DNA from: Fundidesulfovibrio terrae
GTDB lineage: Bacteria > Desulfobacterota > Desulfovibrionia > Desulfovibrionales > Desulfovibrionaceae
Length of the DNA: 64,000 nucleotides
Assembly: GCF_022808915.1 (NCBI RefSeq)
Contig: NZ_JAKZFS010000005.1
Location: forward strand, 124,001-188,000
Direction of reading: 5' to 3'
A program made the translations under genes and the position numbers. Below the pieces are notes generated by a model. The model searched no databases, was not told where the DNA came from, and saw only the letters and a list, made by a program, of their open reading frames with translations. Positions 1 to 64,000 of this stretch are shown in pieces. Position 1 is the stretch's first letter, and each line of letters begins with the position of its first letter.

Positions 1-9
1 CGCTTGCCG

Positions 10-48
10 AGGAAAATAAAAAAGGACCGGGTCATGACCCGGTCCTTT
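10..48 (-). terminator. Intrinsic terminator behind tRNA-Met
   Basis: A perfect 28-nt palindrome (21-48; arms AAAGGACCGGGTCA and its complement) is followed on the minus strand by a long U-rich run, seen on plus as the A-rich stretch at 11-23. It sits 9 nt beyond the encoded CCA of the minus-strand tRNA and should end that transcript. Confidence 0.85.
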
Positions 49-56
49 CAAAATCG

Positions 57-133
57 TGGTAGCGAGGGAGGGAATTGAACCCCCGACACTGCGGATATGA
101 GCCGCATGCTCTAACCAACTGAGCTACCTCGCC
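57..133 (-). tRNA. tRNA-Met (anticodon CAT)
   Basis: The minus strand folds as a 77-nt cloverleaf with the CCA encoded. The acceptor arm GGCGAGG pairs with CCTCGCT, the D arm is AGCTCAGTTGGTTAGAGC, and the anticodon loop CTCATAT is closed by the stem TGCGG/CCGCA. The T arm carries GGTTCAATTCC. The base pair closing the acceptor is G-U and the D arm is of elongator type, so elongator Met is preferred. A CAT anticodon can also be tRNA-Ile with a lysidine-modified C34, which sequence alone does not exclude. It is co-directional with uppP. Confidence 0.93.
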
Positions 134-209
134 ACGTTTCTTGCCTCGCGGCAGGACGGGCTAAGTACACATTCCCACACTGCTTGGCAAGAGCTTTTTC
201 GCTCCAATT

Positions 210-1010
210 TTATTTCGGCCAGAACAGGAACACCGAGAGCGCCAGGAGAAAGCGGTACACCGCGAAGGGGCGCAGGGTCATGCGGCTCACCAGGGCGATG
301 AACCACTTCACGGCGATCCAGGCCGAGAAGAAGGCCACGACGAAACCCACGGCCAAAAACTGCAGGTCGGCCATGTCGAACTCGCCCCAGCTCTTGTACG
401 TCTCGTAGCAGGTGGCTGCGATCATGATGGGCACTGCGCTGATGAAGGAGTATTCCACGGCCAGCTTGCGCCGCGCGCCCAGTATCATGCCGCCCAGGAT
501 CGTGGACGCCGAGCGCGAGAAGCCCGGCCACAGCGACAGGCACTGGAACAGGCCGATCCCCAGGGCCAGGGCCGGGGAGACGTCGTCCAGGTCGTAGTAT
601 TTCTCCCGGGCGGTCTTCTTGCTCTCGACGATGAGGATGAGGATCGCGCCCGCGATCAAGGCCAGGGCCACGGGCAGGGGGGCGAACAGGTGGGCCTTGA
701 TCATCTTGCGCCCCAGGAGCCCCACCACCGAGGCGGGCAGGCAGGTGAGGAAGAGCAGGGTGAGCCCGCGCTTGCCGCCGAAGCGCTGCCTGGACTGGGG
801 GAAGACCAGGGCCAGATAGCGGTCGCGGTACATCACCGCCACCGCCAGGATCGCGCCGAGCTGGATGATAATGTCGTAGGAAGCGGCCTTGTCCCCGGAG
901 TGGCCGAGCAGCACTCCGGTGAGGATGAGATGTCCCGTGGAGGATACGGGCAGGAATTCCGTAAGCCCTTCCACTATGCCGAGGATGACTGTACTGAGCC
1001 AGGGATCCAT
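210..1010 (-). CDS. uppP: Undecaprenyl-diphosphatase (UppP/BacA)
   Basis: Removes the terminal phosphate from undecaprenyl pyrophosphate to recycle the lipid carrier of peptidoglycan and other envelope polymers. It is a membrane protein of 266 residues, the usual family length. The first family signature is at residues 14-30 (EGLTEFLPVSSTGHLIL, with Glu14, Glu18 and His27). The second is PGFSRSAST at 161-169, with the conserved Arg165. Several hydrophobic helices fill the rest. An AAGGA motif lies 9-13 nt before the ATG and supports this start. It lies upstream of, and in the same direction as, tRNA-Met, and no terminator is obvious between them. Confidence 0.96.
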   Translation of the reverse strand: MDPWLSTVILGIVEGLTEFLPVSSTGHLILTGVLLGHSGDKAASYDIIIQLGAILAVAVMYRDRYLALVFPQSRQRFGGKRGLTLLFLTCLPASVVGLLGRKMIKAHLFAPLPVALALIAGAILILIVESKKTAREKYYDLDDVSPALALGIGLFQCLSLWPGFSRSASTILGGMILGARRKLAVEYSFISAVPIMIAATCYETYKSWGEFDMADLQFLAVGFVVAFFSAWIAVKWFIALVSRMTLRPFAVYRFLLALSVFLFWPK

Positions 1011-1205
1011 GATGAGGTCCTTCTGCGGGGGGCGGAAGTGCGCCCTTGATTGTAATGTCGCGCTGCGGCCGGTCCCGGCGTCGGGGAGCGCCGCAGCGGG
1101 CCAGCGAGGGGGTACGACAGTCCGGTGTTCCTTGCAACCCCCGGCCGCTTAAGTTACATGGATGATTGCCGTTTGGTAATAAACGATCCTACCGGAGCTG
1201 TAATC

Positions 1206-1385
1206 ATGACTACCGTCATGCCCCAATCGGAACTGATGCGCAAAGCCGTGACCTGGGTTTCGGAGCAGAAAGCCGCCGGAGAGCCCTTGGCCAAGGTGCT
1301 GGGCGAAGCCGGAATGCGCTTCAACCTGAGCCCGAAAGAGCAGGAGTTCCTGCGAGACTTCTTCAGGAACTCCGAAAACGCCTAG
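1206..1385 (+). CDS. Small conserved-looking protein of unknown function
   Basis: A 59-residue soluble, charged protein (MTTVMPQSELMRKAVTWVSE at the N-terminus) that looks all-helical. I do not recognise a named family. The ATG at 1206 is chosen because GGAG lies about 8 nt upstream; two earlier in-frame ATGs (1125, 1158) would add an odd N-terminus and lack a clear ribosome site. It stands alone between the divergent uppP and the convergent engB. Codon use matches the neighbours, so a real gene is likely, but no function can be assigned. Confidence 0.6.
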   Translation: MTTVMPQSELMRKAVTWVSEQKAAGEPLAKVLGEAGMRFNLSPKEQEFLRDFFRNSENA

Positions 1386-1548
1386 CTTGTTCGCTAGATT
1401 CATGCGGTCCGGGAGGCCTGGACCGTTCGCGCCTTGCGCGGCGGGCTCGGATCGATTTGAAGACGATCCGTCGCCCGCCGCGCAAGTCACGCCCGCCTCA
1501 GACCGCCCGGACCACTGGAGCGACTCACGCGGGCGCGAAGCTGGAAAG

Positions 1549-1590
1549 GATTCCAAAGGAACACAGTTCCTTTGGCCGCCGGAGGCATCT
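1549..1590 (+). repeat. Dispersed stem-loop repeat, copy 1
   Basis: Stem CCAAAGGAAC (1553-1562) / GTTCCTTTGG (1566-1575), then the tail CCGCCGGAGGC (1576-1586). It lies 8 nt past the engB stop; read in the engB direction, the tail comes first (GCCTCCGGCGG, then the stem). It may serve as a 3'-end structure for engB and for the convergent 59-residue gene. Confidence 0.85.
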
Positions 1591-1597
1591 TAAACTC

Positions 1598-2257
1598 TTA
1601 AACGTCCTCGTCGTCGGGCCCGGCGTCGCTGCCTTCGCTCTCCAGGCCGTCCTCGAACTCTTCGTCGTCCGCGAGAATGGAGTCGATGCGCCGCCAGAGT
1701 TCCTCGTAGCCCATGCCGGTGACGGACGAGAACAGGATCGGCGGTTCGCCCCCGAGCAGTGAGGCCCAGCGGGCCTTCTGGGCCTGACGTTCACGCTGGG
1801 AGCATTTGTCGGCCTTGGTGAGCACGCCCACCACCCGCACGCCCGAGGCGTGCAGCCAGGCCACCATGTCCAGGTCGCTGGCCTGGGGCGTGAGCCGGCA
1901 GTCGATGAGCACGGCCACGGCCTGCAGCCACTGGTTGCCGGTAAGGTAGCGTTCGATGAGTTTGGCCCAACGGGCGCGCTCCTCCTTGGAGCGGCGGGCG
2001 TAGCCGTAGCCGGGCAGGTCCACCAGGTAGTAGTCGCCGGGGACCACCTTGTAGAGGTTGATGCTCTGGGTCTTGCCCGGGGTGGAGCTGGTCTTGGCCA
2101 GCTGCTTGCGTCCGGCCAGCCGGTTCACCAACGAGGATTTTCCCACGTTGGAGCGTCCGGCCAGGGCCATCTGCGGCACCTCGGGCACGATCAGGTCGGC
2201 CTGGCCGTAGATGGTCTTTTCCAGAAGAAGCGTCTTGCGCACGATGTTTTGTTCCAT
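1598..2257 (-). CDS. engB: Ribosome-biogenesis GTPase EngB/YihA
   Basis: Essential TrmE-Era-EngA-EngB-Septin family GTPase that assists assembly of the large ribosomal subunit. At 219 residues it is close to the usual ~200. G1 is GRSNVGKS (34-41), G3 DLPGYG (80-85), G4 TKAD (147-150), and the G5 region is SSVTGMG (177-183). The ATG at 2257 starts in the family's normal place; the frame stays open upstream but that extension is non-homologous and overlaps nothing useful. The C-terminal ~20 residues are strongly acidic and look like an unstructured tail. Divergent from aroQ with only 62 bp between starts, so the two promoters must lie back to back. Confidence 0.95.
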   Translation of the reverse strand: MEQNIVRKTLLLEKTIYGQADLIVPEVPQMALAGRSNVGKSSLVNRLAGRKQLAKTSSTPGKTQSINLYKVVPGDYYLVDLPGYGYARRSKEERARWAKLIERYLTGNQWLQAVAVLIDCRLTPQASDLDMVAWLHASGVRVVGVLTKADKCSQRERQAQKARWASLLGGEPPILFSSVTGMGYEELWRRIDSILADDEEFEDGLESEGSDAGPDDEDV

Positions 2258-2319
2258 ATAATGTTTCTCAGCTGCGTAGGTTATCCTGAAATCCCACGAA
2301 AGAGAAGCAAGGTGAGCAC

Positions 2320-2787
2320 ATGACCAATTGCCGCATCCTGGTGCTGAACGGCCCCAACCTGGGGCATCTCGGCAAGCGTCAGCCGGAGATCTACGGGGCG
2401 CTGGGGATGGACGCCCTGGGCTCCATGGTGGAAGAGACGCTCGGCGAGGCCGCCTCGCGCATCGAACTGTCCTATTTCCAGGCAAACGGGGAAGGGCAGC
2501 TCATCGACCGCCTGGAACAGGCGTGGCGCGACAAGCTCGACGGAATCGCCTTCAACGCCGGGGCCTACACCCACACCAGCCTGGCCCTGGCGGACTGCCT
2601 GGCCTGGATCGGCATCCCCTGCGTGGAGGTGCACCTCTCCAACATCCTGGCCCGCTCCGACCAGCCCCTGCGCCGCCAGAGCCTCATCGGGCTGAACTGT
2701 ATCGGGGTGATTGCAGGTTTCGGCATGATGAGCTATACGCTTGCGGTTTCTGCCCTCTGGCAGCACTGGCTCAAAAAGAATTCGTGA
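2320..2787 (+). CDS. aroQ: Type II 3-dehydroquinate dehydratase (AroQ)
   Basis: Converts 3-dehydroquinate to 3-dehydroshikimate in the shikimate pathway. At 155 residues it has the normal length for the small dodecameric type II enzyme. It opens with [13 protein letters not shown] (6-18), carries the PEIYG motif with catalytic Tyr25, [10 protein letters not shown] (78-87), and EVHLSN with catalytic His105. The position normally occupied by Asn in NGPNLNxLG is Gly15 here, a small departure. It is followed 17 nt later by efp on the same strand, a pairing I recall from several delta-proteobacteria; the two probably share a transcript. Confidence 0.94.
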
Positions 2788-2804
2788 TCAGTCAAGGAGA
2801 TACA

Positions 2805-3362
2805 ATGCTTTCCACCACCGACTTCCGCCGCGGCCTCAAGATCGAGCTGGACAACATCCCTTACGAAATCGTGGACTTCCAGCACGTCAAACCCGGCAAG
2901 GGCGGCGCTTTCGTCCGCACGAAGCTGAAGAACATGCTCAACGGCCGCGTGGTGGAGAACACCTTCCGCTCGGGCGAGAAGATGGAAAAGCCCGACATGG
3001 AAACCAAGGAGATGCAATTCCTTTATAAGGACGGCTCCGGTTTCGTGTTCATGGACATGGAGAGCTACGAGCAGTTCTCCGTGGACAAGGAAGTGCTGGG
3101 CGACAAGGGCGGCTATCTTGTGGACGGCATGGAGCTGACCATGCTCATGTACCGCGCCAAGCCCCTGGACATGGACCTGCCCACCTCCGTGGTGCTGGAA
3201 GTGACCCACACCGAGCCCGGCCTCAAGGGCGACACCGTCAGCGGCGCCACCAAGCCCGCCACCCTGTCCACCGGCATCACTCTGAACGTGCCCCTGTTCG
3301 TCAACGAAGGCGAGAAGATCAAGGTGGACACCCGCTCCGGCGAATACCTGGGACGCGTCTAG
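2805..3362 (+). CDS. efp: Translation elongation factor P
   Basis: Relieves ribosome stalling at consecutive prolines. The protein has 185 residues and three beta-barrel domains as usual. The tip of domain I is KPGKGGAFV with Lys32 at the position modified in other bacteria by EpmA (or another pathway), so a lysine-type modification is possible; no modification gene is in this window. The C-terminal domain ends with the usual [20 protein letters not shown] lies upstream of the ATG. The larger in-frame reading that begins inside aroQ is a frame artefact. A clear terminator follows at 3384. Confidence 0.96.
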
Positions 3363-3383
3363 CCCGAATACATGATGATCCGA

Positions 3384-3419
3384 GGCCGTGGGGCGATGCG
3401 CTCCACGGCCTTTTGTTTT
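3384..3419 (+). terminator. Intrinsic terminator after efp
   Basis: Stem GGCCGTGG (3384-3391) / CCACGGCC (3403-3410) with an 11-nt loop, followed by TTTTGTTTT. It separates aroQ-efp from the ftsK operon. Confidence 0.85.
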
Positions 3420-3516
3420 GGATCGGGCGCGGTCGTCCGGAAGCGCGGCAAGCGGCTTTTAATCGCCGGTTTTTTCGCGTACTGGCAGGGCTTGGAGTAT
3501 CCCAACAGGGCGGGTT

Positions 3517-5715
3517 ATGGAGACGGAACGCAAGAAGATTCTGGAAGAGCTGATCGGGGTCACGCTCGTTTTCGTGGCCCTGTTCTTCGTGGTCGCCCTG
3601 TACTCCTTCGACCCCCTGGACCCCACCTTGAACCAAACCACGGCCAAGGGACGCGAGGTCGCAAACCTCACCGGCGTGATCGGCTCCTACCTGGCAGGGA
3701 TCTTGGCCGACCTGTTCGGGCTGGCCGCGTGGTTCGTTCCGGCGCTTTTCACCTACGCCGGAATCCGCAGGCTCTTTCCCCTCATCGGCATCACCCGCAG
3801 GCACTGGGCCGGGCTCTTCGGGCTGTTCCTGGTGTTTCTCATCTCCTTCGGCTCCGACTGGCCGGGGCCGGGGATCAGGATTCACCAGGTAGCCGGGGGC
3901 GGGTACCTGGGCGGGGCGCTCTACCGCTTCGGGGCCAGGATGATCCACCCGGTGGGCATGTACCTGCTGGTCACTTTTCTGGGCATCGTCAGCCTGCAGC
4001 TCTTCCTGGGCATATCCTGGCAGGAGCAGACCTCGCGGATGAAAGGCGCGCTCGAAGGCGTCTGGAGCCAGATCGGCCCCGGAATCATGCGTTTCCTGTT
4101 CGGGCCGGACAAGGCGGAACGCGAGGCCCTGGCCGAAGGGGACCACGAACCCACGGCGCACGACCCCCACGATCCTGATGAAGAGCTGGTGGTGAAACGC
4201 CAGGCCAAAAGCGAGAAGCCCGCAAAACCCAAGGCGGCCGCCAAGCCGCAGCCGAAACCGGCCCGCGCGCAGGCAAACGGCGTTTTGCCGCCGCTTTCGC
4301 TGCTCACGCAGCCGCCAGCTCAGGCGGGCGGCCCCTCCGAGGACGTGCTGCGCGCCCAGTCGGCCAGCCTCATGACCTGCTTGAGCGACTTCGGCATCCA
4401 GGGCGAGATCGTGCGCATCGTGCCCGGGCCGGTGGTCACCATGTTCGAGTTCAAGCCCGCTCCTGGGGTGAAGGTCAGTCGCATATCCGGGCTTTCAAAC
4501 GACATCGCCCTGGCCATGAAGGCCATGGCCATCCGCATCGAGGCCCCCATCCCCGGGCGTGACACCGTGGGAGTGGAGATCCCCAACGTCAAGCGCCAGA
4601 CCGTGTACCTGCGCGAGGTGCTGGAGTCCGACGCCTTCAACGGTTCGCCCTCCAGGCTGACGCTTTCCGTCGGCAAGGACATCCAGGGACGCCCCTTCAC
4701 CGCCGACCTGGCCCGCATGCCGCACCTGCTGGTGGCGGGCGCCACGGGCAGCGGCAAGAGCGTGTGCATCAACGGCGTCCTGCTCTCGATTCTCTACAAG
4801 GCCCAGCCCAGCGAAGTGAAGCTCCTGCTCATCGACCCCAAGCGCATCGAGCTGGCCATGTACGCCGACCTGCCGCACCTGGTGCATCCCGTGGTCACGG
4901 ACATGGCCCTGGCCAAGTCCGCCCTGGACTGGTGCGTGGCCGAGATGGACCGGCGCTATGAGGCCATGGCCGTGCTCGGGGTGCGCAACCTGGACGGCTA
5001 CAACGAGAAGGCCGCCAAGCTGGCTGCCAATCCCGGCCCGGACGTCGAGGTGATCGAGCCCATGCCCTATCTGGTGCTCATCATCGATGAGCTGGCCGAC
5101 CTCATGATGACCGCCGCCAAGGAAGTGGAGATCGCCATCGTGCGCCTGGCGCAGCTTGCGCGCGCGGCTGGCATCCACATGATCCTGGCCACCCAGCGCC
5201 CAAGCGTGGACGTGGTCACGGGCCTCATCAAGGCCAACTTCCCCACGCGCATCGCCTTCCAGGTGACCAGCCGCCACGACTCGCGCACCATCCTGGACAC
5301 TGTGGGCGCGGAACACCTGCTTGGGCGCGGCGACATGCTCTTCAAGCCCAGCGGAGCCAAGATGGTGCGCATGCACGGGGCCTTCGTCTCCGACGAGGAG
5401 AGCGCCCGGGTGGTGGAATACTGGAAGGAGCGCCAAGCCCCCAGCTACCTCATGGACCTGGCCAGCTGGAACGACGCTTCCGGCGGCGACGGCCAGGGTG
5501 GCTTCGGCGACGGCGAGTCGCTTTCCGACCCGGTGTACCCCCAGGCCCTGGAGTTCGTCATGGAGCAGGGCAAGGCGTCCATATCGCTCATCCAGAGGCG
5601 TTTCAGGATAGGCTTCAACAGGGCCGCGCGGTTCATCGAACAGATGGAGCGCGAGGGGCTGCTCGGGCCGGCCGACGGCAGCAAGCCCCGCGTCGTGCTC
5701 AAGGGCAAGGACTAG
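3517..5715 (+). CDS. ftsK: DNA translocase FtsK/SpoIIIE
   Basis: Septal ATP-driven DNA pump that clears the chromosome dimer-resolution region and activates XerCD at dif. The protein has 732 residues. Four hydrophobic segments lie in the first ~170 residues, then a short Ala/Pro/Lys-rich linker (about 210-275), far shorter than in E. coli. The motor follows, with Walker A GATGSGKS at 408-415 and Walker B ending in Asp524-Glu525. The C-terminal ~60 residues form the winged-helix gamma domain that reads KOPS sites. It is the first gene of a run ftsK - unknown - lolA - unknown - pgm. A xerD homologue lies at 62.2-63.2 kb. Confidence 0.95.
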   Translation: METERKKILEELIGVTLVFVALFFVVALYSFDPLDPTLNQTTAKGREVANLTGVIGSYLAGILADLFGLAAWFVPALFTYAGIRRLFPLIGITRRHWAGLFGLFLVFLISFGSDWPGPGIRIHQVAGGGYLGGALYRFGARMIHPVGMYLLVTFLGIVSLQLFLGISWQEQTSRMKGALEGVWSQIGPGIMRFLFGPDKAEREALAEGDHEPTAHDPHDPDEELVVKRQAKSEKPAKPKAAAKPQPKPARAQANGVLPPLSLLTQPPAQAGGPSEDVLRAQSASLMTCLSDFGIQGEIVRIVPGPVVTMFEFKPAPGVKVSRISGLSNDIALAMKAMAIRIEAPIPGRDTVGVEIPNVKRQTVYLREVLESDAFNGSPSRLTLSVGKDIQGRPFTADLARMPHLLVAGATGSGKSVCINGVLLSILYKAQPSEVKLLLIDPKRIELAMYADLPHLVHPVVTDMALAKSALDWCVAEMDRRYEAMAVLGVRNLDGYNEKAAKLAANPGPDVEVIEPMPYLVLIIDELADLMMTAAKEVEIAIVRLAQLARAAGIHMILATQRPSVDVVTGLIKANFPTRIAFQVTSRHDSRTILDTVGAEHLLGRGDMLFKPSGAKMVRMHGAFVSDEESARVVEYWKERQAPSYLMDLASWNDASGGDGQGGFGDGESLSDPVYPQALEFVMEQGKASISLIQRRFRIGFNRAARFIEQMEREGLLGPADGSKPRVVLKGKD

Positions 5716-5719
5716 CGCC

Positions 5720-6727
5720 ATGCGTATCATCCTGGACTCCGTGGAGGTCGGGAAGGCTTTCCAATCCTTCATGCGCCATCTGACCAAGGGATGCGTGGCA
5801 ACCACGGGCACGGTGTCCTGGAAGGGCGTGTGGCAGGAGAGCGACATCCACTGGAACTCCAAGTTCCGGTTCTGGGTGGCGGAGAAGACCACCAGCAACC
5901 GTCATTGGCTACAGTTCGGCCTGCACGATCCCTCCGAGGGCGGCAGGCTCGAATCCGCCTGTGAGATGAGTTTTCCCGTTTCGGGCTTCGACGGGCGCAT
6001 GAACGGGTTCTTCGTTGGTTTCGGCAAGGACGTGCTGGTGGCCCATTCGGGCAGGGTCGGGAAGCGAGACATGCACTTCCCGCAGTTTCTCGAGCTGCAC
6101 GGCTACGACCTGGCAACCCACGAGGTGAGAACCCCCGAAGGCAAGGAACAGCTGGCGGTAATCCTCTCCGGCATATCCAGCCCGGCCCTGGCCTACAACG
6201 CGTTCCGTTTCGTGAGCGCCGTGAGCGACCACCGGCAATGGCACGAGCAGGGGCTCCTGCCGGGCGGGAATGACAAGATCGTTTTCGGTCCCAAGGCCGC
6301 AGCCCCGGACGAATCCTGTCCCGACCCCGGCTTCGTCCACGGCGGTCTGCACCAGCGCGTTGCCCGAGGCGTGCGCGAGCAGTTGGCCAGGTACGTGGAG
6401 TCCCGCAAGCTTCGCGTGCGCATCGGCTCCGCCCCCGGCAGCGACATGGTGCTGGTCTCGCCCGACAACGCCGTGCTGGCCGCGCTCCAAGTGAAGACCA
6501 GGCTGTCGCCAGCCGACCTGTACGCCGGGGTGGGGCAGCTGCTCCTGTCGCGCCACACCCTGCGGGCCGCCAAATTTCTCGTGGTGCCCGGGGCGCTCGG
6601 GCCGTTTTTCACCCAGACGCTTTTCCGCCACGACATCCACGTCGTCTCCTACAAACTTACCCAGGACATGGACGTGGTCCTGGACCCCCAGGACATCTTC
6701 GCCGCGATCCAGAACGCGGGACAATAA
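5720..6727 (+). CDS. Unknown protein with a PD-(D/E)xK nuclease-like C-terminal half
   Basis: A 335-residue protein starting 4 nt after the ftsK stop and ending 9 nt before lolA, so it splits the ftsK-lolA pair that is adjacent in many proteobacteria. I do not recognise the N-terminal ~200 residues. The C-terminal ~130 residues have the order expected of a PD-(D/E)xK nuclease fold: a helix with Glu220, Asp242 in GSDMVLVS, then the strand LQVK with Gln257-x-Lys259, then a helix carrying Gln273 (YAGVGQLLLS), then a strand LVVP. The Q-x-K form is the one found in Mrr-type enzymes. Fold assignment is inference; the protein could also be a catalytically dead relative. Confidence 0.6.
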   Translation: MRIILDSVEVGKAFQSFMRHLTKGCVATTGTVSWKGVWQESDIHWNSKFRFWVAEKTTSNRHWLQFGLHDPSEGGRLESACEMSFPVSGFDGRMNGFFVGFGKDVLVAHSGRVGKRDMHFPQFLELHGYDLATHEVRTPEGKEQLAVILSGISSPALAYNAFRFVSAVSDHRQWHEQGLLPGGNDKIVFGPKAAAPDESCPDPGFVHGGLHQRVARGVREQLARYVESRKLRVRIGSAPGSDMVLVSPDNAVLAALQVKTRLSPADLYAGVGQLLLSRHTLRAAKFLVVPGALGPFFTQTLFRHDIHVVSYKLTQDMDVVLDPQDIFAAIQNAGQ

Positions 6728-6736
6728 GAGGACCCT

Positions 6737-7408
6737 ATGATCAGACGGATATTCATGGCCCTGGCCCTGTGCGGCCTGATGGCCCAGACCGCGCAGGCCG
6801 CCGACATCGCCGCCCTGGCGGACAAGGTGCAGAAGCAGTACCAGGCCCTGTCGTCCTTCACGGCCGACTTCACCCAGGTCCTGGTCAACTCGGCCAGCAA
6901 GGACAAGGAAACCCGCAGCGGCAAGCTGGTATTCGCCCAGCCGTCGCTCATCCGCTGGGAGACCGAGAAGCCCGAGAAGGAGCTTCTGGTGGTGGGCAAG
7001 GACGTGGTCTGGAACGCCTTCCCCGAGGAAAAGTCCGCCTACCGCTACGGCGTGGAGGACGTGCTGGGCTCCAAGACCATGCTGCGCTTCCTTTCGGGCA
7101 AGGGCAACCTGCGCGAGGATTTCCACATCCAGGAGGAACAGGGCGCGCCCGAAGGGCAGGTGAAGCTCAAGCTCGTGCCCCGCGAGGCCGAGCCCGCCAT
7201 GGTGCTGGCTTACGCCTGGGTTGACCTGAAAACCAGCATGCTCGCGCGCATCAGCATCGAGGATTTCTACGGCAACCTGAACGATGTGACGCTTAACAAC
7301 GTGAAGCTGAACCCCTCCGTATCCAAGGACATCTTCCAGTACACCCCGCCCAAGGATTACGGCATATTCGACAATACGGGCTTGCAGGGCGGCCCTGGAA
7401 AGCAGTAG
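6737..7408 (+). CDS. lolA: Outer-membrane lipoprotein carrier protein LolA
   Basis: Periplasmic chaperone that takes lipoproteins from the LolCDE transporter to the outer membrane. It has 223 residues with a signal peptide (about 1-21, cleavage after AQA). The mature part has the LolA signature region FTADFTQ near the N-terminus, and RSGKLVFAQPSLIRWE, matching the family's G-x-F/L-x-F/A-x-P-x-x-x-R-W core. The N-terminal Arg-Arg and hydrophobic stretch support the ATG at 6737. Position after ftsK (with one gene between) agrees with the classical neighbourhood. It implies a diderm envelope with lipoprotein sorting; a lipoprotein gene lies at 21743. Confidence 0.9.
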   Translation: MIRRIFMALALCGLMAQTAQAADIAALADKVQKQYQALSSFTADFTQVLVNSASKDKETRSGKLVFAQPSLIRWETEKPEKELLVVGKDVVWNAFPEEKSAYRYGVEDVLGSKTMLRFLSGKGNLREDFHIQEEQGAPEGQVKLKLVPREAEPAMVLAYAWVDLKTSMLARISIEDFYGNLNDVTLNNVKLNPSVSKDIFQYTPPKDYGIFDNTGLQGGPGKQ

Positions 7409-7443
7409 CTTTTTCCGATTTCAGATAAAGAAGGTAGAATCAC

Positions 7444-7917
7444 ATGAGATGTCCCCTGAAGGTCAACTCCAGCGTGCTCGGCGTCGAGCTGGACCTGGAA
7501 GCCACGGACTATGGCTATTCCATCGAAGTCGTCGCCACCATCGACGGCAAGCCGGTGTTCAACCCCGCCCTGCACGTCACCGACGACTATTCCATCGCCC
7601 GCATGAACCTCTACGCCGACGCGGTGAAGTTCACCCTGGACGGCCTGGACGCCCTGGTGTCCGGGTTCGGCGCTGCGCGCATCGACATGATCGACCCCGA
7701 CGGCAGCATCAGCTTCAACCGCTATTTCGAGAAGCCCAACACCGTCTATGTGGACATCGAATTCGACGTCTGCTGTTTCTCGGACTCGCACTGCTTCTCC
7801 TCCGAAGGCATCGCCCTCAAGACCGACATGACCTTTGAGGACTTCAAGGACTTCGTGAAGCAGTTCGCCTCGCTCCTGGACAAGTTCCACGCCCCGGCGG
7901 ACTACAAGCATCAATAA
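7444..7917 (+). CDS. Conserved-looking hypothetical protein
   Basis: A 157-residue acidic, soluble protein without a signal peptide. I do not recognise a family. Two adjacent cysteines and a third four residues on (CCFSDSHC, about residues 115-122) could bind a metal or form disulfides; the rest looks like alternating beta strands with a C-terminal helix. GAAGG lies upstream of the ATG. It sits 35 nt after lolA and 13 nt before pgm, so it is very probably cotranscribed with both. Nothing in the context dictates a role. Confidence 0.7.
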
Positions 7918-7930
7918 GGAACAGAGCCCC

Positions 7931-9589
7931 ATGTCCATGCATCCCCTGGCCGGTAAGCCCGCTCCGCGCTCCATGCTGGTGAACATCCCCAAGCTGGTCA
8001 GCGCCTACTACTGCGTGAAGCCCGACCCCGCCGACCCCGCCCAGGCCGTCTCCTTCGGCACATCAGGGCACCGCGGCACCTCCCTGGCGGGCTCCTTCAA
8101 CCAGGACCACATCTGGGCCACCACCCAGGCCATCTGCGACTATCGCGCCGCCAAGGGCATAGACGGTCCCCTCTTCATCGGCATGGACACCCACGCCCTG
8201 TCCGCCCCGGCCATGATCTCCGCCCTGGAGGTGCTGGCCGCCAACGGCGTCGAGGCGCGCATGAACTGGGAGGGCTACACGCCCACCCCGGTGATCTCCC
8301 ACGCCATCCTAACCTGGAACAAGGGCAGGACTCCGGCGTCGGGCGGCCTGGCCGACGGCATCGTCATCACGCCTTCGCACAATCCGCCCCAGGACGGCGG
8401 CTTCAAGTACAATCCCCCGGCGGGCGGCCCGGCCGACACCGACATCACCGGACAGGTCCAGGCCCAGGCCAACGCCTATCTGGCCAAAAAGCTCTCCGGC
8501 GTGAAGCGCGTCGCCTTCGAACAGGCCCTCAAGGCGCCCAACATCACGGCCTACGACTTCGTCACCCCCTATGTGGCCGATCTGGGAAGCGTCGTGGACA
8601 TGGCCGCCATCAAGGCCAGCGGCCTGCGCATCGGCGTGGACCCGCTGGGCGGCTCGGGCATCGCCTTCTGGCAGCCCATGGCCGAGCGCTACGGGCTCAA
8701 CCTGACCGTGGTCAACGACGTGGTGGACCCGACCTTTTCCTTCATGACCGTGGACCGTGACGGCAAGATCCGCATGGACTGCTCCTCGCCCTATGCCATG
8801 GCCGGACTCATCGGGCACAAGGATTCCTTCGACGTGGCTTTCGGCAACGACCCTGACTACGACCGCCACGGCATCGTCACTCCCACCGGCGGGCTCATGA
8901 ACCCCAACCACTATCTCGCCACCGCCATCTGGTATCTCTTCCAGAACCGGCCGGGCTGGCGCGCGGACGCCGCCGTTGGCAAGACGCTGGTGTCCAGCGC
9001 CATGATCGACCGGGTGGCCAAGGCCCTGGGGCGCACGCTGTGCGAGGTGCCCGTGGGCTTCAAGTGGTTCGTGGACGGGTTGGTGGACGGGAGCTTCGGC
9101 TTCGGCGGCGAGGAAAGCGCCGGGGCATCCTTCCTGCGCAAGGACGGCTCCGTCTGGACCACCGACAAGGACGGCTTCATCATGGACCTGCTGGCGGCCG
9201 AGATCACCGCCGTCACCGGCAAGGACCCGGCCGTCATGTACCAGGGGCTCACCGAGCGCTTCGGCTCGCCCGTGTACGAGCGCGTGGACGCGCCCCTCAC
9301 CGCCGCCGAGAAAAAGGCGTTTTCGAGCCTCACCCCCGAGAACGTGACCGCCGCCGACCTGGCCGGAGAGCCCATCCAGGCCAAGCTCACCAGGGCCCCT
9401 TCCAACGGAGCCAGCATCGGCGGCCTCAAGGTGGTGGCCGAAAACGGCTGGTTCGCGGCCCGGCCGTCCGGAACCGAGCCCGTGTACAAGATATATGCGG
9501 AGAGCTTCAAGGGCCCCGACCACCTGAAGCGCATCCAGGACGAGGCCAAGGCCATGCTGGACGCGGCCTTCAAGGCGGCAGGAGCGTAA
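7931..9589 (+). CDS. pgm: Phosphoglucomutase (alpha-D-glucose phosphate-specific)
   Basis: Interconverts glucose 1-phosphate and glucose 6-phosphate, linking glycolysis with glycogen and nucleotide-sugar synthesis. The 552 residues match the E. coli Pgm type. Visible motifs are FGTSGHRG near residue 40, the phosphoserine loop [12 protein letters not shown] with Ser149, the metal loop DPDYDRHG starting near 307, and the sugar-binding GGEESAG at 392-398. The phosphate-binding RPSGTEP is near the C-terminus. Last gene of the ftsK run; a strong terminator follows 11 nt after the stop. Confidence 0.95.
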
Positions 9590-9600
9590 TTACACGAAGA

Positions 9601-9650
9601 GCGCCGGAAGATTCCTTCAAGCGATACTTGAGTAATCTTCCGGCGCGTTT
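9601..9650 (+). terminator. Strong intrinsic terminator after pgm
   Basis: A 13-bp perfect stem, GCGCCGGAAGATT (9601-9613) with AATCTTCCGGCGC (9634-9646), extended inside by TCAAG/CTTGA, then GTTT. It closes the ftsK-pgm transcript. Confidence 0.8.
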
Positions 9651-9712
9651 GACTGCCGCGTTCTCTACGCTCCCGGGCCCCCGCCCCGCCCCAAGACCCC
9701 CCTATACGGGAG

Positions 9713-9752
9713 TCCAGAGGGCGCAGCCCCTTGGCCGCCGGAGGCTTCTCCC
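9713..9752 (+). repeat. Dispersed stem-loop repeat, copy 2
   Basis: An imperfect stem CCAGAGGGC / GCCCCTTGG around CGCA-type loop bases, followed by CCGCCGGAGGC at about 9734-9744. It lies about 20 nt past the marC stop and reads tail-first in the marC direction, as copy 1 does for engB. Confidence 0.75.
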
Positions 9753-9767
9753 CCCTCTCCGTGCAGC

Positions 9768-10427
9768 TCAGTGCGCGATGCCCATGAGCTCCCGGTACCC
9801 AGTCCAGACGATCTCCAGCCCGATGCACAGCAGAATAAACGCCGACAACCTGAGCATTACGTTGGTGCCGGTATCCCCGAGCGCTGCCACGATCTGCCTG
9901 GCGTAGCGGTAGCTGACGTAGACCGTGGCGGCGATGGCCGCCAGCCCGAGGACCGCCGCCGAGCCGAGCACCGCGATGTGCGGCAGGTCCACCAGGGTTA
10001 TGGGCCTGCGGCTGCCAAGGGTAATGGCCACGGACAGTGAGCCCGGCCCCACGGTAAGCGGCAGGGTGAGCGGATAGAAGGCGTCGGCCATGCTGACCGC
10101 CATGCCGGTGGCTTCAGGCGTCTTATGGTCCTTCAGGTGCTCGCCCGCATGCAGGAGCTTCCAGCCGAAGGCCGTGACCACCGATCCGCCCGCTATGCGC
10201 AAGATGGGCAGGGAGATGCCGAAGAACTCCAGTACGTGCGATCCCACGAAGAGTGCGCACAAAAGCAGGAAGAAACAGTTGACGCCGACACGCCGGGCCA
10301 GGGCCCTGCGGTCGGCCTCGGTGCTGTCGATGGTCAGGCCCAGGAAGATGGGGGCGTTGCCCACCGGGTTCACGATGGGGAACAGGGCCGCGTAGACCAG
10401 GAGGAAGGTGTTGGAGAAGTCGTTCAT
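9768..10427 (-). CDS. MarC-family integral membrane protein
   Basis: A 219-residue protein with six hydrophobic segments, the typical MarC/UPF0056 size and layout. The N-terminal NTFLLVYAALFPIVNPVGN includes the NPxGN motif, and PLTLPLTVGPGS in the middle is the second family repeat. The biochemical role of the family is unsettled; the historic link to multiple antibiotic resistance was not upheld as far as I recall, so no substrate is claimed. It is followed on minus by nothing and preceded by a GNAT gene 33 nt upstream, so the two may be cotranscribed. Confidence 0.88.
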   Translation of the reverse strand: MNDFSNTFLLVYAALFPIVNPVGNAPIFLGLTIDSTEADRRALARRVGVNCFFLLLCALFVGSHVLEFFGISLPILRIAGGSVVTAFGWKLLHAGEHLKDHKTPEATGMAVSMADAFYPLTLPLTVGPGSLSVAITLGSRRPITLVDLPHIAVLGSAAVLGLAAIAATVYVSYRYARQIVAALGDTGTNVMLRLSAFILLCIGLEIVWTGYRELMGIAH

Positions 10428-10460
10428 GATGCGTGGCTCATAGGGGTTGCCCGGGGCGCG

Positions 10461-10982
10461 CTACAGGGCGAGTTCCATGTAACGCACGCCCGCGTGCGGG
10501 TTGTGGCAATAGGGCTCGATGTCTGCGAAACCGAGCTTTTCGTACATGGCGATGGCTGAAGCCATGCTGGGCAGGGTGTCCAGGCGCATGGCCCGGTAGC
10601 CCGCCGCGCGGGCTTTTTCGATGGCGGCTTCGGCCAGGAGCCTGCCGAGCTTCATGCCTCGAAAGTCCGGGCGGACGTACAGCCGCTTCATCTCGCAGAC
10701 GCCGGGCTCGTCCAGGGGGCGCACGGCCACGCATCCCGCGGCGCGCCAGCCGGCGTCACTGGCTGTTTCGGCATCGGACGCGGCACCGGGGGCATCCCCC
10801 TCGGCCAGGGCCAGCAGGATGGTCCCTCCGGGCGGGGCGTACCGTCCCGGGAGCCCGCTCAACTCCTCTTCGAAGCCTTGGAAGCACAAGGAAATGCCCA
10901 GTCCCTGGGAGTATTCCCGGAAAAGCGTCCGTATTTCCTCCAGGGCAGGGCCGCCGGTGGCATCGACAATCTTCACATCCAT
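10461..10982 (-). CDS. GNAT-family N-acetyltransferase
   Basis: A 173-residue single-domain acetyltransferase. Motif A is visible at about 99-120: MKRLYVRPDFRGMKLGRLL, with the acetyl-CoA pyrophosphate loop R108-G-M-K-L-G113. The later MYEKLGF (about 147-153 region) is the usual C-terminal motif B. An alanine-rich insert at about 61-80 (residues after LLALAEGDA) is longer than usual and may be a loop. The substrate cannot be told from sequence. It lies immediately upstream of marC and divergent from the beta-CASP gene. Confidence 0.9.
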   Translation of the reverse strand: MDVKIVDATGGPALEEIRTLFREYSQGLGISLCFQGFEEELSGLPGRYAPPGGTILLALAEGDAPGAASDAETASDAGWRAAGCVAVRPLDEPGVCEMKRLYVRPDFRGMKLGRLLAEAAIEKARAAGYRAMRLDTLPSMASAIAMYEKLGFADIEPYCHNPHAGVRYMELAL

Positions 10983-11155
10983 CCTGGTCTCTCTCGCGCG
11001 TTGCCGCAGTCGGGTGTCCCGCGCCGCGCCAAGTTCAGGGTTCGATGCCCGCCGCCTGCTTTCCAGGCGGGCGGCGCTTCTTGGAATCCTCGCCGCATTG
11101 GTGTAACGAGTGCTCCCACCTTCCGCAAGGCAACCGTAACAAGCCGAGGAGACTC

Positions 11156-12763
11156 ATGAAGATCAAGTTCCTGGGAGCGGCCAAGACCGTCACCGGTTCA
11201 TGCTACGTGCTGGAGACCGGCGGCACGCGCTTCGCCGTGGATTGCGGCCTGCATCAGGGCAACCGCGAAATCGAGGCCCGCAACGCCGACATCTCGGTCT
11301 ACCAGCCCCGAAAGATCGACTTTTTCCTCATCACTCACGCTCACATGGACCACTCGGGGCTTCTGCCGCGCATGGTGCGCCACGGCTTTTCGGGCAAAGT
11401 CTTCGTCACCTCGGCCACCAAGGATCTGCTTTGGCTCATGCTCCAGGACAGCGCCCATATCCAGGAGATGGAGGCCGAATGGGCCAACCGCAAGAACGCC
11501 CGGCGCGGCGGCAAGCCCGTGGAGCCGCTCTACACCCAGGCGGACGCTGCGGCGGTCATGCCCATGATGCAGGTGATCGAATACAACGTGCCTTTTGAGC
11601 CCGCCCCGGGCGTCAAGGTGGTCTACCGCGACGCCGGGCACATCCTGGGCTCGGCCTTCATCGAGATATGGGTCACCGAGAACGGCACCGCCAACAAGCT
11701 GGTGTTCTCCGGCGACCTGGGCCGTCCCGACCAGCTGCTCATCAACGACCCGAAATTCGCCGAGGAGGCCAACTACCTCTTCCTGGAATCCACCTACGGC
11801 GACCGCGACCACAAGGATTTCGGGTCAAGCTTGGATGAAATGGCCGAGGCCATCTCCTTCTCCTACGCCCACGGCGAGAAGGTGATCATCCCGGCCTTCG
11901 CGGTGGAGCGCACTCAGGAGGTGCTCTATTCGCTGCACATGCTCGGCAAGAGCGGAAAGCTCCCCAAGGACATGCCCGTCTACGTGGACAGCCCCCTGGC
12001 CATTCGGGCCACGGAGGTCTTCCGCCAGCATCCTGAGTACATGGACGCCGACATCAAGAGCTTGCTCATAAGCGGCGAGGATCCTTTCACCCTGCCCAAC
12101 CTCAAGTTCACCCTCACGGCGGACGAATCCCGGGCCATCAACACCGCCGACGGCCCGGCCGTGGTCATTTCGGCAAGCGGCATGTGCAACGCCGGGCGCG
12201 TGAAGCACCACCTGCGCCACAACCTCTGGCGCAAGGGCGCAAGCGTCGTGTTCGTGGGCTACCAGGGACAGGGCACGCCAGGGCGCAAGATCGTGGACGG
12301 AGCCAAGACGCTCAAGCTCCTGGGCGAGGACGTGCAGGTGGCCGCCAAGGTCTGGACCATCGGCGGCTTCTCGGCCCACGCGGGCCAGAGCCAGATTCTC
12401 GATTGGCTCAGGCATTTCAAGAAGAATGGCATGGAGGTGTTCCTGGTTCACGGCGAAAACGGGGCCATGAACACCTTGTCCGGGCTTATCGAATCGCGCT
12501 TCGGGTTCACGGTGCACAAGCCGGAATACCTCGAGGAATGCACGCTCAAGCCGGGACTGACCACGGCCGTGACCCTGGACACCGAGCGGGCCATGCCCAA
12601 AGTGGACTGGAGCTTCATCCTGGGCGACACCGAGGCCAAGTTCCAGTTGCTCAAGCAGCGCCTGGACAGGGCAGGGGAGCGCCCCTGGGTGGATCAGGTG
12701 GAGCTGCGCGACAGGCTGCTGGACGTCAACAAAGACCTGATGGAGCTGATTTCGCAGATGTAA
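11156..12763 (+). CDS. Beta-CASP metallo-beta-lactamase RNase-like protein
   Basis: A 535-residue member of the CPSF73-like MBL/beta-CASP group, predicted zinc-dependent RNA endo/exonuclease acting in the cytoplasm. The metal motif HAHMDH is at 61-66. The beta-CASP insert follows, and the SASGMCNAGRVKHHL segment is characteristic of the group. A strong CCGAGGAG precedes the ATG at 11156; the same frame is open upstream to 10433 but that stretch is antisense to the GNAT gene and is not homologous. The C-terminal ~30 residues are duplicated as a remnant at 14571-14666. The gene is probably monocistronic. Confidence 0.9.
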   Translation: MKIKFLGAAKTVTGSCYVLETGGTRFAVDCGLHQGNREIEARNADISVYQPRKIDFFLITHAHMDHSGLLPRMVRHGFSGKVFVTSATKDLLWLMLQDSAHIQEMEAEWANRKNARRGGKPVEPLYTQADAAAVMPMMQVIEYNVPFEPAPGVKVVYRDAGHILGSAFIEIWVTENGTANKLVFSGDLGRPDQLLINDPKFAEEANYLFLESTYGDRDHKDFGSSLDEMAEAISFSYAHGEKVIIPAFAVERTQEVLYSLHMLGKSGKLPKDMPVYVDSPLAIRATEVFRQHPEYMDADIKSLLISGEDPFTLPNLKFTLTADESRAINTADGPAVVISASGMCNAGRVKHHLRHNLWRKGASVVFVGYQGQGTPGRKIVDGAKTLKLLGEDVQVAAKVWTIGGFSAHAGQSQILDWLRHFKKNGMEVFLVHGENGAMNTLSGLIESRFGFTVHKPEYLEECTLKPGLTTAVTLDTERAMPKVDWSFILGDTEAKFQLLKQRLDRAGERPWVDQVELRDRLLDVNKDLMELISQM

Positions 12764-12775
12764 CGTTTTTCGCGG

Positions 12776-12828
12776 GAGGCATGCGCTCAAGATGTCCGGT
12801 CATGTGTGACCGGCGGGGCGCATGCCTC
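12776..12828. repeat. Nested inverted repeat between RNase gene and SGNH gene
   Basis: Outer arms GAGGCATGCGC (12776-12786) and GCGCATGCCTC (12818-12828) are perfect 11-mers. Inside is a second hairpin, CCGGTCA / TGACCGG (12796-12813, loop TGTG). No U-run follows on either strand, so it is not a typical terminator. It starts 12 nt after the stop at 12763. Confidence 0.7.
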
Positions 12829-12931
12829 GCCCGAAGGTGCGCTCCGGTTTCGGTGGCAGGGCACCCGCCGGGAACAACTTCGTTCCGGGCGCTATATCTC
12901 AGCTCAACCTCCGGCTGATCTCTTCAAGATA

Positions 12932-14566
12932 ATGAATACATTCAATTTGCGGCAACGCAGACCTTCACGCCGGATCCGGATTTCGACATGTATCCTGGCC
13001 CTGCTGTCGCTTGCCGTGCTCGGCGAAGTGTATCTCAGGATTTTCCCTTCGCCGGCCGTGCGGATTCAAGTGCTCGACCATCACAGGTTTCGTTCCGAAA
13101 TAACCGCCGAGTATGATCCCGTGCTGGGGTTTCTCCTGAAAAAAGGAGTGGCGCTGCAGGGTTTTCCCCACAACTCACGTGGTTTCATCGGGCCGGAATT
13201 CGCCGTGCCGAAGCCGAGAGGGATTTTCCGGATTTTCTGTTTCGGAGGTTCCACGACGCTCGGCGCCGGAGTCGACTCGCCGATCTATTCCTATCCGGCG
13301 CTCTTGCAGGCCATGTTCGACAAGACTCCTCTTTCGGGAGGCAAAAAGGTCGAGGTGGTGAACGGCGGAGTGTTCGGATACCACTCGTTGCACACAGCCA
13401 TACGTGCTTCATTCTATCCGGATGCGTACAGGCCGGACGCCTGCGTCATCATGGACGGGCTCAACGATCTGGATGCGGTCAGGGCGCTCACCCTCGATCA
13501 ACTGTCTCGTTTCGACGCATGGAGAGGGTTAGGGCGGTCGTCCGGGAGTGATCCGGTCAGTGGAACTGCCTCCTGGGCCCTTGCGCTCCTGAAACGATCC
13601 ATGCTGTTCGAGTTGGCGTGGGGCAGTGCTGTCTCAAGCGGCTACGAGCCCTTGGCCGGGTACGGCATAGAGAGGATAGACGAAAAATTCAGGCTTTTCG
13701 GGTATCGGGACAATCTTCAGCAAGCCATTTCGCTCTTGAGGGAAAAAGGTGTCGTGCCGGTGCTGGTGGACGAGCCCATGAGGATGGCTCCGGGCAGTAG
13801 CAAAACGGCTCCCGCATCCGTGCGGATCAACTCCGATCTGGAGGAGCTTCTGCGCTTCGGGCGCGAGAGAATCCGTAGTGAGAACGCTCTGCTGGCAGGC
13901 GAAAACGAGACCCTGCTCATCGATCCCCAGAGGATATTCGACGGCTTTCTGCACGACGCCAAGGCGGTTCGCAGGGCCTGGGCCGACGATCTGCACCTGA
14001 CGCGATACGGATATTATCTCGTCGCACGGGAGGTCTACCGGAGTCTTCTGGAAGACAAACGAATTTGCCGGGAACTCGGAGCAAGCGGCCCCCTGCCGGA
14101 TTCCGAGCTGGACAGGCTTTTCGACGGCATCATGGCTTGGCGCCCGGCGGACGGGGCCGGAAGGATTTCGGCCGAAAAAGCTCTCGATCCCTCCGGCATC
14201 ACTGTGAAAGGCGCCGTGGATTCGGTACCGGACAAGGACGGTTGGGCTTTTTACGGCGTGGACGGTGGCGGAACGGAAGGGGAGATCACACTCACCCTGG
14301 ATAGTGCCCCGGAAACGTTCAAGGTGTTCCCCCGGATTCTCGAGCGTGACGACAGTGTCGTTATCGAAAAGTTCGGCGTGAATGGTGAGAGAACGGAGCT
14401 TTTTGCGTTGAAGAAACCCGAGAATGACGACCTATGGAGTCCGGAATCGTCTTGGTACGAAGTGACGGTCCCCAGAGACGGTTTTCCGGCGGGGCGGTTG
14501 GTTATCCGGCTGACGGGGAAAAACGCGCAGCTCTGGCATGCTGGCCGAGCCATTCTCTTCCGATGA
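12932..14566 (+). CDS. SGNH/GDSL-type hydrolase, membrane-anchored, copy 1
   Basis: A 544-residue protein with an Arg-rich N-terminus and one transmembrane segment (about 17-36), so the bulk is likely periplasmic. Block I is GGSTT with Ser107, block III GLND with Asn178, and the catalytic Asp-x-x-His is DDLH with His355. About 110 extra C-terminal residues, rich in beta strand, are absent from the neighbouring paralogue at 14719. The substrate is unknown; relatives deacetylate or acylate envelope sugars. The ATG at 12932 is chosen because the hydrophobic anchor follows directly. The gene is visibly richer in A/T than its upstream neighbour. Confidence 0.8.
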   Translation: MNTFNLRQRRPSRRIRISTCILALLSLAVLGEVYLRIFPSPAVRIQVLDHHRFRSEITAEYDPVLGFLLKKGVALQGFPHNSRGFIGPEFAVPKPRGIFRIFCFGGSTTLGAGVDSPIYSYPALLQAMFDKTPLSGGKKVEVVNGGVFGYHSLHTAIRASFYPDAYRPDACVIMDGLNDLDAVRALTLDQLSRFDAWRGLGRSSGSDPVSGTASWALALLKRSMLFELAWGSAVSSGYEPLAGYGIERIDEKFRLFGYRDNLQQAISLLREKGVVPVLVDEPMRMAPGSSKTAPASVRINSDLEELLRFGRERIRSENALLAGENETLLIDPQRIFDGFLHDAKAVRRAWADDLHLTRYGYYLVAREVYRSLLEDKRICRELGASGPLPDSELDRLFDGIMAWRPADGAGRISAEKALDPSGITVKGAVDSVPDKDGWAFYGVDGGGTEGEITLTLDSAPETFKVFPRILERDDSVVIEKFGVNGERTELFALKKPENDDLWSPESSWYEVTVPRDGFPAGRLVIRLTGKNAQLWHAGRAILFR

Positions 14567-14570
14567 ACGC

Positions 14571-14666
14571 CAGGCCGAGGAGCGCCCCTGGGTGGCCCAG
14601 GTGGAACTCCGCGACAGGCTGCTGGACGTCAACAAGGACCTGATGGAGATGATTTCGCAAATGTAG
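14571..14666 (+). pseudogene. Diverged remnant of the 3' end of the beta-CASP RNase gene
   Basis: Read in frame to the TAG at 14664-14666, this encodes a close match to the last ~30 residues of the gene ending at 12763: ERPWVAQVELRDRLLDVN here against ERPWVDQVELRDRLLDVN there, followed by KDLMEMISQM against KDLMELISQM. Most nucleotide differences are third-position (gag/gaa, ctg/ctc, aaa/aag, cag/caa), and the stop differs (tag/taa). The rest of the gene is missing: it begins just after the stop of the first SGNH gene. It therefore looks like the tail of a once-functional, diverged homologue and not a recent exact duplication. Confidence 0.85.
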
Positions 14667-14718
14667 AACAATCGGCCTGGGGCTGCATCGCCATGCGGTC
14701 CCGGGACGGAATAGAGAT

Positions 14719-15894
14719 ATGGCCCTGAGATTCAAGACGTTGCGTCGCCTTGCACTTGTGAGCATGCTGGTCCTGACAGTGGTTGAGGTCCTATGCCGGA
14801 CTTTGCCTCTGCCTGATCCGCGTTTCCAACTGCTCGACCATCATAAGTTCAGCTGGGAAATCAATGCCGAGACAGACAGACTGCTCGGTTTCAGATTAAA
14901 GAAGAGCATGACAGCGTACGGGGTCCGGCTGAACGCTTTCGGTTTTGTCGGACCCGAGTTCGAGGTTCCCAAACCGTCCGGAACCTTCCGCATCTTCTGC
15001 CTCGGCGGCTCGACGACGCTCGGTGTCGGCGCTGACGGCGACCGCTATGCATATCCAGCATTGCTCCAGCAGATGTTCGACAGGACGGTCGAGGGCCCCG
15101 CCAGGCACGTTGAAGTGATCAACGGCGGAGTTTTCGGGTACAACACCATCCATACCGCCCTCAGGGTAACCAAACGGCTCGACGCCTTCCAGCCGGACAT
15201 GTACGTCATCATGGACGGCTTGAACGACCAGGGGCTGGCCAAGGCCTTGCCCCTGACGAAGCTGGTACGTCTGCGCAAAGCCCTGGACATCCCTTGGGAG
15301 CCCAGGCCGCCGTCATACGGTTTTCTGGCGGGAGTGGCGGATTCGCTGCCAAACCTGACTTCTTTCGTCATCCTGCGGGAGTACATCCTGGCGGCCTTGG
15401 GATATCAGGAGTCAGGCTACGGGCTGACGGACGTGTGCGGCAAGGTCGAGCTTCTCGGCTACAGGAAGAATCTTCAGGTAGCCATCAATCACGCCAAGAG
15501 GAAGGGGATAGTGCCCGTCCTGGTGGATGAGCCCATGCAGACGCCCGCGCTGGGGAACGACTGCGCGTCGCCCCCCGAAATCGGCAATCCGGACCTCGCG
15601 GAACTGCTCTCCCTGTGCGCCAGGACCATCTATTCGGACAACCGGGCTTTGTCCGAAGCCAACAGCGTCGCGCTCGTGGAACCCCTTGCCACACTCATGG
15701 GAGTCTCCCGGATGCCGGATACGCCGCGGGTCTGGGCCGACGACCTGCATCTGGCGCGTTACGGGAACTACCTGCTGGCGAGGGAGATTTACCGGAAGTT
15801 GATGGGGATGCAGGAAATCCAGGCGGCGACTCGATCGACGAGTCCTTTGCCGGACACGGTCCTGGACGGAATGTTCCAGGAAATCTGGAAGTAG
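14719..15894 (+). CDS. SGNH/GDSL-type hydrolase, membrane-anchored, copy 2
   Basis: A 391-residue tandem paralogue of the gene at 12932. The shared landmarks are a single N-terminal membrane anchor (about 9-26), LLDHHKF near 40, GGSTT with Ser98, NGGVFGYN near 137, GLND, VLVDEPM, and DDLHLARYG with His344. It lacks the extra beta-rich C-terminus of copy 1. AGAGAT precedes the ATG, a weak ribosome site. Between the two copies lies the RNase-gene remnant, which suggests this copy (or copy 1) arrived by recombination with related DNA. The active residues are intact in both. Substrate unknown. Confidence 0.8.
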   Translation: MALRFKTLRRLALVSMLVLTVVEVLCRTLPLPDPRFQLLDHHKFSWEINAETDRLLGFRLKKSMTAYGVRLNAFGFVGPEFEVPKPSGTFRIFCLGGSTTLGVGADGDRYAYPALLQQMFDRTVEGPARHVEVINGGVFGYNTIHTALRVTKRLDAFQPDMYVIMDGLNDQGLAKALPLTKLVRLRKALDIPWEPRPPSYGFLAGVADSLPNLTSFVILREYILAALGYQESGYGLTDVCGKVELLGYRKNLQVAINHAKRKGIVPVLVDEPMQTPALGNDCASPPEIGNPDLAELLSLCARTIYSDNRALSEANSVALVEPLATLMGVSRMPDTPRVWADDLHLARYGNYLLAREIYRKLMGMQEIQAATRSTSPLPDTVLDGMFQEIWK

Positions 15895-15959
15895 AGCGCT
15901 CCGGAGGGTACGGTTGCAGCCCATCTTGGGCAAGGGCGCTGCCGTCCGGCGGCATGAAC

Positions 15960-15986
15960 GGCCCCCGGAAAGAGGGGGCCTATTTC
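15960..15986 (+). terminator. Possible weak terminator
   Basis: Stem GGCCCCC (15960-15966) / GGGGGCC (15974-15980), then TATTTC. It overlaps the infA stop codon on the opposite strand, so one hairpin may serve both convergent genes; the U-run is poor. Confidence 0.4.
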
Positions 15987-16198
15987 ATGCGGTAGGTGAT
16001 ACGGCCGCGGCTCAGGTCGTAGGGGGAGAGTTCCACCTTGACCTTGTCGCCGGGAAGAATGCGGATGTAGAACTTACGCATCTTGCCGGAAATGTGCGCC
16101 AGCACTTCGTGTCCGTTTTCCAGTTCGACGCGGAACATGGCGTTGGGGAGCGCTTCCTGGACGGTTCCGTCCACTTCAATGGCGTCTTCCTTGGGCAT
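15980..16198 (-). CDS. infA: Translation initiation factor IF-1
   Basis: A 72-residue single OB-fold protein that binds the 30S A site with IF-2 and IF-3. The sequence follows the family throughout: [20 protein letters not shown], then [16 protein letters not shown], then [26 protein letters not shown] lies upstream of the ATG. It stands apart from any ribosomal-protein operon, as it does in several delta-proteobacteria, and is divergent from the M29 aminopeptidase. Confidence 0.97.
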
Positions 16199-16514
16199 TT
16201 GCCGCCTCCTTGGTGATCATGAAGCAGCAGCCTATAGCCTATTGTGCCTTTCTTTTCAAGATGCAGCCCCCTGGAAGGCACCGTGACGCGAAAGACCGGG
16301 GACAAGGCGTTGATCTCCACGCCCGCGCCGCTGCATTCGGCAGGGTCACGAGGCAGGCCGATTGGATGAACGGCAGCATGGCGGCGGGTCCCCCTTGGGC
16401 TCATGGCAGATGTCCGTGACGGTTGAGCGACGGCCGGTCCGCTTTACAATCGACCGGGTTTTCGGCAAACGGCATGGACGAAATGCCGAAAAATAACCAC
16501 CTGGAGCCCACGCC
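16199..16514. other. Divergent intergenic region infA / aminopeptidase
   Basis: 316 bp without a convincing gene. It must hold the promoters of both flanking genes. The only structure I see is the inverted repeat at 16459-16492. ORFs crossing the region have no recognisable product and overlap infA. Confidence 0.6.
16459..16492. promoter_or_regulatory. Inverted repeat upstream of the aminopeptidase gene
   Basis: Perfect 9-bp arms TTTTCGGCA (16459-16467) and TGCCGAAAA (16484-16492) with a 16-nt spacer, ending 22 nt before the GTG start. The right arm is not followed by a U-run. An operator or a leader hairpin is possible; the regulator is unknown. Confidence 0.45.
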
Positions 16515-17714
16515 GTGTTGACCGCGAAACTGCTCGAAAAATACGCCGACGTCCTTCTCTGGGGGCTGACCACTTCCCGCCCCAATCCCTACGAACCGGG
16601 CGACACCGTGCTGGTCCAGTATGACTTGGCCGGGCTCAAGCTGGCCGAGGTCCTGTTCGCCAAACTCATGGCGCGCGGCATCAATGTGGTGCCCCGGCTG
16701 ACCTTCACCTCGCGCATGGAGCTGGACTTCTACCAGTTGGCCAATGAAAGCCAGCTCTCCTTCATCGCCCCAGGTACCAAGGAACTTTACGAGAACCTGC
16801 ACGGGGCCGTGCACATCCTGGCTCCCGACAGCCTGACGCACCTCTCCGGCATCGACCCCAAGCGCATCGCCCAGACCGCCATCGCCCGCAAGCCCTTCCG
16901 GGACATCCTGGTCAAACGCGAGGAGGCCGGACAGTTCGGATGGACCCTGTGCGTCTGCCCCACCGACGAATACGCCCGGTGCGCGGGCCTCTCCAAGAAA
17001 GAGTTCACCGAACAGATCATCAAGGCCTGCCACCTGCGCGCGGCCGACCCGGTGAAGGAGTGGAACCGCATCTTCGCCGAGGCCATGGAAATCAAGAACT
17101 GGCTGAACGGCCTGGCCGTGGTTTCCTACCATGTGGAATCCGCAGGCGTGGACCTCACGGTCACGCCCGGAGAGCACCGCCGCTTCAAGGGCATCTCCGG
17201 CCACAACATCCCCAGCTTCGAGCTGTTCCTTTCCCCCGACTGGCGTGGCACAGAGGGCGTCTACTTCGCCGACCAGCCCTCCTACCGCAGCGGCAACCTG
17301 GTCAAGGGCGTGCGCCTGGAATTCAAGAAGGGCGAAGTCGTGGATGTGAAGGCCGAGCAGGGCGAGGAGTTCGTCAAGAAACAGGTGGCCATGGACAACG
17401 GGTCCAACAAGCTTGGCGAGTTCTCGCTTACCGACCGCCGCTTCTCCAAGATCGACAAATTCATGGCCAACACCCTCTTCGACGAGAACTTCGGTGGTGA
17501 GTACGGCAACTGCCACGTGGCCCTGGGCAGCTCGTATTCCGACACCTTCGACGGCGACCCGGCCCAGCTCACCGAAGCCCGCAAAGCCGAGCTTGGCTTC
17601 AACGACTCCGCCCTGCACTGGGACCTGGTGAACACCGAAAACAAGCGCGTCACCGCCACGCTCAAGGGCGGCGGGACCCTGGTGGTCTACGAGAACGGCC
17701 AGTTCACCTGCTGA
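16515..17714 (+). CDS. M29-family aminopeptidase
   Basis: A 399-residue cytoplasmic metallo-aminopeptidase of the AmpS / thermophilic aminopeptidase family, which removes N-terminal residues from peptides with two metal ions. Family features seen are the TVTPGEHRRFKG strand, the SGHNIPSFELF segment with a metal-ligand Glu, then FDENFGGEYGNCHVALGSS, and the terminal LHWDLV carrying the last His/Asp ligands. The start is a GTG at 16515 with TGGAG about 9 nt upstream; no ATG fits better. A bidirectional terminator follows. Confidence 0.88.
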   Translation: MLTAKLLEKYADVLLWGLTTSRPNPYEPGDTVLVQYDLAGLKLAEVLFAKLMARGINVVPRLTFTSRMELDFYQLANESQLSFIAPGTKELYENLHGAVHILAPDSLTHLSGIDPKRIAQTAIARKPFRDILVKREEAGQFGWTLCVCPTDEYARCAGLSKKEFTEQIIKACHLRAADPVKEWNRIFAEAMEIKNWLNGLAVVSYHVESAGVDLTVTPGEHRRFKGISGHNIPSFELFLSPDWRGTEGVYFADQPSYRSGNLVKGVRLEFKKGEVVDVKAEQGEEFVKKQVAMDNGSNKLGEFSLTDRRFSKIDKFMANTLFDENFGGEYGNCHVALGSSYSDTFDGDPAQLTEARKAELGFNDSALHWDLVNTENKRVTATLKGGGTLVVYENGQFTC

Positions 17715-17741
17715 TTCAATCCGTATACAAAATGCATCTTG

Positions 17742-17767
17742 AAACGCCCGGCCCGCGCCGGGCGTTT
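17742..17767. terminator. Bidirectional intrinsic terminator
   Basis: Stem AAACGCCCGGC (17742-17752) / GCCGGGCGTTT (17757-17767), 11 bp perfect with a CCGC loop. It lies between the convergent aminopeptidase and HD-GYP genes; each strand ends the stem with a short U-run. Confidence 0.75.
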
Positions 17768-17811
17768 CCGTTTCCCAGGGGCCCCGGCAGAATCGTCAAG
17801 TGGTAACAGCC

Positions 17812-19125
17812 TTAGAAGAGGAATCCGGCGGGATCGACGCCCAGGACGGACATGTCCAGAGCCGTGGCGATGGATATGTCGTCACCCAGTGCTCTGGCCT
17901 CAGGGGAGGAAAGGTCCAGTATCCGGTGAGGGCGGGGGCGCATGTTCGCGTCCATGATGATCTTGATCGTGGGCAGGAGGGGGCTTTCCGGGTTGGCCCC
18001 GCACACCAGGGCCACCTCACCGTTCCTCAAGCGAACCGGGCTTCCCACTGGATAGATGCCCAGGCACTTGATGAAAGGTTCGATCAGATCACGGGAGAAA
18101 TCCTTGTTGCGCATGGCGAACAGGATGCGCATGGCCGTGTTCGGCAGAATTGCCCGCCTGTAGGGGCGGTGACTGGTCATGGCGTCGTAGCAGTCGGCGA
18201 GGCCCACTATCTGCGCGGAGAGGCAGAGCCTGTCCCCGGAAACGCCCAGGGGATAGCCGGTTCCGTTGAACTTCTCGTGATGGTCGCGGATTGTCCTTAG
18301 AACCCCGTCCGAGACCATGTCCTGTTTTTCCAGGATGGCCGCCCCTTCCGCTGGGTGCGCCTTGACGACGCGGAACTCCTCCGGCGTCAGGCGGCGGGGC
18401 TTGTCGAGGATTTCCTCGGGAATCCTGGTTTTTCCCAGGTCGTGGAAAAGCCCGGCTTCCCCCAGCCTGCGCAGTTTCGGCTTTTCCAGGCCGAGATGAC
18501 GCCCGAAGACCACGGCCAGCACGGCCGTGTTGATGCAGTGGGTGAAGGTGTAGTCGTCGTTGAAGCGAAGGCTCACAAGGCTGACCAGGGCGTCGGGGTT
18601 GCTGGTCACGCTGTCGATCAGCCCTTCCACGAGCCTGACCGATGCCTCCCGATCCATGGGCCTGCCCAGTTTGGCGGCCAGGATGAACGAATTGATCACG
18701 CCGAAAGAGTCGTCATAGAGGCCCAGGGCACGGGCGTAGTCCTCCGCGCCCGGGAGCGGGTGGGCAACGTTATGACCGCAGGCGGCTTTATCTTCCGGGA
18801 CAGGAGCCTCCTCGATCAGCCGGTCCGAGCCGGCGTCCTGAATGAACAGATCCCGGTATCCCTGCTCCACGAGGTCCTTGATCTGTCTCGCGGAAGTGAT
18901 CCGGCCCGCCTCGGAGTACAGGTAGGGATGCTGTGTCCAGGACAGTCCCGTGTCCACCACCTCCATCCCCACCCTGAGCTCGGAGATCGCGATTTTGTGG
19001 ATGCCGCCCTGGTTGCCCAGAGCTGCTGGACCGGCATTCTGTCCTCGCCGCGTCCGGCACGCGCTGAGATCGCCTGAGGTATCGGGTTCGCGTCGCATTT
19101 GGATTTTCCGCTCAACCGGGTTCAC
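17812..19125 (-). CDS. HD-GYP cyclic-di-GMP phosphodiesterase with N-terminal DUF3391
   Basis: A 437-residue cytoplasmic protein predicted to hydrolyse cyclic-di-GMP. The N-terminal DUF3391-like part (about 44-100) contains ELRVGMEVVDTGLSW. The HD-GYP domain has His228-Asp229 with Lys232 (FHDLGKTRIP), the DHHEKFNGTGYP block at 281-292 with the complete Gly290-Tyr291-Pro292, then LADCYDAMTSHRPYR. All signature residues are intact. The GTG start at 19125 overlaps the PilZ gene's stop (GTGA), which favours translational coupling; an ATG ten codons in is an alternative. The pairing with a PilZ receptor points to local cyclic-di-GMP signalling. Confidence 0.9.
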   Translation of the reverse strand: MNPVERKIQMRREPDTSGDLSACRTRRGQNAGPAALGNQGGIHKIAISELRVGMEVVDTGLSWTQHPYLYSEAGRITSARQIKDLVEQGYRDLFIQDAGSDRLIEEAPVPEDKAACGHNVAHPLPGAEDYARALGLYDDSFGVINSFILAAKLGRPMDREASVRLVEGLIDSVTSNPDALVSLVSLRFNDDYTFTHCINTAVLAVVFGRHLGLEKPKLRRLGEAGLFHDLGKTRIPEEILDKPRRLTPEEFRVVKAHPAEGAAILEKQDMVSDGVLRTIRDHHEKFNGTGYPLGVSGDRLCLSAQIVGLADCYDAMTSHRPYRRAILPNTAMRILFAMRNKDFSRDLIEPFIKCLGIYPVGSPVRLRNGEVALVCGANPESPLLPTIKIIMDANMRPRPHRILDLSSPEARALGDDISIATALDMSVLGVDPAGFLF

Positions 19126-19766
19126 ATGTCAGGGCAAACTGCTCGGCCGGGCAATTCCATCATGGCAATGTCCAGCTGGTTGAGAAGCATGTCAAGGCGC
19201 AAGCCGGAAAACGTCCTGCGGCATTCCCCATGGCTGGCCTGGCGGTCCATGTCTTCGCACCACTTCGTGAGGCAGGCGATGCCGTACCTGCGGGCGTCTA
19301 CGAAATCCAGGACCAGTTCCTCGGGATGGGGGACTCCGTCCAGAGCCAGGCTCATGCCGAGATACATCCGGCCAGAGAGGTATTGAACGCGTCTCACTTC
19401 ATAGCCGGCCATGAATGACAACGGGCTGGAATGCCCTCCTGTGGCGTCCTGAATCTTGAAGTAGACGAGGGCCAGGGGAAGGTGGCTGTGGAAAGCGTCG
19501 AGTTGCCGGGGAGAGGATGTTTCGAAGGACAGGGCCATGCCTCCGGCGGAAATGTTGTTGATGAGAGGGTGGGGCGGCTTGCCCAGGATGAACGTGGGAG
19601 GTCCAAGGTCGCGCAGGTGGATTCGCTGGACACTTGTGCTGTTGCTGAACCATACCGCCAACTCCAGGATGAGCTCCCTGGTTACTTTCACCCGGAAGCT
19701 GCTGCGAGACTCACTCTGCTGAGGAACGATACTCCGGGGCGAGGATGTCTGGAAGCGCCGCATCAT
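19122..19766 (-). CDS. PilZ-domain protein
   Basis: A 214-residue protein with the cyclic-di-GMP-binding PilZ signature: RSSFR (Arg21-x3-Arg25) and NNISAGG (Asn71-x-Ser73-x2-Gly76), spaced somewhat further apart than in the minimal domain. The first of two adjacent ATGs (19766) is chosen because AGGAGG lies 7-8 nt upstream; the frame stays open for 15 more codons without support. It overlaps the HD-GYP gene by 4 nt. The likely role is a cyclic-di-GMP effector controlling motility or surface behaviour; the target is not evident. Confidence 0.82.
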   Translation of the reverse strand: MMRRFQTSSPRSIVPQQSESRSSFRVKVTRELILELAVWFSNSTSVQRIHLRDLGPPTFILGKPPHPLINNISAGGMALSFETSSPRQLDAFHSHLPLALVYFKIQDATGGHSSPLSFMAGYEVRRVQYLSGRMYLGMSLALDGVPHPEELVLDFVDARRYGIACLTKWCEDMDRQASHGECRRTFSGLRLDMLLNQLDIAMMELPGRAVCPDM

Positions 19767-20085
19767 GGTCGACCCTCCTGACAAATCGTTTGAAGACAGG
19801 GACAGATTCACGGACTGTCCTCACGCTGCCGCTCGTGGACCAAGGTCCCTTCGGACGTTCACGGGCGCATCCGTCCAGCGCCGTTTCACGGCTGCATTCT
19901 CTGCTCACGCGTCCGTCGCCAGCCTGTCAGGGTCAGATCGCCCCTGCGTGAACATGTAGTTGGGGGGCAAACGCACATTTAGCAATGGTCCTTTTTTGGT
20001 TTATTTTCGGCCAAAAAAGGGGCAGAAAATGCCTGGATAGAACTGTTCAAATTCCGGACGGCCTTTGGTCGGGGAGGGAAGGTGG
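19767..20085. other. A/T-richer divergent intergenic region
   Basis: 319 bp between the divergent PilZ and unknown genes, markedly richer in A/T from about 19960 on. It should hold both promoters. A 10-bp inverted repeat is listed at 19990-20020. I see no gene here. Confidence 0.6.
19990..20020. promoter_or_regulatory. Perfect inverted repeat upstream of the unknown gene at 20086
   Basis: Arms CCTTTTTTGG (19990-19999) and CCAAAAAAGG (20011-20020) with an 11-nt spacer, ending 65 nt before the start codon. No gene upstream needs a terminator in this orientation, so an operator or promoter-associated element is more likely. Confidence 0.5.
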
Positions 20086-21042
20086 ATGGAATGCGATTCT
20101 GGTAATGGCACGCCGGGCAGGCCACGGAAAAACCGGGCGCTCCATGCCGGTGACAAACTGCGCATGGCGTTCATGCTTCTTCAGAAATCTTGGGGAAGCA
20201 ATACGAATGTACCAGGTCATATTTTCAATATGAAACGATGGGAATTCTGCGGCTTGCCTAAAAGCATTAAAACCGTGAAGGAAGATATCCGGTGCGGGGT
20301 GGCATATGACAGGCTGGTGCGATATGCCTCACTGCTGAATATCCCTCCGGCGTTGCTTGCCGATGATTCGGTGCGTCATGCCGACCCTGATTTCGTGACT
20401 GCCATTGTCAAAGGGAAGTCGGATGGAGTTCCGCCGTCTATCATGCTTCAAAATATTTTTGGCACAACGGTCAATGAAAAATTCCTTGATTTCAACAGGC
20501 CTGAATATGTCGGCGAATTGTTCGACCTCATAAAGGGATTCTACATAGTCTACCTCATGAAGTTTCCCCTGGATGTGGGAATCAACAAGATGGCACTGGC
20601 AATATACGATACGGATGTCTATTGCCTGCGTATGAAGGCGAACTTTTTTCTCGAAACGGAACAAAACAGCATGGATGGGGAGATGCATAGGTGGGGGTCA
20701 TTTCTGTACGCAAACTTCTATTTGAACGAGATGCATTCCTTTGCGATGGCCATGCTTCCGGAACCTTTGCGGAACCCGGTGATCGTGGGAAGAAAGCCAT
20801 TTTACATGACCGGAAAATATCTTTTCGGTTCAGAGGCCTTCAGCCGGGAGCCGCTCTTTGCCGTCTTCCATATGGAACGCCACGAGCCTTTGCCCGAAGT
20901 GGACTGGGAGGATTCTTTTGAGGCGTTCTGCCGCGAGAACATCTCCTACCAGTTTCTCTTCTCGGGCGAGCCGGAATACGATTACGCCATGGTCCGCCTC
21001 CGAAGCGCTGGCGAAGGGATTTGGAACGCCAAGTCCGGCTAG
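20086..21042 (+). CDS. Unknown protein, possibly with an N-terminal HTH
   Basis: A 318-residue protein I do not recognise. The N-terminal ~85 residues (MAFMLLQKSW, a GHIFNMKRWEF segment, IRCGVAYDRLVRYASLLN, IPPALLADD) resemble the spacing of a degenerate XRE-type helix-turn-helix, the last helix ending like sequences of the type LxxIAxxLxVxxxxLL. The remainder is soluble and rich in aromatic residues. The ATG at 20086 has GGGAGGGAAGG upstream; an in-frame TTG at 20065 is less likely. Base composition is clearly less G/C-rich than both neighbours, suggesting acquisition from elsewhere. It stands alone, with its own inverted repeat upstream. Confidence 0.6.
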   Translation: MECDSGNGTPGRPRKNRALHAGDKLRMAFMLLQKSWGSNTNVPGHIFNMKRWEFCGLPKSIKTVKEDIRCGVAYDRLVRYASLLNIPPALLADDSVRHADPDFVTAIVKGKSDGVPPSIMLQNIFGTTVNEKFLDFNRPEYVGELFDLIKGFYIVYLMKFPLDVGINKMALAIYDTDVYCLRMKANFFLETEQNSMDGEMHRWGSFLYANFYLNEMHSFAMAMLPEPLRNPVIVGRKPFYMTGKYLFGSEAFSREPLFAVFHMERHEPLPEVDWEDSFEAFCRENISYQFLFSGEPEYDYAMVRLRSAGEGIWNAKSG

Positions 21043-21246
21043 TGGCGCCGACTCAGAAATCGAGAGCATGCTTTTGATGCCAAATTGTTTTGATGCGTTA
21101 CATCCAGATGGCGTATGGACGGACTGATCAAACGCTCTCCCGACAGCCTGGTGAAAGCTCCGGGGAGGCACAGCGCATTCTTTACACGCAGGCCGTCGCG
21201 GAGTAATTTGACCATCATCCGATCAACCCCTTTCCGGAGGACTTCC

Positions 21247-21741
21247 ATGACACCGATTATCCGTGGCGCGCTCCTGACCGTGCTCGCCCTGTTGTTCCTC
21301 GGCGCCCTGGCCTTCGCCGCCCAGGGCGGCACGCCCGACACCACAGGCTGGGAAAAGGGCGGGGCATACGACAAGTTCTATGACGCCAAGGAGGCCGACT
21401 CCTTCAAGGGCCGCGTGGAAGACATCATCGAGATCACGCCGTTGCCGGGCATGGCCAAGGGCGTCGGGCTCACTGTGCGAGACAAGAAAGACAACAAGGT
21501 GGAGACCGTGCACCTGGGCCCCAAGGATTTCGTCGATCTGGACTCCATCGGGCTCAAGAAGGGCGATACGGTGAAGGTTGCGGGCGTGTGGGCCAATATC
21601 GGCGGCAAGGACGTGGTCATGGCCTCCAAGGTGAAGAAGGACGAGGGCGTGGAACTCAAGGTGCGTCGCTCCAAGGACGGCATGCCCTGGTGGAGCCTGA
21701 GTGCCGAGGAACTGGCAAAGGAACGCAAGGCGGCGGATTGA
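21247..21741 (+). CDS. Secreted OB-fold-like protein
   Basis: A 164-residue protein with a clear signal peptide (about 1-24, cleavage after AFA). The mature part contains a stretch resembling a small beta barrel: SFKGRVEDIIEITP, LTVRDKKDNKVETVHLGP, GDTVKVAGVW and DVVMASKV, the pattern of exported OB-fold domains. I cannot name the family with confidence. CGGAGGAC precedes the ATG at 21247; the frame is open upstream to 21115 but lacks a signal start there. It ends 1 nt before the ATG of the lipoprotein gene, so the two are very probably cotranscribed and cooperate in the periplasm. Confidence 0.75.
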   Translation: MTPIIRGALLTVLALLFLGALAFAAQGGTPDTTGWEKGGAYDKFYDAKEADSFKGRVEDIIEITPLPGMAKGVGLTVRDKKDNKVETVHLGPKDFVDLDSIGLKKGDTVKVAGVWANIGGKDVVMASKVKKDEGVELKVRRSKDGMPWWSLSAEELAKERKAAD

Positions 21742-21742
21742 T

Positions 21743-22348
21743 ATGACGTCCCCCAGGTTGATACCCGCCCTGCTGGCTCTGGCGCTCCTCGCGGCTTGCG
21801 CCCCCAGGACCGCGCCCGTGGCGCAGATGCCCATGGCCCAGGCCCCGCAGTGGAAACCCGGCGACTACTGGGTGTTCAACACCAAGACCCGTAGCCCCTT
21901 CACCATGGCCGAGCGCATGGAAGTTGCACAGGTTGGCGACGAGATCGTCCTGACAGGCAACGGCGACCCCACCCGCAAGGTGCGCTTGGACAAGGACTTC
22001 TGCGTCAAGGAAAGCCAGGGAACCCTGCTCAGGTATTCTGTCGCGTCCGGACAGGACGCGTATATATTCTTTCCGTTGGCCGTGGGCGAATCGCGGACAT
22101 TCCAGCAAAGCACCGCCCTGGCCAAAGGCACGCAGAACTACGTCAACACGGTCATGGTGGAAGCCGCCGAGGAGATCACCGTTTCCGCCGGTACCTTCAA
22201 GACGTTCCGGATACGGGTGAGCAAGAGGAACGAAACCGGCTGGAGCGGGACCTACATGATGTGGTACGCCCCGGATGTGGGGTATTTCGTGCGGGTGGTT
22301 GATACCCAGAATAATATCGCGGAGCTGGTGAAGTACGGGAAGAAGTAG
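21743..22348 (+). CDS. Putative lipoprotein
   Basis: A 201-residue protein with a type II signal peptide and lipobox LAAC, Cys19 being the lipid-attachment residue. After a short linker of Ala, Pro and Gln, the mature domain starts WKPGDYWVFN and looks like an all-beta fold; the strings VSAGTFKTFRIRVSK and MMWYAPDVGYFVR are typical of DUF3108-like periplasmic domains, but this is a weak resemblance. Its ATG follows the previous stop by a single base. It should be matured by the Lol pathway (lolA at 6737). Confidence 0.78.
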   Translation: MTSPRLIPALLALALLAACAPRTAPVAQMPMAQAPQWKPGDYWVFNTKTRSPFTMAERMEVAQVGDEIVLTGNGDPTRKVRLDKDFCVKESQGTLLRYSVASGQDAYIFFPLAVGESRTFQQSTALAKGTQNYVNTVMVEAAEEITVSAGTFKTFRIRVSKRNETGWSGTYMMWYAPDVGYFVRVVDTQNNIAELVKYGKK

Positions 22349-22362
22349 CAGAGGAAGAGTAA

Positions 22363-22402
22363 GATGCCTCCGGCGGCCAAAGGGATCAGTCCCTTTGGAA
22401 TC
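22363..22402 (-). repeat. Dispersed stem-loop repeat, copy 3
   Basis: On plus it reads GCCTCCGGCGG, then the stem CCAAAGGGA / TCCCTTTGG, then AATCC. It begins 16 nt after the lipoprotein stop, tail-first in the direction of that gene, as at engB, marC and lysA. Confidence 0.85.
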
Positions 22403-22409
22403 CTTTATC

Positions 22410-22451
22410 GCTTCGCGGGCCAGACCGGCATGCCGGTCTGGCCCGCGAAGC
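22410..22451. repeat. Perfect 42-bp palindrome
   Basis: The 21-nt left half (22410-22430, starting GCTTCGCGGGCC) is the exact reverse complement of the right half (22431-22451), with the axis at CA|TG. ATTTT follows on plus, so as RNA it could act as a terminator for the lipoprotein operon. It is embedded between two repeat copies of opposite orientation. Confidence 0.9.
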
Positions 22452-22461
22452 ATTTTGGAGG

Positions 22462-22496
22462 TCCAGGGGGATCATCCCCCTGGCGGATCCGGGCGG
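22462..22496 (+). repeat. Dispersed stem-loop repeat, copy 4 (partial)
   Basis: Stem CCAGGGGGA (22463-22471) / TCCCCCTGG (22475-22483), the same variant as copy 5, but the tail is degenerate (CGGATCCGGGCGG instead of CCGCCGGAGGC). It faces copy 3 across the palindrome. Confidence 0.6.
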
Positions 22497-22554
22497 AGCC
22501 CAGCTCCCGTCCCTGTTTGACCTTTCATTCGGCGACGGGTATGTATCTCCCCGA

Positions 22555-22716
22555 ATGCGTTCGATATAATGGAACACGGTGCGAATCCGTGGCGGACCCG
22601 CCGCTGTATCCGGGGACGCGGGAGGGCATGGCGAAACGCCGGTCACTGGGGCTTTCCCCGGGAAGGCTGGCCCCTCCGCGAGTGATCCGGGAGCCAGAAG
22701 ACCTGTCGAAACGCAT
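22555..22716 (+). promoter_or_regulatory. Cobalamin riboswitch
   Basis: The landmarks of the adenosylcobalamin aptamer appear in order. TATAATGGAAC is followed by CGGTGCGAATCCGTGG and then CCCGCCGCTGTA. The central part holds GTCACTGG and GGGAAGGC, and the B12 box is GAGCCAGAAGACCTG at 22691-22705. P1 can form between ATGCGTTCG (22555-22563) and CGAAACGCAT (22707-22716). A terminator starts 23 nt downstream. It should switch off the cbpAB genes when B12 is plentiful. The order and wording closely match the E. coli btuB leader as I recall it. Confidence 0.95.
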
Positions 22717-22739
22717 CATCAACGGAATCCGAAGGCAAA

Positions 22740-22777
22740 GGGTTCCGGCAGGATAGTCCTGCCGGAACCCTTTTTTT
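22740..22777 (+). terminator. Expression platform of the cobalamin riboswitch
   Basis: A perfect 14-bp stem, GGGTTCCGGCAGGA (22740-22753) / TCCTGCCGGAACCC (22757-22770), loop TAG, followed by seven T. It lies between aptamer and first gene, so control is probably by premature termination. Confidence 0.92.
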
Positions 22778-22805
22778 GTTTGTACGGTGAAACAAAGGAG
22801 GAACC

Positions 22806-22907
22806 ATGAAAAAGAACGGCAAGAAAGACGTGATCGCCTTCAGGAAATCCTGCAAGGCCGACGGCACCGGACTGTCCCACTACATCCTGATGGATCCCAA
22901 GAAATAA
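22806..22907 (+). CDS. cbpA: CbpA-like modified-peptide precursor
   Basis: A 33-residue peptide. The N-terminal part is Lys-rich (MKKNGKKDVIAFRKS) and the C-terminal part is CKADGTGLSHYILMDP followed by KK, with one cysteine (Cys16). AAAGGAGGAA sits 4 nt before the ATG, the best ribosome site in the region. It directly follows a B12 riboswitch and directly precedes a radical SAM/SPASM-type enzyme, the arrangement I remember for the CbpA/CbpB families (a peptide precursor and its maturase). The likely role is substrate of the enzyme encoded 2 nt downstream. Mature product and function unknown. The family name is from memory; the context is seen directly. Confidence 0.82.
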   Translation: MKKNGKKDVIAFRKSCKADGTGLSHYILMDPKK

Positions 22908-22909
22908 CG

Positions 22910-24316
22910 ATGTCCCAGCCGTCTTCCAAAGCGGCCCCCGGCGGGGGCCGCTTCTTCAACACAGGCATGAGTCCCTCCCTGCAGCCCGTGGACATCGGCC
23001 ACCGCGACTACATGGCTGTGGTCGATCCGGACACGGCCTTCTGGGCGCTGGTGCGCAAGGAGAAGCTCGGTCAGACCCTGACCGGGCGCGCGTTCATGGC
23101 CGCCTACGAGCAGAAGGCCCAGGAATTCGCGCAGGAAATGCATCGCCTGCGCTTCGGCCTCAAACCCTCGGCGGTCTATTTCAACCCCACTGAGCGTTGC
23201 AACCTCAACTGCGCCTACTGCTACATCCCGTCGGAGCTGCGCTCGCACGGCGAGCACATGTCCAAGCCCAGGCTGCTGGAGGCCCTGGACAGGCTCAAAG
23301 CCCACTTCCGGGCCACGCTCCCGGAGGGAACACGCCCCCAGATCATCTTTCACGGCGCTGAGCCCATGCTCAACCGGGAGGCCATGTTCGCCGGGATAGA
23401 ACGCTACCGAGGCGATTTCCGGTTCGGCGTCCAGACCAACGCCACGCTCCTGGACGACGAGGCCATTTCGTTTCTCATGGACAACGGCGTGGGCGTCGGC
23501 ATCTCGCTTGACGGCCACAGTGCGGTCGTGGCCGACCGCGCCCGGGTCACGTGGGGCGGGGACGGCGTGTCGCGGCAAGTGAACGCTGTCATGGAAAAGC
23601 TGCGCGGCTACTCCGCGTTCAACGTCATCTGCACCGTGACCAGCCTGAACATCCGTTCGCTGCCGAAGATCGTGGAGTATTTCCACTCCCGCGAGGTTTC
23701 CACCTGCTTGCTGAACATGGTGCGCTGCACCCTGCCCGGGGCGCGGGAAATCAAGCCCGACGAGGACGAGGCCGCCAAGTGGTTCGTCAAGGCGTTGGAA
23801 CGCTCCCACGAGTTGTACGCCAAGACCGGGCGCAAGCTGGTGGTGGCCAACTTCGCCAACATTCTGCTGGCGGTCATGGCTCCCACCGCGCGCCGCCTCA
23901 TGTGCGACATCTCGCCCTGCGGCGGCGGACGGTGCTTCTTCGCCCTGGCCCCCAGCGGGGACATCTTCCCGTGCAGCGAGTTCATCGGCCTGCCGGACTA
24001 CAAGGGCGGCAACTTGTTCTCGGACAGCCTTGATGACGTCCTGCAAAGCAAACCCTTCCTGGCAGTCACCGGCCGCAAGGTGGAGGACATCGAGGACTGC
24101 GCGCGTTGCGCCATCAGGCATTTCTGCGGTTCGCCGTGTCCGGCAGAGGCGGCTGAGATGAATGGCGGCATGGAGAAGAAGGGCGCGTTCTGCCGTTTCT
24201 ACGAAGAACAAGTGCGCTACGCCTTCAGGCTGATCGCCGACGGGCGCGCTGACGACTTCCTGTGGGAAGGTTGGGACGACGGCGTGGAGACGAAGTTCGA
24301 TTTGACGTCGGTGTAA
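22910..24316 (+). CDS. cbpB: Peptide-modifying radical SAM enzyme (CbpB-like)
   Basis: A 468-residue radical S-adenosylmethionine enzyme. The [4Fe-4S]-SAM motif is CNLNCAYC with Cys97, Cys101 and Cys104. The C-terminal third is cysteine-rich in the manner of SPASM/twitch maturases: LMCDISPCGGGRCFF, IFPCSEF, DCARCAIRHFCGSPCP and AFCRF. These should hold auxiliary iron-sulfur clusters. The start 2 nt after the peptide stop has no strong ribosome site of its own, so translation is probably coupled to cbpA; an in-frame ATG at 22967 is an alternative. Predicted to install a crosslink or other radical-made change in the 33-residue peptide. B12 control is unusual because the enzyme shows no B12-binding domain. 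Confidence 0.85.
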   Translation: MSQPSSKAAPGGGRFFNTGMSPSLQPVDIGHRDYMAVVDPDTAFWALVRKEKLGQTLTGRAFMAAYEQKAQEFAQEMHRLRFGLKPSAVYFNPTERCNLNCAYCYIPSELRSHGEHMSKPRLLEALDRLKAHFRATLPEGTRPQIIFHGAEPMLNREAMFAGIERYRGDFRFGVQTNATLLDDEAISFLMDNGVGVGISLDGHSAVVADRARVTWGGDGVSRQVNAVMEKLRGYSAFNVICTVTSLNIRSLPKIVEYFHSREVSTCLLNMVRCTLPGAREIKPDEDEAAKWFVKALERSHELYAKTGRKLVVANFANILLAVMAPTARRLMCDISPCGGGRCFFALAPSGDIFPCSEFIGLPDYKGGNLFSDSLDDVLQSKPFLAVTGRKVEDIEDCARCAIRHFCGSPCPAEAAEMNGGMEKKGAFCRFYEEQVRYAFRLIADGRADDFLWEGWDDGVETKFDLTSV

Positions 24317-24322
24317 CGGACG

Positions 24323-24356
24323 GGCCGGGGGCGCGTAGCGCCTCCGGCCTTATCTT
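24323..24356 (+). terminator. Terminator after cbpB
   Basis: Stem GGCCGG-GGCGC / GCGCC-CCGGCC around GTA (24323-24349, one bulged base each side), then TTATCTTAT. The U-run is interrupted. Confidence 0.6.
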
Positions 24357-24516
24357 ATCGTTGTTCGCGCGTGTGTATCTGGTTGGAGATGACGCTCTCG
24401 ACCCTGTCCAGAACGGATTGATGTTCGACAATGCGTCCAGCATCAATATCGTCCAAGGTCTCCAGTGTGAGTCGTTTTTGCTCCACCTCGATAAAATCTA
24501 TCGACTGAGATTTCAT
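24355..24516 (-). CDS. Small antitoxin-like ORF
   Basis: A 53-residue ORF on minus (MKSQSIDFIEVEQKRLTLET at the N-terminus). The central segment LDDIDAGRIVEHQSVLDRVE resembles the C-terminal part of short antitoxins of the RelB/ParD/CopG type (DIxAGRxVxHxxV), but no ribbon-helix-helix part is evident before it. No toxin gene is adjacent: cbpB lies on one side and lysA on the other. There is no good ribosome site. It may be a truncated antitoxin, an orphan, or chance. Confidence 0.4.
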   Translation of the reverse strand: MKSQSIDFIEVEQKRLTLETLDDIDAGRIVEHQSVLDRVESVISNQIHTREQR

Positions 24517-24540
24517 CGCTAAATCCCGTTTATTGCCGGG

Positions 24541-24581
24541 TCCAGGGGGAGGCTTCTCCCCCTGGCCGCCGGAGGCATCTT
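24541..24581 (+). repeat. Dispersed stem-loop repeat, copy 5
   Basis: Stem CCAGGGGGA (24542-24550) / TCCCCCTGG (24557-24565) followed by CCGCCGGAGGC (24566-24576). It lies about 10 nt past the lysA stop, tail-first in the lysA direction. Same tail as copies 1, 2 and 8, but a different stem sequence with pairing kept. Confidence 0.85.
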
Positions 24582-24586
24582 TATTC

Positions 24587-25831
24587 TTACTCGCCTTTCT
24601 CCAACGCGATCAGATCATCATAAGTCTCCCTCTTCCTGGCCAGGATCACCTCGTCGCCGTCCACCAGCACCTCGGCAGCCCTGGGGCGCGAGTTGTAATT
24701 GGACGACATGGTGAACCCGTAGGCCCCGGCCGAGAACACGGCCAGCAGCTCCCCGGACTCCACGGCGGGGATGTCGCGGTCACGTGCAAGGAAGTCGCCG
24801 GATTCGCAGATGGGGCCGACCACGTCCACGTTGAGGACCTGGCGTCCTTTGGGGGTCACTTCCTTGATGCCATGGAAAGACCCGTAAAGGGAGGGGCGCA
24901 CCAGGTCGTTCATGGCGGCGTCCACGATGATGAAGTCCTTGGAGGGGGTCTTCTTGGTGTAGACCACTTCGGTGAGCAGGATGCCGGAGTTGCCGGCGAT
25001 GACGCGACCGGGCTCAAGGATAAGGGTCATGGGGTGGTCTTTCAGCACGCCGGTCAGGGCTTTGCCGAATTCAGCCGGGTGGGGCGGCTCTTCCTCGTTG
25101 TAGGTGATGCCGAGGCCGCCGCCCAGGTCGAGGTATTCGATGCGGATGCCCATGGCCTTCAGGCGGTCGTAGAACCGGATGATGCGGTCCAGGGCCTCCA
25201 TGAAGGGCTCCAGGGTGGTGAGCTGGGAGCCGATGTGGCAGTCGATGCCCACGGGCTCGATGTTGGGCAGGGTCACGGCCTTGGAGTAGGCGGCCAGGGA
25301 CTGCTCGATGTCCATGCCGAACTTGTTCTTCTTCAGGCCCGTGGAGATGTAGGGGTGGGTCTTGGGATCCACGTCGGGGTTGATGCGCAGGCTGATGCGC
25401 GCGGTCTTGCCCATGTCCGAGGCCACGGCGGACAGGCGTTCCAGCTCGCCCATGGACTCCACGTTGAACATGAGGATGTCAGCGGCCAGGGCTTGGCGCA
25501 TTTCGGCCTCGCGCTTGCCCACGCCGGAGTAGACGATCTTGGAGGCGGGCACGCCAGCGGCCAAGGCGCGGTGCAGTTCGCCGCCGGAGACGATGTCCAT
25601 GCCCGCGCCGCAGTCCTTGAGGAGTCCAAGCAAGCTCAGGTTGGAGTTGGCCTTCACCGAATAGCAGGTGATGTGGGGCAGGCCGTCGAAGGCCGAGTCG
25701 AACGCCTTGAAGTGGCGGCGCAGCGTGGCTGCGGAGTAGACGTAGAGCGGGGTGCCGTACTGCTTGGCCAGTTCGGCGGCGGGGACGCCCTCGGCGAAGA
25801 GCTGGCCGTCCTTGTACTCGAAGAAATTCAT
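24587..25831 (-). CDS. lysA: Diaminopimelate decarboxylase
   Basis: PLP enzyme of fold type III that makes L-lysine from meso-diaminopimelate. It has 414 residues, the usual length. The PLP lysine is Lys60 in CYSVKANSN. The family strings IDCHIGSQ, LGGGLGITY, LEPGRVIAGNSG and ICESGDFLARDR are all present; the last carries the cysteine reaching the partner active site. AAGGAG precedes the ATG. It begins 4 nt after the mutS stop, so it is the second gene of a mutS-lysA transcript. It complements dapL at the right end of the window, which supplies LL-diaminopimelate. Confidence 0.96.
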   Translation of the reverse strand: MNFFEYKDGQLFAEGVPAAELAKQYGTPLYVYSAATLRRHFKAFDSAFDGLPHITCYSVKANSNLSLLGLLKDCGAGMDIVSGGELHRALAAGVPASKIVYSGVGKREAEMRQALAADILMFNVESMGELERLSAVASDMGKTARISLRINPDVDPKTHPYISTGLKKNKFGMDIEQSLAAYSKAVTLPNIEPVGIDCHIGSQLTTLEPFMEALDRIIRFYDRLKAMGIRIEYLDLGGGLGITYNEEEPPHPAEFGKALTGVLKDHPMTLILEPGRVIAGNSGILLTEVVYTKKTPSKDFIIVDAAMNDLVRPSLYGSFHGIKEVTPKGRQVLNVDVVGPICESGDFLARDRDIPAVESGELLAVFSAGAYGFTMSSNYNSRPRAAEVLVDGDEVILARKRETYDDLIALEKGE

Positions 25832-25835
25832 GCGC

Positions 25836-28532
25836 TTAGTCTCCTTGCGTATTCGTGTCCCCGCTCCACTTGGATTTCCAGTCGCCCAGGATGTTCAGGG
25901 CTTCCAGCGGGGTGATCCTGTCAAGTTTGAGGTTCTTGAGCTCCACCAGAAGCTGATGCTCCTGGCGCGGCGCTTCCTGCGCGGGCGCGTCCTTTCCGGG
26001 CAGGCCCGGAAGGAGCGTCTGGCAGGTGGGCAGCGGCGCGGGAGCGAAATTCTTGGCGTCCCGGGCCTTTTTCTCGAGCCCCGCCAGCACGTCCTTGGCG
26101 CGTTGCACCACCTTGGCGGGCACGCCTGCCAGGCGGGCCACCTCGATGCCGTAGCTGCGGTCGGACGGCCCGGGCACGAGGCGGCGCAGGAAAATGATGT
26201 CGCCTCTCCATTCCTTGACCGCAATGTTGACGTTTCGCAAGCCCTGGAGCTTGCCCTCGAGCTGGGTCAGTTCGTGGTAGTGGGTGGCGAAGAGGGTGCG
26301 GATGCCGCCCTGGTCCTTGGAGTCGGGCTTGCGGCCCCGGCCGCAGAGTTCCTCCACAACGGCCCAGGCCAGGGCCAGGCCGTCGAAGGTGGACGTGCCG
26401 CGCCCGATCTCGTCCAGGATGACCAGGCTCTTTTTCGTGGCCTGGCGCAGGATGCGGGCGGTCTCCATCATCTCCACCATGAAGGTGGACTGCCCCTGGG
26501 CCAGGTTGTCCGATGCCCCCACGCGCGAGAAGATGCGGTCGGTGAGCCCCAGGTGGGCCTTGGCCGCCGGGACGTAGGAACCGATCTGGGCCAGAAGCGA
26601 CAGGATGGCCACCTGCCTCAGTACCGTTGACTTGCCCGCCATGTTGGGGCCGGTGATGAGCAGAAGCCGCGTGTCGCCGGTGAGGTGCAGGTCGCTCGGG
26701 ATGTAGTTGGCGGCGCCCTGCACGGCCTCCACGGCGGGATGGCGTCCGGCCTGGATGGTGATGTCCAGCCCGGTGTGCAGGGTGGGGCGGGTCCATTCGA
26801 AGCGGCGGGCGGCGTCGGCCAGGGCCTGCCAGTAGTCCAGGGAAGCCAGGGCCGAGGCCATGGACTTGAAGCGGGTCTGGGCCTTCGCCACCGTCTCGCG
26901 CAGCTCGCCGAAGAGGCGGTATTCCAGGTCCTTGCGGCGTTCGCTGGCCGAGAGGAGCTTGTCTTCCAGCTCCTTGAGAGCGGGGGTGATGTAGCGTTCG
27001 GCGTTGGCCAGGGTCTGGCGGCGCACGAAGTGGTCCGGGACCTTGTCGGATGCGCGCGTGAGCTCGAAATAGTAGCCGAACACCCGGTTGTAGCCGAGCT
27101 TCAAGCGGGGCAGGGCGTTGGCCTGCTGCTCCTCTTCCAGGAGTTCCTTGAGCTTGCCCTCGCCGTGCTCGGTGAGCTCCATGAGTTCGTCGAGCTTGGG
27201 GTCATAGCCAGCCCGGAAGAGACCGCCCTCGGTGATCACGGCCGGAGGCGTGTCGGCCAGGGCGGAGAGGAGCAGGTCGCGGATGTCCTCCAGGCTGTCC
27301 CAGGCGGCCAGGATGTCCGCCAGGGCTTTGGGCTTCTCCAGGGTGAAGGCGCCCTCGTCCAGGCCGTCGGCGGTGAGCCGGCGGTAGAGCTTGGGCAGGG
27401 CGGTCAGGCTGTGGCGCAGGGCCAGGAAGTCCTTGGGGGTGGCCCGGCCCAGGAAAATGCGCGTGGAGAGGCGCTCCAGGTCGTAGACGTCGTCCAGCGC
27501 GTCGCGCACGGACTCGCGCAGTATGTCTTCCTTGAAGAAGAAGCGCACGGCCTCCTGATTGGCCAGGATGGGCTCCATGTCCACCCAGGGCTGGCGCAGG
27601 CGCGTTTCCAGTAGGCGTCCGCCCATGGGGGTGGTCGTGCGGTCCAGAACGTGCCAGAGCGTGCCCTGTCCCTTTCGTCCGTCCAGGCGGCGGAAGATCT
27701 CCAGATTGCGCTCGGTGACTTCGTCTATGAGCAGATGGCGGCTCAGATTGACCGGACGGAAGGACGAGAGATGGCCGAGTTCCTGCTTCTGGGTCTGGGC
27801 CAGGTAGGAGAGAATGGCCCCCATGGCCCTCACCAACTGCGGCTTGTCGGAGACGTCCAGGGCGTCCAGGCTGGCCACGTCCTGGGCTTCGAGCACGCGC
27901 TGGGTGGCGGCCCCCAGGTCGAAATGCGGCTTGTGGGGATAGTTGGTGATCTGGATGCCCAGTTCCGGAAGGTGGCGCGGCGGGGCTTTCATGTCCGGCA
28001 GCAGGAGCTCCTTGGGGTGGATCTTCTCCACCCACTGCCAGAGCTGGGCCTCGTCGCGGGAGAAAAGCCCCTCCCACTCGCCGGTGGAGAACTCGATCCA
28101 GGCCAAGCCCCCGGCGCGCTCGTCGGGCTCCCAGAAGAGGGCGGCCAGGTAGTTGTTCTCCTTGGCCTGGAGGTTGATGTCGTCCACCACGGTGCCCGGG
28201 GTGAGCACCCGCGTCACTTCGCGCTTGACCAGCCCCTTGGCCTGCCTGGGGTCTTCCACCTGGTCGCAGATGGCCACCTTGTAGCCCTTCTCCAGGAGCT
28301 GGCTCACGTAGCCGGTCATGGCGTGGTGGGGCACGCCGCACATGGGCACGGGGGAGTCGGAGTTCTTGTCGCGCGAGGTCAGCGCGATCTGGAGCTCCCG
28401 GGCGGCCACCTCGGCGTCCTCGAAGAAGAGCTCGTAGAAGTCTCCCATGCGGTACATGAGCAGGCAGTCGGGGTACTCTCCCTTGATGGAGAGGTACTGC
28501 TCGAGCATTGGGGTGAGCTTGACGGTGCTCAT
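25836..28532 (-). CDS. mutS: DNA mismatch repair protein MutS
   Basis: Recognises mismatches and starts repair with MutL. At 898 residues it is a little longer than E. coli MutS (853). The mismatch-binding Phe-x-Glu is Phe32-Tyr33-Glu34 in GDFYELFF, and Walker A is GPNMAGKST at 628-636. The DEIGRGTST segment holds Walker B and is followed by the usual THYHELTQLE. A C-terminal tail rich in Ala and Pro precedes the dimer helix. The gene leads the mutS-lysA pair. No mutL is in the window. Confidence 0.97.
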   Translation of the reverse strand: MSTVKLTPMLEQYLSIKGEYPDCLLMYRMGDFYELFFEDAEVAARELQIALTSRDKNSDSPVPMCGVPHHAMTGYVSQLLEKGYKVAICDQVEDPRQAKGLVKREVTRVLTPGTVVDDINLQAKENNYLAALFWEPDERAGGLAWIEFSTGEWEGLFSRDEAQLWQWVEKIHPKELLLPDMKAPPRHLPELGIQITNYPHKPHFDLGAATQRVLEAQDVASLDALDVSDKPQLVRAMGAILSYLAQTQKQELGHLSSFRPVNLSRHLLIDEVTERNLEIFRRLDGRKGQGTLWHVLDRTTTPMGGRLLETRLRQPWVDMEPILANQEAVRFFFKEDILRESVRDALDDVYDLERLSTRIFLGRATPKDFLALRHSLTALPKLYRRLTADGLDEGAFTLEKPKALADILAAWDSLEDIRDLLLSALADTPPAVITEGGLFRAGYDPKLDELMELTEHGEGKLKELLEEEQQANALPRLKLGYNRVFGYYFELTRASDKVPDHFVRRQTLANAERYITPALKELEDKLLSASERRKDLEYRLFGELRETVAKAQTRFKSMASALASLDYWQALADAARRFEWTRPTLHTGLDITIQAGRHPAVEAVQGAANYIPSDLHLTGDTRLLLITGPNMAGKSTVLRQVAILSLLAQIGSYVPAAKAHLGLTDRIFSRVGASDNLAQGQSTFMVEMMETARILRQATKKSLVILDEIGRGTSTFDGLALAWAVVEELCGRGRKPDSKDQGGIRTLFATHYHELTQLEGKLQGLRNVNIAVKEWRGDIIFLRRLVPGPSDRSYGIEVARLAGVPAKVVQRAKDVLAGLEKKARDAKNFAPAPLPTCQTLLPGLPGKDAPAQEAPRQEHQLLVELKNLKLDRITPLEALNILGDWKSKWSGDTNTQGD

Positions 28533-28623
28533 GGCGTGGGGAGGGTCTTATTTACGTTTTTGTAAAAATAGGCCTGTTCGGGCATGGCCTCACCTTGCCC
28601 GGACATTCTCGTCGCGTCAACAG

Positions 28624-28656
28624 GCAAAACGGCCGGACGCGCGGAGGCGTCCGGCC
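28624..28656 (-). terminator. Intrinsic terminator after the LapA-domain gene
   Basis: Stem GGCCGGACGC (28631-28640) / GCGTCCGGCC (28647-28656), 10 bp; on minus it is followed by GTTTTGCC. It ends the LOG-HIT-LapA transcript 24 nt after the last stop. Confidence 0.75.
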
Positions 28657-28679
28657 GCATGATCTCGAAGGGGCGGATA

Positions 28680-29039
28680 CTATGCCTTGGCCTCGGGCTC
28701 GGCGGCCGGAGCCGGGGCGGGCGCGGGGGTGACGATGCTCTGCTTGGCCTTCAGGGCGTCCAGCTCGTACTGCAGGCTCTGGGCCTTGGACTGGGCGTCG
28801 CGGCAGACGGAGCCCACGCGGATGCGGTCGACGACGAAGAAAATGGTGCTGAACAGAGCGCCCAGCACGAAGAACACCAGCACCACCATGTAGAACGGCA
28901 GCGGCTGGGCCTGCCAGTTCAGTGTGAACATGTTGAACTTCAGTTCGAGCACGGTGGACAGCTGGGCTTGGTTCTGGACGAAGAACACCATGAAGAACAG
29001 GAAGAACGCCACCAGCAGGACGAACTTGATGAAACGCAT
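28680..29039 (-). CDS. LapA-domain (DUF1049) inner-membrane protein
   Basis: A 119-residue protein with two transmembrane segments (about 4-22 and 50-70) joined by a periplasmic loop containing VQNQAQLS and LPFYMVV, the arrangement of LapA/YciS, which takes part in control of lipopolysaccharide assembly in E. coli. The cytoplasmic C-terminus has a short helix and an Ala/Pro-rich tail (APAPAPAAEP). GGGAGGC lies before the ATG at 29039; the frame is open further upstream, but that part is antisense noise within the HIT gene. Last gene of a minus-strand trio. Confidence 0.85.
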   Translation of the reverse strand: MRFIKFVLLVAFFLFFMVFFVQNQAQLSTVLELKFNMFTLNWQAQPLPFYMVVLVFFVLGALFSTIFFVVDRIRVGSVCRDAQSKAQSLQYELDALKAKQSIVTPAPAPAPAAEPEAKA

Positions 29040-29053
29040 AACCGCCTCCCTCG

Positions 29054-29554
29054 TCAGATGTTGCGAAATGGGGCCGCGCCGTCGAAGCGCGGTTTGATCC
29101 GGTCGTATGTGTCGAGCAGAAGCTCGGGAATCACGTGCGTCTGGCCGAACACGGCCATGAAGGAATTGTCGCCGTTCCAGCGCGGCACCAGCTGGAAGTG
29201 CAGGTGCGCCGCGATGCCGGACCCGGCCGCCTCGCCCAGGTTGAGCCCGGCGTTCACCCCGTGTGGCCGGAAGGCGTCCTTGATGATGGCCACGGCCGCC
29301 TGCAGGGCAAGCATGGCCTCGGCGCATTCCTCGCTGGTGAGCTCGGTCAGGCAACTGACGTGGCGGTAAGGGCAGATCATGAGGTGTCCGCTGTTGTAGG
29401 GGAACTTGTTCATGATCACGTAGCAGTGGTCGGCGCGGGCCAGCACCAGGCGGTCGCGGTCCTCGCCGGTGTGCTCCGGGATGCAGAAGACGCAGCTGTC
29501 CGGCTTGGGACCCAGGATGTAGTCCATGCGCCAGGGAGCCCAGAGCACGTCCAT
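29054..29554 (-). CDS. HIT-family protein (HxHxQ branch)
   Basis: A 166-residue histidine-triad nucleotide hydrolase/transferase. The active motif is HLHFQLVPRW: His-x-His-x-Gln and not the triple His, which places it in the branch with Ap4A phosphorylase-like and galactose-1-phosphate uridylyltransferase-like members. The N-terminal CVFC could bind zinc as in that branch. KFPYNSGHLMICPYRH is the usual first conserved segment. Its ATG overlaps the last base of the upstream gene's TGA, indicating coupling. Substrate not predictable; dinucleoside polyphosphates are plausible. Confidence 0.88.
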   Translation of the reverse strand: MDVLWAPWRMDYILGPKPDSCVFCIPEHTGEDRDRLVLARADHCYVIMNKFPYNSGHLMICPYRHVSCLTELTSEECAEAMLALQAAVAIIKDAFRPHGVNAGLNLGEAAGSGIAAHLHFQLVPRWNGDNSFMAVFGQTHVIPELLLDTYDRIKPRFDGAAPFRNI

Positions 29555-30009
29555 CAGCCGTTCACCAGGGTCTTGAGGATGTCCATGGCCTCGTCGGCGC
29601 CCTTGGCCGGGCGCACGCCTTCGATGCCGGACCAGTGGCCCAGGGCCACCACGGGGATGCCGGACTTGAGCGCCAGGCCGATCTCGGAGAGCGTGCCCGC
29701 GCCGCCTTCCACGGCCACGGCTGCGTCGCCGTTCTTGACCACGAGGAAGTTGCGCATGTGGCCGAGCCCGGTGATGACGGGCACGTCCACGAATTCGTTG
29801 GCCTGGGCGAAGTCGAGCCCAGGCAGGATGCCCACGGTGCGGCCTCCGGCGGTCTTGGCCCCCCGGCAGGCGGCCCGCTGCACGCCCATGCGCCCTCCGC
29901 AGACCAGGTCGAAGCCGTTTTCGGCAATGAGAAAGCCGAGGCGTTCGGCCAAAGCTTCTGTTTCCGGGCCGCACGTGCCGGCCCCGATGACGGAAATGCG
30001 CTTTTTCAT
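29554..30009 (-). CDS. TIGR00725/LOG-like nucleotide-binding Rossmann protein
   Basis: A 151-residue protein of the group often labelled lysine decarboxylase-like, which includes cytokinin-activating LOG enzymes and similar proteins. The P-loop-like signatures are VIGAGTCG at the N-terminus, LVCGGRMGVQ, and EGGAGTLSEI in place of the classic PGGxGTxxE. Actual lysine decarboxylase activity is not expected. The start MKKRISVIG at 30009 has CAGGA upstream; the longer frame to 30147 crosses the uvrC start region and is not homologous. First gene of the minus trio and divergent from uvrC. Confidence 0.82.
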   Translation of the reverse strand: MKKRISVIGAGTCGPETEALAERLGFLIAENGFDLVCGGRMGVQRAACRGAKTAGGRTVGILPGLDFAQANEFVDVPVITGLGHMRNFLVVKNGDAAVAVEGGAGTLSEIGLALKSGIPVVALGHWSGIEGVRPAKGADEAMDILKTLVNG

Positions 30010-30115
30010 TCCTGATTTCCACCCGGTGGGGTTCGGGGACCATACACGCTCGCAGCCTCCAGGGCAAGCCGCCGCGGGGCTTGTCTGTCCGGGCTCTTCC
30101 GGGCATTTTGGGGCC

Positions 30116-31933
30116 ATGTTCGAATTCGTTCCCAAGGACTTCCCCACCGACCCCGGCGTTTATCTCATGAAGAACGCCCAGGGAAAGGTGCTCTACGTGG
30201 GCAAGGCCGTGAACCTGCGGTCGCGGCTGTCGTCGTATTTCCGGGGCGAGGTGCCCCATCCCAAGACCCGCGCCCTGGTGGCCAGGATCGCGGGCGTGGA
30301 CGTTCTGGTGACGGCCACGGAAAAGGAGGCCCTGCTCCTGGAGGCCAGCCTCATCAAGAAGCACCGGCCGCGCTACAACATCGTGCTGCGCGACGACAAG
30401 AGCCACATCCTCTTCAAGCTCGACAAGACCCACGATTTTCCCAAGATCGCCTTCACCCGCCGCGTGGTGCGCGACGGTTCCACCTACTTCGGTCCCTTCA
30501 CCTCGGCCCAGGCCGCCCGCAAAACCTGGCGCGAGCTCAACAAGCTTTTTCCCCTGCGCAAGTGCCGCGACGCCTCCTTCTCCAACCGCGTGCGCCCTTG
30601 CCTGTACCACTTCATCGGCCAGTGCCTGGCCCCCTGCGTGGGCAACATCTCCAAGGAGGACTACGCCGTTCTGGTCAGGCGGGTGGAAGCCTTTCTGTCC
30701 GGGCGCTCCGGGGACGTACTCAAGCGGGTGGAGCGCGAGATGCTGGAAGCCTCTGAAGCCCTGCTCTTCGAGCGGGCCGCCGAACTGCGGGACCTGCTCA
30801 CAGCCATGCGCGCCACCGTGGAGGGGCAGGCCGCCGTGCTGCCCAATCACGCCGACCTGGACGCCATAAGCGTGTTCGCTGCCGGGGGCGGCATGGGGCT
30901 CTCGGTGCTCTTCGTGCGCCAGGGAAGGCTCCTGGACCGGGCCAACTTCTTCTGGCCCGACTTCTCCGAGGACGAACTGCCCGAGGCCCTGCCGAGCTTT
31001 CTTACCCAGTACTACCGGCCGGAGAGCTTCATCCCCGCCCGCGTCCTGCTGCCCGCGCGCCTGATCGCAGTCATGGGGGAGCAGGACGTGTCCATGGCGG
31101 CGGAGGTGCTGGCCGAGCGGCGCGGGGGAAAAGTCGTGGTCACGGCCCCAAGATCCGCCGAGGAGGAGCGCTTGCTTGAGATCGCGGCGGCCAACGCGGC
31201 CCGCGCCGTGAGCGAGGCCCGCGACAAGGGCTCGGAGGAATCCATGCCCGCGCTCATCGGGCGCAAGCTCCAGGTGGGGCGCGAGATTGGGCGCATCGAG
31301 GTGGTGGACGTGTCCCACCTGGGCGGCAAGGGCATGCGCGTGGGCATGGTCGTGTACGAGGACGGACGCCTGGCCAAGGACTCCTACCGGCAGTACGCCA
31401 TGCCGGAACTGGAGGGCACGGGCGACGACTACGCCGCTCTGGCCAGGTGGGTGGAGAGGCGCATCGATTCCGGCGAGCCCTGGGCGGACCTCGTGCTCAT
31501 CGACGGCGGCAAGGGGCAGCTGGCGGCCGTGGAACGGGCCCTGGCACAGGCCGGGCTGCCGCACCTGTGGGAGCTGGCCTCCATCGCCAAGGCCGGGCAC
31601 ACCAAGACCGACATGGAGGAGCGCGTCTTCAGGCCGGGGCGCAAGAACCATCTGCCGCTGCGTCCCGGCAGCAAGGAGCTGCTCTTTTTGCAGCGCCTGC
31701 GCGACGAGGTGCACCGCTTCGTCATCGGCCGGCAGCGCCAGGCGCGCAAGAAGACGGCGCTCAAGAGCGAGATTCTGGCCATTCCGGGCGTCGGGCCCAA
31801 GACGGCCAAGCTCCTGTGGGACCGCTTCGGGACGCTGGATGCCATGCGCCGGGCCACCCTGGCCGAGATCGAATCCATTCCCGGATTTGGGGGCAAAAAA
31901 GCGAAAACCGTTTACGAATCGCTTCATTCCTAA
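30116..31933 (+). CDS. uvrC: Excinuclease ABC subunit C
   Basis: Makes the 3' and 5' incisions of nucleotide excision repair. It has 605 residues, as usual. In order: the GIY-YIG nuclease (PGVYLM, then LYVGKAVNLRSRL) in the first ~95 residues, a cysteine-bearing stretch, the UVR motif near 200-235 for UvrB contact, the RNase H-like second nuclease (VVDVSHLGGKGM, LVLIDGGKGQL), and a tandem helix-hairpin-helix end (IPGVGPKTAKLL, IPGFGGKKAKTV). ATG at 30116 follows a GGGG stretch rather than a good ribosome site. Longer upstream readings of this frame are spurious. Confidence 0.96.
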   Translation: MFEFVPKDFPTDPGVYLMKNAQGKVLYVGKAVNLRSRLSSYFRGEVPHPKTRALVARIAGVDVLVTATEKEALLLEASLIKKHRPRYNIVLRDDKSHILFKLDKTHDFPKIAFTRRVVRDGSTYFGPFTSAQAARKTWRELNKLFPLRKCRDASFSNRVRPCLYHFIGQCLAPCVGNISKEDYAVLVRRVEAFLSGRSGDVLKRVEREMLEASEALLFERAAELRDLLTAMRATVEGQAAVLPNHADLDAISVFAAGGGMGLSVLFVRQGRLLDRANFFWPDFSEDELPEALPSFLTQYYRPESFIPARVLLPARLIAVMGEQDVSMAAEVLAERRGGKVVVTAPRSAEEERLLEIAAANAARAVSEARDKGSEESMPALIGRKLQVGREIGRIEVVDVSHLGGKGMRVGMVVYEDGRLAKDSYRQYAMPELEGTGDDYAALARWVERRIDSGEPWADLVLIDGGKGQLAAVERALAQAGLPHLWELASIAKAGHTKTDMEERVFRPGRKNHLPLRPGSKELLFLQRLRDEVHRFVIGRQRQARKKTALKSEILAIPGVGPKTAKLLWDRFGTLDAMRRATLAEIESIPGFGGKKAKTVYESLHS

Positions 31934-32000
31934 GGGCCGCATTGCATTTCCGGCCAAAAGCCGGTATCCGCGCCTCGTCACGTTTCGCCAAGGAGTGTCC

Positions 32001-32687
32001 ATGCCCCGCTTCCAGCGCCTGCGCGAACACGTGTCCGGCCTGGAGCCCGAACACGTCTACCGCACCATCTACGACGAGAATCTGAATCCGGTCATCGAAG
32101 GAACCGAGCCCCTGGATCCTCAAGGTCTCCAGGACTTCCGCAAGGTCGATTTCACGGGCAAGTCCGTGGTGGACCTGGGCTGCAACTTCGGGTTCTTCTC
32201 CTTCCAGGCCCGCCGCCTGGGCGCGGCCAGCGTGACCGGCGTGGACCGGGAATCCCGGGTACTCGAAGGTGCGGCCATGCTGCGCGAAATCTTCGGGCTC
32301 GATGGCGTGGAGTTCGTCTCCTGCGATATCGACGTTCCCCTGAACTGCCTGTGCGGCCGAAAGTTCGACACGGCCATGCTGGTGGAGTTCATCGGCAAGA
32401 CCTTCGTGCGCGAGGGGCTCATCCCCCGCTCCCTGGCGTTCCTGGAAACGCTCTCCGACACGGAGCTGGTCCTCTCGGTGCAGAAGACCTACATGATCCG
32501 CAAGGAACTCGGTTCCACCGTCGAAGAGATGCGCCGCCACTATCCGGACCGGTATCTCGAGGACGGCGACATCCTGGTGCTGGATTTCGTCCGTGATTTC
32601 TTCAAGGATCGCTGGGATATAGAGATGCTCTCCGACATTGGCGACGGCTACGAGAAGCCCAGAAAGTACATGCGTCTGCGCAAATAA
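32001..32687 (+). CDS. SAM-dependent methyltransferase-like protein
   Basis: A 228-residue class I methyltransferase fold. Motif I is VVDLGCNFGFFSFQARRLGA (about 54-73), and motif II follows as VTGVDRE. The string PEHVYRTIYDENLNP before it and the Phe-rich end are unlike the tRNA-modifying CmoB, although motif I with CNFGFFSF recalls that group. AAGGAGTG precedes the ATG. It follows uvrC by 67 nt and may share its transcript. The substrate is unknown; a small molecule or RNA is possible. Confidence 0.75.
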   Translation: MPRFQRLREHVSGLEPEHVYRTIYDENLNPVIEGTEPLDPQGLQDFRKVDFTGKSVVDLGCNFGFFSFQARRLGAASVTGVDRESRVLEGAAMLREIFGLDGVEFVSCDIDVPLNCLCGRKFDTAMLVEFIGKTFVREGLIPRSLAFLETLSDTELVLSVQKTYMIRKELGSTVEEMRRHYPDRYLEDGDILVLDFVRDFFKDRWDIEMLSDIGDGYEKPRKYMRLRK

Positions 32688-32760
32688 TTCCCGGGTTTGC
32701 CTTTCTCTTTGCACAAGGCTGGGGTAGTAAGCTTCCTGACCCTTCCGGTAAGGAGGCCCT

Positions 32761-32988
32761 ATGACCATACTCCGATCGTTCGCTGCCTTGGCGCCGCTCC
32801 TGGTGATCCTGACCGCGTTGATCACCGGCCCGGCCTTGTCCCAGCACAACACCCAACGCATGGTTTCCGGCAAAAGCGGAGCCCCTGGCGCGCAGATGCC
32901 CAGGGACGACCGGGCGGCGCGGCACGCTCAAGACTTGCGCAACGAACGTGAGGACAGGGCGGAGGCGGCGCTTCCGGCGGGACGCTGA
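32761..32988 (+). CDS. Small exported protein of unknown function
   Basis: A 75-residue protein with an N-terminal signal peptide (MTILRSFAALAPLLVILTAL, cleavage probably after ALS near residue 27) and a short, very hydrophilic mature part rich in Arg, Ala, Asp and Gln. GTAAGGAGG 5-6 nt before the ATG is a near-ideal ribosome site, the main reason to accept it. No family recognised. A terminator follows 45 nt after the stop. Confidence 0.6.
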   Translation: MTILRSFAALAPLLVILTALITGPALSQHNTQRMVSGKSGAPGAQMPRDDRAARHAQDLRNEREDRAEAALPAGR

Positions 32989-33032
32989 TCACACCAGACA
33001 TTGCTCCCGAGTGGGGAGCCTTGCACCGATAC

Positions 33033-33066
33033 AAAAAAGCCCGGAGCGTACGTTCCGGGCTTTTTT
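33033..33066. terminator. Bidirectional intrinsic terminator
   Basis: Arms AAAAAAGCCCGGA (33033-33045) and TCCGGGCTTTTTT (33054-33066), 13 bp perfect, with U-runs on both strands. It separates the small exported gene from the convergent UPF0173-type gene. Confidence 0.92.
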
Positions 33067-33100
33067 CATATCTTTTGGTCCGCGTGAAACCGGTCCGGCT

Positions 33101-33829
33101 CTATTCGCAGCCGCAATCCTCGTTGAAGAGATTCCTTTCCAGCTTCACCGTTTGTCCCGGTTCGCAGTTCACCAGCATGGTGTCCACCCCCAGGTCCTCC
33201 AAGGCTAGGCCGAAGGCTCGGGTGTTCCTCTCCAGCACCGGGAATGTGCCCCAGTGCATGGGCAGCACCTGCCTGCACTTGAGCAGTTTGCAGGCCACGG
33301 CCGCCTGGCGCGCGTCCATGGTGAAGACTCCGCCCACGGGCAAGAGGGCCATGTCGATGGAGAAGAGCTTTCCGTAGAGCTCCATGGTGGCGAAGATGGC
33401 GGTGTCTCCCGAGTGGTACAGGGTGTAGCCGTCGCCGAGCGTCAGCACGTAGCCCACGGGCCAGCCCGATTCGCTGGAATGCACGGCCTGCACCATGGTG
33501 GCCCGCACGGTGCCGAGCGAGATGCTGCCGCCGATGTTGATGCCGATGCCGTTGACCACCTGCTCCTTGGGCAGTCCCTGACCCACCAGTTTGGAGCACG
33601 TCTCCACGATGGCCAGGAGCTTGGCCCCGGTGGCCAGGCAGATTTCCATGGCCTGGCCGACGTGGTCGCCGTGGTCGTGGGTGACGAGCACGTAGTCCAC
33701 CTGGGTGATGTCCTTAGCTGCCAGGACGGATTTGGGGTTGCCGTCGAAGAAGGGGTCTATGAGGATGGTCATGCCGTCGGTCTTGACGGTGAAGTTCGAA
33801 TGGCCGTTCCAGGTGAGCGCGTGGGCCAT
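33101..33829 (-). CDS. UPF0173-type metal-dependent hydrolase (MBL fold)
   Basis: A 242-residue metallo-beta-lactamase-fold protein of the UlaG-like/UPF0173 type. The zinc motif is THDHGDHVG; further ligands are in LYHSGDTAIF and in LPMHWGTFP near residue 205. The start MAHALTWNGHSN is the normal family N-terminus, where WxGHS is conserved. The C-terminal CGCE is unusual. Substrate unknown. GGAGGACT lies just before the ATG. Downstream of ubiX by 49 nt on the same strand, so probably one transcript. Confidence 0.9.
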   Translation of the reverse strand: MAHALTWNGHSNFTVKTDGMTILIDPFFDGNPKSVLAAKDITQVDYVLVTHDHGDHVGQAMEICLATGAKLLAIVETCSKLVGQGLPKEQVVNGIGINIGGSISLGTVRATMVQAVHSSESGWPVGYVLTLGDGYTLYHSGDTAIFATMELYGKLFSIDMALLPVGGVFTMDARQAAVACKLLKCRQVLPMHWGTFPVLERNTRAFGLALEDLGVDTMLVNCEPGQTVKLERNLFNEDCGCE

Positions 33830-33878
33830 GGGGAGTCCTCCTGTCGTACGGGTCGGGCGGGTTCAGACGGACGACGGG

Positions 33879-34448
33879 CTAGCCGTCCTTCCAGCGCTTC
33901 CCGAGGTTGTGGGGGATGTCCAAGAGGTCGAGCGCCCTGGCGGCGATGAAGTCCGCCAGTTCGCCGATGGTCTGCGGCCGGGAGTAGAATCCGGGGCAGG
34001 CTGGCAGGATGTCCGCTCCGGCCTGCTTGGCGGCCAGCAGGTTCTTCAGGTGGATCTCGTTGAAAGGGGTCTCTCGCGGCACCAGCACCAGGCGGCGTCC
34101 CTCCTTGAGGGTCACGTCCGCTGCCCGGTGGATCAGGTTGGAACCGAAACCGTTGGCGATGGCCGCCAGTGAGGCCATGGAGCACGGGCAGACGATCATC
34201 CCGGCGTGCCGCCAGGAGCCGCTGGCGGGGCCTGCGGCGAGATCGTGCTGGGAATAGGACGCCTGGGCCAGGGCCTCAAGCTCGGGAGCCTGGACGTCGG
34301 ATTCCAGCTCCAGGACCTTCTTGGCCGCCTCGGAAAGAATCAGGTGCAACGAAAGCCCGGGGTCGGCCGATATGGCCCGGGCCAGGGCCACGGCGTAGGG
34401 CATTCCGGAGGCTCCGGTGACGGCCAGGACGATGCGCTTTGCGGTCAT
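33879..34448 (-). CDS. ubiX: Flavin prenyltransferase UbiX
   Basis: Joins dimethylallyl phosphate to FMN to make the prenylated cofactor used by UbiD-type decarboxylases. It has 189 residues. The phosphate-binding TGASGMPYAVALA is at the N-terminus, CPCSMASLAAIANG in the middle, and VLVPRETPFNEIHLKN and PACPGFYSRP in the family positions. No ubiD lies in the window. It is divergent from clpS; one arm of a 10-bp inverted repeat overlaps its translation-initiation region. Confidence 0.95.
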   Translation of the reverse strand: MTAKRIVLAVTGASGMPYAVALARAISADPGLSLHLILSEAAKKVLELESDVQAPELEALAQASYSQHDLAAGPASGSWRHAGMIVCPCSMASLAAIANGFGSNLIHRAADVTLKEGRRLVLVPRETPFNEIHLKNLLAAKQAGADILPACPGFYSRPQTIGELADFIAARALDLLDIPHNLGKRWKDG

Positions 34449-34458
34449 GAATCCATTT

Positions 34459-34533
34459 ATATCCTGGTCCGGCGCGCTGTCCAGAGAGCTTTTCGCGCCT
34501 TGCCTGTGCCGCGATTTTTCAGTACCAGGATAT
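34459..34533. promoter_or_regulatory. Widely spaced inverted repeat in the ubiX/clpS divergent region
   Basis: ATATCCTGGT (34459-34468) and ACCAGGATAT (34524-34533) are exact complements 55 nt apart. One arm lies 11 nt upstream of the ubiX ATG, the other 91 nt upstream of the clpS ATG. Could be two half-operators or chance. Confidence 0.35.
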
Positions 34534-34623
34534 TGTCATTCATCCGGGCAGCCGACACCTCGACAACGCCTCGCCAGGTCTTATCTCAGGGCCGAGCCGC
34601 CCACCCCATACGGAGTTTTCGAC

Positions 34624-34938
34624 ATGGCCGGACCATTGCATCAGGACGAATCCGAATCCGGGACCGGACTCAAGGACGAAGTCCGGGAGCCCAGAAAATA
34701 CAAGGTGCTCCTGCACAACGACGACTACACAACGATGGAATTCGTGGTACAGGTGCTCCAGACCGTCTTCCACAAGACGGAAGCCGAAGCCACCCAGATC
34801 ATGCTGGCCGTGCACAAGAACGGCATGGGCGTGTGCGGGGTGTTCACGGCCGAAGTGGCCGAAACCAAGGTGGTCGCGGTGCGCCAACTGGCCCGCCAGG
34901 GCGGGTATCCGCTCAAGTGCACCATGGAAGAGGAATAA
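34624..34938 (+). CDS. clpS: ClpS adaptor for the ClpA protease
   Basis: A 104-residue adaptor that brings N-degron substrates to ClpAP. The core begins VLLHNDDYTTMEFVVQVLQ, with the conserved Asn-Asp and the Met of the binding pocket. The segment MLAVHKNGMGVCGVFTAEVA completes the fold and has the His of the pocket. The N-terminal ~25 residues are the usual flexible tail. ATG at 34624 is preferred to the long upstream reading that begins at 34417 within the ubiX region. Its stop directly abuts the clpA ATG (no gap). Confidence 0.95.
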   Translation: MAGPLHQDESESGTGLKDEVREPRKYKVLLHNDDYTTMEFVVQVLQTVFHKTEAEATQIMLAVHKNGMGVCGVFTAEVAETKVVAVRQLARQGGYPLKCTMEEE

Positions 34939-37239
34939 ATGCTCGGAAAAAGACTCGAACGGGTCCTCACCAACGCGGTGAAGGAAGTCAAACGCCGCAA
35001 CCACGAATACCTCACCCTGGAGCACCTGCTCCACGCCATCGTGGGCGAGGAGAGCGGCAAGTCCATACTCATCAACTGTGGAGCCAACGTGGTGCGCCTG
35101 CGCCACCAGCTTGAGCGCTTCTTCGCCGAACACATGGAGACGCTGCCCCAGGAGCAGGCCACGGAAGTGGTCCAGACCCTGGGCGTGCAGCGCGTGCTGC
35201 AGCGGGCCATCATGCAGATACAGTCCGCGGGCAAGACCAAGGTGGACGTGGGCGACGTGCTGGCGGCCATCTTCGAGGAGGACGACTCCTACGCGGTCTA
35301 TTTTCTTAAGTCCCACGGCGTTTCCCGCCTGGACGTGCTGGAGTGCATCGCCCACGGCCAGGGCATGGAGGAGGGCGGGGATTCTGAGGACGCCTCCCGG
35401 CAGGGCGAGGAACCCGGCAAGAAGAAGGAATCCGCCCTGGAGCAATTCACCGTGGACCTCGTGGCCAAGGCCCGCGAGGGCAAGATCGATCCGCTCATCG
35501 GGCGCGACGAGGAGCTGACCCGCACCGTGCAGGTGCTGGCGCGCCGTCGCAAAAACAACCCCCTCTACGTGGGCGACCCCGGCGTGGGCAAGACCGCCCT
35601 GGCCGAGGGCCTGGCCCTGAAGATATCCAAGGGAGAAGTGCCCGAGGCGTTCAGGGACGTGGAAATCTTCGCCCTGGACATGGGGGCGCTCCTGGCCGGG
35701 ACCAAGTACCGGGGCGACTTCGAGGCCCGCATGAAGAGCGTGCTGAACGAATTCAAGGCCAAGCCCGGGGCCATCCTCTTCGTGGACGAGATCCACACCA
35801 TCGTGGGCGCGGGAGCCACCAGCGGCGGCACCATGGACGCCTCCAACATCCTCAAGCCCGTGCTGGCCTCGGGGCAGCTGCGCTGCATCGGCTCCACCAC
35901 CTACGAGGAATACAAGAACCATTTCGAGAAGGACCGCGCCTTGTCGCGCCGCTTCCAGAAGATCGACGTGAAGGAGCCCACCCAGGAGGAGGCCGTGGAA
36001 ATCCTCAAGGGCCTCAAGCCCCACTACGAGGAGCACCACGGGGTGCAGTACACGCCCGCCGCCCTGAAAAGCGCGGTGGAGCTTTCCGCGCGCCATATCA
36101 ACGACCGCTACCTGCCCGACAAGGCCATCGACGTCATCGACGAAGCCGGGGCGGTGTTCCGCCTCTCGGGCAAGCCCGGCAAGAACGTCGTCGGCGTGCA
36201 TGACGTGGAGAAGGTGGTCTCGCGCATGGCCAGGATTCCGGCCCAGCGCGTGTCCTCCACCGACCGCACCCGTCTCTCCGGGTTCGAGGACGAACTCAAG
36301 CGCCTGCTCTTCGGCCAGGACGAGGCCATCGACGTACTGGCCAAGGCCATCAAGCGCTCCCGCGCCGGGCTCGCCCTGGCGGGAAAGCCAACCGGCAACT
36401 TCCTGCTCACCGGTCCCACCGGCGTGGGCAAGACCGAGCTGGCCAAGCAGCTGGCCAACGTGCTGGGCATCCACTTCATGCGCTTCGATATGAGCGAATA
36501 CATGGAGAAGCACGCCGTGGCCCGGCTCATCGGCGCGCCTCCGGGCTACGTGGGCTTCGACCAGGGCGGGCTCTTGACCGACGGCATCCGCAAGAATCCC
36601 TACTGCGTGCTGCTGCTCGACGAGATCGAGAAGGCCCACCCGGACATGTTCAACATCCTGCTGCAGGTGATGGACTATGCCACGCTTACCGACAACAACG
36701 GGCGCAAGGCCGACTTCAGCCATGTGATCCTGCTCATGACCTCCAACGCCGGCGCGCGCGAGATGGCCTCCAAGGCCATTGGCTTCGGCCAGTCCAAGCC
36801 GGAAGACGCCGCCTTCCACGGCCAGAAGGCCCTGGAACGGCTCTTCACGCCGGAATTCCGCAACAGGCTGGACGCCGTGATCTCGTTCAAGCCCTTGACC
36901 CCGTCCATCATGGAGATGATCGTGGGCAAGTACATCACGGAACTCAACGCCCAGCTCAAGGAGCGCAAGGTCCTGGTGGATTTGAGCGACAAGGCCGTGG
37001 CCTGGCTGGCCGAGCGGGGCTTCGATCCGGCTTTCGGTGCGCGGCCGCTGGCGCGTCTGATTCAGGAGAAGCTCAAGGATCCCCTGGCCGACGAACTGCT
37101 CTTCGGAAAGCTCCAGAAGGGCGGAACCGTCAAGGTCGACGTGGCCAAGGAAGGGCCGAAGAAGAGCAAGAGCGGCAAGGTGGAGACGGTGCTTTCCTTC
37201 GATTTCAAAACCAAGGCCGGGGAGAAGGAAAAGGTGTAG
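34939..37239 (+). CDS. clpA: ClpA ATPase, unfoldase of the ClpAP protease
   Basis: A 766-residue class I Hsp100 unfoldase. The N-domain for ClpS binding covers about 1-140. NBD1 has Walker [11 protein letters not shown] and Walker [14 protein letters not shown]2 has [10 protein letters not shown] and [10 protein letters not shown] with arginine-finger strings. The ClpP-docking tripeptide Ile-Gly-Phe is in SKAIGFGQ. Family length is 750-760. The gene starts on the base after the clpS stop; AAGAGGAAT inside the clpS end serves as ribosome site. The Lys-rich C-terminal end is slightly extended. A terminator follows. Confidence 0.96.
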
Positions 37240-37636
37240 TCGCGCCTTTGGCTTGAACTTCTCATCTTTCGTGCCGCCTGCGCGCGAAGGGTATGAGCGA
37301 TCTCAAACGCCCGGTCCGTGACCGGGCGTTTTTTTTCAGGGCGGTCTTCAGACGTTCTGGCCGGAGGAAACTCACTTCGGGGATGAAGCACGCAAGGAAT
37401 TCGGCGTAGCAAGACACCCGCGCAGGACACGAACTCACCCGGGAATTTTCCAGCGGAATCCCCGGGGGCGTGAAGCACTTCCTGGGTAGACATGATCCGC
37501 TCATGCCTGTATCTGCTCGGCATTCGTGAACGCTTCTCGTTTTTTTGCAATAATGACAATTTGTGGATTGCAGCCTCCAGCGATGTAATCGTGGACCCGA
37601 TGCCGGTTTCTACCGATTAACTCAAAGGATTTACTC
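37240..37636. other. Intergenic region between clpA and the CBS gene
   Basis: 397 bp. It holds the clpA terminator at 37306-37336; beyond about 37500 it is A/T-richer (CGTTTTTTTGCAATAATGAC), a likely promoter area for the CBS-transporter pair. No gene is supported. Confidence 0.6.
37306..37336 (+). terminator. Intrinsic terminator after clpA
   Basis: Stem AACGCCCGGT (37306-37315) / ACCGGGCGTT (37321-37330), loop CCGTG, followed by six or more T. Canonical form. Confidence 0.93.
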
Positions 37637-38101
37637 ATGAAAATATCCACCATCATGAACAGGCAGGTGGCCAAGACCGGCCCCGGCGAAAGCTTCGCAA
37701 AGGTGCTGGCGGCCATGCAGGCCATGCCCTCGCGGCTTTTGCACGTTGTGGATGCTGATGACAGGCTCATGGGAATCATCTCCAGCTATGATGTGCTCAA
37801 GGTTATGATGCCTTTCTACCTGGACTCCAACTTGGCCAAGGCCGTGACCGATGACGAGAATTTCGTACGCCGCCTGCTGGCCGACAACGCTCACCTCACG
37901 GCTGCGGACATCATGGCCGTGGATATCATTACCCTCCATGAGGACTCCCATCTGCTGGAAGCCGAGGCCCTGATCAAGGAAAAGGCCGTCAATGCCCTGC
38001 CAGTTCTGGACGAGCAGGGGCACGTGGTGGGTGAAGTGACCCGCCAGGCCATTCTGTCTCAATTCATCGAACTCTGCGCTCCAGCAAGCTCGGAACAATA
38101 G
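37637..38101 (+). CDS. Two-CBS-domain protein
   Basis: A 154-residue protein made of a tandem CBS pair (about 1-65 and 75-140), the module that binds adenosine nucleotides to sense energy state. The first repeat starts MKISTIMNRQVAKTGPGES and contains LLHVVDADDRLMGIIS; the second has ALPVLDEQGHVVGEVTR. AAAGGATTT precedes the ATG. It is followed 14 nt later by a 12-helix-type transporter, so it is a strong candidate for a separate regulatory subunit of that carrier, as CBS domains often are in fused form. Confidence 0.88.
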   Translation: MKISTIMNRQVAKTGPGESFAKVLAAMQAMPSRLLHVVDADDRLMGIISSYDVLKVMMPFYLDSNLAKAVTDDENFVRRLLADNAHLTAADIMAVDIITLHEDSHLLEAEALIKEKAVNALPVLDEQGHVVGEVTRQAILSQFIELCAPASSEQ

Positions 38102-38115
38102 GACGGAGCGCTTTC

Positions 38116-39453
38116 ATGTTCTGGATAGCAGTCGGCATTTTCTTCAGCGCCTATGCGGTGATCGTTTCGGAAAAAGTCCATAAGACAAAGGTGGCCATGT
38201 TCGGGGCGGCATTGACGCTCTTGACCAAGGTTCTCACCCAGCACGATGCACTGCACAACATCGATCTTGGCGTGGATTGGAACGTCATCTTTCTGCTTAT
38301 CTCCATGATGATTATGGTCAACATCATGACCAAGACTGGCGTGTTCCAGTACGTGGCCATAAAATCAGCCAAGATCGCCAAGGGAGACCCTGTCCGGTTG
38401 ATGATCATCTTCTCCATCGTCACCGCCCTGGCCTCGGCGTTTCTGGACAACGTGACCACTGTGCTCCTGCTGGCCCCGGTTACGCTTTTGATCGCAAAAG
38501 AACTCGAGGTGGACCCCGTTCCCTACCTCATCACCGAGGCGATGGCCTCCAATATAGGCGGCACGGCCACCCTCATCGGCGACCCACCCAACATCATGAT
38601 CGCCTCCAAGGCAGGACTTGCCTTCACGGATTTCGTCTACCACCTCACCCCCGTGATCATCCTCGCCATGATCGTGTGGATGCTGGTTTGGAAGGTGGTA
38701 TTCGGCAAACGCTTGCGTGCCAGGGAGGATCTCAAGGCCCGCGTCATGGCCATGGACGAGAACGCGCTCATAAAGGACATGGGGCTACTCAAAAAGTCCG
38801 GCGCCATCATGGGGCTTACCATCGTGGGTTTCGTGCTGCATGGCGTGTTCCATTACGAACCGGCTACAGTAGCCCTGGCAGGAGCTTCTCTTTTGCTGAT
38901 GCTTTCCGACGAAGATCCGCACACTGTGCTGATTGAATTGGAATGGTCCACCATATTCTTCTTCATAGGGCTGTTCATCATCATTGGAGGTACGGTGAAG
39001 GTGGGCTTCATCGAGGTGCTCGCGCGCAGCATGATTGGGCTGACCTCTCCGACACCCAGCGACATGTTCACGCTGTCCATGGTCATGGTGTGGTTTTCGG
39101 CCATGGCCTCGGCGATTGTGGACAACATCCCCTTCGTGGCCACCATGAACCCGCTGCTGGTGGACATGGCCGAGAAGGTGCTTGGGCCGTCCACGGGACT
39201 CAAGGGATTCGAGCTTCTCCAGCACCCCTCCATGATGCCGGTGTGGTGGGCTCTGGCTTTGGGCGCGTGCCTCGGCGGCAACGGCACAGCCATCGGGGCC
39301 TCCGCCAACGTGATTGTGGTGGGGATGAGCGAAAAGGCCGGGCACAAGATCACCTTCCTGCGTTTCATGAAGTACGGCGTGCCGGTGATGCTTCTGACCG
39401 TGGCCGTCGCAACGGTGTATCTGTACGTGCGGTATTACGTTCTGAAGTGGTAG
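38116..39453 (+). CDS. ArsB/NhaD-superfamily ion transporter
   Basis: A 445-residue membrane protein with about 11-12 hydrophobic segments in two inverted halves. The repeated signature is ALASAFLDNVTTVLLLAPV in the first half and MASAIVDNIPFVATMNPL in the second; the asparagine/aspartate pairs are the substrate and cation sites in the family. ASNIGGTATLIGDPPNIMI is the citrate/ArsB/P-protein type string. The likely role is Na+/H+ antiport or anion export; the substrate cannot be fixed. A GGACGGAGCG motif precedes the ATG. Preceded by the CBS gene, probably its regulator. Confidence 0.85.
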   Translation: MFWIAVGIFFSAYAVIVSEKVHKTKVAMFGAALTLLTKVLTQHDALHNIDLGVDWNVIFLLISMMIMVNIMTKTGVFQYVAIKSAKIAKGDPVRLMIIFSIVTALASAFLDNVTTVLLLAPVTLLIAKELEVDPVPYLITEAMASNIGGTATLIGDPPNIMIASKAGLAFTDFVYHLTPVIILAMIVWMLVWKVVFGKRLRAREDLKARVMAMDENALIKDMGLLKKSGAIMGLTIVGFVLHGVFHYEPATVALAGASLLLMLSDEDPHTVLIELEWSTIFFFIGLFIIIGGTVKVGFIEVLARSMIGLTSPTPSDMFTLSMVMVWFSAMASAIVDNIPFVATMNPLLVDMAEKVLGPSTGLKGFELLQHPSMMPVWWALALGACLGGNGTAIGASANVIVVGMSEKAGHKITFLRFMKYGVPVMLLTVAVATVYLYVRYYVLKW

Positions 39454-39563
39454 CTTGGGAGAGCGCTTCCGGTGCGGCGATTGGCACATGCCGTGGGCAG
39501 GTCCAGACGCGCCCCTAAGCATTTGCCCTCCCGCATACGACCTGGCGGATGTCCTGTCCGGGA

Positions 39564-39606
39564 CAAAAAAAGCATGCGCCCGGCTCGAATGATAGAGCCG
39601 GGCGCA
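39564..39606 (-). terminator. Intrinsic terminator after the ACT protein gene
   Basis: Stem TGCGCCCGGCTC (39575-39586) / GAGCCGGGCGCA (39595-39606), 12 bp perfect. On minus it leads into a run of T (plus A-run at 39564-39570). It closes the paaK-ACT transcript. Confidence 0.88.
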
Positions 39607-39625
39607 CAACTTCTTCTAGGTCAAA

Positions 39626-40057
39626 TCACAGGTTGTACAGCGTCTCGCCGGGGATGATCTTGATCCCCTTCTTTCCCAGAAGCTCGATGGCCTGATCGGT
39701 CTTGTCGAACCTGAACACGATGATGGCTGTTTTGGAGCTCTGCTGCACAAAGGCGTACATATACTCCACGTTGACGCCGCCCGCGGACAGGATCTGCAAA
39801 ATCGCATTGAGCCCGCCGGGCTGGTCGTCCACTTCCACGGCCACCACGGAGGTGCGCCCCACGGTGAAGCCGTTTTCCTTCAACGCCTTCTTGGCCTTCT
39901 CGTGGTCGGACACGATCAGGCGCAGGATGCCGAAATCGGAGGTGTCGGCCAGGGACAGGGCCCGGATGCTCACCTCGTTCTCGGCGAGGATGCGGGTCAC
40001 TTCCTCCAGGCGGCCGGCCCGGTTTTCCAGGAAGATGGATATCTGTTCGACTTTCAT
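39626..40057 (-). CDS. Tandem ACT-domain protein
   Basis: A 143-residue protein with two ACT domains: the first starts [19 protein letters not shown] (residues 3-21), the second [18 protein letters not shown] (about 72-89). ACT domains bind amino acids and regulate metabolism. This stand-alone form is commonly found next to phenylacetate-CoA ligase in anaerobes. It begins 9 nt after the paaK stop and so is cotranscribed. A role as amino-acid sensor for aromatic amino-acid or ketoacid turnover is inferred from context only. Confidence 0.88.
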
Positions 40058-40066
40058 GGGCTCCCC

Positions 40067-41371
40067 CTAGTTCGTCTTGCGCAGGTCGAGAATCCGCTGG
40101 GCCTTGCCTTCGGAGCGTTGGATGCTCCGGGGCTCCTTGAGCTTCACCTGCGCGGTGACGCCCAGGTAGTCCTTGATGTTTTTGACTATCTTGCCTTCGA
40201 TGCGTTGTAAATTCTTGATCTCGTCCGAGAAGAGCTTTTCGTCCACTTCCACCTGCACTTCCAGGGTGTCCAGGTTGCCTTCGCGCTTGACCACCAGCAG
40301 GTAGTGGGGGGCCAGGCCCTCGGTCTCGAGCAGGATGGACTCGATCTGGCTGGGGAAGACGTTCACCCCCCGGATGATGAGCATGTCGTCGGAGCGGCCC
40401 ATCATGCGGTGCATGCGGGCAAAGGTGCGTCCGCAGCGGCAGGGCACCACGTCCAGCTTGGTGATGTCGCGGGTGCGGTAGCGGATGAGCGGCTGGGCCT
40501 CCTTGGTGAGCGTGGTGATGACCAGTTCGCCGATCTCGCCCGGGGGCAGCACTTCGCAGGTGTCGGGATCGATGATCTCCACCAGGAAGTGGTCCTCCAT
40601 GATGTGAAGGCCCTTCTGGGCGATGTTGCACTCGATGCCGACTCCCGGACCCATGATCTCGGAGAGGCCGTAGATATCGATGGCCGTGATGCCCATTTTG
40701 TCCTCGATGTCGCGACGCATCTCCTCGGTCCAGGGTTCGGCTCCGAAGATGCCGATGCGAAGGGGCAGGTCCTTGATATTCACCCCGGCCTCCAGGGCGG
40801 CCTCGTGCAGCACCAGGGCGTAGGAGGGGGTGCAGCAGATGACTGTGGGCCCGAAATCCTTCAGAAGCATCACCTGGCGTTTGGTGCCGCCGCCGGAGAC
40901 CGGCACGATGATGGCCCCCATCTCTTCGGCGCCGTAGTGCGCGCCGAGTCCGCCGGTGAACAGGCCGTAGCCGTAGGCGTTGTGGATGATGTCCTTGGGC
41001 GAGGCTCCGGAGGCCACGAAGCAGCGCGCCATGAGCTTGGCCCAGTTGCGCACGTCGCGGTGCGTGTACCCCACCACAGTGGAACGCCCCGTGGTGCCCG
41101 ACGAGGCGTGGATGCGCACCACGTTCTCCTTGGGCACGGCGAACAGCCCGAAGGGGTAGTGATTGCGAAGGTCCTGCTTTTCGGTGAACGGCAAGAGCTT
41201 CAGGTCGTCCAGGGTCCGGATGTCCGAGGGCTTGACCCCCATCTCGTCGAATTTCTGGCGATAGAAGCCGACATTGGCATGCACGCGCTCAACGAGCGCC
41301 TTGAGCCTCTTCAGTTGCAGGGCTTCCAGGTCCTCCCGGGGCAGGGTCTCCATCTCCACGTCGTAGATCAT
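40067..41371 (-). CDS. paaK: Phenylacetate-CoA ligase
   Basis: AMP-forming acyl-CoA ligase of 434 residues that activates phenylacetate and related aryl acids. The adenylate-binding loop is [15 protein letters not shown] (about 90-104); [11 protein letters not shown] is motif A5, YRTRDITKL motif A7, and [16 protein letters not shown] motif A8. LDLRKTN ends the protein. The ATG at 41371 has GGAGGTGAC upstream; a longer frame to 41737 is not homologous. In anaerobes this enzyme often works with indolepyruvate ferredoxin oxidoreductase in aromatic amino-acid fermentation; those genes are not in the window. Confidence 0.92.
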
Positions 41372-41507
41372 GTCGGCGTCACCTCCATCGTGTTGCGCGC
41401 GTCCTGCTGATACCTGCCTGATGCCGAGCGTTCGCGTCAATATCCCCGGCACTTTGCGTTTGCGGCTTGGGCGCAAAGTCTGTACGAAGGGGCCACGGAA
41501 AACACAC

Positions 41508-41915
41508 ATGCCAAAATCAAAGAAACCCATCATTCCCACCATCGATAAAGTCCGCCTTGTGGCCCTGTGGCTCATGGAAAAGAAAGCCAAGGACTTGACC
41601 GCCTTGGATGTCAGCAAGGTGTGCAGCGTCACCGAGGCCATGATCGTGGCCACGGCCGCCAACATGCGCCAAGCCCAGGCTCTGGCCGACCACGTTCTGG
41701 CCAAGTGCAAGGAGGAGAAATTCCCCTTCCTGGGCATGGACGGCTACAAGACCGGCCAGTGGATCCTCGTGGACCTGAACGACGTGCTCGTGCACATCTT
41801 CATGGAAGATGCGCGCGGCTTCTACAACATCGAAGGCCTGTGGGCCGAAGGCGGGGAAATCGCCCTGCCCGAGGCGCCAGCCGTGCCTCGATCCGACGAC
41901 GAAGACGACCAATGA
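41508..41915 (+). CDS. rsfS: Ribosomal silencing factor RsfS
   Basis: Binds uL14 of the large subunit and blocks subunit joining in starvation. It has 135 residues. Family strings are [20 protein letters not shown] (about 31-50), then [28 protein letters not shown], and a short end. Asp/Glu-rich residues finish the protein. The start at 41508 has no good ribosome site; the long upstream reading crosses the paaK start. Its TGA overlaps the gpmI ATG by ATGA, so translation is coupled. Confidence 0.93.
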
Positions 41916-43444
41916 GCAAGGCTCCCACGTTGCTTCTGATCCTGGACGGCTGGGGCATCGCCCCGGCCGGGCCGGGCAACGCCGTCACCACGGCCTGTCC
42001 GCAGAACCTCCAGGCCCTGGCCGCCGGATACCCCCACGCGCGCCTCAAGTGCTCGGGCCGGTCCGTGGGCCTGCCAGGCGGCTTCATGGGCAACTCCGAA
42101 GTGGGGCACATGAACATCGGCGCGGGCCGCGTGGTCTATCAGGACATGACCCGCATCGACATTGCCATCGAGGACGCGAGCATCAAGTCCAACCCGGCAC
42201 TCGTGGACCTGGCCGCCAAGGTCAAGGCATCGGGCGGCAAGCTGCACCTCATGGGGCTGGTCTCGGACGGCGGCGTGCACAGCCACCAGAAGCATCTTGA
42301 AGCGCTTCTAGAGACATTCCGAGATCTCGGTATTTCAAAGCTTTATGTACACTGCTTCCTGGATGGGCGCGATACGCCGCCCGAATCCGGCGCAGGCTAC
42401 GTGGGCGATCTGCGCAATGCTATGGAGCGCATCGGCGCTGGCCGGATCGCCTCCGTCACCGGGCGCTTCTACGCCATGGACCGAGACAAGCGCTGGGAGC
42501 GCGTGGCCGAAGCCTACGCCGCCCTCACCGACGGCCTGGGCAGGCTCGCGGCCGATCCCGTGTCGGCCATTCGCGACTCCTACGCCGCCAAGGAGACCGA
42601 CGAGTTCGTCAAGCCCACCCTGATGACAGGCGGCGACGGCAAGCCCGTGGCCCTCATCGAGGACGGCGACGCGGTGTTCTTCTTCAACTTCCGGGCAGAC
42701 CGCGCCCGCGAGATCACCAAGGCCTTCATCGAGCCCGCCTTCGACGCCTTCCCCCGGGCCAAGACGCCCAAACTGGCCGGATTCGCCACCATGACCCAGT
42801 ACGAATCCGGCTTCGGACTGCCAGTTTCCTTCGCGCCGGAAGAACTCACCCACACCCTGGGTCAGGTCTACTCCGACGCCGGGCTCAAGCAACTGCGTAT
42901 CGCCGAGACCGAAAAATACGCCCACGTCACGTACTTTCTCAACGGCGGACGCGAGGAGCCCTTCCCCGGCGAAGACCGCGTGCTCATCCCTTCGCCGCGC
43001 GACGTGGCCACCTACGACCTGAAGCCCCAGATGAGCGTGCGCGAGGTCACCGACGCCTTCGAACAGGCCTGGGCCAAGGGCTACGACCTGGCCGTGTGCA
43101 ACCTGGCCAACCTGGACATGGTGGGCCACACCGGCATCATGGACGCCGCCGTTGCCGCCTGCTCAGCCGTGGATGAATGCGTGGGGCGCATCATCGCCGC
43201 CGTGCTGGCCTCCGGCGGTCGGGCCATCGTCACCGCCGACCACGGCAACGCCGAGGAGATGCTCTCCGCCGATGGCGGCCGGATGACCGCCCACACCCTG
43301 AACGAGGTGCCGGTCATCCTGGTGGACCCCGCCCGCAAGGACGCCACCCTCAAGGATGGCAAGCTGGCCGACCTCGCCCCCACCATCCTCAAGCTGGCCG
43401 GGCTGCCTCAGCCCCCCCAGATGACCGGGCAACCCCTCATCTAA
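41912..43444 (+). CDS. gpmI: 2,3-bisphosphoglycerate-independent phosphoglycerate mutase
   Basis: Metal-dependent glycolytic enzyme interconverting 3- and 2-phosphoglycerate. It has 510 residues, the normal length. The alkaline-phosphatase-type start is LLILDGWGIAP (8-18), and the nucleophile is Ser62 in GFMGNSEVGHMN. VTADHGNAEEM carries metal-binding Asp/His, and RADRAREI and NLDMVGHTG also match. It overlaps rsfS by 4 nt and is followed 10 nt later by a small zinc-ribbon gene, forming a three-gene unit that ends at the terminator at 43705. Confidence 0.96.
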   Translation: MSKAPTLLLILDGWGIAPAGPGNAVTTACPQNLQALAAGYPHARLKCSGRSVGLPGGFMGNSEVGHMNIGAGRVVYQDMTRIDIAIEDASIKSNPALVDLAAKVKASGGKLHLMGLVSDGGVHSHQKHLEALLETFRDLGISKLYVHCFLDGRDTPPESGAGYVGDLRNAMERIGAGRIASVTGRFYAMDRDKRWERVAEAYAALTDGLGRLAADPVSAIRDSYAAKETDEFVKPTLMTGGDGKPVALIEDGDAVFFFNFRADRAREITKAFIEPAFDAFPRAKTPKLAGFATMTQYESGFGLPVSFAPEELTHTLGQVYSDAGLKQLRIAETEKYAHVTYFLNGGREEPFPGEDRVLIPSPRDVATYDLKPQMSVREVTDAFEQAWAKGYDLAVCNLANLDMVGHTGIMDAAVAACSAVDECVGRIIAAVLASGGRAIVTADHGNAEEMLSADGGRMTAHTLNEVPVILVDPARKDATLKDGKLADLAPTILKLAGLPQPPQMTGQPLI

Positions 43445-43454
43445 GGCGTACATC

Positions 43455-43697
43455 ATGTCCGAGAAGAAAAAACCCGTCACCCCGGTGAAGCCCAGCGGCC
43501 TGGAACTGGTTTACCTGTACCCGTGCCCGTTCTGCGTGCGTGAGGTGCCGCTCATCGCGCCCACCAAGCCCACCATGGCCCAGTGCGACGCCTGCCATCA
43601 GCGTTTTCCGGTCGTGCCCGCCGACGAGAAGACCGTGCGGTATCTGAAGCTCATGACCGCCAACGGCCGGGCCGGGATCGATCCGGATTACCTGTAG
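43455..43697 (+). CDS. Small zinc-ribbon protein
   Basis: An 80-residue protein with two CxxC knuckles, CPFC (Cys24, Cys27) and CDAC (Cys44, Cys47), spaced as in a zinc ribbon. The surroundings (YLYPCPFCVREVPLIAPTKP and DACHQRFPVVPAD) look conserved in design, but I cannot name the family. It begins 10 nt after gpmI and ends just before a terminator, so it is the last gene of rsfS-gpmI. RNA or protein binding is plausible; function unknown. Confidence 0.72.
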   Translation: MSEKKKPVTPVKPSGLELVYLYPCPFCVREVPLIAPTKPTMAQCDACHQRFPVVPADEKTVRYLKLMTANGRAGIDPDYL

Positions 43698-43704
43698 GAC
43701 ATCG

Positions 43705-43732
43705 AGGCCGGGACGAGAGTCCCGGCCTTTTT
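43705..43732 (+). terminator. Intrinsic terminator after the zinc-ribbon gene
   Basis: Stem AGGCCGGGAC (43705-43714) / GTCCCGGCCT (43719-43728), loop GAGA, followed by TTTT. Canonical. Confidence 0.92.
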
Positions 43733-43806
43733 CGCATGCGCCGCCAAGCGCACCGCGCTTCCCTCTTTTCCTGAGCCGGGGCTCTTTTTTCTGGCTGCGT
43801 CTTTGC

Positions 43807-43836
43807 CGGACGTGGTATGGGCATGCCACGTCCGGA
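43807..43836. promoter_or_regulatory. Inverted repeat before uspA
   Basis: Perfect 10-bp arms CCGGACGTGG (43807-43816) and CCACGTCCGG (43827-43836), 10-nt spacer, ending 22 nt before the uspA ATG. No U-run follows. It may be an operator or a leader hairpin near the ribosome site. Confidence 0.55.
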
Positions 43837-43858
43837 GACAGGAAAAGGAGGCTCCTCC

Positions 43859-44281
43859 ATGAACATCCTCGTGGCCTACGACGGCTCCCCCTACGCGGAT
43901 AGAGCCCTTGCGCGCGCGACGGGGCTGGCCGGGAAATTTAGCGCGCCGCTCACCCTTTTCTCGGCGACCCCCGACCTGTGCCTGCCCTCCGTGGAATTCG
44001 ACCCGGAAGACTGCGAGAAGCTCGCCCAGGCGTACTCCAAGGAAGCCCGGGACATGCTGCGCAAAAAGGCGGACGAACTCGCCGCAGGCGGCATCGCGGT
44101 GAAAACGGTGGTCGAAACCGGCGACCCGGTGGACAAGATATTGGAGACGGCCGAATCGCTGGGCGCGGACCTGATCGTGGTGGGGTCCCGCGGGATGCGC
44201 GGCGCCAGGCGGTTCCTGCTGGGAAGCGTCTCCAGCAAGGTCGCCGAATACGCCAAATGCGACGTGCTAATCGTGAAATGA
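43859..44281 (+). CDS. Universal stress protein (UspA family)
   Basis: A 140-residue single-domain protein. The N-terminal strand is MNILVAYDGSPYADRALARA, and the ATP-binding signature is GSRGMRGARRFLLGSVS (G-x2-G-x9-G-S), so it is an ATP-binding type Usp. AAAGGAGG lies before the ATG. A strong inverted repeat sits just upstream. Its stop lies 3 nt from the stop of the convergent DUF2461 gene, so transcripts of the two must overlap. Confidence 0.93.
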   Translation: MNILVAYDGSPYADRALARATGLAGKFSAPLTLFSATPDLCLPSVEFDPEDCEKLAQAYSKEARDMLRKKADELAAGGIAVKTVVETGDPVDKILETAESLGADLIVVGSRGMRGARRFLLGSVSSKVAEYAKCDVLIVK

Positions 44282-44284
44282 CCC

Positions 44285-44995
44285 TCAATCCTCCCTCCGT
44301 ATCGCCTCCCAGCCGAACTCCAGAAGCGGCATCACTTCGTGCGTGAAGGCCCTGAGTTTCTCCACGAGCCCTGCATTCATGACGTCCTCGGTGCGCAGGT
44401 CGCGGCTGACGGTGAAGCTCTTGAGCTTCACCGCCTGGGCCAGTTCGGGGTCGGTGACGTCCTCGAAACCGCGCGGCAGGCGCTTGAGGGTGTTTTCCTG
44501 GTCAAAATGAAGTCCCAGGGCGGTGAGCTTGGCGAGCATGGCCTTGAAGGCTTTGGGCCTGTCGCGGATGTCGCGTCGGATGCGGGCCAGTTCCGGTGGT
44601 TGGGGGATGTGGAATCCGGCGGCCATGAAGCAGCCGGTGGGGTCGATGTGTATGTAGATCAGGCCCTGGTCGTTCTTGGTGCCAGAGGGGGTGAGTACGG
44701 CCCCTGCGTGGGTCTTGTAGGGGCTCTTATCGGGCGAAAAGCGGATGTCGCGGTTGATGCGGAACAAGGACGAGTGGCGGTCGCCCTTGAGAGGGATTTT
44801 GTCGTCCTTGAAGGCAGCGCAGAGGTTCTCCACCAGCAGGCCCATGGGCGCCTTGATCTCGCGTTCGTAGAGGGGCTTGTTCTTAGCGTAGTATTCGCGC
44901 GCGGCGTCGAATTCGAGGTTCTGCTGCAGGGTGAGAAGGGTCCGCAGGAAGGCGAGACCGTCCTGCGTGAATCCCTGGAAGCCGGGGGTGTTCAT
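44285..44995 (-). CDS. DUF2461 family protein
   Basis: A 236-residue protein of the DUF2461/TIGR02453 family, function unknown. Family landmarks are the N-terminal FQGFTQDGLAFLRTL, the RHSSLFRINRDIRFSPDKSPYKTHAG block near residues 70-95, and YIHIDPTGCFMAAGFHIPQP. The Arg/Lys/Tyr pattern suggests a binding site, but none is proven. GGAGTG precedes the ATG. Convergent with uspA with only 3 bp between stops, which leaves no room for terminators outside the coding regions. Confidence 0.88.
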   Translation of the reverse strand: MNTPGFQGFTQDGLAFLRTLLTLQQNLEFDAAREYYAKNKPLYEREIKAPMGLLVENLCAAFKDDKIPLKGDRHSSLFRINRDIRFSPDKSPYKTHAGAVLTPSGTKNDQGLIYIHIDPTGCFMAAGFHIPQPPELARIRRDIRDRPKAFKAMLAKLTALGLHFDQENTLKRLPRGFEDVTDPELAQAVKLKSFTVSRDLRTEDVMNAGLVEKLRAFTHEVMPLLEFGWEAIRRED

Positions 44996-45170
44996 GGGGC
45001 ACTCCTTTCATACGAGTGCGCACTATCTCGCCCGGAGCGAAAAGATGCAAGAGGGCGGTCTGGAGAGCGCATCGCCTTGTAGGCGGGTATGGAAATGCCG
45101 CTGACGTGTTCTCCCTTGCCTGCGCCGGGCCTGGGCGCGTAGGATGGCATTCGTTCGTTGGAGGTTGCCG

Positions 45171-45737
45171 ATGGAGTTCGATGCGGCCAGGCTCCTGTCG
45201 GATTACGGCTATCTGGCCGTTTTCCTGGGGAGCATTCTCGAGGGCGAAACGATCCTGATCCTGGCCGGTTTCGCCGCCCACCAGGGGTATTTGTCATTCC
45301 CGCTGGTGGCCGGGGTGGCTTTCTGCGGCGGGGCGATGGGCGATCAGGTGTTTTTCTTTCTGGGGCGGCGATACGGCAAGGCCATGTTCGATCGCTTCCC
45401 GAAGCTGAGGCCCCATGTGGCCACGGTGGACCGGCTGATTCTGCGGTTCCATTCAGCGGTGATCGTCATGGTGCGTTTCATGTACGGTTTGAGGGTGGCC
45501 GGGCCGGTGATCATCGGGGCGAGCGGAGTTGCGCCTTGGCGGTTTATCGCTTTCAACGTGCTCGGGGCCGCCATATGGGCCTTGGCGATAGGCGGCGCGG
45601 GCTACGTGTTCGGCCATGCGATGGGGTGGATATTCGAGGACATGAAGCGCTACGAATACGTGGCGATGGCGGCCCTGGTCGCCGCTGGAGCTGCGTACGC
45701 CGTTTGGCGCAGGATCCGCGCGAGGAAGCGCCATTAG
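45171..45737 (+). CDS. DedA-family membrane protein
   Basis: A 188-residue member of the DedA/SNARE-associated family, whose members take part in polyprenyl-phosphate lipid flipping and membrane homeostasis. Signature strings are FLGSILEGETILILAGFAA near residues 17-35, with Glu in the amphipathic re-entrant helix, and VRFMYGLRVAGPVIIGAS near 103-120. Four or five hydrophobic segments. The ATG at 45171 with TTGGAGG upstream is preferred to the one at 45144. It complements uppP at 210 functionally. Followed 58 nt later by the EcsC-like gene. Confidence 0.9.
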   Translation: MEFDAARLLSDYGYLAVFLGSILEGETILILAGFAAHQGYLSFPLVAGVAFCGGAMGDQVFFFLGRRYGKAMFDRFPKLRPHVATVDRLILRFHSAVIVMVRFMYGLRVAGPVIIGASGVAPWRFIAFNVLGAAIWALAIGGAGYVFGHAMGWIFEDMKRYEYVAMAALVAAGAAYAVWRRIRARKRH

Positions 45738-45795
45738 CCAGACGGGTGAGCGGAGTGCGACCGCGTAGGCGGCCATGCGGCCGGGGAGGTTCGCC

Positions 45796-46425
45796 ATGAA
45801 CGGTGATCCCAGAGGAATGGCCCAACAGGTTTTCGACGCGGTGGTGGATCGCGGCATCAAGGGCTTGCCGCCGCTGGTTTCGTCGTGGGAGCTCGCCGTG
45901 CACTACATGCGCGACGGGCGCTACGCCACGGACGACCGCCGGGTGGACGCGCTCATCCGCAGGGAATCAGGCAAGAACGCCTTCGCCACGGCCGTGACCA
46001 ACATGGGAGGGGTAATGACCCTGCCCCTGGCCATCCCGGCCAACGTTTACGCATCCTTCGCCTATCAGGCTCGCCTGGCTGCCGCCGTGGCCCTGGTCTA
46101 CGGGCACGACATCCGGGAGCACCGGGTACGGATGCTGGTCGGGCTGTCCATGGCCGGGAGGAGGGCGGTGGACATTCTCAAGGGGCTTGGCGTGCGCTTC
46201 ACCACGATGCTTCTGGAGCGCGGCGCGGCACAGCTTTCGGAGCGCGTCATGGCCGAGGTGGGCCCGGGCGTGGGGCTTCGGATTCTGGCCCAGGGCGGGG
46301 AGCAGGTTCCGGGACTGGTGCTCAAGGCCGTTCCCGTTGCCAGCGCCGTGGTCTGCGCGGCCATTGACTGGAACTACTGCCGGGCCGTGGGGCGGGTGGC
46401 CCAGAGGATTTTCCGGCGGCAATGA
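45796..46425 (+). CDS. EcsC-like protein
   Basis: A 209-residue protein with the look of the EcsC family (function unknown; named after a gene next to an ABC exporter in Bacillus). Characteristic are RRESGKNAFATAVTNMGGVM, PANVYASFAYQARLAAAVAL and IYGHD-like VYGHDIREHRVRML. Two or three hydrophobic stretches without a signal peptide suggest membrane association. GGGGAGG precedes the ATG at 45796, while an earlier ATG (45775) has none. Confidence 0.75.
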   Translation: MNGDPRGMAQQVFDAVVDRGIKGLPPLVSSWELAVHYMRDGRYATDDRRVDALIRRESGKNAFATAVTNMGGVMTLPLAIPANVYASFAYQARLAAAVALVYGHDIREHRVRMLVGLSMAGRRAVDILKGLGVRFTTMLLERGAAQLSERVMAEVGPGVGLRILAQGGEQVPGLVLKAVPVASAVVCAAIDWNYCRAVGRVAQRIFRRQ

Positions 46426-46453
46426 AAAAGGCCCGGCGTTAACCGGGCCTTTG
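46425..46453. terminator. Bidirectional terminator between EcsC-like gene and tRNA-Ser
   Basis: Stem AAAGGCCCGG (46427-46436) / CCGGGCCTTT (46443-46452), 10 bp, loop CGTTAA. The minus strand continues with the better U-run (TTTTT), so it may serve the tRNA-Ser transcript as well as the EcsC-like gene. Confidence 0.75.
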
Positions 46454-46549
46454 AAGGAAACCAGGCACCCAAAAGCAACCGTTACCGTTGCTCCCTCTCG
46501 GGCCTGGCGGGGTTGGCGGCGCCAATGCCGCCTGGCTTCCTTGGAAAAG

Positions 46550-46643
<94 letters not shown>

Positions 46644-46692
46644 GCGAGAGGGCGGTAATTAGCGGCTTCCGCCCGTCTTGGCAAGTCCTAAA

Positions 46693-47457
46693 TTATATCC
46701 CGATGATATTAAATCCGCTGTCCACGTAAATCACCTCACCGGTGACGCCGCTGGACAGCCCGGAAGCAAGGTATACCGCGGTTCCGGCCACGTCTTCCTG
46801 GGTGATGTTGCGCTTGAGGGGAGCGCTCTTTTCGACCACGGGCAGAATGGTCTTGAACCCGGAGATGCCCGAGGCGGCCAGGGTCTTGAGCGGTCCTGCG
46901 CTCACGGCGTTGACGCGCACGCCCTTCACTCCGAGATCATTGGCCAGGTAGCGCACCGAGCACTCAAGCGCGGCCTTGGCCACGCCCATGACGTTGTAGG
47001 AGGTGACGACGCGCTCCGCGCCCAGGTAGCTCATGGTCATTACCGATGCGTCCTGGGTGAACATGGTGTCGAAGGCCTTGCACAGGGCCACCAGCGAGAA
47101 GGCGGACACGTCCAGGGCCAGGGCGAAGCCCTGGCGCGAGGTGTCCACGTAACGGCCCTTGAGGTCGTCCTGGCTGGCGTAGGCCACGGAGTGCACCAGG
47201 ATGTCCACCTGGCCCCATTTCTCGCGAACGATGGCGGCGGCGGCCTCGATGTCCGCGTCGCTGGTCACGTCGCAAGGAAAGACGAAATCCCCGTCCAATT
47301 CCTCGCAGATGGGCTCCACGCGCTTGCGGATGGCTTCGCCGGGGTAGCCGAAGGCCAGAGAGGCTCCGTGTTCCTTGAAGGCCTTGGCCACGCCGTAGGC
47401 GATGGAGCGGTCGTTGGCCACGCCGAATATGAGGGCTTTCTTGCCGTTGAGCAGCAT
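46693..47457 (-). CDS. fabI: Enoyl-[acyl-carrier-protein] reductase FabI
   Basis: NADH-dependent last step of each fatty-acid elongation round; target of triclosan. It has 254 residues. The divergent Rossmann start LNGKKALIFGVANDRSIAYG (3-22) is typical of FabI. The catalytic set is Tyr144 (MSYLGAE) with Tyr154-x6-Lys161. ITQEDVAGTAVYLASGLSSG and the end VDSGFNIIGI match the family. AAGGAG precedes the ATG. No other fab genes are adjacent. Confidence 0.97.
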   Translation of the reverse strand: MLLNGKKALIFGVANDRSIAYGVAKAFKEHGASLAFGYPGEAIRKRVEPICEELDGDFVFPCDVTSDADIEAAAAIVREKWGQVDILVHSVAYASQDDLKGRYVDTSRQGFALALDVSAFSLVALCKAFDTMFTQDASVMTMSYLGAERVVTSYNVMGVAKAALECSVRYLANDLGVKGVRVNAVSAGPLKTLAASGISGFKTILPVVEKSAPLKRNITQEDVAGTAVYLASGLSSGVTGEVIYVDSGFNIIGI

Positions 47458-47861
47458 TGTGGTCTCCTTGATGTCGGTACCCTCATGGAGGGCTAACAGT
47501 GTCTACTAAGAAATCCGTGAACCGGGTCAAGTCGCGCGACAGTTTTCACGAACCCTCCGCATGATTCCGGCGGCCCCACGCACTGTATTTTTTCCGTAAC
47601 GGCAGGCGGATGCGTCCTAGCAGCGATCCCGCAAAAAAAGACCGAGCCCGGCGGCGATGCGAACGATCGCCGGAGGCTGGTGCGCCGGTTGAGCCGCTGG
47701 AATGAAAGGAGCGCGGTCGAGAGAGGAAAAACGATGTCGCTGGCGGTATGTTCCCGTACGAAGAATTCGCCGGGAAAAGAAAAACCCCCGGCCGTCGAGC
47801 CGGGGGCTATTCTCATGGATCGCACCGGAAAGCAAGCCTGCCTCCGGACGTGCGGAGACTG
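47458..47861. other. Intergenic region between fabI and etfA
   Basis: 404 bp, both neighbours on minus. It contains the etfA terminator (47771-47806) and, nearer fabI, its promoter area. ORFs here have unlikely composition and no recognisable product. No other structure is firmly seen. Confidence 0.6.
47771..47806 (-). terminator. Intrinsic terminator after etfA
   Basis: Stem CCCCCGGC (47785-47792) / GCCGGGGG (47799-47806); on minus it runs into TTTTTCTTTT. It closes the acd - ETF-QO - etfB - etfA cluster 56 nt after the last stop. Confidence 0.88.
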
Positions 47862-48887
47862 TTAGGGCATCATTTCCAGTATCTTGCGCATTACCTCGAA
47901 GGCGTCGGCCACGTAGACCACATCCGCCTTGCCCTGGGCCCAGCCGCAGTTGGCGTCCAGGTTGATGGCCCGGCGCTCGCCGATGAATCGCCAGCCCACG
48001 GTGTGGGGCTCCTCGCCGTGGCAGCAAGTGGCCAAGCCCTTGGGGTGGCGGGGGGTCGCGCCGGTCTGGCCGACCTGGTGCATGTGCGTGAGGAAGCTCA
48101 TGACCTGCTGGCCTTCGCCCGAGAGGTCCACCAGGGACTTGGATGTACCCAGCGAACCCTGGGACTTGCCCAAAAACTGCAGGATGATCTGCTCGGCCTC
48201 TTCCAGGTGGGCCGCGCCGTCAGGCTGCTTTTTGGTCCAGCCCGCGCCGGCCACGAAGAGGAGCGCCGCGTCGGGGCGGATGGTCTGCTCCTCGGCGGAA
48301 GGGGAGATGGTGGCGGTGTTCCGGGTGCGAACGCCTCCGGCAGGCAGCTCGGCGGTGACGGCCGTGACCTGGGCCTGGCCCGCGTCGCCCGAGTAGGGGG
48401 TGAAGCAGCCCGTGGAGACGCTTATGAACCAGGGGCGCTCCTGGCGGGTCAGCTCGGCGTACATGCGCTGGCGGTAGTACCAGCGGGTGACCACGGGCTT
48501 GCCGCCCTCGGCGGCCAGGGCGGTGACGCCGGTGTCCGAGCGACCGCCCACGCGGGCGGCGGCGCCGGGCAGCACGCGGCTCATGCGCGAGGTGGCCGCG
48601 CCGATGACGATGTCGGCTCCGGACGCCTTGTAGAGGGCCGCCAGGGCGGCAGCGTCGGTGGCGTAGCGGGGTTGGGCGAATTCATCGCCGGAAACTCCGT
48701 AGATGGCTTTTGCGCCGCATCCGGCCAGGGAGTCGGCGGCGGCCTGCACATCGGACCCGACCAGGCCTACGGCCAGGTCGGCCCCGAGCTGTTCGGCCAA
48801 GGTCTTTGCGGCGGAAAGGGCCTCGAGGGAAGCTTTGCCCAGGGAACCGTCGCATTCGGTCTGGGCGGCGAAGAGAATCGTGCTCAT
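47862..48887 (-). CDS. etfA: Electron transfer flavoprotein alpha subunit
   Basis: FAD-bearing subunit that takes electrons from acyl-CoA dehydrogenase to ETF-quinone oxidoreductase. It has 341 residues. The N-terminal domain contains ARVGGRSDTGVTAL; the FAD domain has LSGEGQQVMSFL, VGQTGATPRHPKG and the terminal ERRAINLDANCGWAQGKADVVYVAD. The usual PxLYIAxGISGA string is replaced by KGLATCCHGEEPHTVGWRF, a clear departure with two adjacent cysteines, so this belongs to a divergent ETF branch. It is fourth in the minus cluster after acd, ETF-QO and etfB. Confidence 0.88.
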   Translation of the reverse strand: MSTILFAAQTECDGSLGKASLEALSAAKTLAEQLGADLAVGLVGSDVQAAADSLAGCGAKAIYGVSGDEFAQPRYATDAAALAALYKASGADIVIGAATSRMSRVLPGAAARVGGRSDTGVTALAAEGGKPVVTRWYYRQRMYAELTRQERPWFISVSTGCFTPYSGDAGQAQVTAVTAELPAGGVRTRNTATISPSAEEQTIRPDAALLFVAGAGWTKKQPDGAAHLEEAEQIILQFLGKSQGSLGTSKSLVDLSGEGQQVMSFLTHMHQVGQTGATPRHPKGLATCCHGEEPHTVGWRFIGERRAINLDANCGWAQGKADVVYVADAFEVMRKILEMMP

Positions 48888-48982
48888 ATGTTCCTCCGGC
48901 GTTCGGGACGGAATCGCCCGATGTTGCCAGTCGTGTCGGTGTCGAGCCTGTGGTCGGGAGCAGCCAGCTTTCCCGGTGGAAA

Positions 48983-49022
48983 GCCTCCGGCGGCCAAAGG
49001 GGCAAGTCCCTTTGGAATCCCC
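48983..49022 (-). repeat. Dispersed stem-loop repeat, copy 6
   Basis: On plus: GCCTCCGGCGG, then stem CCAAAGG-GG / CC-CTTTGG, then AATCCCC. It fills the etfB-etfA gap, 17 nt past the etfB stop; read in the direction of etfB it is stem-first, opposite to the other 3'-flanking copies. Confidence 0.8.
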
Positions 49023-49038
49023 TTCCTGGGGCTTGCCG

Positions 49039-49845
49039 CTAGGCGCTCAGCCAGTCGACGATTTCCTTGGCGATGGTCTCAACCGGGGTGTCCTTGACGA
49101 TCCGGGTCTCGCGCTTCTGGCTGGGGATCTGCACGCCGGCGTACTCGGGGCCGCCCTCGATCTTCACGGGCTTGGCTTTCTGCAGGGCAGGCATCACCAG
49201 GCGCATGTTCTGCATGCCCACCTGGGGATTGTTGGGGGGCTCTGACAGCTCGCCCGTGGCCCAGCCCACAACCGCCGGGGGTCCGGCCACCACGGATTCC
49301 TGGTAGCTGCCGCCCTCGATGCGTTCGAGCACCCGGAGGGAGCCGTCCCCGTTGGCCTCAAGCTTGTCCACGCCCTGGAACTGGTCGAAGATGCCGAGCT
49401 TCTCGCCCACGATCTGCATGGTGGCGCCAGCGCCGCGCGAGGCCGACATCCAGCCTCCGAACACCAGCAGGCGGGACTTGTCCAGGCCCGGGATGGCCTC
49501 GATGGCCTCGGCCAAGGCGCTGCCCACGGCGTCGGCCTCAACAAAGCCGCTGGACGGTCCGTCCAGCACCACCAGCTCGAAGGGAACCTTCTGAGCGATG
49601 GTCATCATCACCTGCTGGAGCTTGGCCTTGGGGCCCATGCTCACCAGCCAGACCTTGCTGCCCGGAACGTTCTTGGCCAGATTGGCGGCCTCGTACAGGG
49701 CGTGGCCCGCCCAGGGGTCCAGGATGGCGGGCAGCATCAGCTCGTTCTTCAGGCCCCATCCGGCGGGACCCTTGACCGGCTCCAGGGTCTGGAGCGGGTC
49801 GGGGACGATGCCGCCGCAGACGACTATGTTGAATCCTGCGCTCAT
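49039..49845 (-). CDS. etfB: Electron transfer flavoprotein beta subunit
   Basis: AMP-binding subunit of the heterodimeric ETF. It has 268 residues. The family opening FNIVVCGGIVPDP is followed by MLPAILDPWAGHALYEAANL (the family's DxxAxxxA region) and by MGPKAKLQQVMMTIA. The C-terminal part, RLVMPALQKAKPVKIE, is as in the branch with etfA above. AAGGAGACT lies before the ATG. The gaps to ETF-QO upstream and etfA downstream each hold one repeat element. Confidence 0.9.
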   Translation of the reverse strand: MSAGFNIVVCGGIVPDPLQTLEPVKGPAGWGLKNELMLPAILDPWAGHALYEAANLAKNVPGSKVWLVSMGPKAKLQQVMMTIAQKVPFELVVLDGPSSGFVEADAVGSALAEAIEAIPGLDKSRLLVFGGWMSASRGAGATMQIVGEKLGIFDQFQGVDKLEANGDGSLRVLERIEGGSYQESVVAGPPAVVGWATGELSEPPNNPQVGMQNMRLVMPALQKAKPVKIEGGPEYAGVQIPSQKRETRIVKDTPVETIAKEIVDWLSA

Positions 49846-49869
49846 AGAGTCTCCTTATAACGGGTTGAA

Positions 49870-49907
49870 GCCTCCGGCGGGCAAAGGGCTGCGCCCTCTG
49901 CACTCCC
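49870..49907 (-). repeat. Dispersed stem-loop repeat, copy 7 (degenerate)
   Basis: On plus: GCCTCCGGCGG, then GCAAAGGG / CCCTCTGC as an imperfect stem, then ACTCCC. It lies in the gap between ETF-QO and etfB, 28 nt past the ETF-QO stop, in the same orientation as copy 6. Confidence 0.75.
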
Positions 49908-49934
49908 TTTTCGCTTCGCGTTCATGGTCGATAC

Positions 49935-51791
49935 TCAGTTCTCGGCCGAATGCAGTCCGCCAGCCCCGGCCTTAAACTCCACGTTGGACTTCTCCGGGTC
50001 CTTGGGGTGCGGCTTGGAGCAGTTCCACAGGCACGCGCCGCAGTGCACGCACTTTTCCCGGTCGAACAGAGGTACGCCGTCCTCGGGATTCATGGTGATG
50101 GCCTGCCCGGAACACATGTCGATGCAGATCTTTTCATTGCAGCCCCGGCAGGTGTCGTGGTCCGCGAAGACCACGTGGTCCGCGAAGCCGAAGGGGGCTT
50201 GCACCTTGCCGCCGAGGAGCAGGGCGTCCTGGTGGGACACCAGCAGTTCGCCGTCGTATTCGATCTTGGGCCAGCCCACACGGTCCATGATGGCGTCGTG
50301 CAGCGCCTCGCCCTTGGCCTGACACTCCTCGCGCATGGCTTTGAGCTCGGCGGCCGGAATCTGGGGCGTGTAGGCGTCCTCCAGTGACGGCACGCGCTCG
50401 TGGGGCGTGCGGTGGTCGCCGGGCCAGTTGAACTTGCCGTCCGTGTACCCGGCGAGCGCCATGCCCATGAGGCCCTGGATGAAGCCCTTGCCGAAGCCGT
50501 CGCGGGACTTCTCGGCGACGATGGCCTCCTCCTCGAGCCGCGATGCGCGGCGGCGCTCCACGTAGACCCGGCGCAGGTTCTGCCGGGTGAAGGGCTTGCC
50601 CTCCTTCATGAGCTCGAGCACGCCCTCGGCCAGCTGCACGCCAGAGGTCCAGGCTTCGTCCACGCCAGAGCCGGTGAGCACGTTGGTGGTGCCGGAGCCC
50701 TCGCCGATGCGGGCGTATCCGTCGCCCACCAGCCAGGGCTCGCCGCGCCGCCCGGATTCCAGCAGCGACTTGGCGCCCCAGGAGCGCATCTTGGCTCCCT
50801 TGAGGTGCTTCCACAGATAGGGGTGGGTGATCCAGTGCTGCATGTAGCGGTAGGCGGTGCGCACGGGGATGTCCAGCCAGGAGGGCACGAAGATGCCAAG
50901 CGAGGCCACCCGGTCGGGCAGCACGTAAAGAAAACCGAAAATGTCCGGCTCGGGATATCCGAAGGTGTGCAGCACGAAGCCCTCGGGCAGGTCGCACCGT
51001 TCGGGCAGGTCCACCACCATCTTCATGCCCAGGGCCCAGTCGCGGCGGTGGTGGTTGTGGGGCATGCCCATGGCGTCGTCCAGGTCACGCCCCACGGGGC
51101 CGACGGGGCCGTCGCCGATGACGGTGAGGGGGGCCTTGATGTCCATGCCGGGCATGAACCCGGCCTCGGGCTCGCCCTTCTTGTCCACGCCCTGGTCAAC
51201 CAGGCGTACGCCCACCACCTTGCCGTCCTCGATAAGCACCTTGGAGACGGGCATGCCGGGCCAGATCTGGGCCAGGCCCGAGGCCATCACCTCGGAGCCG
51301 ATCCACTGGTTGAACTGTCCCAACGAAAACACCAGCCCCGGCTCCTTGCGCAGAAACGGCGGGATGTAGGGCAGTTCCACAGCCTCGTCCTTGCACCAGG
51401 GGAGGTGCTTGCCGAAGGTGCGGATCATGTTGTCCTTGAAGTCCAGCAGGTCCTGGCGGCGGCTCGCGCCGTGGGGATCCTGGAGGTAGACCACCTTCTC
51501 GTGGGTCACCTCGGCGCACATGGGGAGCTGTGAGGGCTCGAAATCGGGGAAGGACTCCCGGATGCCGCGCGCCTTGGAGACCACGCCGGAGACGCCCGCG
51601 CCTATGTCGTCGGCGCGTTCGTAGCAGATCACCTGGGGGGGCATGCCGGGCATGACCGTGCTATCGGCCGCCGGAGTGCCGTCGGGGTTGGTCAGGCCAC
51701 GGGTCAGGGTGGTCAGGAAGCCGCCCATGGCCGGGCCGAATCCCACGCAGACGATGTCCACGTCCATGCTCTGGCGTTCAATCTCGGACAT
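49935..51791 (-). CDS. ETF-quinone oxidoreductase-like (FixC/FixX-type) flavoprotein
   Basis: A 618-residue FAD- and iron-sulfur-containing membrane-associated enzyme predicted to move electrons from ETF to the quinone pool. The FAD loop VGFGPAMGG lies at the N-terminus (DVDIVCVGFGP). The C-terminus carries a ferredoxin-like segment with two cysteine sets, CRGCNEKICIDMC and CVHCGACLWNC: eight cysteines, enough for two [4Fe-4S] clusters, whereas classical ETF-QO has one. It therefore resembles a FixC-FixX fusion. ATG at 51791 with GAGGGAGG upstream is preferred to one six codons earlier. Confidence 0.88.
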   Translation of the reverse strand: MSEIERQSMDVDIVCVGFGPAMGGFLTTLTRGLTNPDGTPAADSTVMPGMPPQVICYERADDIGAGVSGVVSKARGIRESFPDFEPSQLPMCAEVTHEKVVYLQDPHGASRRQDLLDFKDNMIRTFGKHLPWCKDEAVELPYIPPFLRKEPGLVFSLGQFNQWIGSEVMASGLAQIWPGMPVSKVLIEDGKVVGVRLVDQGVDKKGEPEAGFMPGMDIKAPLTVIGDGPVGPVGRDLDDAMGMPHNHHRRDWALGMKMVVDLPERCDLPEGFVLHTFGYPEPDIFGFLYVLPDRVASLGIFVPSWLDIPVRTAYRYMQHWITHPYLWKHLKGAKMRSWGAKSLLESGRRGEPWLVGDGYARIGEGSGTTNVLTGSGVDEAWTSGVQLAEGVLELMKEGKPFTRQNLRRVYVERRRASRLEEEAIVAEKSRDGFGKGFIQGLMGMALAGYTDGKFNWPGDHRTPHERVPSLEDAYTPQIPAAELKAMREECQAKGEALHDAIMDRVGWPKIEYDGELLVSHQDALLLGGKVQAPFGFADHVVFADHDTCRGCNEKICIDMCSGQAITMNPEDGVPLFDREKCVHCGACLWNCSKPHPKDPEKSNVEFKAGAGGLHSAEN

Positions 51792-51857
51792 GTGCCTCCC
51801 TCTCGACACGGCGAAGGCTGACCCGCGTTCACGCGTCAGCCCCGGCGTAAATTATAT

Positions 51858-51906
51858 GGGATTCCAAAGGGACTTTCGTCCCTTTGGCCGCCGGAGGCTT
51901 CCCCCA
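51858..51906 (+). repeat. Dispersed stem-loop repeat, copy 8
   Basis: GGGATT, stem CCAAAGGGA (51864-51872) / TCCCTTTGG (51879-51887), tail CCGCCGGAGGC (51888-51898). It lies in the gap between acd and ETF-QO, about 60 nt past the acd stop, tail-first in the acd direction. Confidence 0.88.
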
Positions 51907-51961
51907 TGACGCCTCGGCGCCTTCCCGGGAGAAGCCTCGCGAACAGCCATGATATCTCAAA

Positions 51962-54019
51962 CTACATCGGGTAATCCAGGGCCTCGGGGATCATGACCTG
52001 GGTGAGGGCCTGGCCAGCGCGGTCCTTGGCCAGGGCCGCCCCGGACATGGAGCGGTCAAGCTCCCTACGCAGCTTCTCGAAGGCCTCCAGTTCTTCCTCG
52101 GCCTGGGGGCCGAAGCCGTAGACCATGCTGGCGCACACGCGGGCGCATTCCCCGGCGGAGTAGGCGGCCTGGGTCACGGCAAGATCGCGGAAGAAGGACA
52201 GGGTGCCTTCCAGACCCTCAGCCACGATGGGGTTCTCGGGGCCTTTCTCGGCCAGTTCCATGACGTCGGAGACCTGGCTGCGCGAGGCCATGATCCAGCA
52301 CAGGGCGTCGGCCATGGGGAAGGTCACGTTCTGGCGGCGGTTGTGGTAAAGGCGCGCGCCGGAGGGGTCCTTGGCGCGCAGCAGGAATTCCAGGGTCCAC
52401 AGCCACAGCTCCATGCCCTTGGCCACGATGGCCGCGCCGGTCTCGGGCTGATCCTGGCCCAGCTTGGCGAACTGGGCGATCCAGATGCGCAGCTTGGTGA
52501 GGAACACCTCGTTGGTCATGGTGATGGAGAGGTGGCGGCGCTGCACGGCCTCGGGGCCTTCGTAAGTGGCCTCGAGCTGGGTGTCGGTCCACTTGAAGAA
52601 GAGGAAGCCCGGGCAGTCCTCGGTGATGCCGTAGCCGCCCATGAGGGCGATGGCCTCGCGCATCTGGTTGGCCCCCTGGCCGGTGTTCCAGAGCTTGCAG
52701 GCCGGGCAGAGGATGTTGGCCAGCGATTCCAGCACGGAGTAGCGCACCAGGGTGTCGTTGCCCAGTTCCTCGAAGCGGGCGGCGTCGCGCTCGGACTCGG
52801 GCATGGCCTCGAGCTCGAGGTATTCAATGGCCAGCTTCTCGATCTTGCGAAGGGCGGTCAGTTGGGATTTGGGCCCCACGATGCCCTGCTCGGCGAAAAT
52901 CTTGTCCTTGGCCTTCTCGGTGGGGTCGAGCTGGTCGAAGAGGCGGCCGGTCTCGAAGCCCAGCGACGCTCCTGCCTCGCCCATGGCCCAGATGCCGGCC
53001 AGGCGCAGCACGGCGTCCTGCTTCTGCTGGATGCCCAGGTCGTACTTGGGGGTGCCGGGCACGGCGTCGCCGCCGCGGAAGCGCTGGCGCTGGTAGCGGA
53101 TCACGGGCTCAACGGCCGAGAGCAGCTTGGCGGAGCTCATGAGGGCCACTGGCACGCGGGTACGGTGGAACACCGCGCCGATGATCTCGGAGTGGGTGTA
53201 GTTGGGGACGATGACGCCGTCCTTCACGGTGTATCCGCCAACGATCCGGCTGGCCGGAACCTTCAGGTTGAAGACCGGGTCGCGGGTGGAGGAGAGCTGG
53301 TGCACCATCTTGAGGGTGGGCGCGCCCCTGTCGAACAGGCCCTCGTCGGTGTCCTCCACGATGATGATGCAGGAGGACTTGATGCGCGGGTCGTCGGTGT
53401 CCACGGCGCAGGTGGCGAAGTTGGCGAAATCCATGCCGGTGATGAAGCGGCCGCGCTTGTCCACCTGGAGGATGGGCTCCTGGCCCTCCTCCCATTCGAG
53501 CACGCGGACCTTGCCCACCAGGGTGTTGGTCTCCACGCCCACGTAGGGCAGGGGCTCGGTGAGGGCGAAGGCGCCCCGGAAGATGGTGCGGTCCTCTCCG
53601 GGCTGGGGGGGCACGCAACGGCTCATGTAGTAGTCGCGCTGTTCGGGGGTGCCGCGCTCGTGGATGGGGGCCAGGGCCAGGTTGGTGGCCAGGGAGCAGG
53701 TGGCCGCGCCGGCGTCCACCCAGGAGAGTTCGAAAGCGACGAGGGCCAGGGCCAGGTTCTTGGGGCCTTCGATGAAGCCGCCCTGGTGGGGGTCCATGAA
53801 CAGGGCGGTGAGGCCGGAGGTGTCGAAGGCTTCCAGCAACTGGGCCTTGTGGTCGGTCCATTCATGGGTGTGGCGAGCGCCTTCGGCCACCAGCCGGGCC
53901 ACGAGCGTGCGGGCCAGGGATCTGGCGGACTGCACGGCCATCTGAACGTCGTAACGGTCGGCGAATCGCCACATGATCTGGCGAACGTCGTCGCCAGGAA
54001 GAGTACGAAGGGTCTCCAT
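51962..54019 (-). CDS. Long acyl-CoA dehydrogenase-family protein
   Basis: A 685-residue flavoprotein, nearly twice the length of a classical acyl-CoA dehydrogenase (~380) and nearer to the very-long-chain or ACAD9-like forms. The dehydrogenase core includes LTEPLPYVGVETNT near 155 (family AMTEPxxGSD region), MDFANFATCAVDTD, and the ISMT-like MTNEVFLTKL late in the protein. ALMGGYGITEDCPG is the conserved string near the FAD adenine. It is first of the minus-strand cluster acd - ETF-QO - etfB - etfA, so it very likely feeds electrons to that ETF. The substrate is unknown. Confidence 0.85.
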   Translation of the reverse strand: METLRTLPGDDVRQIMWRFADRYDVQMAVQSARSLARTLVARLVAEGARHTHEWTDHKAQLLEAFDTSGLTALFMDPHQGGFIEGPKNLALALVAFELSWVDAGAATCSLATNLALAPIHERGTPEQRDYYMSRCVPPQPGEDRTIFRGAFALTEPLPYVGVETNTLVGKVRVLEWEEGQEPILQVDKRGRFITGMDFANFATCAVDTDDPRIKSSCIIIVEDTDEGLFDRGAPTLKMVHQLSSTRDPVFNLKVPASRIVGGYTVKDGVIVPNYTHSEIIGAVFHRTRVPVALMSSAKLLSAVEPVIRYQRQRFRGGDAVPGTPKYDLGIQQKQDAVLRLAGIWAMGEAGASLGFETGRLFDQLDPTEKAKDKIFAEQGIVGPKSQLTALRKIEKLAIEYLELEAMPESERDAARFEELGNDTLVRYSVLESLANILCPACKLWNTGQGANQMREAIALMGGYGITEDCPGFLFFKWTDTQLEATYEGPEAVQRRHLSITMTNEVFLTKLRIWIAQFAKLGQDQPETGAAIVAKGMELWLWTLEFLLRAKDPSGARLYHNRRQNVTFPMADALCWIMASRSQVSDVMELAEKGPENPIVAEGLEGTLSFFRDLAVTQAAYSAGECARVCASMVYGFGPQAEEELEAFEKLRRELDRSMSGAALAKDRAGQALTQVMIPEALDYPM

Positions 54020-54164
54020 GATTGTTCCTATTCCCCCAGTGTTTCGAAAAGCCGCGCTCTTGGAGGCGGCCTGAAATTACGACAAGTTATGCGAACCGCG
54101 CCGCCCAGTCAACGTGGCGGCGCATGGCGGGCGGGGGCTTTCCCCCGCGCGGCGTCTCTTGGGT

Positions 54165-55061
54165 TCAGAACGACAGGGCCTCTCCGGTGAGCGCCTGGTA
54201 GGCTTCGAGGTATTTTTCCCGGGTCCGGGCGGCCACGTCGGCGGGCATGGCGGGCGCGGGCGGCTTCTTGTTGAAGCCCACGGACTCCAGCCAATCGCGC
54301 ACGTACTGCTTGTCGTAGCTGGGCTGTCCCTGGCCGGGAGCGTAGCTGGCGGCGGGCCAGAAACGCGAGGAGTCGGGGGTGAGCACCTCGTCGATGAGGA
54401 TGAGCTCGCCGTCGATCATGCCGAATTCAAACTTGGTGTCCGCGATGAGGATGCCCTTGTTCCCGGCGTATTCGCGCGCCTGGGAGTAGATGGAAAGGGC
54501 CGTGTCCTGCACCTTGTCGAAGAGCGCCTGCCCGATCATGGCTTTGGCCTGGTCCAGGGTGATGTTCTCGTCGTGGCTGCCCAGCTCCGCCTTGGTGGAG
54601 GGGGTGAAGAGCGGCTTCTCCAGCTTGTCTGACTCGCGCAGGTTTGCGGGCAATGTATGGCCGCAGACCGAGCCCGTGGCCTTGTAGTCCTTCCAGCCTG
54701 AGCCGGTGATGTAGCCGCGCACGATGCACTCTATGGGCAGGGGCTTGGCCTTGCGCACCAGCACGGCCCGACCCTCCAGCATGTCGGCGTGGGCCTTGAG
54801 CGGAGCGGGGAAGTCGGCCGGGTCGGTGGCCAGCAGGTGGTTCTTCACCAGCTTCTCGAACATCTTCATCCAGAATATGGTGATTTTATTAAGGATAACG
54901 CCCTTGAATGGGATGGGGTCCGGCAGGATGACGTCGAAGGCCGAGATGCGGTCCGTGGTGACGATGAGCAGGCTGTCGTCCGAAACCTGGTAGATGTCGC
55001 GCACCTTGCCGCGCGAAACGAGCGGATATTCCTTGATGTCGGTGGTGGTGACCACTTGCAT
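54165..55061 (-). CDS. purC: SAICAR synthetase
   Basis: Phosphoribosylaminoimidazole-succinocarboxamide synthase of purine synthesis. It has 298 residues, the longer form found in yeast and many delta-proteobacteria. The N-terminal SRGKVRDIYQVSDDSLLIVTTDRISAFD region is fully conserved (residues 15-42); IECIVRGYITGSGWKDY follows near 110, and LILIDEVLTPDSSRFW near 213. GGAGC lies before the ATG at 55061; the frame is open upstream through the hisD end but only as noise. Begins 19 nt after the hisD stop; both in one transcript, uniting purine and histidine synthesis. Confidence 0.95.
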   Translation of the reverse strand: MQVVTTTDIKEYPLVSRGKVRDIYQVSDDSLLIVTTDRISAFDVILPDPIPFKGVILNKITIFWMKMFEKLVKNHLLATDPADFPAPLKAHADMLEGRAVLVRKAKPLPIECIVRGYITGSGWKDYKATGSVCGHTLPANLRESDKLEKPLFTPSTKAELGSHDENITLDQAKAMIGQALFDKVQDTALSIYSQAREYAGNKGILIADTKFEFGMIDGELILIDEVLTPDSSRFWPAASYAPGQGQPSYDKQYVRDWLESVGFNKKPPAPAMPADVAARTREKYLEAYQALTGEALSF

Positions 55062-55080
55062 GGCTTGCTCCTGGGGGGGA

Positions 55081-56385
55081 TTATTCGTTGCGGCACTCGA
55101 CGGACCGGGCATGGGCCTCCAGGCCTTCCAGCCGCGCCAGCCGCGCGATCTTGGCCCCATGCCTGCGCGCGTAGGCCGGGGGCGCGGCGATGAGGCTCGA
55201 CTTCTTGGTGAAGGTCTCGACGGACAGGGCCGAGGAGAACCGGGCGTTGCCCATGGTGGGAAGCACGTGGTTGGGACCGGCGAAATAGTCGCCCACGGGC
55301 TCGGGGCAGCCGCAGCCCAGAAAGATGGCGCCCGCGTGGCGGATGTCGGAAAGGATGCTCCAGCCGTCGGCCACGGCCAGCTCCAGGTGCTCGGGGGCCA
55401 GCTTGTTCACCAGCTCGATGCCTTCCTTGAGGCCGGGCACGGTGACGATGGCTCCCCAATCGGCCAGGGCCTTGCGGGCGATGTCCCCGCGCGGCAGGCG
55501 CTCGAGCTGCGATTCGAGTTCGCCTTCCACTGCCCGGGCCAGCTCGGGGCTGTCCGTGACCAGGATCGAGGCAGCCAAGGGGTCGTGCTCGGCCTGGGAG
55601 AGCATGTCCGCCGCGAGCCAGGCGGCAGGGGCGCTCTGGTCGGCCAGGATGACGATCTCGGAGGGGCCGGCGATCATGTCGATGCCCACCTGGCCCACCA
55701 AAAGCCTCTTGGCCGTGGTGACGTAGATGTTGCCGGGGCCGGCCAGCACGTCCACCGGAGCGATGGACTTGGTGCCGTAGGCCAGGGCGGCGATGGCCCA
55801 GGCGCTGCCCACGCGGTAGATTTCCTCGATGCCGAGCATGGCGGCGGCGGCCAGGATATAGGGATTGAGCGTGCCGTCCTTGCGCGGGGGCGACACGGCC
55901 GCGATGCGTTCCACGCCTGCCACCTGGGCAGGGATGGCGTTCATGAGCAGCGAGGAGATGAGCGGCGTCTCGCCGCCCACGCCGCCGGGCACGTACAGGC
56001 CCACGGAGTCCACCGGGCGCACCAGCTGGCCGAGGATCGTGCCGTCCTCGCGGGTGGTCCACCAGGACTTTTCCTTCTGGGATTCGTGGAACAAGCGGAT
56101 GTTGGCGGCGGCCTCTTCAAGGATGGCCATGTCCTCGGCGGGAACCTGCCGTCTGGCCTCGGCGATGTCCTCGGCCGGGACGCGAAGCATGGAAGCGGTG
56201 AAATCCGGGCAGTCGAAACGGCTGGTATAGCGGGCGAGGGCCTCGTCGCCGTGCTGCGCCACGTCGGCCAGGATGTCGCGAACACGCGATTCCACGGCCT
56301 GGTCGGGATTCTCCCGGCCTTTGAGCTTGGCGTGCAGTGGGGCGAAATCCTCGGGACGCTGGTATGTGAGTTGCGGGCAGGGCAT
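55081..56385 (-). CDS. hisD: Histidinol dehydrogenase
   Basis: Last two oxidations of histidine synthesis, using NAD+ and zinc. It has 434 residues, the usual length. The strings VPGGVGGETPLISSLLMNAIPAQ (VPGG motif), VDVLAGPGNIYVTTAKR, AGPSEIVILAD and SQAEHDPLA (Gln and His zinc ligands) are all intact. Catalytic Glu-His is in LAPEHLELAV, and the C-terminal VETFTKKSSLI matches too. The ATG at 56385 has AGGAGCC upstream. Divergent from the MFS gene. No other his genes are in the window. Confidence 0.97.
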   Translation of the reverse strand: MPCPQLTYQRPEDFAPLHAKLKGRENPDQAVESRVRDILADVAQHGDEALARYTSRFDCPDFTASMLRVPAEDIAEARRQVPAEDMAILEEAAANIRLFHESQKEKSWWTTREDGTILGQLVRPVDSVGLYVPGGVGGETPLISSLLMNAIPAQVAGVERIAAVSPPRKDGTLNPYILAAAAMLGIEEIYRVGSAWAIAALAYGTKSIAPVDVLAGPGNIYVTTAKRLLVGQVGIDMIAGPSEIVILADQSAPAAWLAADMLSQAEHDPLAASILVTDSPELARAVEGELESQLERLPRGDIARKALADWGAIVTVPGLKEGIELVNKLAPEHLELAVADGWSILSDIRHAGAIFLGCGCPEPVGDYFAGPNHVLPTMGNARFSSALSVETFTKKSSLIAAPPAYARRHGAKIARLARLEGLEAHARSVECRNE

Positions 56386-56478
56386 GAAGGCTCCTGATGG
56401 CGTCGTTGGCGGCTTGATAGATTATGCAGGGGGCTTTGTCGAGTACCGCAAGCGCTCCGCGCCCCTCTTGAAAGGGGG

Positions 56479-56516
56479 GCCCAAAGAGCGTAGCCCTTGG
56501 GCCGCCGGGGCTTCTC
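56479..56516 (+). repeat. Dispersed stem-loop repeat, copy 9 (degenerate)
   Basis: Stem CCCAAAG / CTTGGG-type arms around AGCGTAGCC, followed by CCGCCGGGGC, one base off the standard tail. It is the only copy in a clearly divergent gap (hisD / MFS transporter). Confidence 0.7.
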
Positions 56517-56551
56517 CCGGCCCTTCCACACTTCCCAAGCCGCGAGGAACC

Positions 56552-57823
56552 ATGACGCAGCCTCTCGACAGCGCGGTGGCCAAAGCCTCCTGGAGGATTT
56601 TGCCGCTTCTTTTCCTCCTCTATATAGTGGCCTACCTGGACCGCATCAACGTGAGCTTCGCGGCGCTTACCATGAATAAGGACCTGGGCCTGGACCAGAC
56701 CGCCTACGGCCTGGGCGCGGGCATATTCTTCCTTGGCTACGTCATCTTCGAGATTCCGAGCAACCTCTTTCTCGAACGCGTCGGCCCCAGGCGCTGGATC
56801 GCCCGCATCATGGCCAGCTGGGGCATGGTGACCATGGCCCTGGCCTACGCCAAGGGACCCACGAGCTTCACCGCGCTGCGTTTCCTTCTGGGAGCGGCCG
56901 AAGCCGGGTTCTTCCCGGGCATGATCCTCTACCTGACGTACTGGTTCCCCCAGGCCAGGCGCGCCCGCGCCGTGGCCCTGTTCATGACCGCCACTCCCAT
57001 CGCCGGGCTGGTGGGCAGCCCCCTCTCCGGCTGGATCATGCAGCTGCACGGCGCGCTCGGTCATGCGGGCTGGCAGTGGCTGTTCCTGCTGGAAGGGGTT
57101 CCCGCGGTCGTTCTTGGCGTCGTCGTGCTCTTTCTGCTCCCTGACGGACCGGGCCAAGCATCCTGGCTCACCGCCGAGGAACGGGACGCCCTGAAGACCG
57201 CCCTGGACGGAGAAAGCCGCGCCGTGGCCGCGCGCCACCTCTCCAGGCTGCGCGACGGCCTGACGAGCCCCAGGGTCTGGCTGCTGGGATTCGTCTATTT
57301 CTGCTCGGTGCTGGCCATGTACGGGCTGGTCATGTGGCTGCCGCAGATCGTGGCTTCAGTCACCGGCGCGAGCACGCTTTCCGTGGGCGTTTACGTGATG
57401 GTGGCCTACTTTTTCGCCGCCGCGGGCATGGTGGTCATTGGGGCCAGCTCCGACAGGCTTGGGGAGCGGCGCTGGCACGTGGCCGGGTCCATGGCCCTGT
57501 GCATGGTGGGGATGCTGGTGCTCACCCAGAGTACGGGGCTCGCGGGAATCCTGCTGGGAGCTTCCGTCGCGGCCACGGGCATCTGGGGCGTGCTCGGACC
57601 GTTCTGGGGGCTGGCCACGCGTTACCTCACGGGGACCGCGGCGGCGGCGGGCATCGCGCTGATCAATTCGCTGGGCAACGTGGGCGGGTTTCTCGGGCCG
57701 TACCTGATGGGCTGGGTGAAGGCCCACACCGGGGGCTACGAGCAGGCGTTTCTGTTCATCGCCGGGGTGATCGTTGTCGGGTGCGTGCCGGTGTATTTCA
57801 TGGGAGCGACGAAGGAATCGTAA
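56552..57823 (+). CDS. MFS transporter, anion:cation symporter type
   Basis: A 423-residue major-facilitator protein with 12 hydrophobic segments. YIVAYLDRINVSFAA near residue 24 is the ACS-family signature (phthalate, tartrate, hexuronate and similar organic-anion symporters). The loop 2-3 motif is LFLERVGPRRWIARIM, and GAAEAGFFPGMILYLTYWFP near 115-134 is equally typical. A central cytoplasmic loop follows at about 195-235. GCGAGGAAC precedes the ATG at 56552; earlier in-frame starts run into the hisD promoter area. The transported anion is unknown. Next gene (57896) is an FAD oxidoreductase that could act on the same compound. Confidence 0.88.
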   Translation: MTQPLDSAVAKASWRILPLLFLLYIVAYLDRINVSFAALTMNKDLGLDQTAYGLGAGIFFLGYVIFEIPSNLFLERVGPRRWIARIMASWGMVTMALAYAKGPTSFTALRFLLGAAEAGFFPGMILYLTYWFPQARRARAVALFMTATPIAGLVGSPLSGWIMQLHGALGHAGWQWLFLLEGVPAVVLGVVVLFLLPDGPGQASWLTAEERDALKTALDGESRAVAARHLSRLRDGLTSPRVWLLGFVYFCSVLAMYGLVMWLPQIVASVTGASTLSVGVYVMVAYFFAAAGMVVIGASSDRLGERRWHVAGSMALCMVGMLVLTQSTGLAGILLGASVAATGIWGVLGPFWGLATRYLTGTAAAAGIALINSLGNVGGFLGPYLMGWVKAHTGGYEQAFLFIAGVIVVGCVPVYFMGATKES

Positions 57824-57895
57824 GGAGTGTCAATTTCATCTTTGCTTTCTGTCTTTTTCTGCTACCTATCATGATGGCAGGAAAGGGAGGGCGAA

Positions 57896-59314
57896 ATGGA
57901 CACACGCTTGCAGACCCTTGGCGGCGGGGCGGTGAAGCTTGGCAGCGATGATCTCGGCGCTTTTCGCGGCTCGTTGCGGGGCAGCCTGCTGCTGCCGGAC
58001 GAACCGGGGTACGACGCGGCCCGGATGATCTGGAACGCCATGATCGACAAGCGCCCGGGCATGATCGTCCAGGCTCTGGGCGCTTCGGATGTCATGCGGA
58101 CGGTCAGTTTCGCCCGCGAAAGGAATGCGCTTCTGGCTGTGCGCGGGGGCGGCCACAATATCGCGGGCAATGCCGTCTGCGAGGGCGGGATCATGCTCGA
58201 CTTGTCGCGCATGCGCTCCGTGCATGTGGACCCCGACTCGCGTCGCGCCCGTGTGGAAGGCGGCGCGCTGCTCTCCGACGTGGATAGGGAAACCCAGGCG
58301 TTCGGTTTGATGGTTCCCGTGGGAATCAACTCCACCACGGGCATTGCCGGGCTCACGCTCGGCGGCGGCTTCGGCTGGACCAGCCGCAAATTCGGGCTGA
58401 CCATCGACAGCCTGCTCTCCGTGGATATCGTCACCGCCGACGGTGAGCTGCGCCGCGCCGACGCCGCGCAGCACCCCGACCTGTTCTGGGCCGTGCGCGG
58501 CGGCAGCGGAAATTTCGGGGTGGTGACCTCGTTCGAGTTCAAGCTCAACAGCCTTGGCCCGCAGGTGACCGCCGGGCTTTTGCTGCATCCCTTCGCCGAA
58601 GCTCCGGCGCTCATGCGCGAATACCGGCGTCTGGCCGCCGCCGCTCCGGACGAACTGAGCGCCTGGCTGGTGCTGCGCAAGGCGCCGCCCGCTCCCTTCG
58701 TGCCGGTTGAGTGGCACGACAAGGAAGTCCTGATCATCGCGCTCTGCTATGCCGGGCCGTTAGCCGATGGTGAAGCTGCGGCTGCGCCGTTTCGCGCCTT
58801 GGGCAAGCCCATCGCCGATCTGATCGGTCCTACTCCGTTCGTGGGCTGGCAGGCGGCGTTCGATCCGTTGCTGGCCCCGGGAGCACGCAACTACTGGAAG
58901 AGCCACGACTTCAAACAGCTGTCCGACGGTGCATGCGACGCGCTCGTGGATGCTATCCGGCGGCTGCCCTCCAACGAATGCGAAGTGTTCGTCGGGCATC
59001 TCGGCGGCCAGGTCAACCGCGTGCCGGCCGACGCGACCGCGTTCCCCCGCCGCGACGTGGAGTTCATCGTGAACATGCACACCCGCTGGCGTGATCCCGC
59101 GCAGGACACGACCTGCATCGCCTGGGCGCGGGACCTTTTCAAGGCGCTCGCCCCGCACGCCCTGGGCTCTGTGTACGTGAACTTCATGCCCGCGGATGAG
59201 ACTGACCGTATCCGGGGAGCCTTCGGCTCGAACTATGAGCGGCTGGCCGAGGTGAAGCGTCGCTACGACCCGCAGAATCTGTTCCGGCTGAACCAGAACA
59301 TCTCGTCGCACTGA
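57896..59314 (+). CDS. BBE-type FAD-linked oxidoreductase
   Basis: A 472-residue enzyme of the berberine-bridge / vanillyl-alcohol-oxidase fold. The FAD-binding half carries VRGGGHNIAGNA with His87, the usual 8-alpha-histidyl attachment residue, and TTGIAGLTLGGGFGW, in which the second attachment cysteine of bicovalent members is absent, so monocovalent flavin is predicted. The C-terminal BBE domain ends YERLAEVKRRYDPQNLFRLNQN. The family often uses oxygen with sugars or phenolics, which is of note for a presumed anaerobe. GGGAGGGCGAA precedes the ATG. Follows the MFS gene by 72 nt. Confidence 0.9.
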   Translation: MDTRLQTLGGGAVKLGSDDLGAFRGSLRGSLLLPDEPGYDAARMIWNAMIDKRPGMIVQALGASDVMRTVSFARERNALLAVRGGGHNIAGNAVCEGGIMLDLSRMRSVHVDPDSRRARVEGGALLSDVDRETQAFGLMVPVGINSTTGIAGLTLGGGFGWTSRKFGLTIDSLLSVDIVTADGELRRADAAQHPDLFWAVRGGSGNFGVVTSFEFKLNSLGPQVTAGLLLHPFAEAPALMREYRRLAAAAPDELSAWLVLRKAPPAPFVPVEWHDKEVLIIALCYAGPLADGEAAAAPFRALGKPIADLIGPTPFVGWQAAFDPLLAPGARNYWKSHDFKQLSDGACDALVDAIRRLPSNECEVFVGHLGGQVNRVPADATAFPRRDVEFIVNMHTRWRDPAQDTTCIAWARDLFKALAPHALGSVYVNFMPADETDRIRGAFGSNYERLAEVKRRYDPQNLFRLNQNISSH

Positions 59315-59497
59315 AGCTTCATCCTGGAGAATACGTTCCAACACGGCACCGAGGGAAACTCGGGGCTCATCATTGCGCGTGGAATGCCTTGATGACGGAT
59401 GTGATTTCCGCCGAGCCAGAAGGGTCGGACGTCCGACCGCCCCGCCAATCCCGGCACCTTGTTCGCCGATGAACGGCGCTGCCGCATGCGTTAATCT

Positions 59498-62215
59498 TTA
59501 GGCGGCGGGGGAACTTCCCGATTTTTCCGCCGCTTCCGGCATCCAATCCAACCCCACGTCCCCCTCGGAGAGCCGCTTGGCCAGGGCCAGCTGCTCGGCC
59601 CGGCAGGTGGCCTTGCCGTCAAGCAAGGCGGCCGTGATCGTACGCAGGATATCCCCGTAGCGCGGCCCAGGCGGGATGCCCAGCGCCTTCAGGTCCTCTC
59701 CTCTGATGTCGATCTGCTGGGTGCGCAGGGTGGTGAGGTACAGCGAGATGGAGCGCTGCACGGTCTCCTTGGGGTGGCGTGCCATCAGGTACAGCACCCC
59801 TTCCAGGGGCAGGTCCCTCAGCAGGAAGTAGAGCTCGCTGTAGAGTCCCTTGCGGTATTCCCATTCGAAAATGGTTTGCGCCGTGTTGCGGATGCAGTGG
59901 CGCAGATGCAGGAACGCCTCCTGGTGGTGGGCCGAGAAGCCCATGCGCTGGGCCACGCTCACCACCTGATCGTCCTCCATGCCCGCGCACAGGCCCAGGA
60001 AGTAGATGCGCCATATCTCTGGGCGCGGCTCGGTGTAGAGCAGGCGATACCAGTTGACCACCCGCTCTGACTCGGCCAGCACCTCGTCCTTGCGCGTGTC
60101 CAGGGCCAAGAGCGGGTGGATGGCCGCAAGCAGCCCGAACTCGTCCATGCGCCGGATGCAGGACAGAGGATTGTCATCCTCCAGGATGTGGCGCATCTCG
60201 TGGAACACCCGCGATCCGGACAGCTTGTGCACGAACTGGTTGGTGATGGCGTTTCGTATGAGGCGTTCGGTCTGGGCCACGATCTTGAAGTTGAAGCGCT
60301 GCTCGAAACGGATGGCGCGCAGGATGCGGGTGGGGTCCTCCACGAATGAGAGCGAATGCAGCACCCGGATGGCGCGTTCCTTCAGGTCCCGCTGGGCCCC
60401 GAAGAAGTCCACCAGCTTGCCGAACTGGCCGGGCGTCAGGTGCACGGCAAGGGCGTTGATGGTGAAGTCGCGCCGGTAGAGATCCATCTTGATGGAGGAA
60501 AGCTCAACCGTGGGCAGGGCCGCCGGGTATTCGTAGTATTCCAGGCGCGCGGTGGCCACGTCCACGCGGGTGCCGTCCGCAAGGATCACCACTGCGGTCT
60601 TGAACTTGCTGTGGGCCTTCACCCGCCCCCCCAACTCCCGGGCCAGCGCTCCGGCGAAGAGGATGCCGTCGCCCTCCACCACCAGGTCCAGGTCGAAGTT
60701 GGCTCGTCCGAGCAGCAGGTCGCGCACGAAACCGCCCACCACGTAAGCCTCGTACCCCATGGACTGGGCCAGGGCCCCGGCTTTCTTCAGCAGCTGGTGG
60801 AGCCGCGCGGGCAGCTTGTCCCGCAGGTGTCCGGCCACGTTGCGCTCGCTCTTTCGCTCGGCCCCCACGCTTTCCGGGATGCGGGCCGGCTCGCGCACCA
60901 GGGTGTTGATCAGGTCCGTGCGCGTGACCACGCCCACCACCTGGCCGTCCTCCACCACTGGCACCTGGCGCTGGCGTTGCCCCAGGATGATCTCCATGAC
61001 GTGGTACAGGTCGGTCTTGGGGCTGACGGTCTGGGCGCCCAGCATCATGTAGTCGCTGGCGTCCGAGCTTGCCAGGCCGTGCTTGATGGCCTTGTCCACG
61101 ATGTCGTGCTCCAGGATGCCCAGGCAGGTCCCGTCCCGGGAATCCACCACGGGCAGGGCCTTGAGGCCGTAGTTGGCCATGAGCTCCTGGGCTTCCGATA
61201 TGGGCCGGTCGTTTCCGATGACCTTGGCCGGGCGGCTCATGAGGCTTTCGGCCAGAATCTGCGGGTTCACCTGGGAGTAGAGCAGCCCGAAGAGTTCCTC
61301 CTTGGCCTGGGTGAGGGTCCTGTCCTTGATGGAGGCCGAGGCCGCGTATGTGTGGCCGCCCCCGCCGAGCGAGGCGCAGATGCGACCCACGTCCACGTCG
61401 GTGGTGCGCGAGCGGGCCACCAGATGCACCCGGTCTTTCATGAGGGCCAGGGCGAAGAGCACCCTGATGTTCTCCATGTCCATGAGCTTGTGGGCCAGCA
61501 GGGCGAAGTCGCCCACGTAGTTCTCAAGCGTCACCTCGGCCACCACCACCTCTACGCCGTTGATGTCGTATGTGGTGGAGGACTCTATGAGCGAACTCAT
61601 GATGGTGATCTGTTCGGCGGAAAGTTCGCGCGTGAGCAGTTCGGACAGGGTAGGCATGTCCATGCCCTGTCCCTTGAGCCAGGCGGCGGCGGTGAAATCC
61701 TCTTCAGTGGTGGAGGTGAAGGTGAAGGAGCCGGTGTCTTCGTAGATGCCCAGCGCCAGGAAGGTGGCCTCGTCCGGGGTGAGGATCAGGCCGCGCTCCA
61801 TGATGAGGTGGGTGAGGATGGTGGTGCTCGATCCCCAGGGCTTCACCACCGAGAGTTCGGAGGGGACGTCCTCTTCGGTGTCCGGGTGGTGGTCGTAGAG
61901 GTGGACGTGGATGCCGGGCTTGTCGAGAAGCGGGTCCACATGGGGCACGCGGGAGCGCTGGCGGGTGTCCACCATGACCAGTGTTTCCACGGTCTCCGGG
62001 TCGATGTCCTTGTAGGTCTTGAAGTTGAAGAGGTAGGTTGCGCTCTGGATGAAGAAGTTGCGGATGTTCTTCTCCTGGCTGCCGGGAAATATGAGCGTGG
62101 CGCCGGGGTAGAGCTTGCTGGCGGCGATCATGGCGGCCAGGGCGTCGAAGTCGGCGTTTATGTGCGCGGTGATGACCGTGGGAGCGGCCAAACCCTTGTG
62201 GGGCTTGGGGATCAT
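59498..62215 (-). CDS. tRNA nucleotidyltransferase fused to DHH and CBS domains
   Basis: A 905-residue multidomain protein. Residues ~14-315 form a DHH/DHHA1 phosphoesterase unit: AHINADFDALA at 17-27, DHHPD at 108-112, and GGGGHTYAASA at 284-294. Two CBS domains follow (about 325-380 and 388-440). The rest is a class II CCA-type nucleotidyltransferase with GGFVRDLLLGR and the catalytic Asp508-x-Asp510 (FDLDLV), then RRDFTINALAV. The same fusion is known from A-adding enzymes of Aquifex and delta-proteobacteria. It overlaps xerD by 4 nt (ATGA), so the two are translationally coupled. Whether it adds A, CC or CCA cannot be read from the sequence. Confidence 0.92.
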   Translation of the reverse strand: MIPKPHKGLAAPTVITAHINADFDALAAMIAASKLYPGATLIFPGSQEKNIRNFFIQSATYLFNFKTYKDIDPETVETLVMVDTRQRSRVPHVDPLLDKPGIHVHLYDHHPDTEEDVPSELSVVKPWGSSTTILTHLIMERGLILTPDEATFLALGIYEDTGSFTFTSTTEEDFTAAAWLKGQGMDMPTLSELLTRELSAEQITIMSSLIESSTTYDINGVEVVVAEVTLENYVGDFALLAHKLMDMENIRVLFALALMKDRVHLVARSRTTDVDVGRICASLGGGGHTYAASASIKDRTLTQAKEELFGLLYSQVNPQILAESLMSRPAKVIGNDRPISEAQELMANYGLKALPVVDSRDGTCLGILEHDIVDKAIKHGLASSDASDYMMLGAQTVSPKTDLYHVMEIILGQRQRQVPVVEDGQVVGVVTRTDLINTLVREPARIPESVGAERKSERNVAGHLRDKLPARLHQLLKKAGALAQSMGYEAYVVGGFVRDLLLGRANFDLDLVVEGDGILFAGALARELGGRVKAHSKFKTAVVILADGTRVDVATARLEYYEYPAALPTVELSSIKMDLYRRDFTINALAVHLTPGQFGKLVDFFGAQRDLKERAIRVLHSLSFVEDPTRILRAIRFEQRFNFKIVAQTERLIRNAITNQFVHKLSGSRVFHEMRHILEDDNPLSCIRRMDEFGLLAAIHPLLALDTRKDEVLAESERVVNWYRLLYTEPRPEIWRIYFLGLCAGMEDDQVVSVAQRMGFSAHHQEAFLHLRHCIRNTAQTIFEWEYRKGLYSELYFLLRDLPLEGVLYLMARHPKETVQRSISLYLTTLRTQQIDIRGEDLKALGIPPGPRYGDILRTITAALLDGKATCRAEQLALAKRLSEGDVGLDWMPEAAEKSGSSPAA

Positions 62216-63162
62216 GAACCCTTCCTTGTGGAGCTTGAGCGGGGATGGTGGCTGCGGTGGACGGCCGTCAGCCGGTCGGCCTGCACGTGGGTGTAGATTT
62301 CCGTGGCCGAGATGTCGGCGTGTCCCAAAAGCATCTGCACGGTGCGCAGGTCGGCCCCGCCCTCAAGCAGGTGGGTGGCGAAAGAGTGGCGCAGGCTGTG
62401 GGGGGATATCTCTTTGCGGATGCCGGCAAGCAGGGCGTAGCGCTTGATGAGCTTCCAGACCCCCTGGCGCGAGAGCCCCTTGCCCGAGCGGTTCAGAAAC
62501 AGGAATTCCTTCACCGGCTTGAACGCCGGACGGATGGACTGCATGTAGCGGGCGAGCAGGTCCTGTGCCAGGTCGTGGATGGGCACCAGGCGCTCCTTGT
62601 CGCCCTTGCCGAACACCCGCAGCACCCCGGCCTGGGCGTCGAAATCAAGGGGCGTCAGCGTGATGAGTTCCGTCACCCGAAGCCCGGCGGCGTAGAGCAG
62701 TTCAAGCATCGCCCGGTCGCGAAATCCCAGGCTGGTCTCCATGTCCGGGCGTGCGAGCAGTCCCTCCATCTCGCCCTGAGAGAGCACGTCCGGGAGCTTG
62801 CGGGGCAGCTTGGGAGCCTCGATGAGTTCGGCCGGGCTTGCGTCGATCCATCCCTCGGCCACGGCGTGGGCGAAGAATCCCCGCATGCTGGAGAGATGCC
62901 GGGCCAGCGACCGGCTGGTCAAACCCTTCTGGCGCAGGTACATCAGATAGAGAAAGATGGTCTGGTCGGAGACGTCCTCAATCGCGGAGGAACGCTCCGT
63001 CAGGAATACCTGGAAGTGCAGCATGTCCTGCGCGTAGGCCGCCAGGCTGTTTTCCGAGAGTCCCTTCACCACCAGCAGGTGTTCCAGCCATGCGTCCACC
63101 CAGGGATGGGCGGGAGGAGGGGAGGAGGGCGCGTCGCGCTGCTGCTTGGTTTTTATTGACAC
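62212..63162 (-). CDS. xerD: Tyrosine recombinase XerD
   Basis: A 316-residue site-specific recombinase acting with a partner at dif during septation, or as a single Xer protein. The full catalytic set is present: Arg162 (GLRVTEL), Lys186, His255 and Arg258 (HSLRHSFATHLL), His281 (GHADISAT) and Tyr290 (IYTHV). The N-terminal SAM-like domain covers about 20-105. The length and the C-terminal Arg/Ser-rich tail are slightly longer than E. coli XerD (298). It is first in the pair with the tRNA nucleotidyltransferase. Divergent from dapL. FtsK, the activator, is at 3517. Confidence 0.93.
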   Translation of the reverse strand: MSIKTKQQRDAPSSPPPAHPWVDAWLEHLLVVKGLSENSLAAYAQDMLHFQVFLTERSSAIEDVSDQTIFLYLMYLRQKGLTSRSLARHLSSMRGFFAHAVAEGWIDASPAELIEAPKLPRKLPDVLSQGEMEGLLARPDMETSLGFRDRAMLELLYAAGLRVTELITLTPLDFDAQAGVLRVFGKGDKERLVPIHDLAQDLLARYMQSIRPAFKPVKEFLFLNRSGKGLSRQGVWKLIKRYALLAGIRKEISPHSLRHSFATHLLEGGADLRTVQMLLGHADISATEIYTHVQADRLTAVHRSHHPRSSSTRKGS

Positions 63163-63242
63163 TTCCAGGGGCCTCTTTTTATGACCTCGTGGCCTGTTAT
63201 TCCATTTCTTGCGTTTACGCGCAATCGCCCAAGGAGCCTATC

Positions 63243-64000
63243 ATGCCTCAGTTCAAGATGGCCGATCGCCTGGCCGCGCTGCCTCCCTACCTGTTCGCCG
63301 AGATCGACCGCGTGAAGAACGAGGTCAAGGCGCGCGGCGTGGATATCATTAGCCTTGGTATCGGGGACCCCGACATGCCCACCCCCGACTTCATCGTGGA
63401 CGCCCTCTACGCTTCCGCCAAGAAGCCCGAGAACCACCAGTATCCGTCTTACGTGGGCCTGCGCACTTTCCGCGCAGCCGTCTCCACCTGGTACAAGGGC
63501 CGCTTCGGCGTGGACCTGGACCCCGACAACGAGGTGGTCAGCCTCATCGGCTCCAAGGAAGGCATCGCCCACTTCCCCCTGGCCTACGTCAACCCCGGCG
63601 ACCTGGTGCTGGTGTGCACCCCCAACTATCCGGTGTACAACGTGGCCACCGGCTTCGCGGGCGGCACCACCAAGTTCCTGCCCATGACCGACGCCAACAA
63701 CTTCCTGCCTGACCTGGACCAAGTCACCGACGCCGAATGGGACAAGGCGAAGATGATCTTCACCAACTTCCCCAACAACCCCACCTCGGCCTGCGCCCCC
63801 AAGAGCTTCTACGAGAAGCTGGTGAAGAAGTGCCGCGAAACCAATACCATCCTGGTGGCCGACGCCGCTTACACCGAGATGTATTACAACGAGGCGGCCA
63901 AGCCCATCTCCGTGTTCGAAATTCCCAGCGCCAAGGACGTGGCCATCGAGTTCCACTCCTTGTCCAAGACCTACAACATGACCGGCTGGCGCATCGGCAT
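63243..64000 (+). CDS. dapL: LL-diaminopimelate aminotransferase (partial, runs off the window)
   Basis: The first ~252 residues of a class I/II aminotransferase that converts tetrahydrodipicolinate directly to LL-diaminopimelate, bypassing succinylated intermediates. It opens MPQFKMADRLAALPPYLFAE and continues with ISLGIGDPDMPTPDFIVDAL and HQYPSYVGLRTFRAAVS. TNFPNNPTSACA and VADAAYTEMYYN come later; SLSKTYNMTGWRIG at the edge holds the PLP lysine. Such motifs are typical of DapL. AAGGAGCC lies 4 nt before the ATG. The family is near 390 residues, so about 140 are missing beyond 64000. It works with lysA (24587). Confidence 0.92.
   Translation, partial: MPQFKMADRLAALPPYLFAEIDRVKNEVKARGVDIISLGIGDPDMPTPDFIVDALYASAKKPENHQYPSYVGLRTFRAAVSTWYKGRFGVDLDPDNEVVSLIGSKEGIAHFPLAYVNPGDLVLVCTPNYPVYNVATGFAGGTTKFLPMTDANNFLPDLDQVTDAEWDKAKMIFTNFPNNPTSACAPKSFYEKLVKKCRETNTILVADAAYTEMYYNEAAKPISVFEIPSAKDVAIEFHSLSKTYNMTGWRIG

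Follow-up and report, generated by a model that had tools for sequence, protein, structure and literature searches.

A compact operon in Fundidesulfovibrio terrae, lying in the 64,000-nucleotide stretch of DNA analyzed here (the window), comprises a cobalamin riboswitch aptamer, a terminator, a ribosome-binding site and the genes cbpA and cbpB. The best explanation is that this is a B12-repressed RiPP operon, the modified peptide of which acts late in the assembly of cobamides, in their salvage or in the handling of corrinoids; the case for and against this explanation is evenly balanced, and within it we infer both the chemistry and the molecular role. The family itself is already known by name. 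What is new is the near-constant tie of cbpAB to cobamide metabolism, together with data that speak against a role in cobalt insertion and with the existence of two-core CbpA precursors.

Results

Organization of the cbpAB operon

The features of the locus are as follows.

22526–22724, plus strand: cobalamin riboswitch aptamer (RF00174, 74.7 bits, model positions 1–189 of 189)
22737–22777, plus strand: intrinsic terminator, a hairpin followed by a T run that is likely to be the expression platform (stem of 17 pairs with a loop of 3; fold z-score −8.2)
22796–22801, plus strand: ribosome-binding site AGGAGG (from the sequence, 4 nt 5′ of the cbpA ATG)
22806–22907, plus strand: cbpA, 33-residue precursor peptide (TIGR04164, 60.2 bits)
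22830–22904, plus strand: conserved core of cbpA, residues 9–33 (span of the TIGR04164 match)
22910–24316, plus strand: cbpB, 468-residue radical SAM/SPASM enzyme (TIGR04163, 703.2 bits; Pfam Radical_SAM and SPASM)
24322–24350, plus strand: terminator-like hairpin 3′ of cbpB (consensus scan only, which gave 4 such sites in the region against 1.9 expected from shuffles)

The set of elements named in the initial annotation of this locus (aptamer, terminator, 33-residue ORF and radical SAM/SPASM enzyme) was confirmed, and the interpretation placed on them was supported in part. The gene following cbpB is a convergent lysA, identified by profile search. Elsewhere in the window, a Small SRP RNA adjoins a tRNA at 46449–46643 on the minus strand.

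A search with RF00174 returned the aptamer at 22526–22724 of the plus strand with an E-value of 1.4e-16, passing the gathering score of 31.5. The aptamer was thus complete, as had been proposed, and the start first assigned to it, 22555, omitted its first 29 nt. The perfect 14-bp stem followed by seven T residues was likewise seen in the sequence: the arms GGGTTCCGGCAGGA and TCCTGCCGGAACCC pair at 22740–22770 ahead of TTTTTTT, and counting the A/T pairs on either side brings the stem to 17 pairs. The fold of 22732–22777 had a z-score of −8.2, and none of 200 shuffled sequences folded equally well. Of 69 distinct loci, 49 likewise have a terminator in the interval from aptamer to peptide, compared with 13 of 69 control stretches of the same length 3′ of cbpB (Fisher 8e-10); by the same test, 20 loci have none. 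The covariance match, the fold statistics and the terminators at other loci together support the reading of this leader as a cobalamin aptamer with a terminator platform, an arrangement which, from its sequence, implies that cbpAB expression would be higher at low B12.

A scan of the F. terrae genome detected four cobalamin riboswitches. Besides that of cbpAB, the second precedes a run encoding an FecCD-type permease, an ABC ATPase, a BtuF-like protein and a tetrapyrrole methylase, the third lies ~ 0.9 kb before the gene for NrdD, the anaerobic ribonucleotide reductase (L116:5710–7776, contig C2), and the fourth precedes CobT. As CbiC, CbiF and CobS were all found in the same genome, F. terrae should be able to produce its own cobamides.

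The two proteins belong to the CbpA/CbpB family

The peptide matched TIGR04164 (cobo_pep) over profile positions 1–25 of 25 with 60.2 bits against a cut-off of 35, and the enzyme matched TIGR04163 (rSAM_cobopep) over positions 1–428 of 428 with 703.2 bits against a cut-off of 375. Both scores lie far above the curated NCBIfam cut-offs, and the pair is therefore the named family CbpA/CbpB, as the initial annotation had suspected. The adjoining of peptide and enzyme genes that defines the family was also observed, the cbpA stop codon being separated from the cbpB ATG at 22910 by 2 nt. The names of the two models themselves hint at cobalamin, and the window locus carries no sequence feature that sets it apart from other members.

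Within the PMC literature, no paper named TIGR04163 or TIGR04164, none joined CbpB with radical SAM and precursor peptide, and none linked a riboswitch for cobalamin or B12 to both radical SAM and RiPP. The passages of PMC3543383 that were consulted do not describe the CbpA/CbpB pair.

CbpA is conserved as a protein

CbpA of the window is MKKNGKKDVIAFRKSCKADGTGLSHYILMDPKK, a polypeptide of 33 amino acids with a single cysteine at position 16; its ORF, at 22806–22907 with AGGAGG 4 nt 5′ of the ATG, is the 33-residue ORF first described. An HMM of the peptide built for this work located cbpA ahead of cbpB in 108 of 111 loci, and the three loci without a match are cut by a contig end that leaves just 40–183 nt upstream. 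The frame is thus kept beside homologous enzymes. No variation was seen at Cys, Gly, Leu or His among 100 distinct DNA cores; Arg stood at −3 in 98, Ser was present in 97 (Ala in two, Thr in one) and Tyr in 94 (Phe in six). The core pattern itself requires Cys, Gly and His, and among the HMM matches only the contig-cut L104 did not fit it. The codons of the constant residues varied freely, with six codons used for Leu, four for Gly and two for His, indicating selection on CbpA as a protein. Pairing and protein-level conservation together support the earlier view of CbpA as the likely substrate of CbpB. The core-like stretch that had been proposed to start at the cysteine did not hold, since the conserved unit, VIAxRK.C...GLSHYIL, begins ~ 7 residues before it; moreover, the Asp is not conserved, and Ser and Tyr are replaceable in the 100 distinct DNA cores.

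In Sedimenticola hydrogenitrophicus a single ORF encodes a precursor with two in-frame core copies (L096:7519–8001, found again as L144), to which TIGR04164 matches twice, and a second two-core precursor was found in another genome of the same gammaproteobacterial order (L143). Each copy retains all of the constant residues. CbpB scored above its cut-off in only two of 195 genomes of that order, and these are the two genomes with two-core precursors. From the tandem cores, a unit of ~ 25 residues, running from about VIA.R to MDK, is taken as the product unit. When ten precursors picked for diversity were tested against TIGR04164, three, all encoded beside CbpB, fell under the cut-off (L019, 19.6 bits; L026, 32.8 bits; L032, 27.0 bits), so that the model looks too narrow and misses part of the family. 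The two-core precursors and these low-scoring peptides widen the TIGR04164 family among its relatives.

CbpB resembles peptide-modifying radical SAM/SPASM enzymes

The enzyme had been described as a 468-residue protein with the motif CNLNCAYC starting 2 nt past the peptide ORF, which proved correct, and Pfam lists Radical_SAM and SPASM domains for it. Pfam lists no B12-binding domain for CbpB, in keeping with what had been claimed. An alignment was made of 54 enzymes with 52–68% identity to CbpB of the window, L079 and L097 being left out as their given ranges held a stop. Ten cysteines (C97, C101, C104, C337, C355, C397, C400, C406, C410 and C428) were invariant; these are the three of the radical SAM motif CX3CX2C and the seven SPASM cysteines.

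The structure model of CbpB had a mean pLDDT of 88.7. The best sequence match of CbpB in the PDB is CteB (5wgg/5why), a sactipeptide/ranthipeptide maturase that likewise has radical SAM and SPASM domains. Residues 23–446 of the model resemble CteB with a Z-score of 34.1 and an rmsd of 3.5 over 382 residues, and the N-terminal part aligns too. In CteB this part binds the leader of a small peptide, in which the enzyme forms a Cys thioether. The two enzymes differ in that they share only ~ 20% identity and CbpA has one conserved Cys, and a thioether made by CbpB is putative. The anaerobic sulfatase-maturating enzyme AnSME (4k36–4k39) has the same core fold as the CbpB model (Z-scores 33.5–34.1); however, its substrate is a full-size protein, and CbpB scored 113.1 against the AnSME family model TIGR03942, the cut-off of which is 349.45. 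ChlB also resembles the CbpB model over the core. Thioether formation, or modification of a Cys/Ser residue in a peptide, is the chemistry of the best solved-structure matches, CteB and AnSME. The second-best NCBIfam match of CbpB was the PapB-type ranthipeptide maturase NF047865, and assignment to that family was rejected as the score of 127.1 bits is far under the cut-off of 340.

The pathways for PQQ and mycofactocin likewise consist of a small peptide and a radical SAM/SPASM enzyme. Both products serve metabolism rather than antibiosis, and both require further processing genes. The cbpAB loci differ from them in having no recurrent adjoining processing gene and in being under B12 riboswitch control.

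Most cbpAB loci carry a cobalamin riboswitch or lie beside B12 genes

CbpB was found above cut-off in 36 of 395 genomes of the host phylum, the G042 protein being a fragment. A wider scan with one genome per species confirmed 494 places, the best 80 of which were used; the record titles of these 80 name Planctomycetota, Nitrospinales, Chloroflexi, Bacillota, Verrucomicrobiota, Kiritimatiellota, Omnitrophota, Elusimicrobia, Lentisphaerae, Nitrospirae, Acidobacteria and several proteobacterial groups.

A strict riboswitch pattern matched 74 of 111 loci, none of 94 downstream stretches and none of 2220 shuffles. It agreed with Rfam at all 40 loci scanned by both, and of 27 further loci that the pattern had missed, 13 proved to have a riboswitch by Rfam, one with a weak score (L035, 33.4 bits); the cross-check covered these 40 and 27 loci. 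Removal of near-identical loci left 104, from which six with < 450 nt upstream were dropped (L049, L090, L094, L099, L100 and L104). An own cobalamin riboswitch was present in 81 of the 98 judgeable loci and absent from 17. B12 genes lay within 8.5 kb in 14 of these 17 loci, compared with 14 of the 81 with a riboswitch (Fisher 5e-7). The gene list used also counts clusters of tetrapyrrole methylases and of BtuF-like and FecCD proteins, and part of these could belong to siroheme or iron metabolism; with a narrower list that omits them, the figures were 14 of 17 and 11 of 81. The flank was only ~ 1.5 kb in 24 of the 98 loci, so that B12-neighbor counts there are low, and among loci with long flanks the figures were 13 of 16 and 14 of 58. 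When 20 short-flank loci were enlarged, that of L008 (as L125) turned out to lie within a B12 cluster, and CobU/CobS were seen 8.3 kb away in L136.

Runs of genes for the corrin ring, cobalt import, the nucleotide loop or B12 uptake were found to include the pair. In L073, for example, cbpAB is followed by genes for a phosphatase, CobU, CobT, CobS, CobD/CobQ and CbiB (named by cluster representatives). Of the three loci with neither a riboswitch nor the B12 genes counted, L044 encodes a RACo-type reductive activator of corrinoid proteins with a CBS domain ~ 0.9 kb before cbpA (3287–5521), and no B12-like genes were seen in the flanks examined of L079 and L084. The recurrence of the pair in many phyla, beside B12 genes or switches, suggests that its product probably serves B12 metabolism.

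Clusters that recurred across loci were mostly B12 genes; the others were an AcrB-type pump with an HlyD-type protein (five loci), an Asn-synthase-like ORF (four) and a short radical SAM ORF (three). No recurrent partner gene emerged from 20 enlarged phylum loci, where the clusters present in at least three look like local synteny; CbpB-type proteins were set aside in this clustering, which used ORFs of at least 70–80 amino acids from a crude ORF caller and would therefore miss small partners. An exporter, a peptidase or a further tailoring gene was not found in most loci, and the product may therefore act inside the cell. Some other neighbors were noted. An Asn-synthase-like ORF (PF00733) directly adjoins cbpAB in L072, L083, L098 and L105, and in L072, L098 and L105 a short radical SAM ORF is also nearby; it could be that these are extra tailoring or corrinoid genes of lineages that look salvage-only. 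In L133 and L138, a 4Fe-4S dicluster protein, presumably HdrC-like, is encoded 3′ of cbpB on the same strand, with Fer4_8 detected by Pfam in L133.

Distribution of cbpB relative to cobamide synthesis genes

In the host phylum, CbiC was present in 34 of 36 genomes with cbpB and in 165 of 359 without it (Fisher 5e-9, kinship ignored); the two exceptions with cbpB, G005 and G316, both have CbiF. CbpB is missing from 165 of the 199 CbiC-positive phylum genomes, and the system is therefore optional. Outside the host phylum, 32 of 50 cbpB-positive genomes have CbiC, and CbiF was above cut-off in just one of the other 18. The 17 of 50 genomes that thus lack both ring-synthesis markers look, from their gene content, salvage-only, and 15 of these 17 have CobS. 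The 50 genomes carry no completeness value and some are MAGs, so that single absences may be gaps, and kinship is ignored in the counts.

CobS was found in 72 of 77 cbpB-positive genomes tested and in 27 of 42 cbpB-negative controls, a hand-picked set with 35 members from families in which cbpB occurs. Nine of the 42, all of the host phylum, have CobS and lack CbiC. Late-pathway genes alone therefore do not predict CbpB, and in the host phylum the pair follows ring synthesis. With CobS in 72 of the 77 carriers, and in 15 of the 17 that look salvage-only, what nearly all carriers have in common is the late pathway and not cobalt insertion. A role of CbpB in replacing oxygen-dependent lower-ligand synthesis was also considered; BluB was above cut-off in 12 of the 77 cbpB-positive genomes, the set in which it was sought, and hence BluB and CbpB coexist.

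Discussion

The invariant Cys and His of CbpA, and the tracking of ring synthesis by the pair in the host phylum, would fit a peptide that handles cobalt as a chelator or chaperone: once modified, it would capture Co2+ through Cys and His and pass it on for metalation of the corrin ring at low B12. The gene order of L071, CobB-CbiC-cbpAB-CbiX-CbiM-(two ORFs)-CbiQ-CbiO-CbiD (named by cluster representatives), is consistent with this too, as cbpAB there has CbiC on one side and, on the other, the chelatase CbiX and the cobalt importer CbiM. However, the 17 carriers outside the phylum with neither CbiC nor CbiF above cut-off, some of them MAGs, should not metalate a ring at all, and CobS is retained in nearly all of them. 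Cobalt insertion as the role is weakened by this, and we regard it as unlikely. The counts argue instead for late cobamide assembly, salvage or handling.

The initial annotation had raised a secreted corrinoid scavenger or a signal, that is, a released peptide that binds outside corrinoids or signals B12 shortage. Genes for a BtuF-like protein, an FecCD permease and a TonB receptor do accompany cbpAB in L072, L098 and L105, and an AcrB-type RND pump with an HlyD-type membrane-fusion protein, which would fit export, is encoded near cbpAB in five loci (L038, L040, L047, L057 and L064). Note, however, that this pair is on the opposite strand in four of the five, that most loci have no exporter and that no secretion signal was apparent in CbpA by eye. 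In the host phylum, moreover, the pair tracks de novo B12 synthesis, and CbpB occurs in none of the nine chosen genomes with CobS and without CbiC, where a scavenger would be most useful. The idea is weakened by these data and, like cobalt delivery, it is improbable.

Riboswitches of this class also control B12-independent isozymes, as the one before NrdD in F. terrae illustrates, and one interpretation is that CbpA matures into a redox or radical cofactor, comparable to PQQ or mycofactocin, on which enzymes that replace B12-dependent ones would draw. The neighbors of cbpAB across loci, however, make or take up B12 and are not isozymes, and the CbiC counts in the host phylum associate the pair with making B12; such a back-up function is accordingly quite doubtful. 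That the 33-residue frame is a leader peptide or regulatory short ORF, which yields no product and only tunes cbpB expression, is suggested by its very small size and its place directly 3′ of the riboswitch, and is highly improbable given amino acids conserved over phyla with free synonymous codons, the two-core versions and the retention of the peptide in loci without their own riboswitch.

The preferred reading is thus a B12-repressed operon for a modified peptide of cobamide metabolism, and it would operate as follows. Binding of adenosylcobalamin would favor the terminator, so that cbpAB would be transcribed at low B12. CbpB may then use its 5′-deoxyadenosyl radical to join the invariant Cys of CbpA to one residue within GL(S/A/T)H(Y/F), a thioether being the most likely bond; it is from the resemblance of the CbpB model to CteB that we infer a crosslink from Cys to GL(S)H(Y). 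A housekeeping protease would release the ~ 25-residue core, and the product, probably intracellular, would aid the late steps of cobamide assembly, salvage or the handling of corrinoids; it might, for instance, bind corrinoids as a Cys/His ligand or carry them, giving more usable B12 when it is short. As a guess, a Cys and a His so close together would be well placed to bind a corrinoid or the cobalt in it.

Pathways of B12 metabolism are thought to be well mapped, and cbpAB points to an unrecognized accessory step in obtaining cobamides. Its significance lies in a conserved pair that, in many phyla, stands beside genes for synthesis, cobalt import and uptake or shares a B12 switch with them. 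The system is small, and can be expressed and tested directly. We tentatively propose, with somewhat more doubt than confidence, that cbpAB yields a metabolic RiPP of a new kind, a modified peptide of ~ 25 residues made from single or tandem cores under B12 repression in many phyla, which would be a dedicated partner of the cobamide pathway as a ligand, carrier or assembly cofactor.
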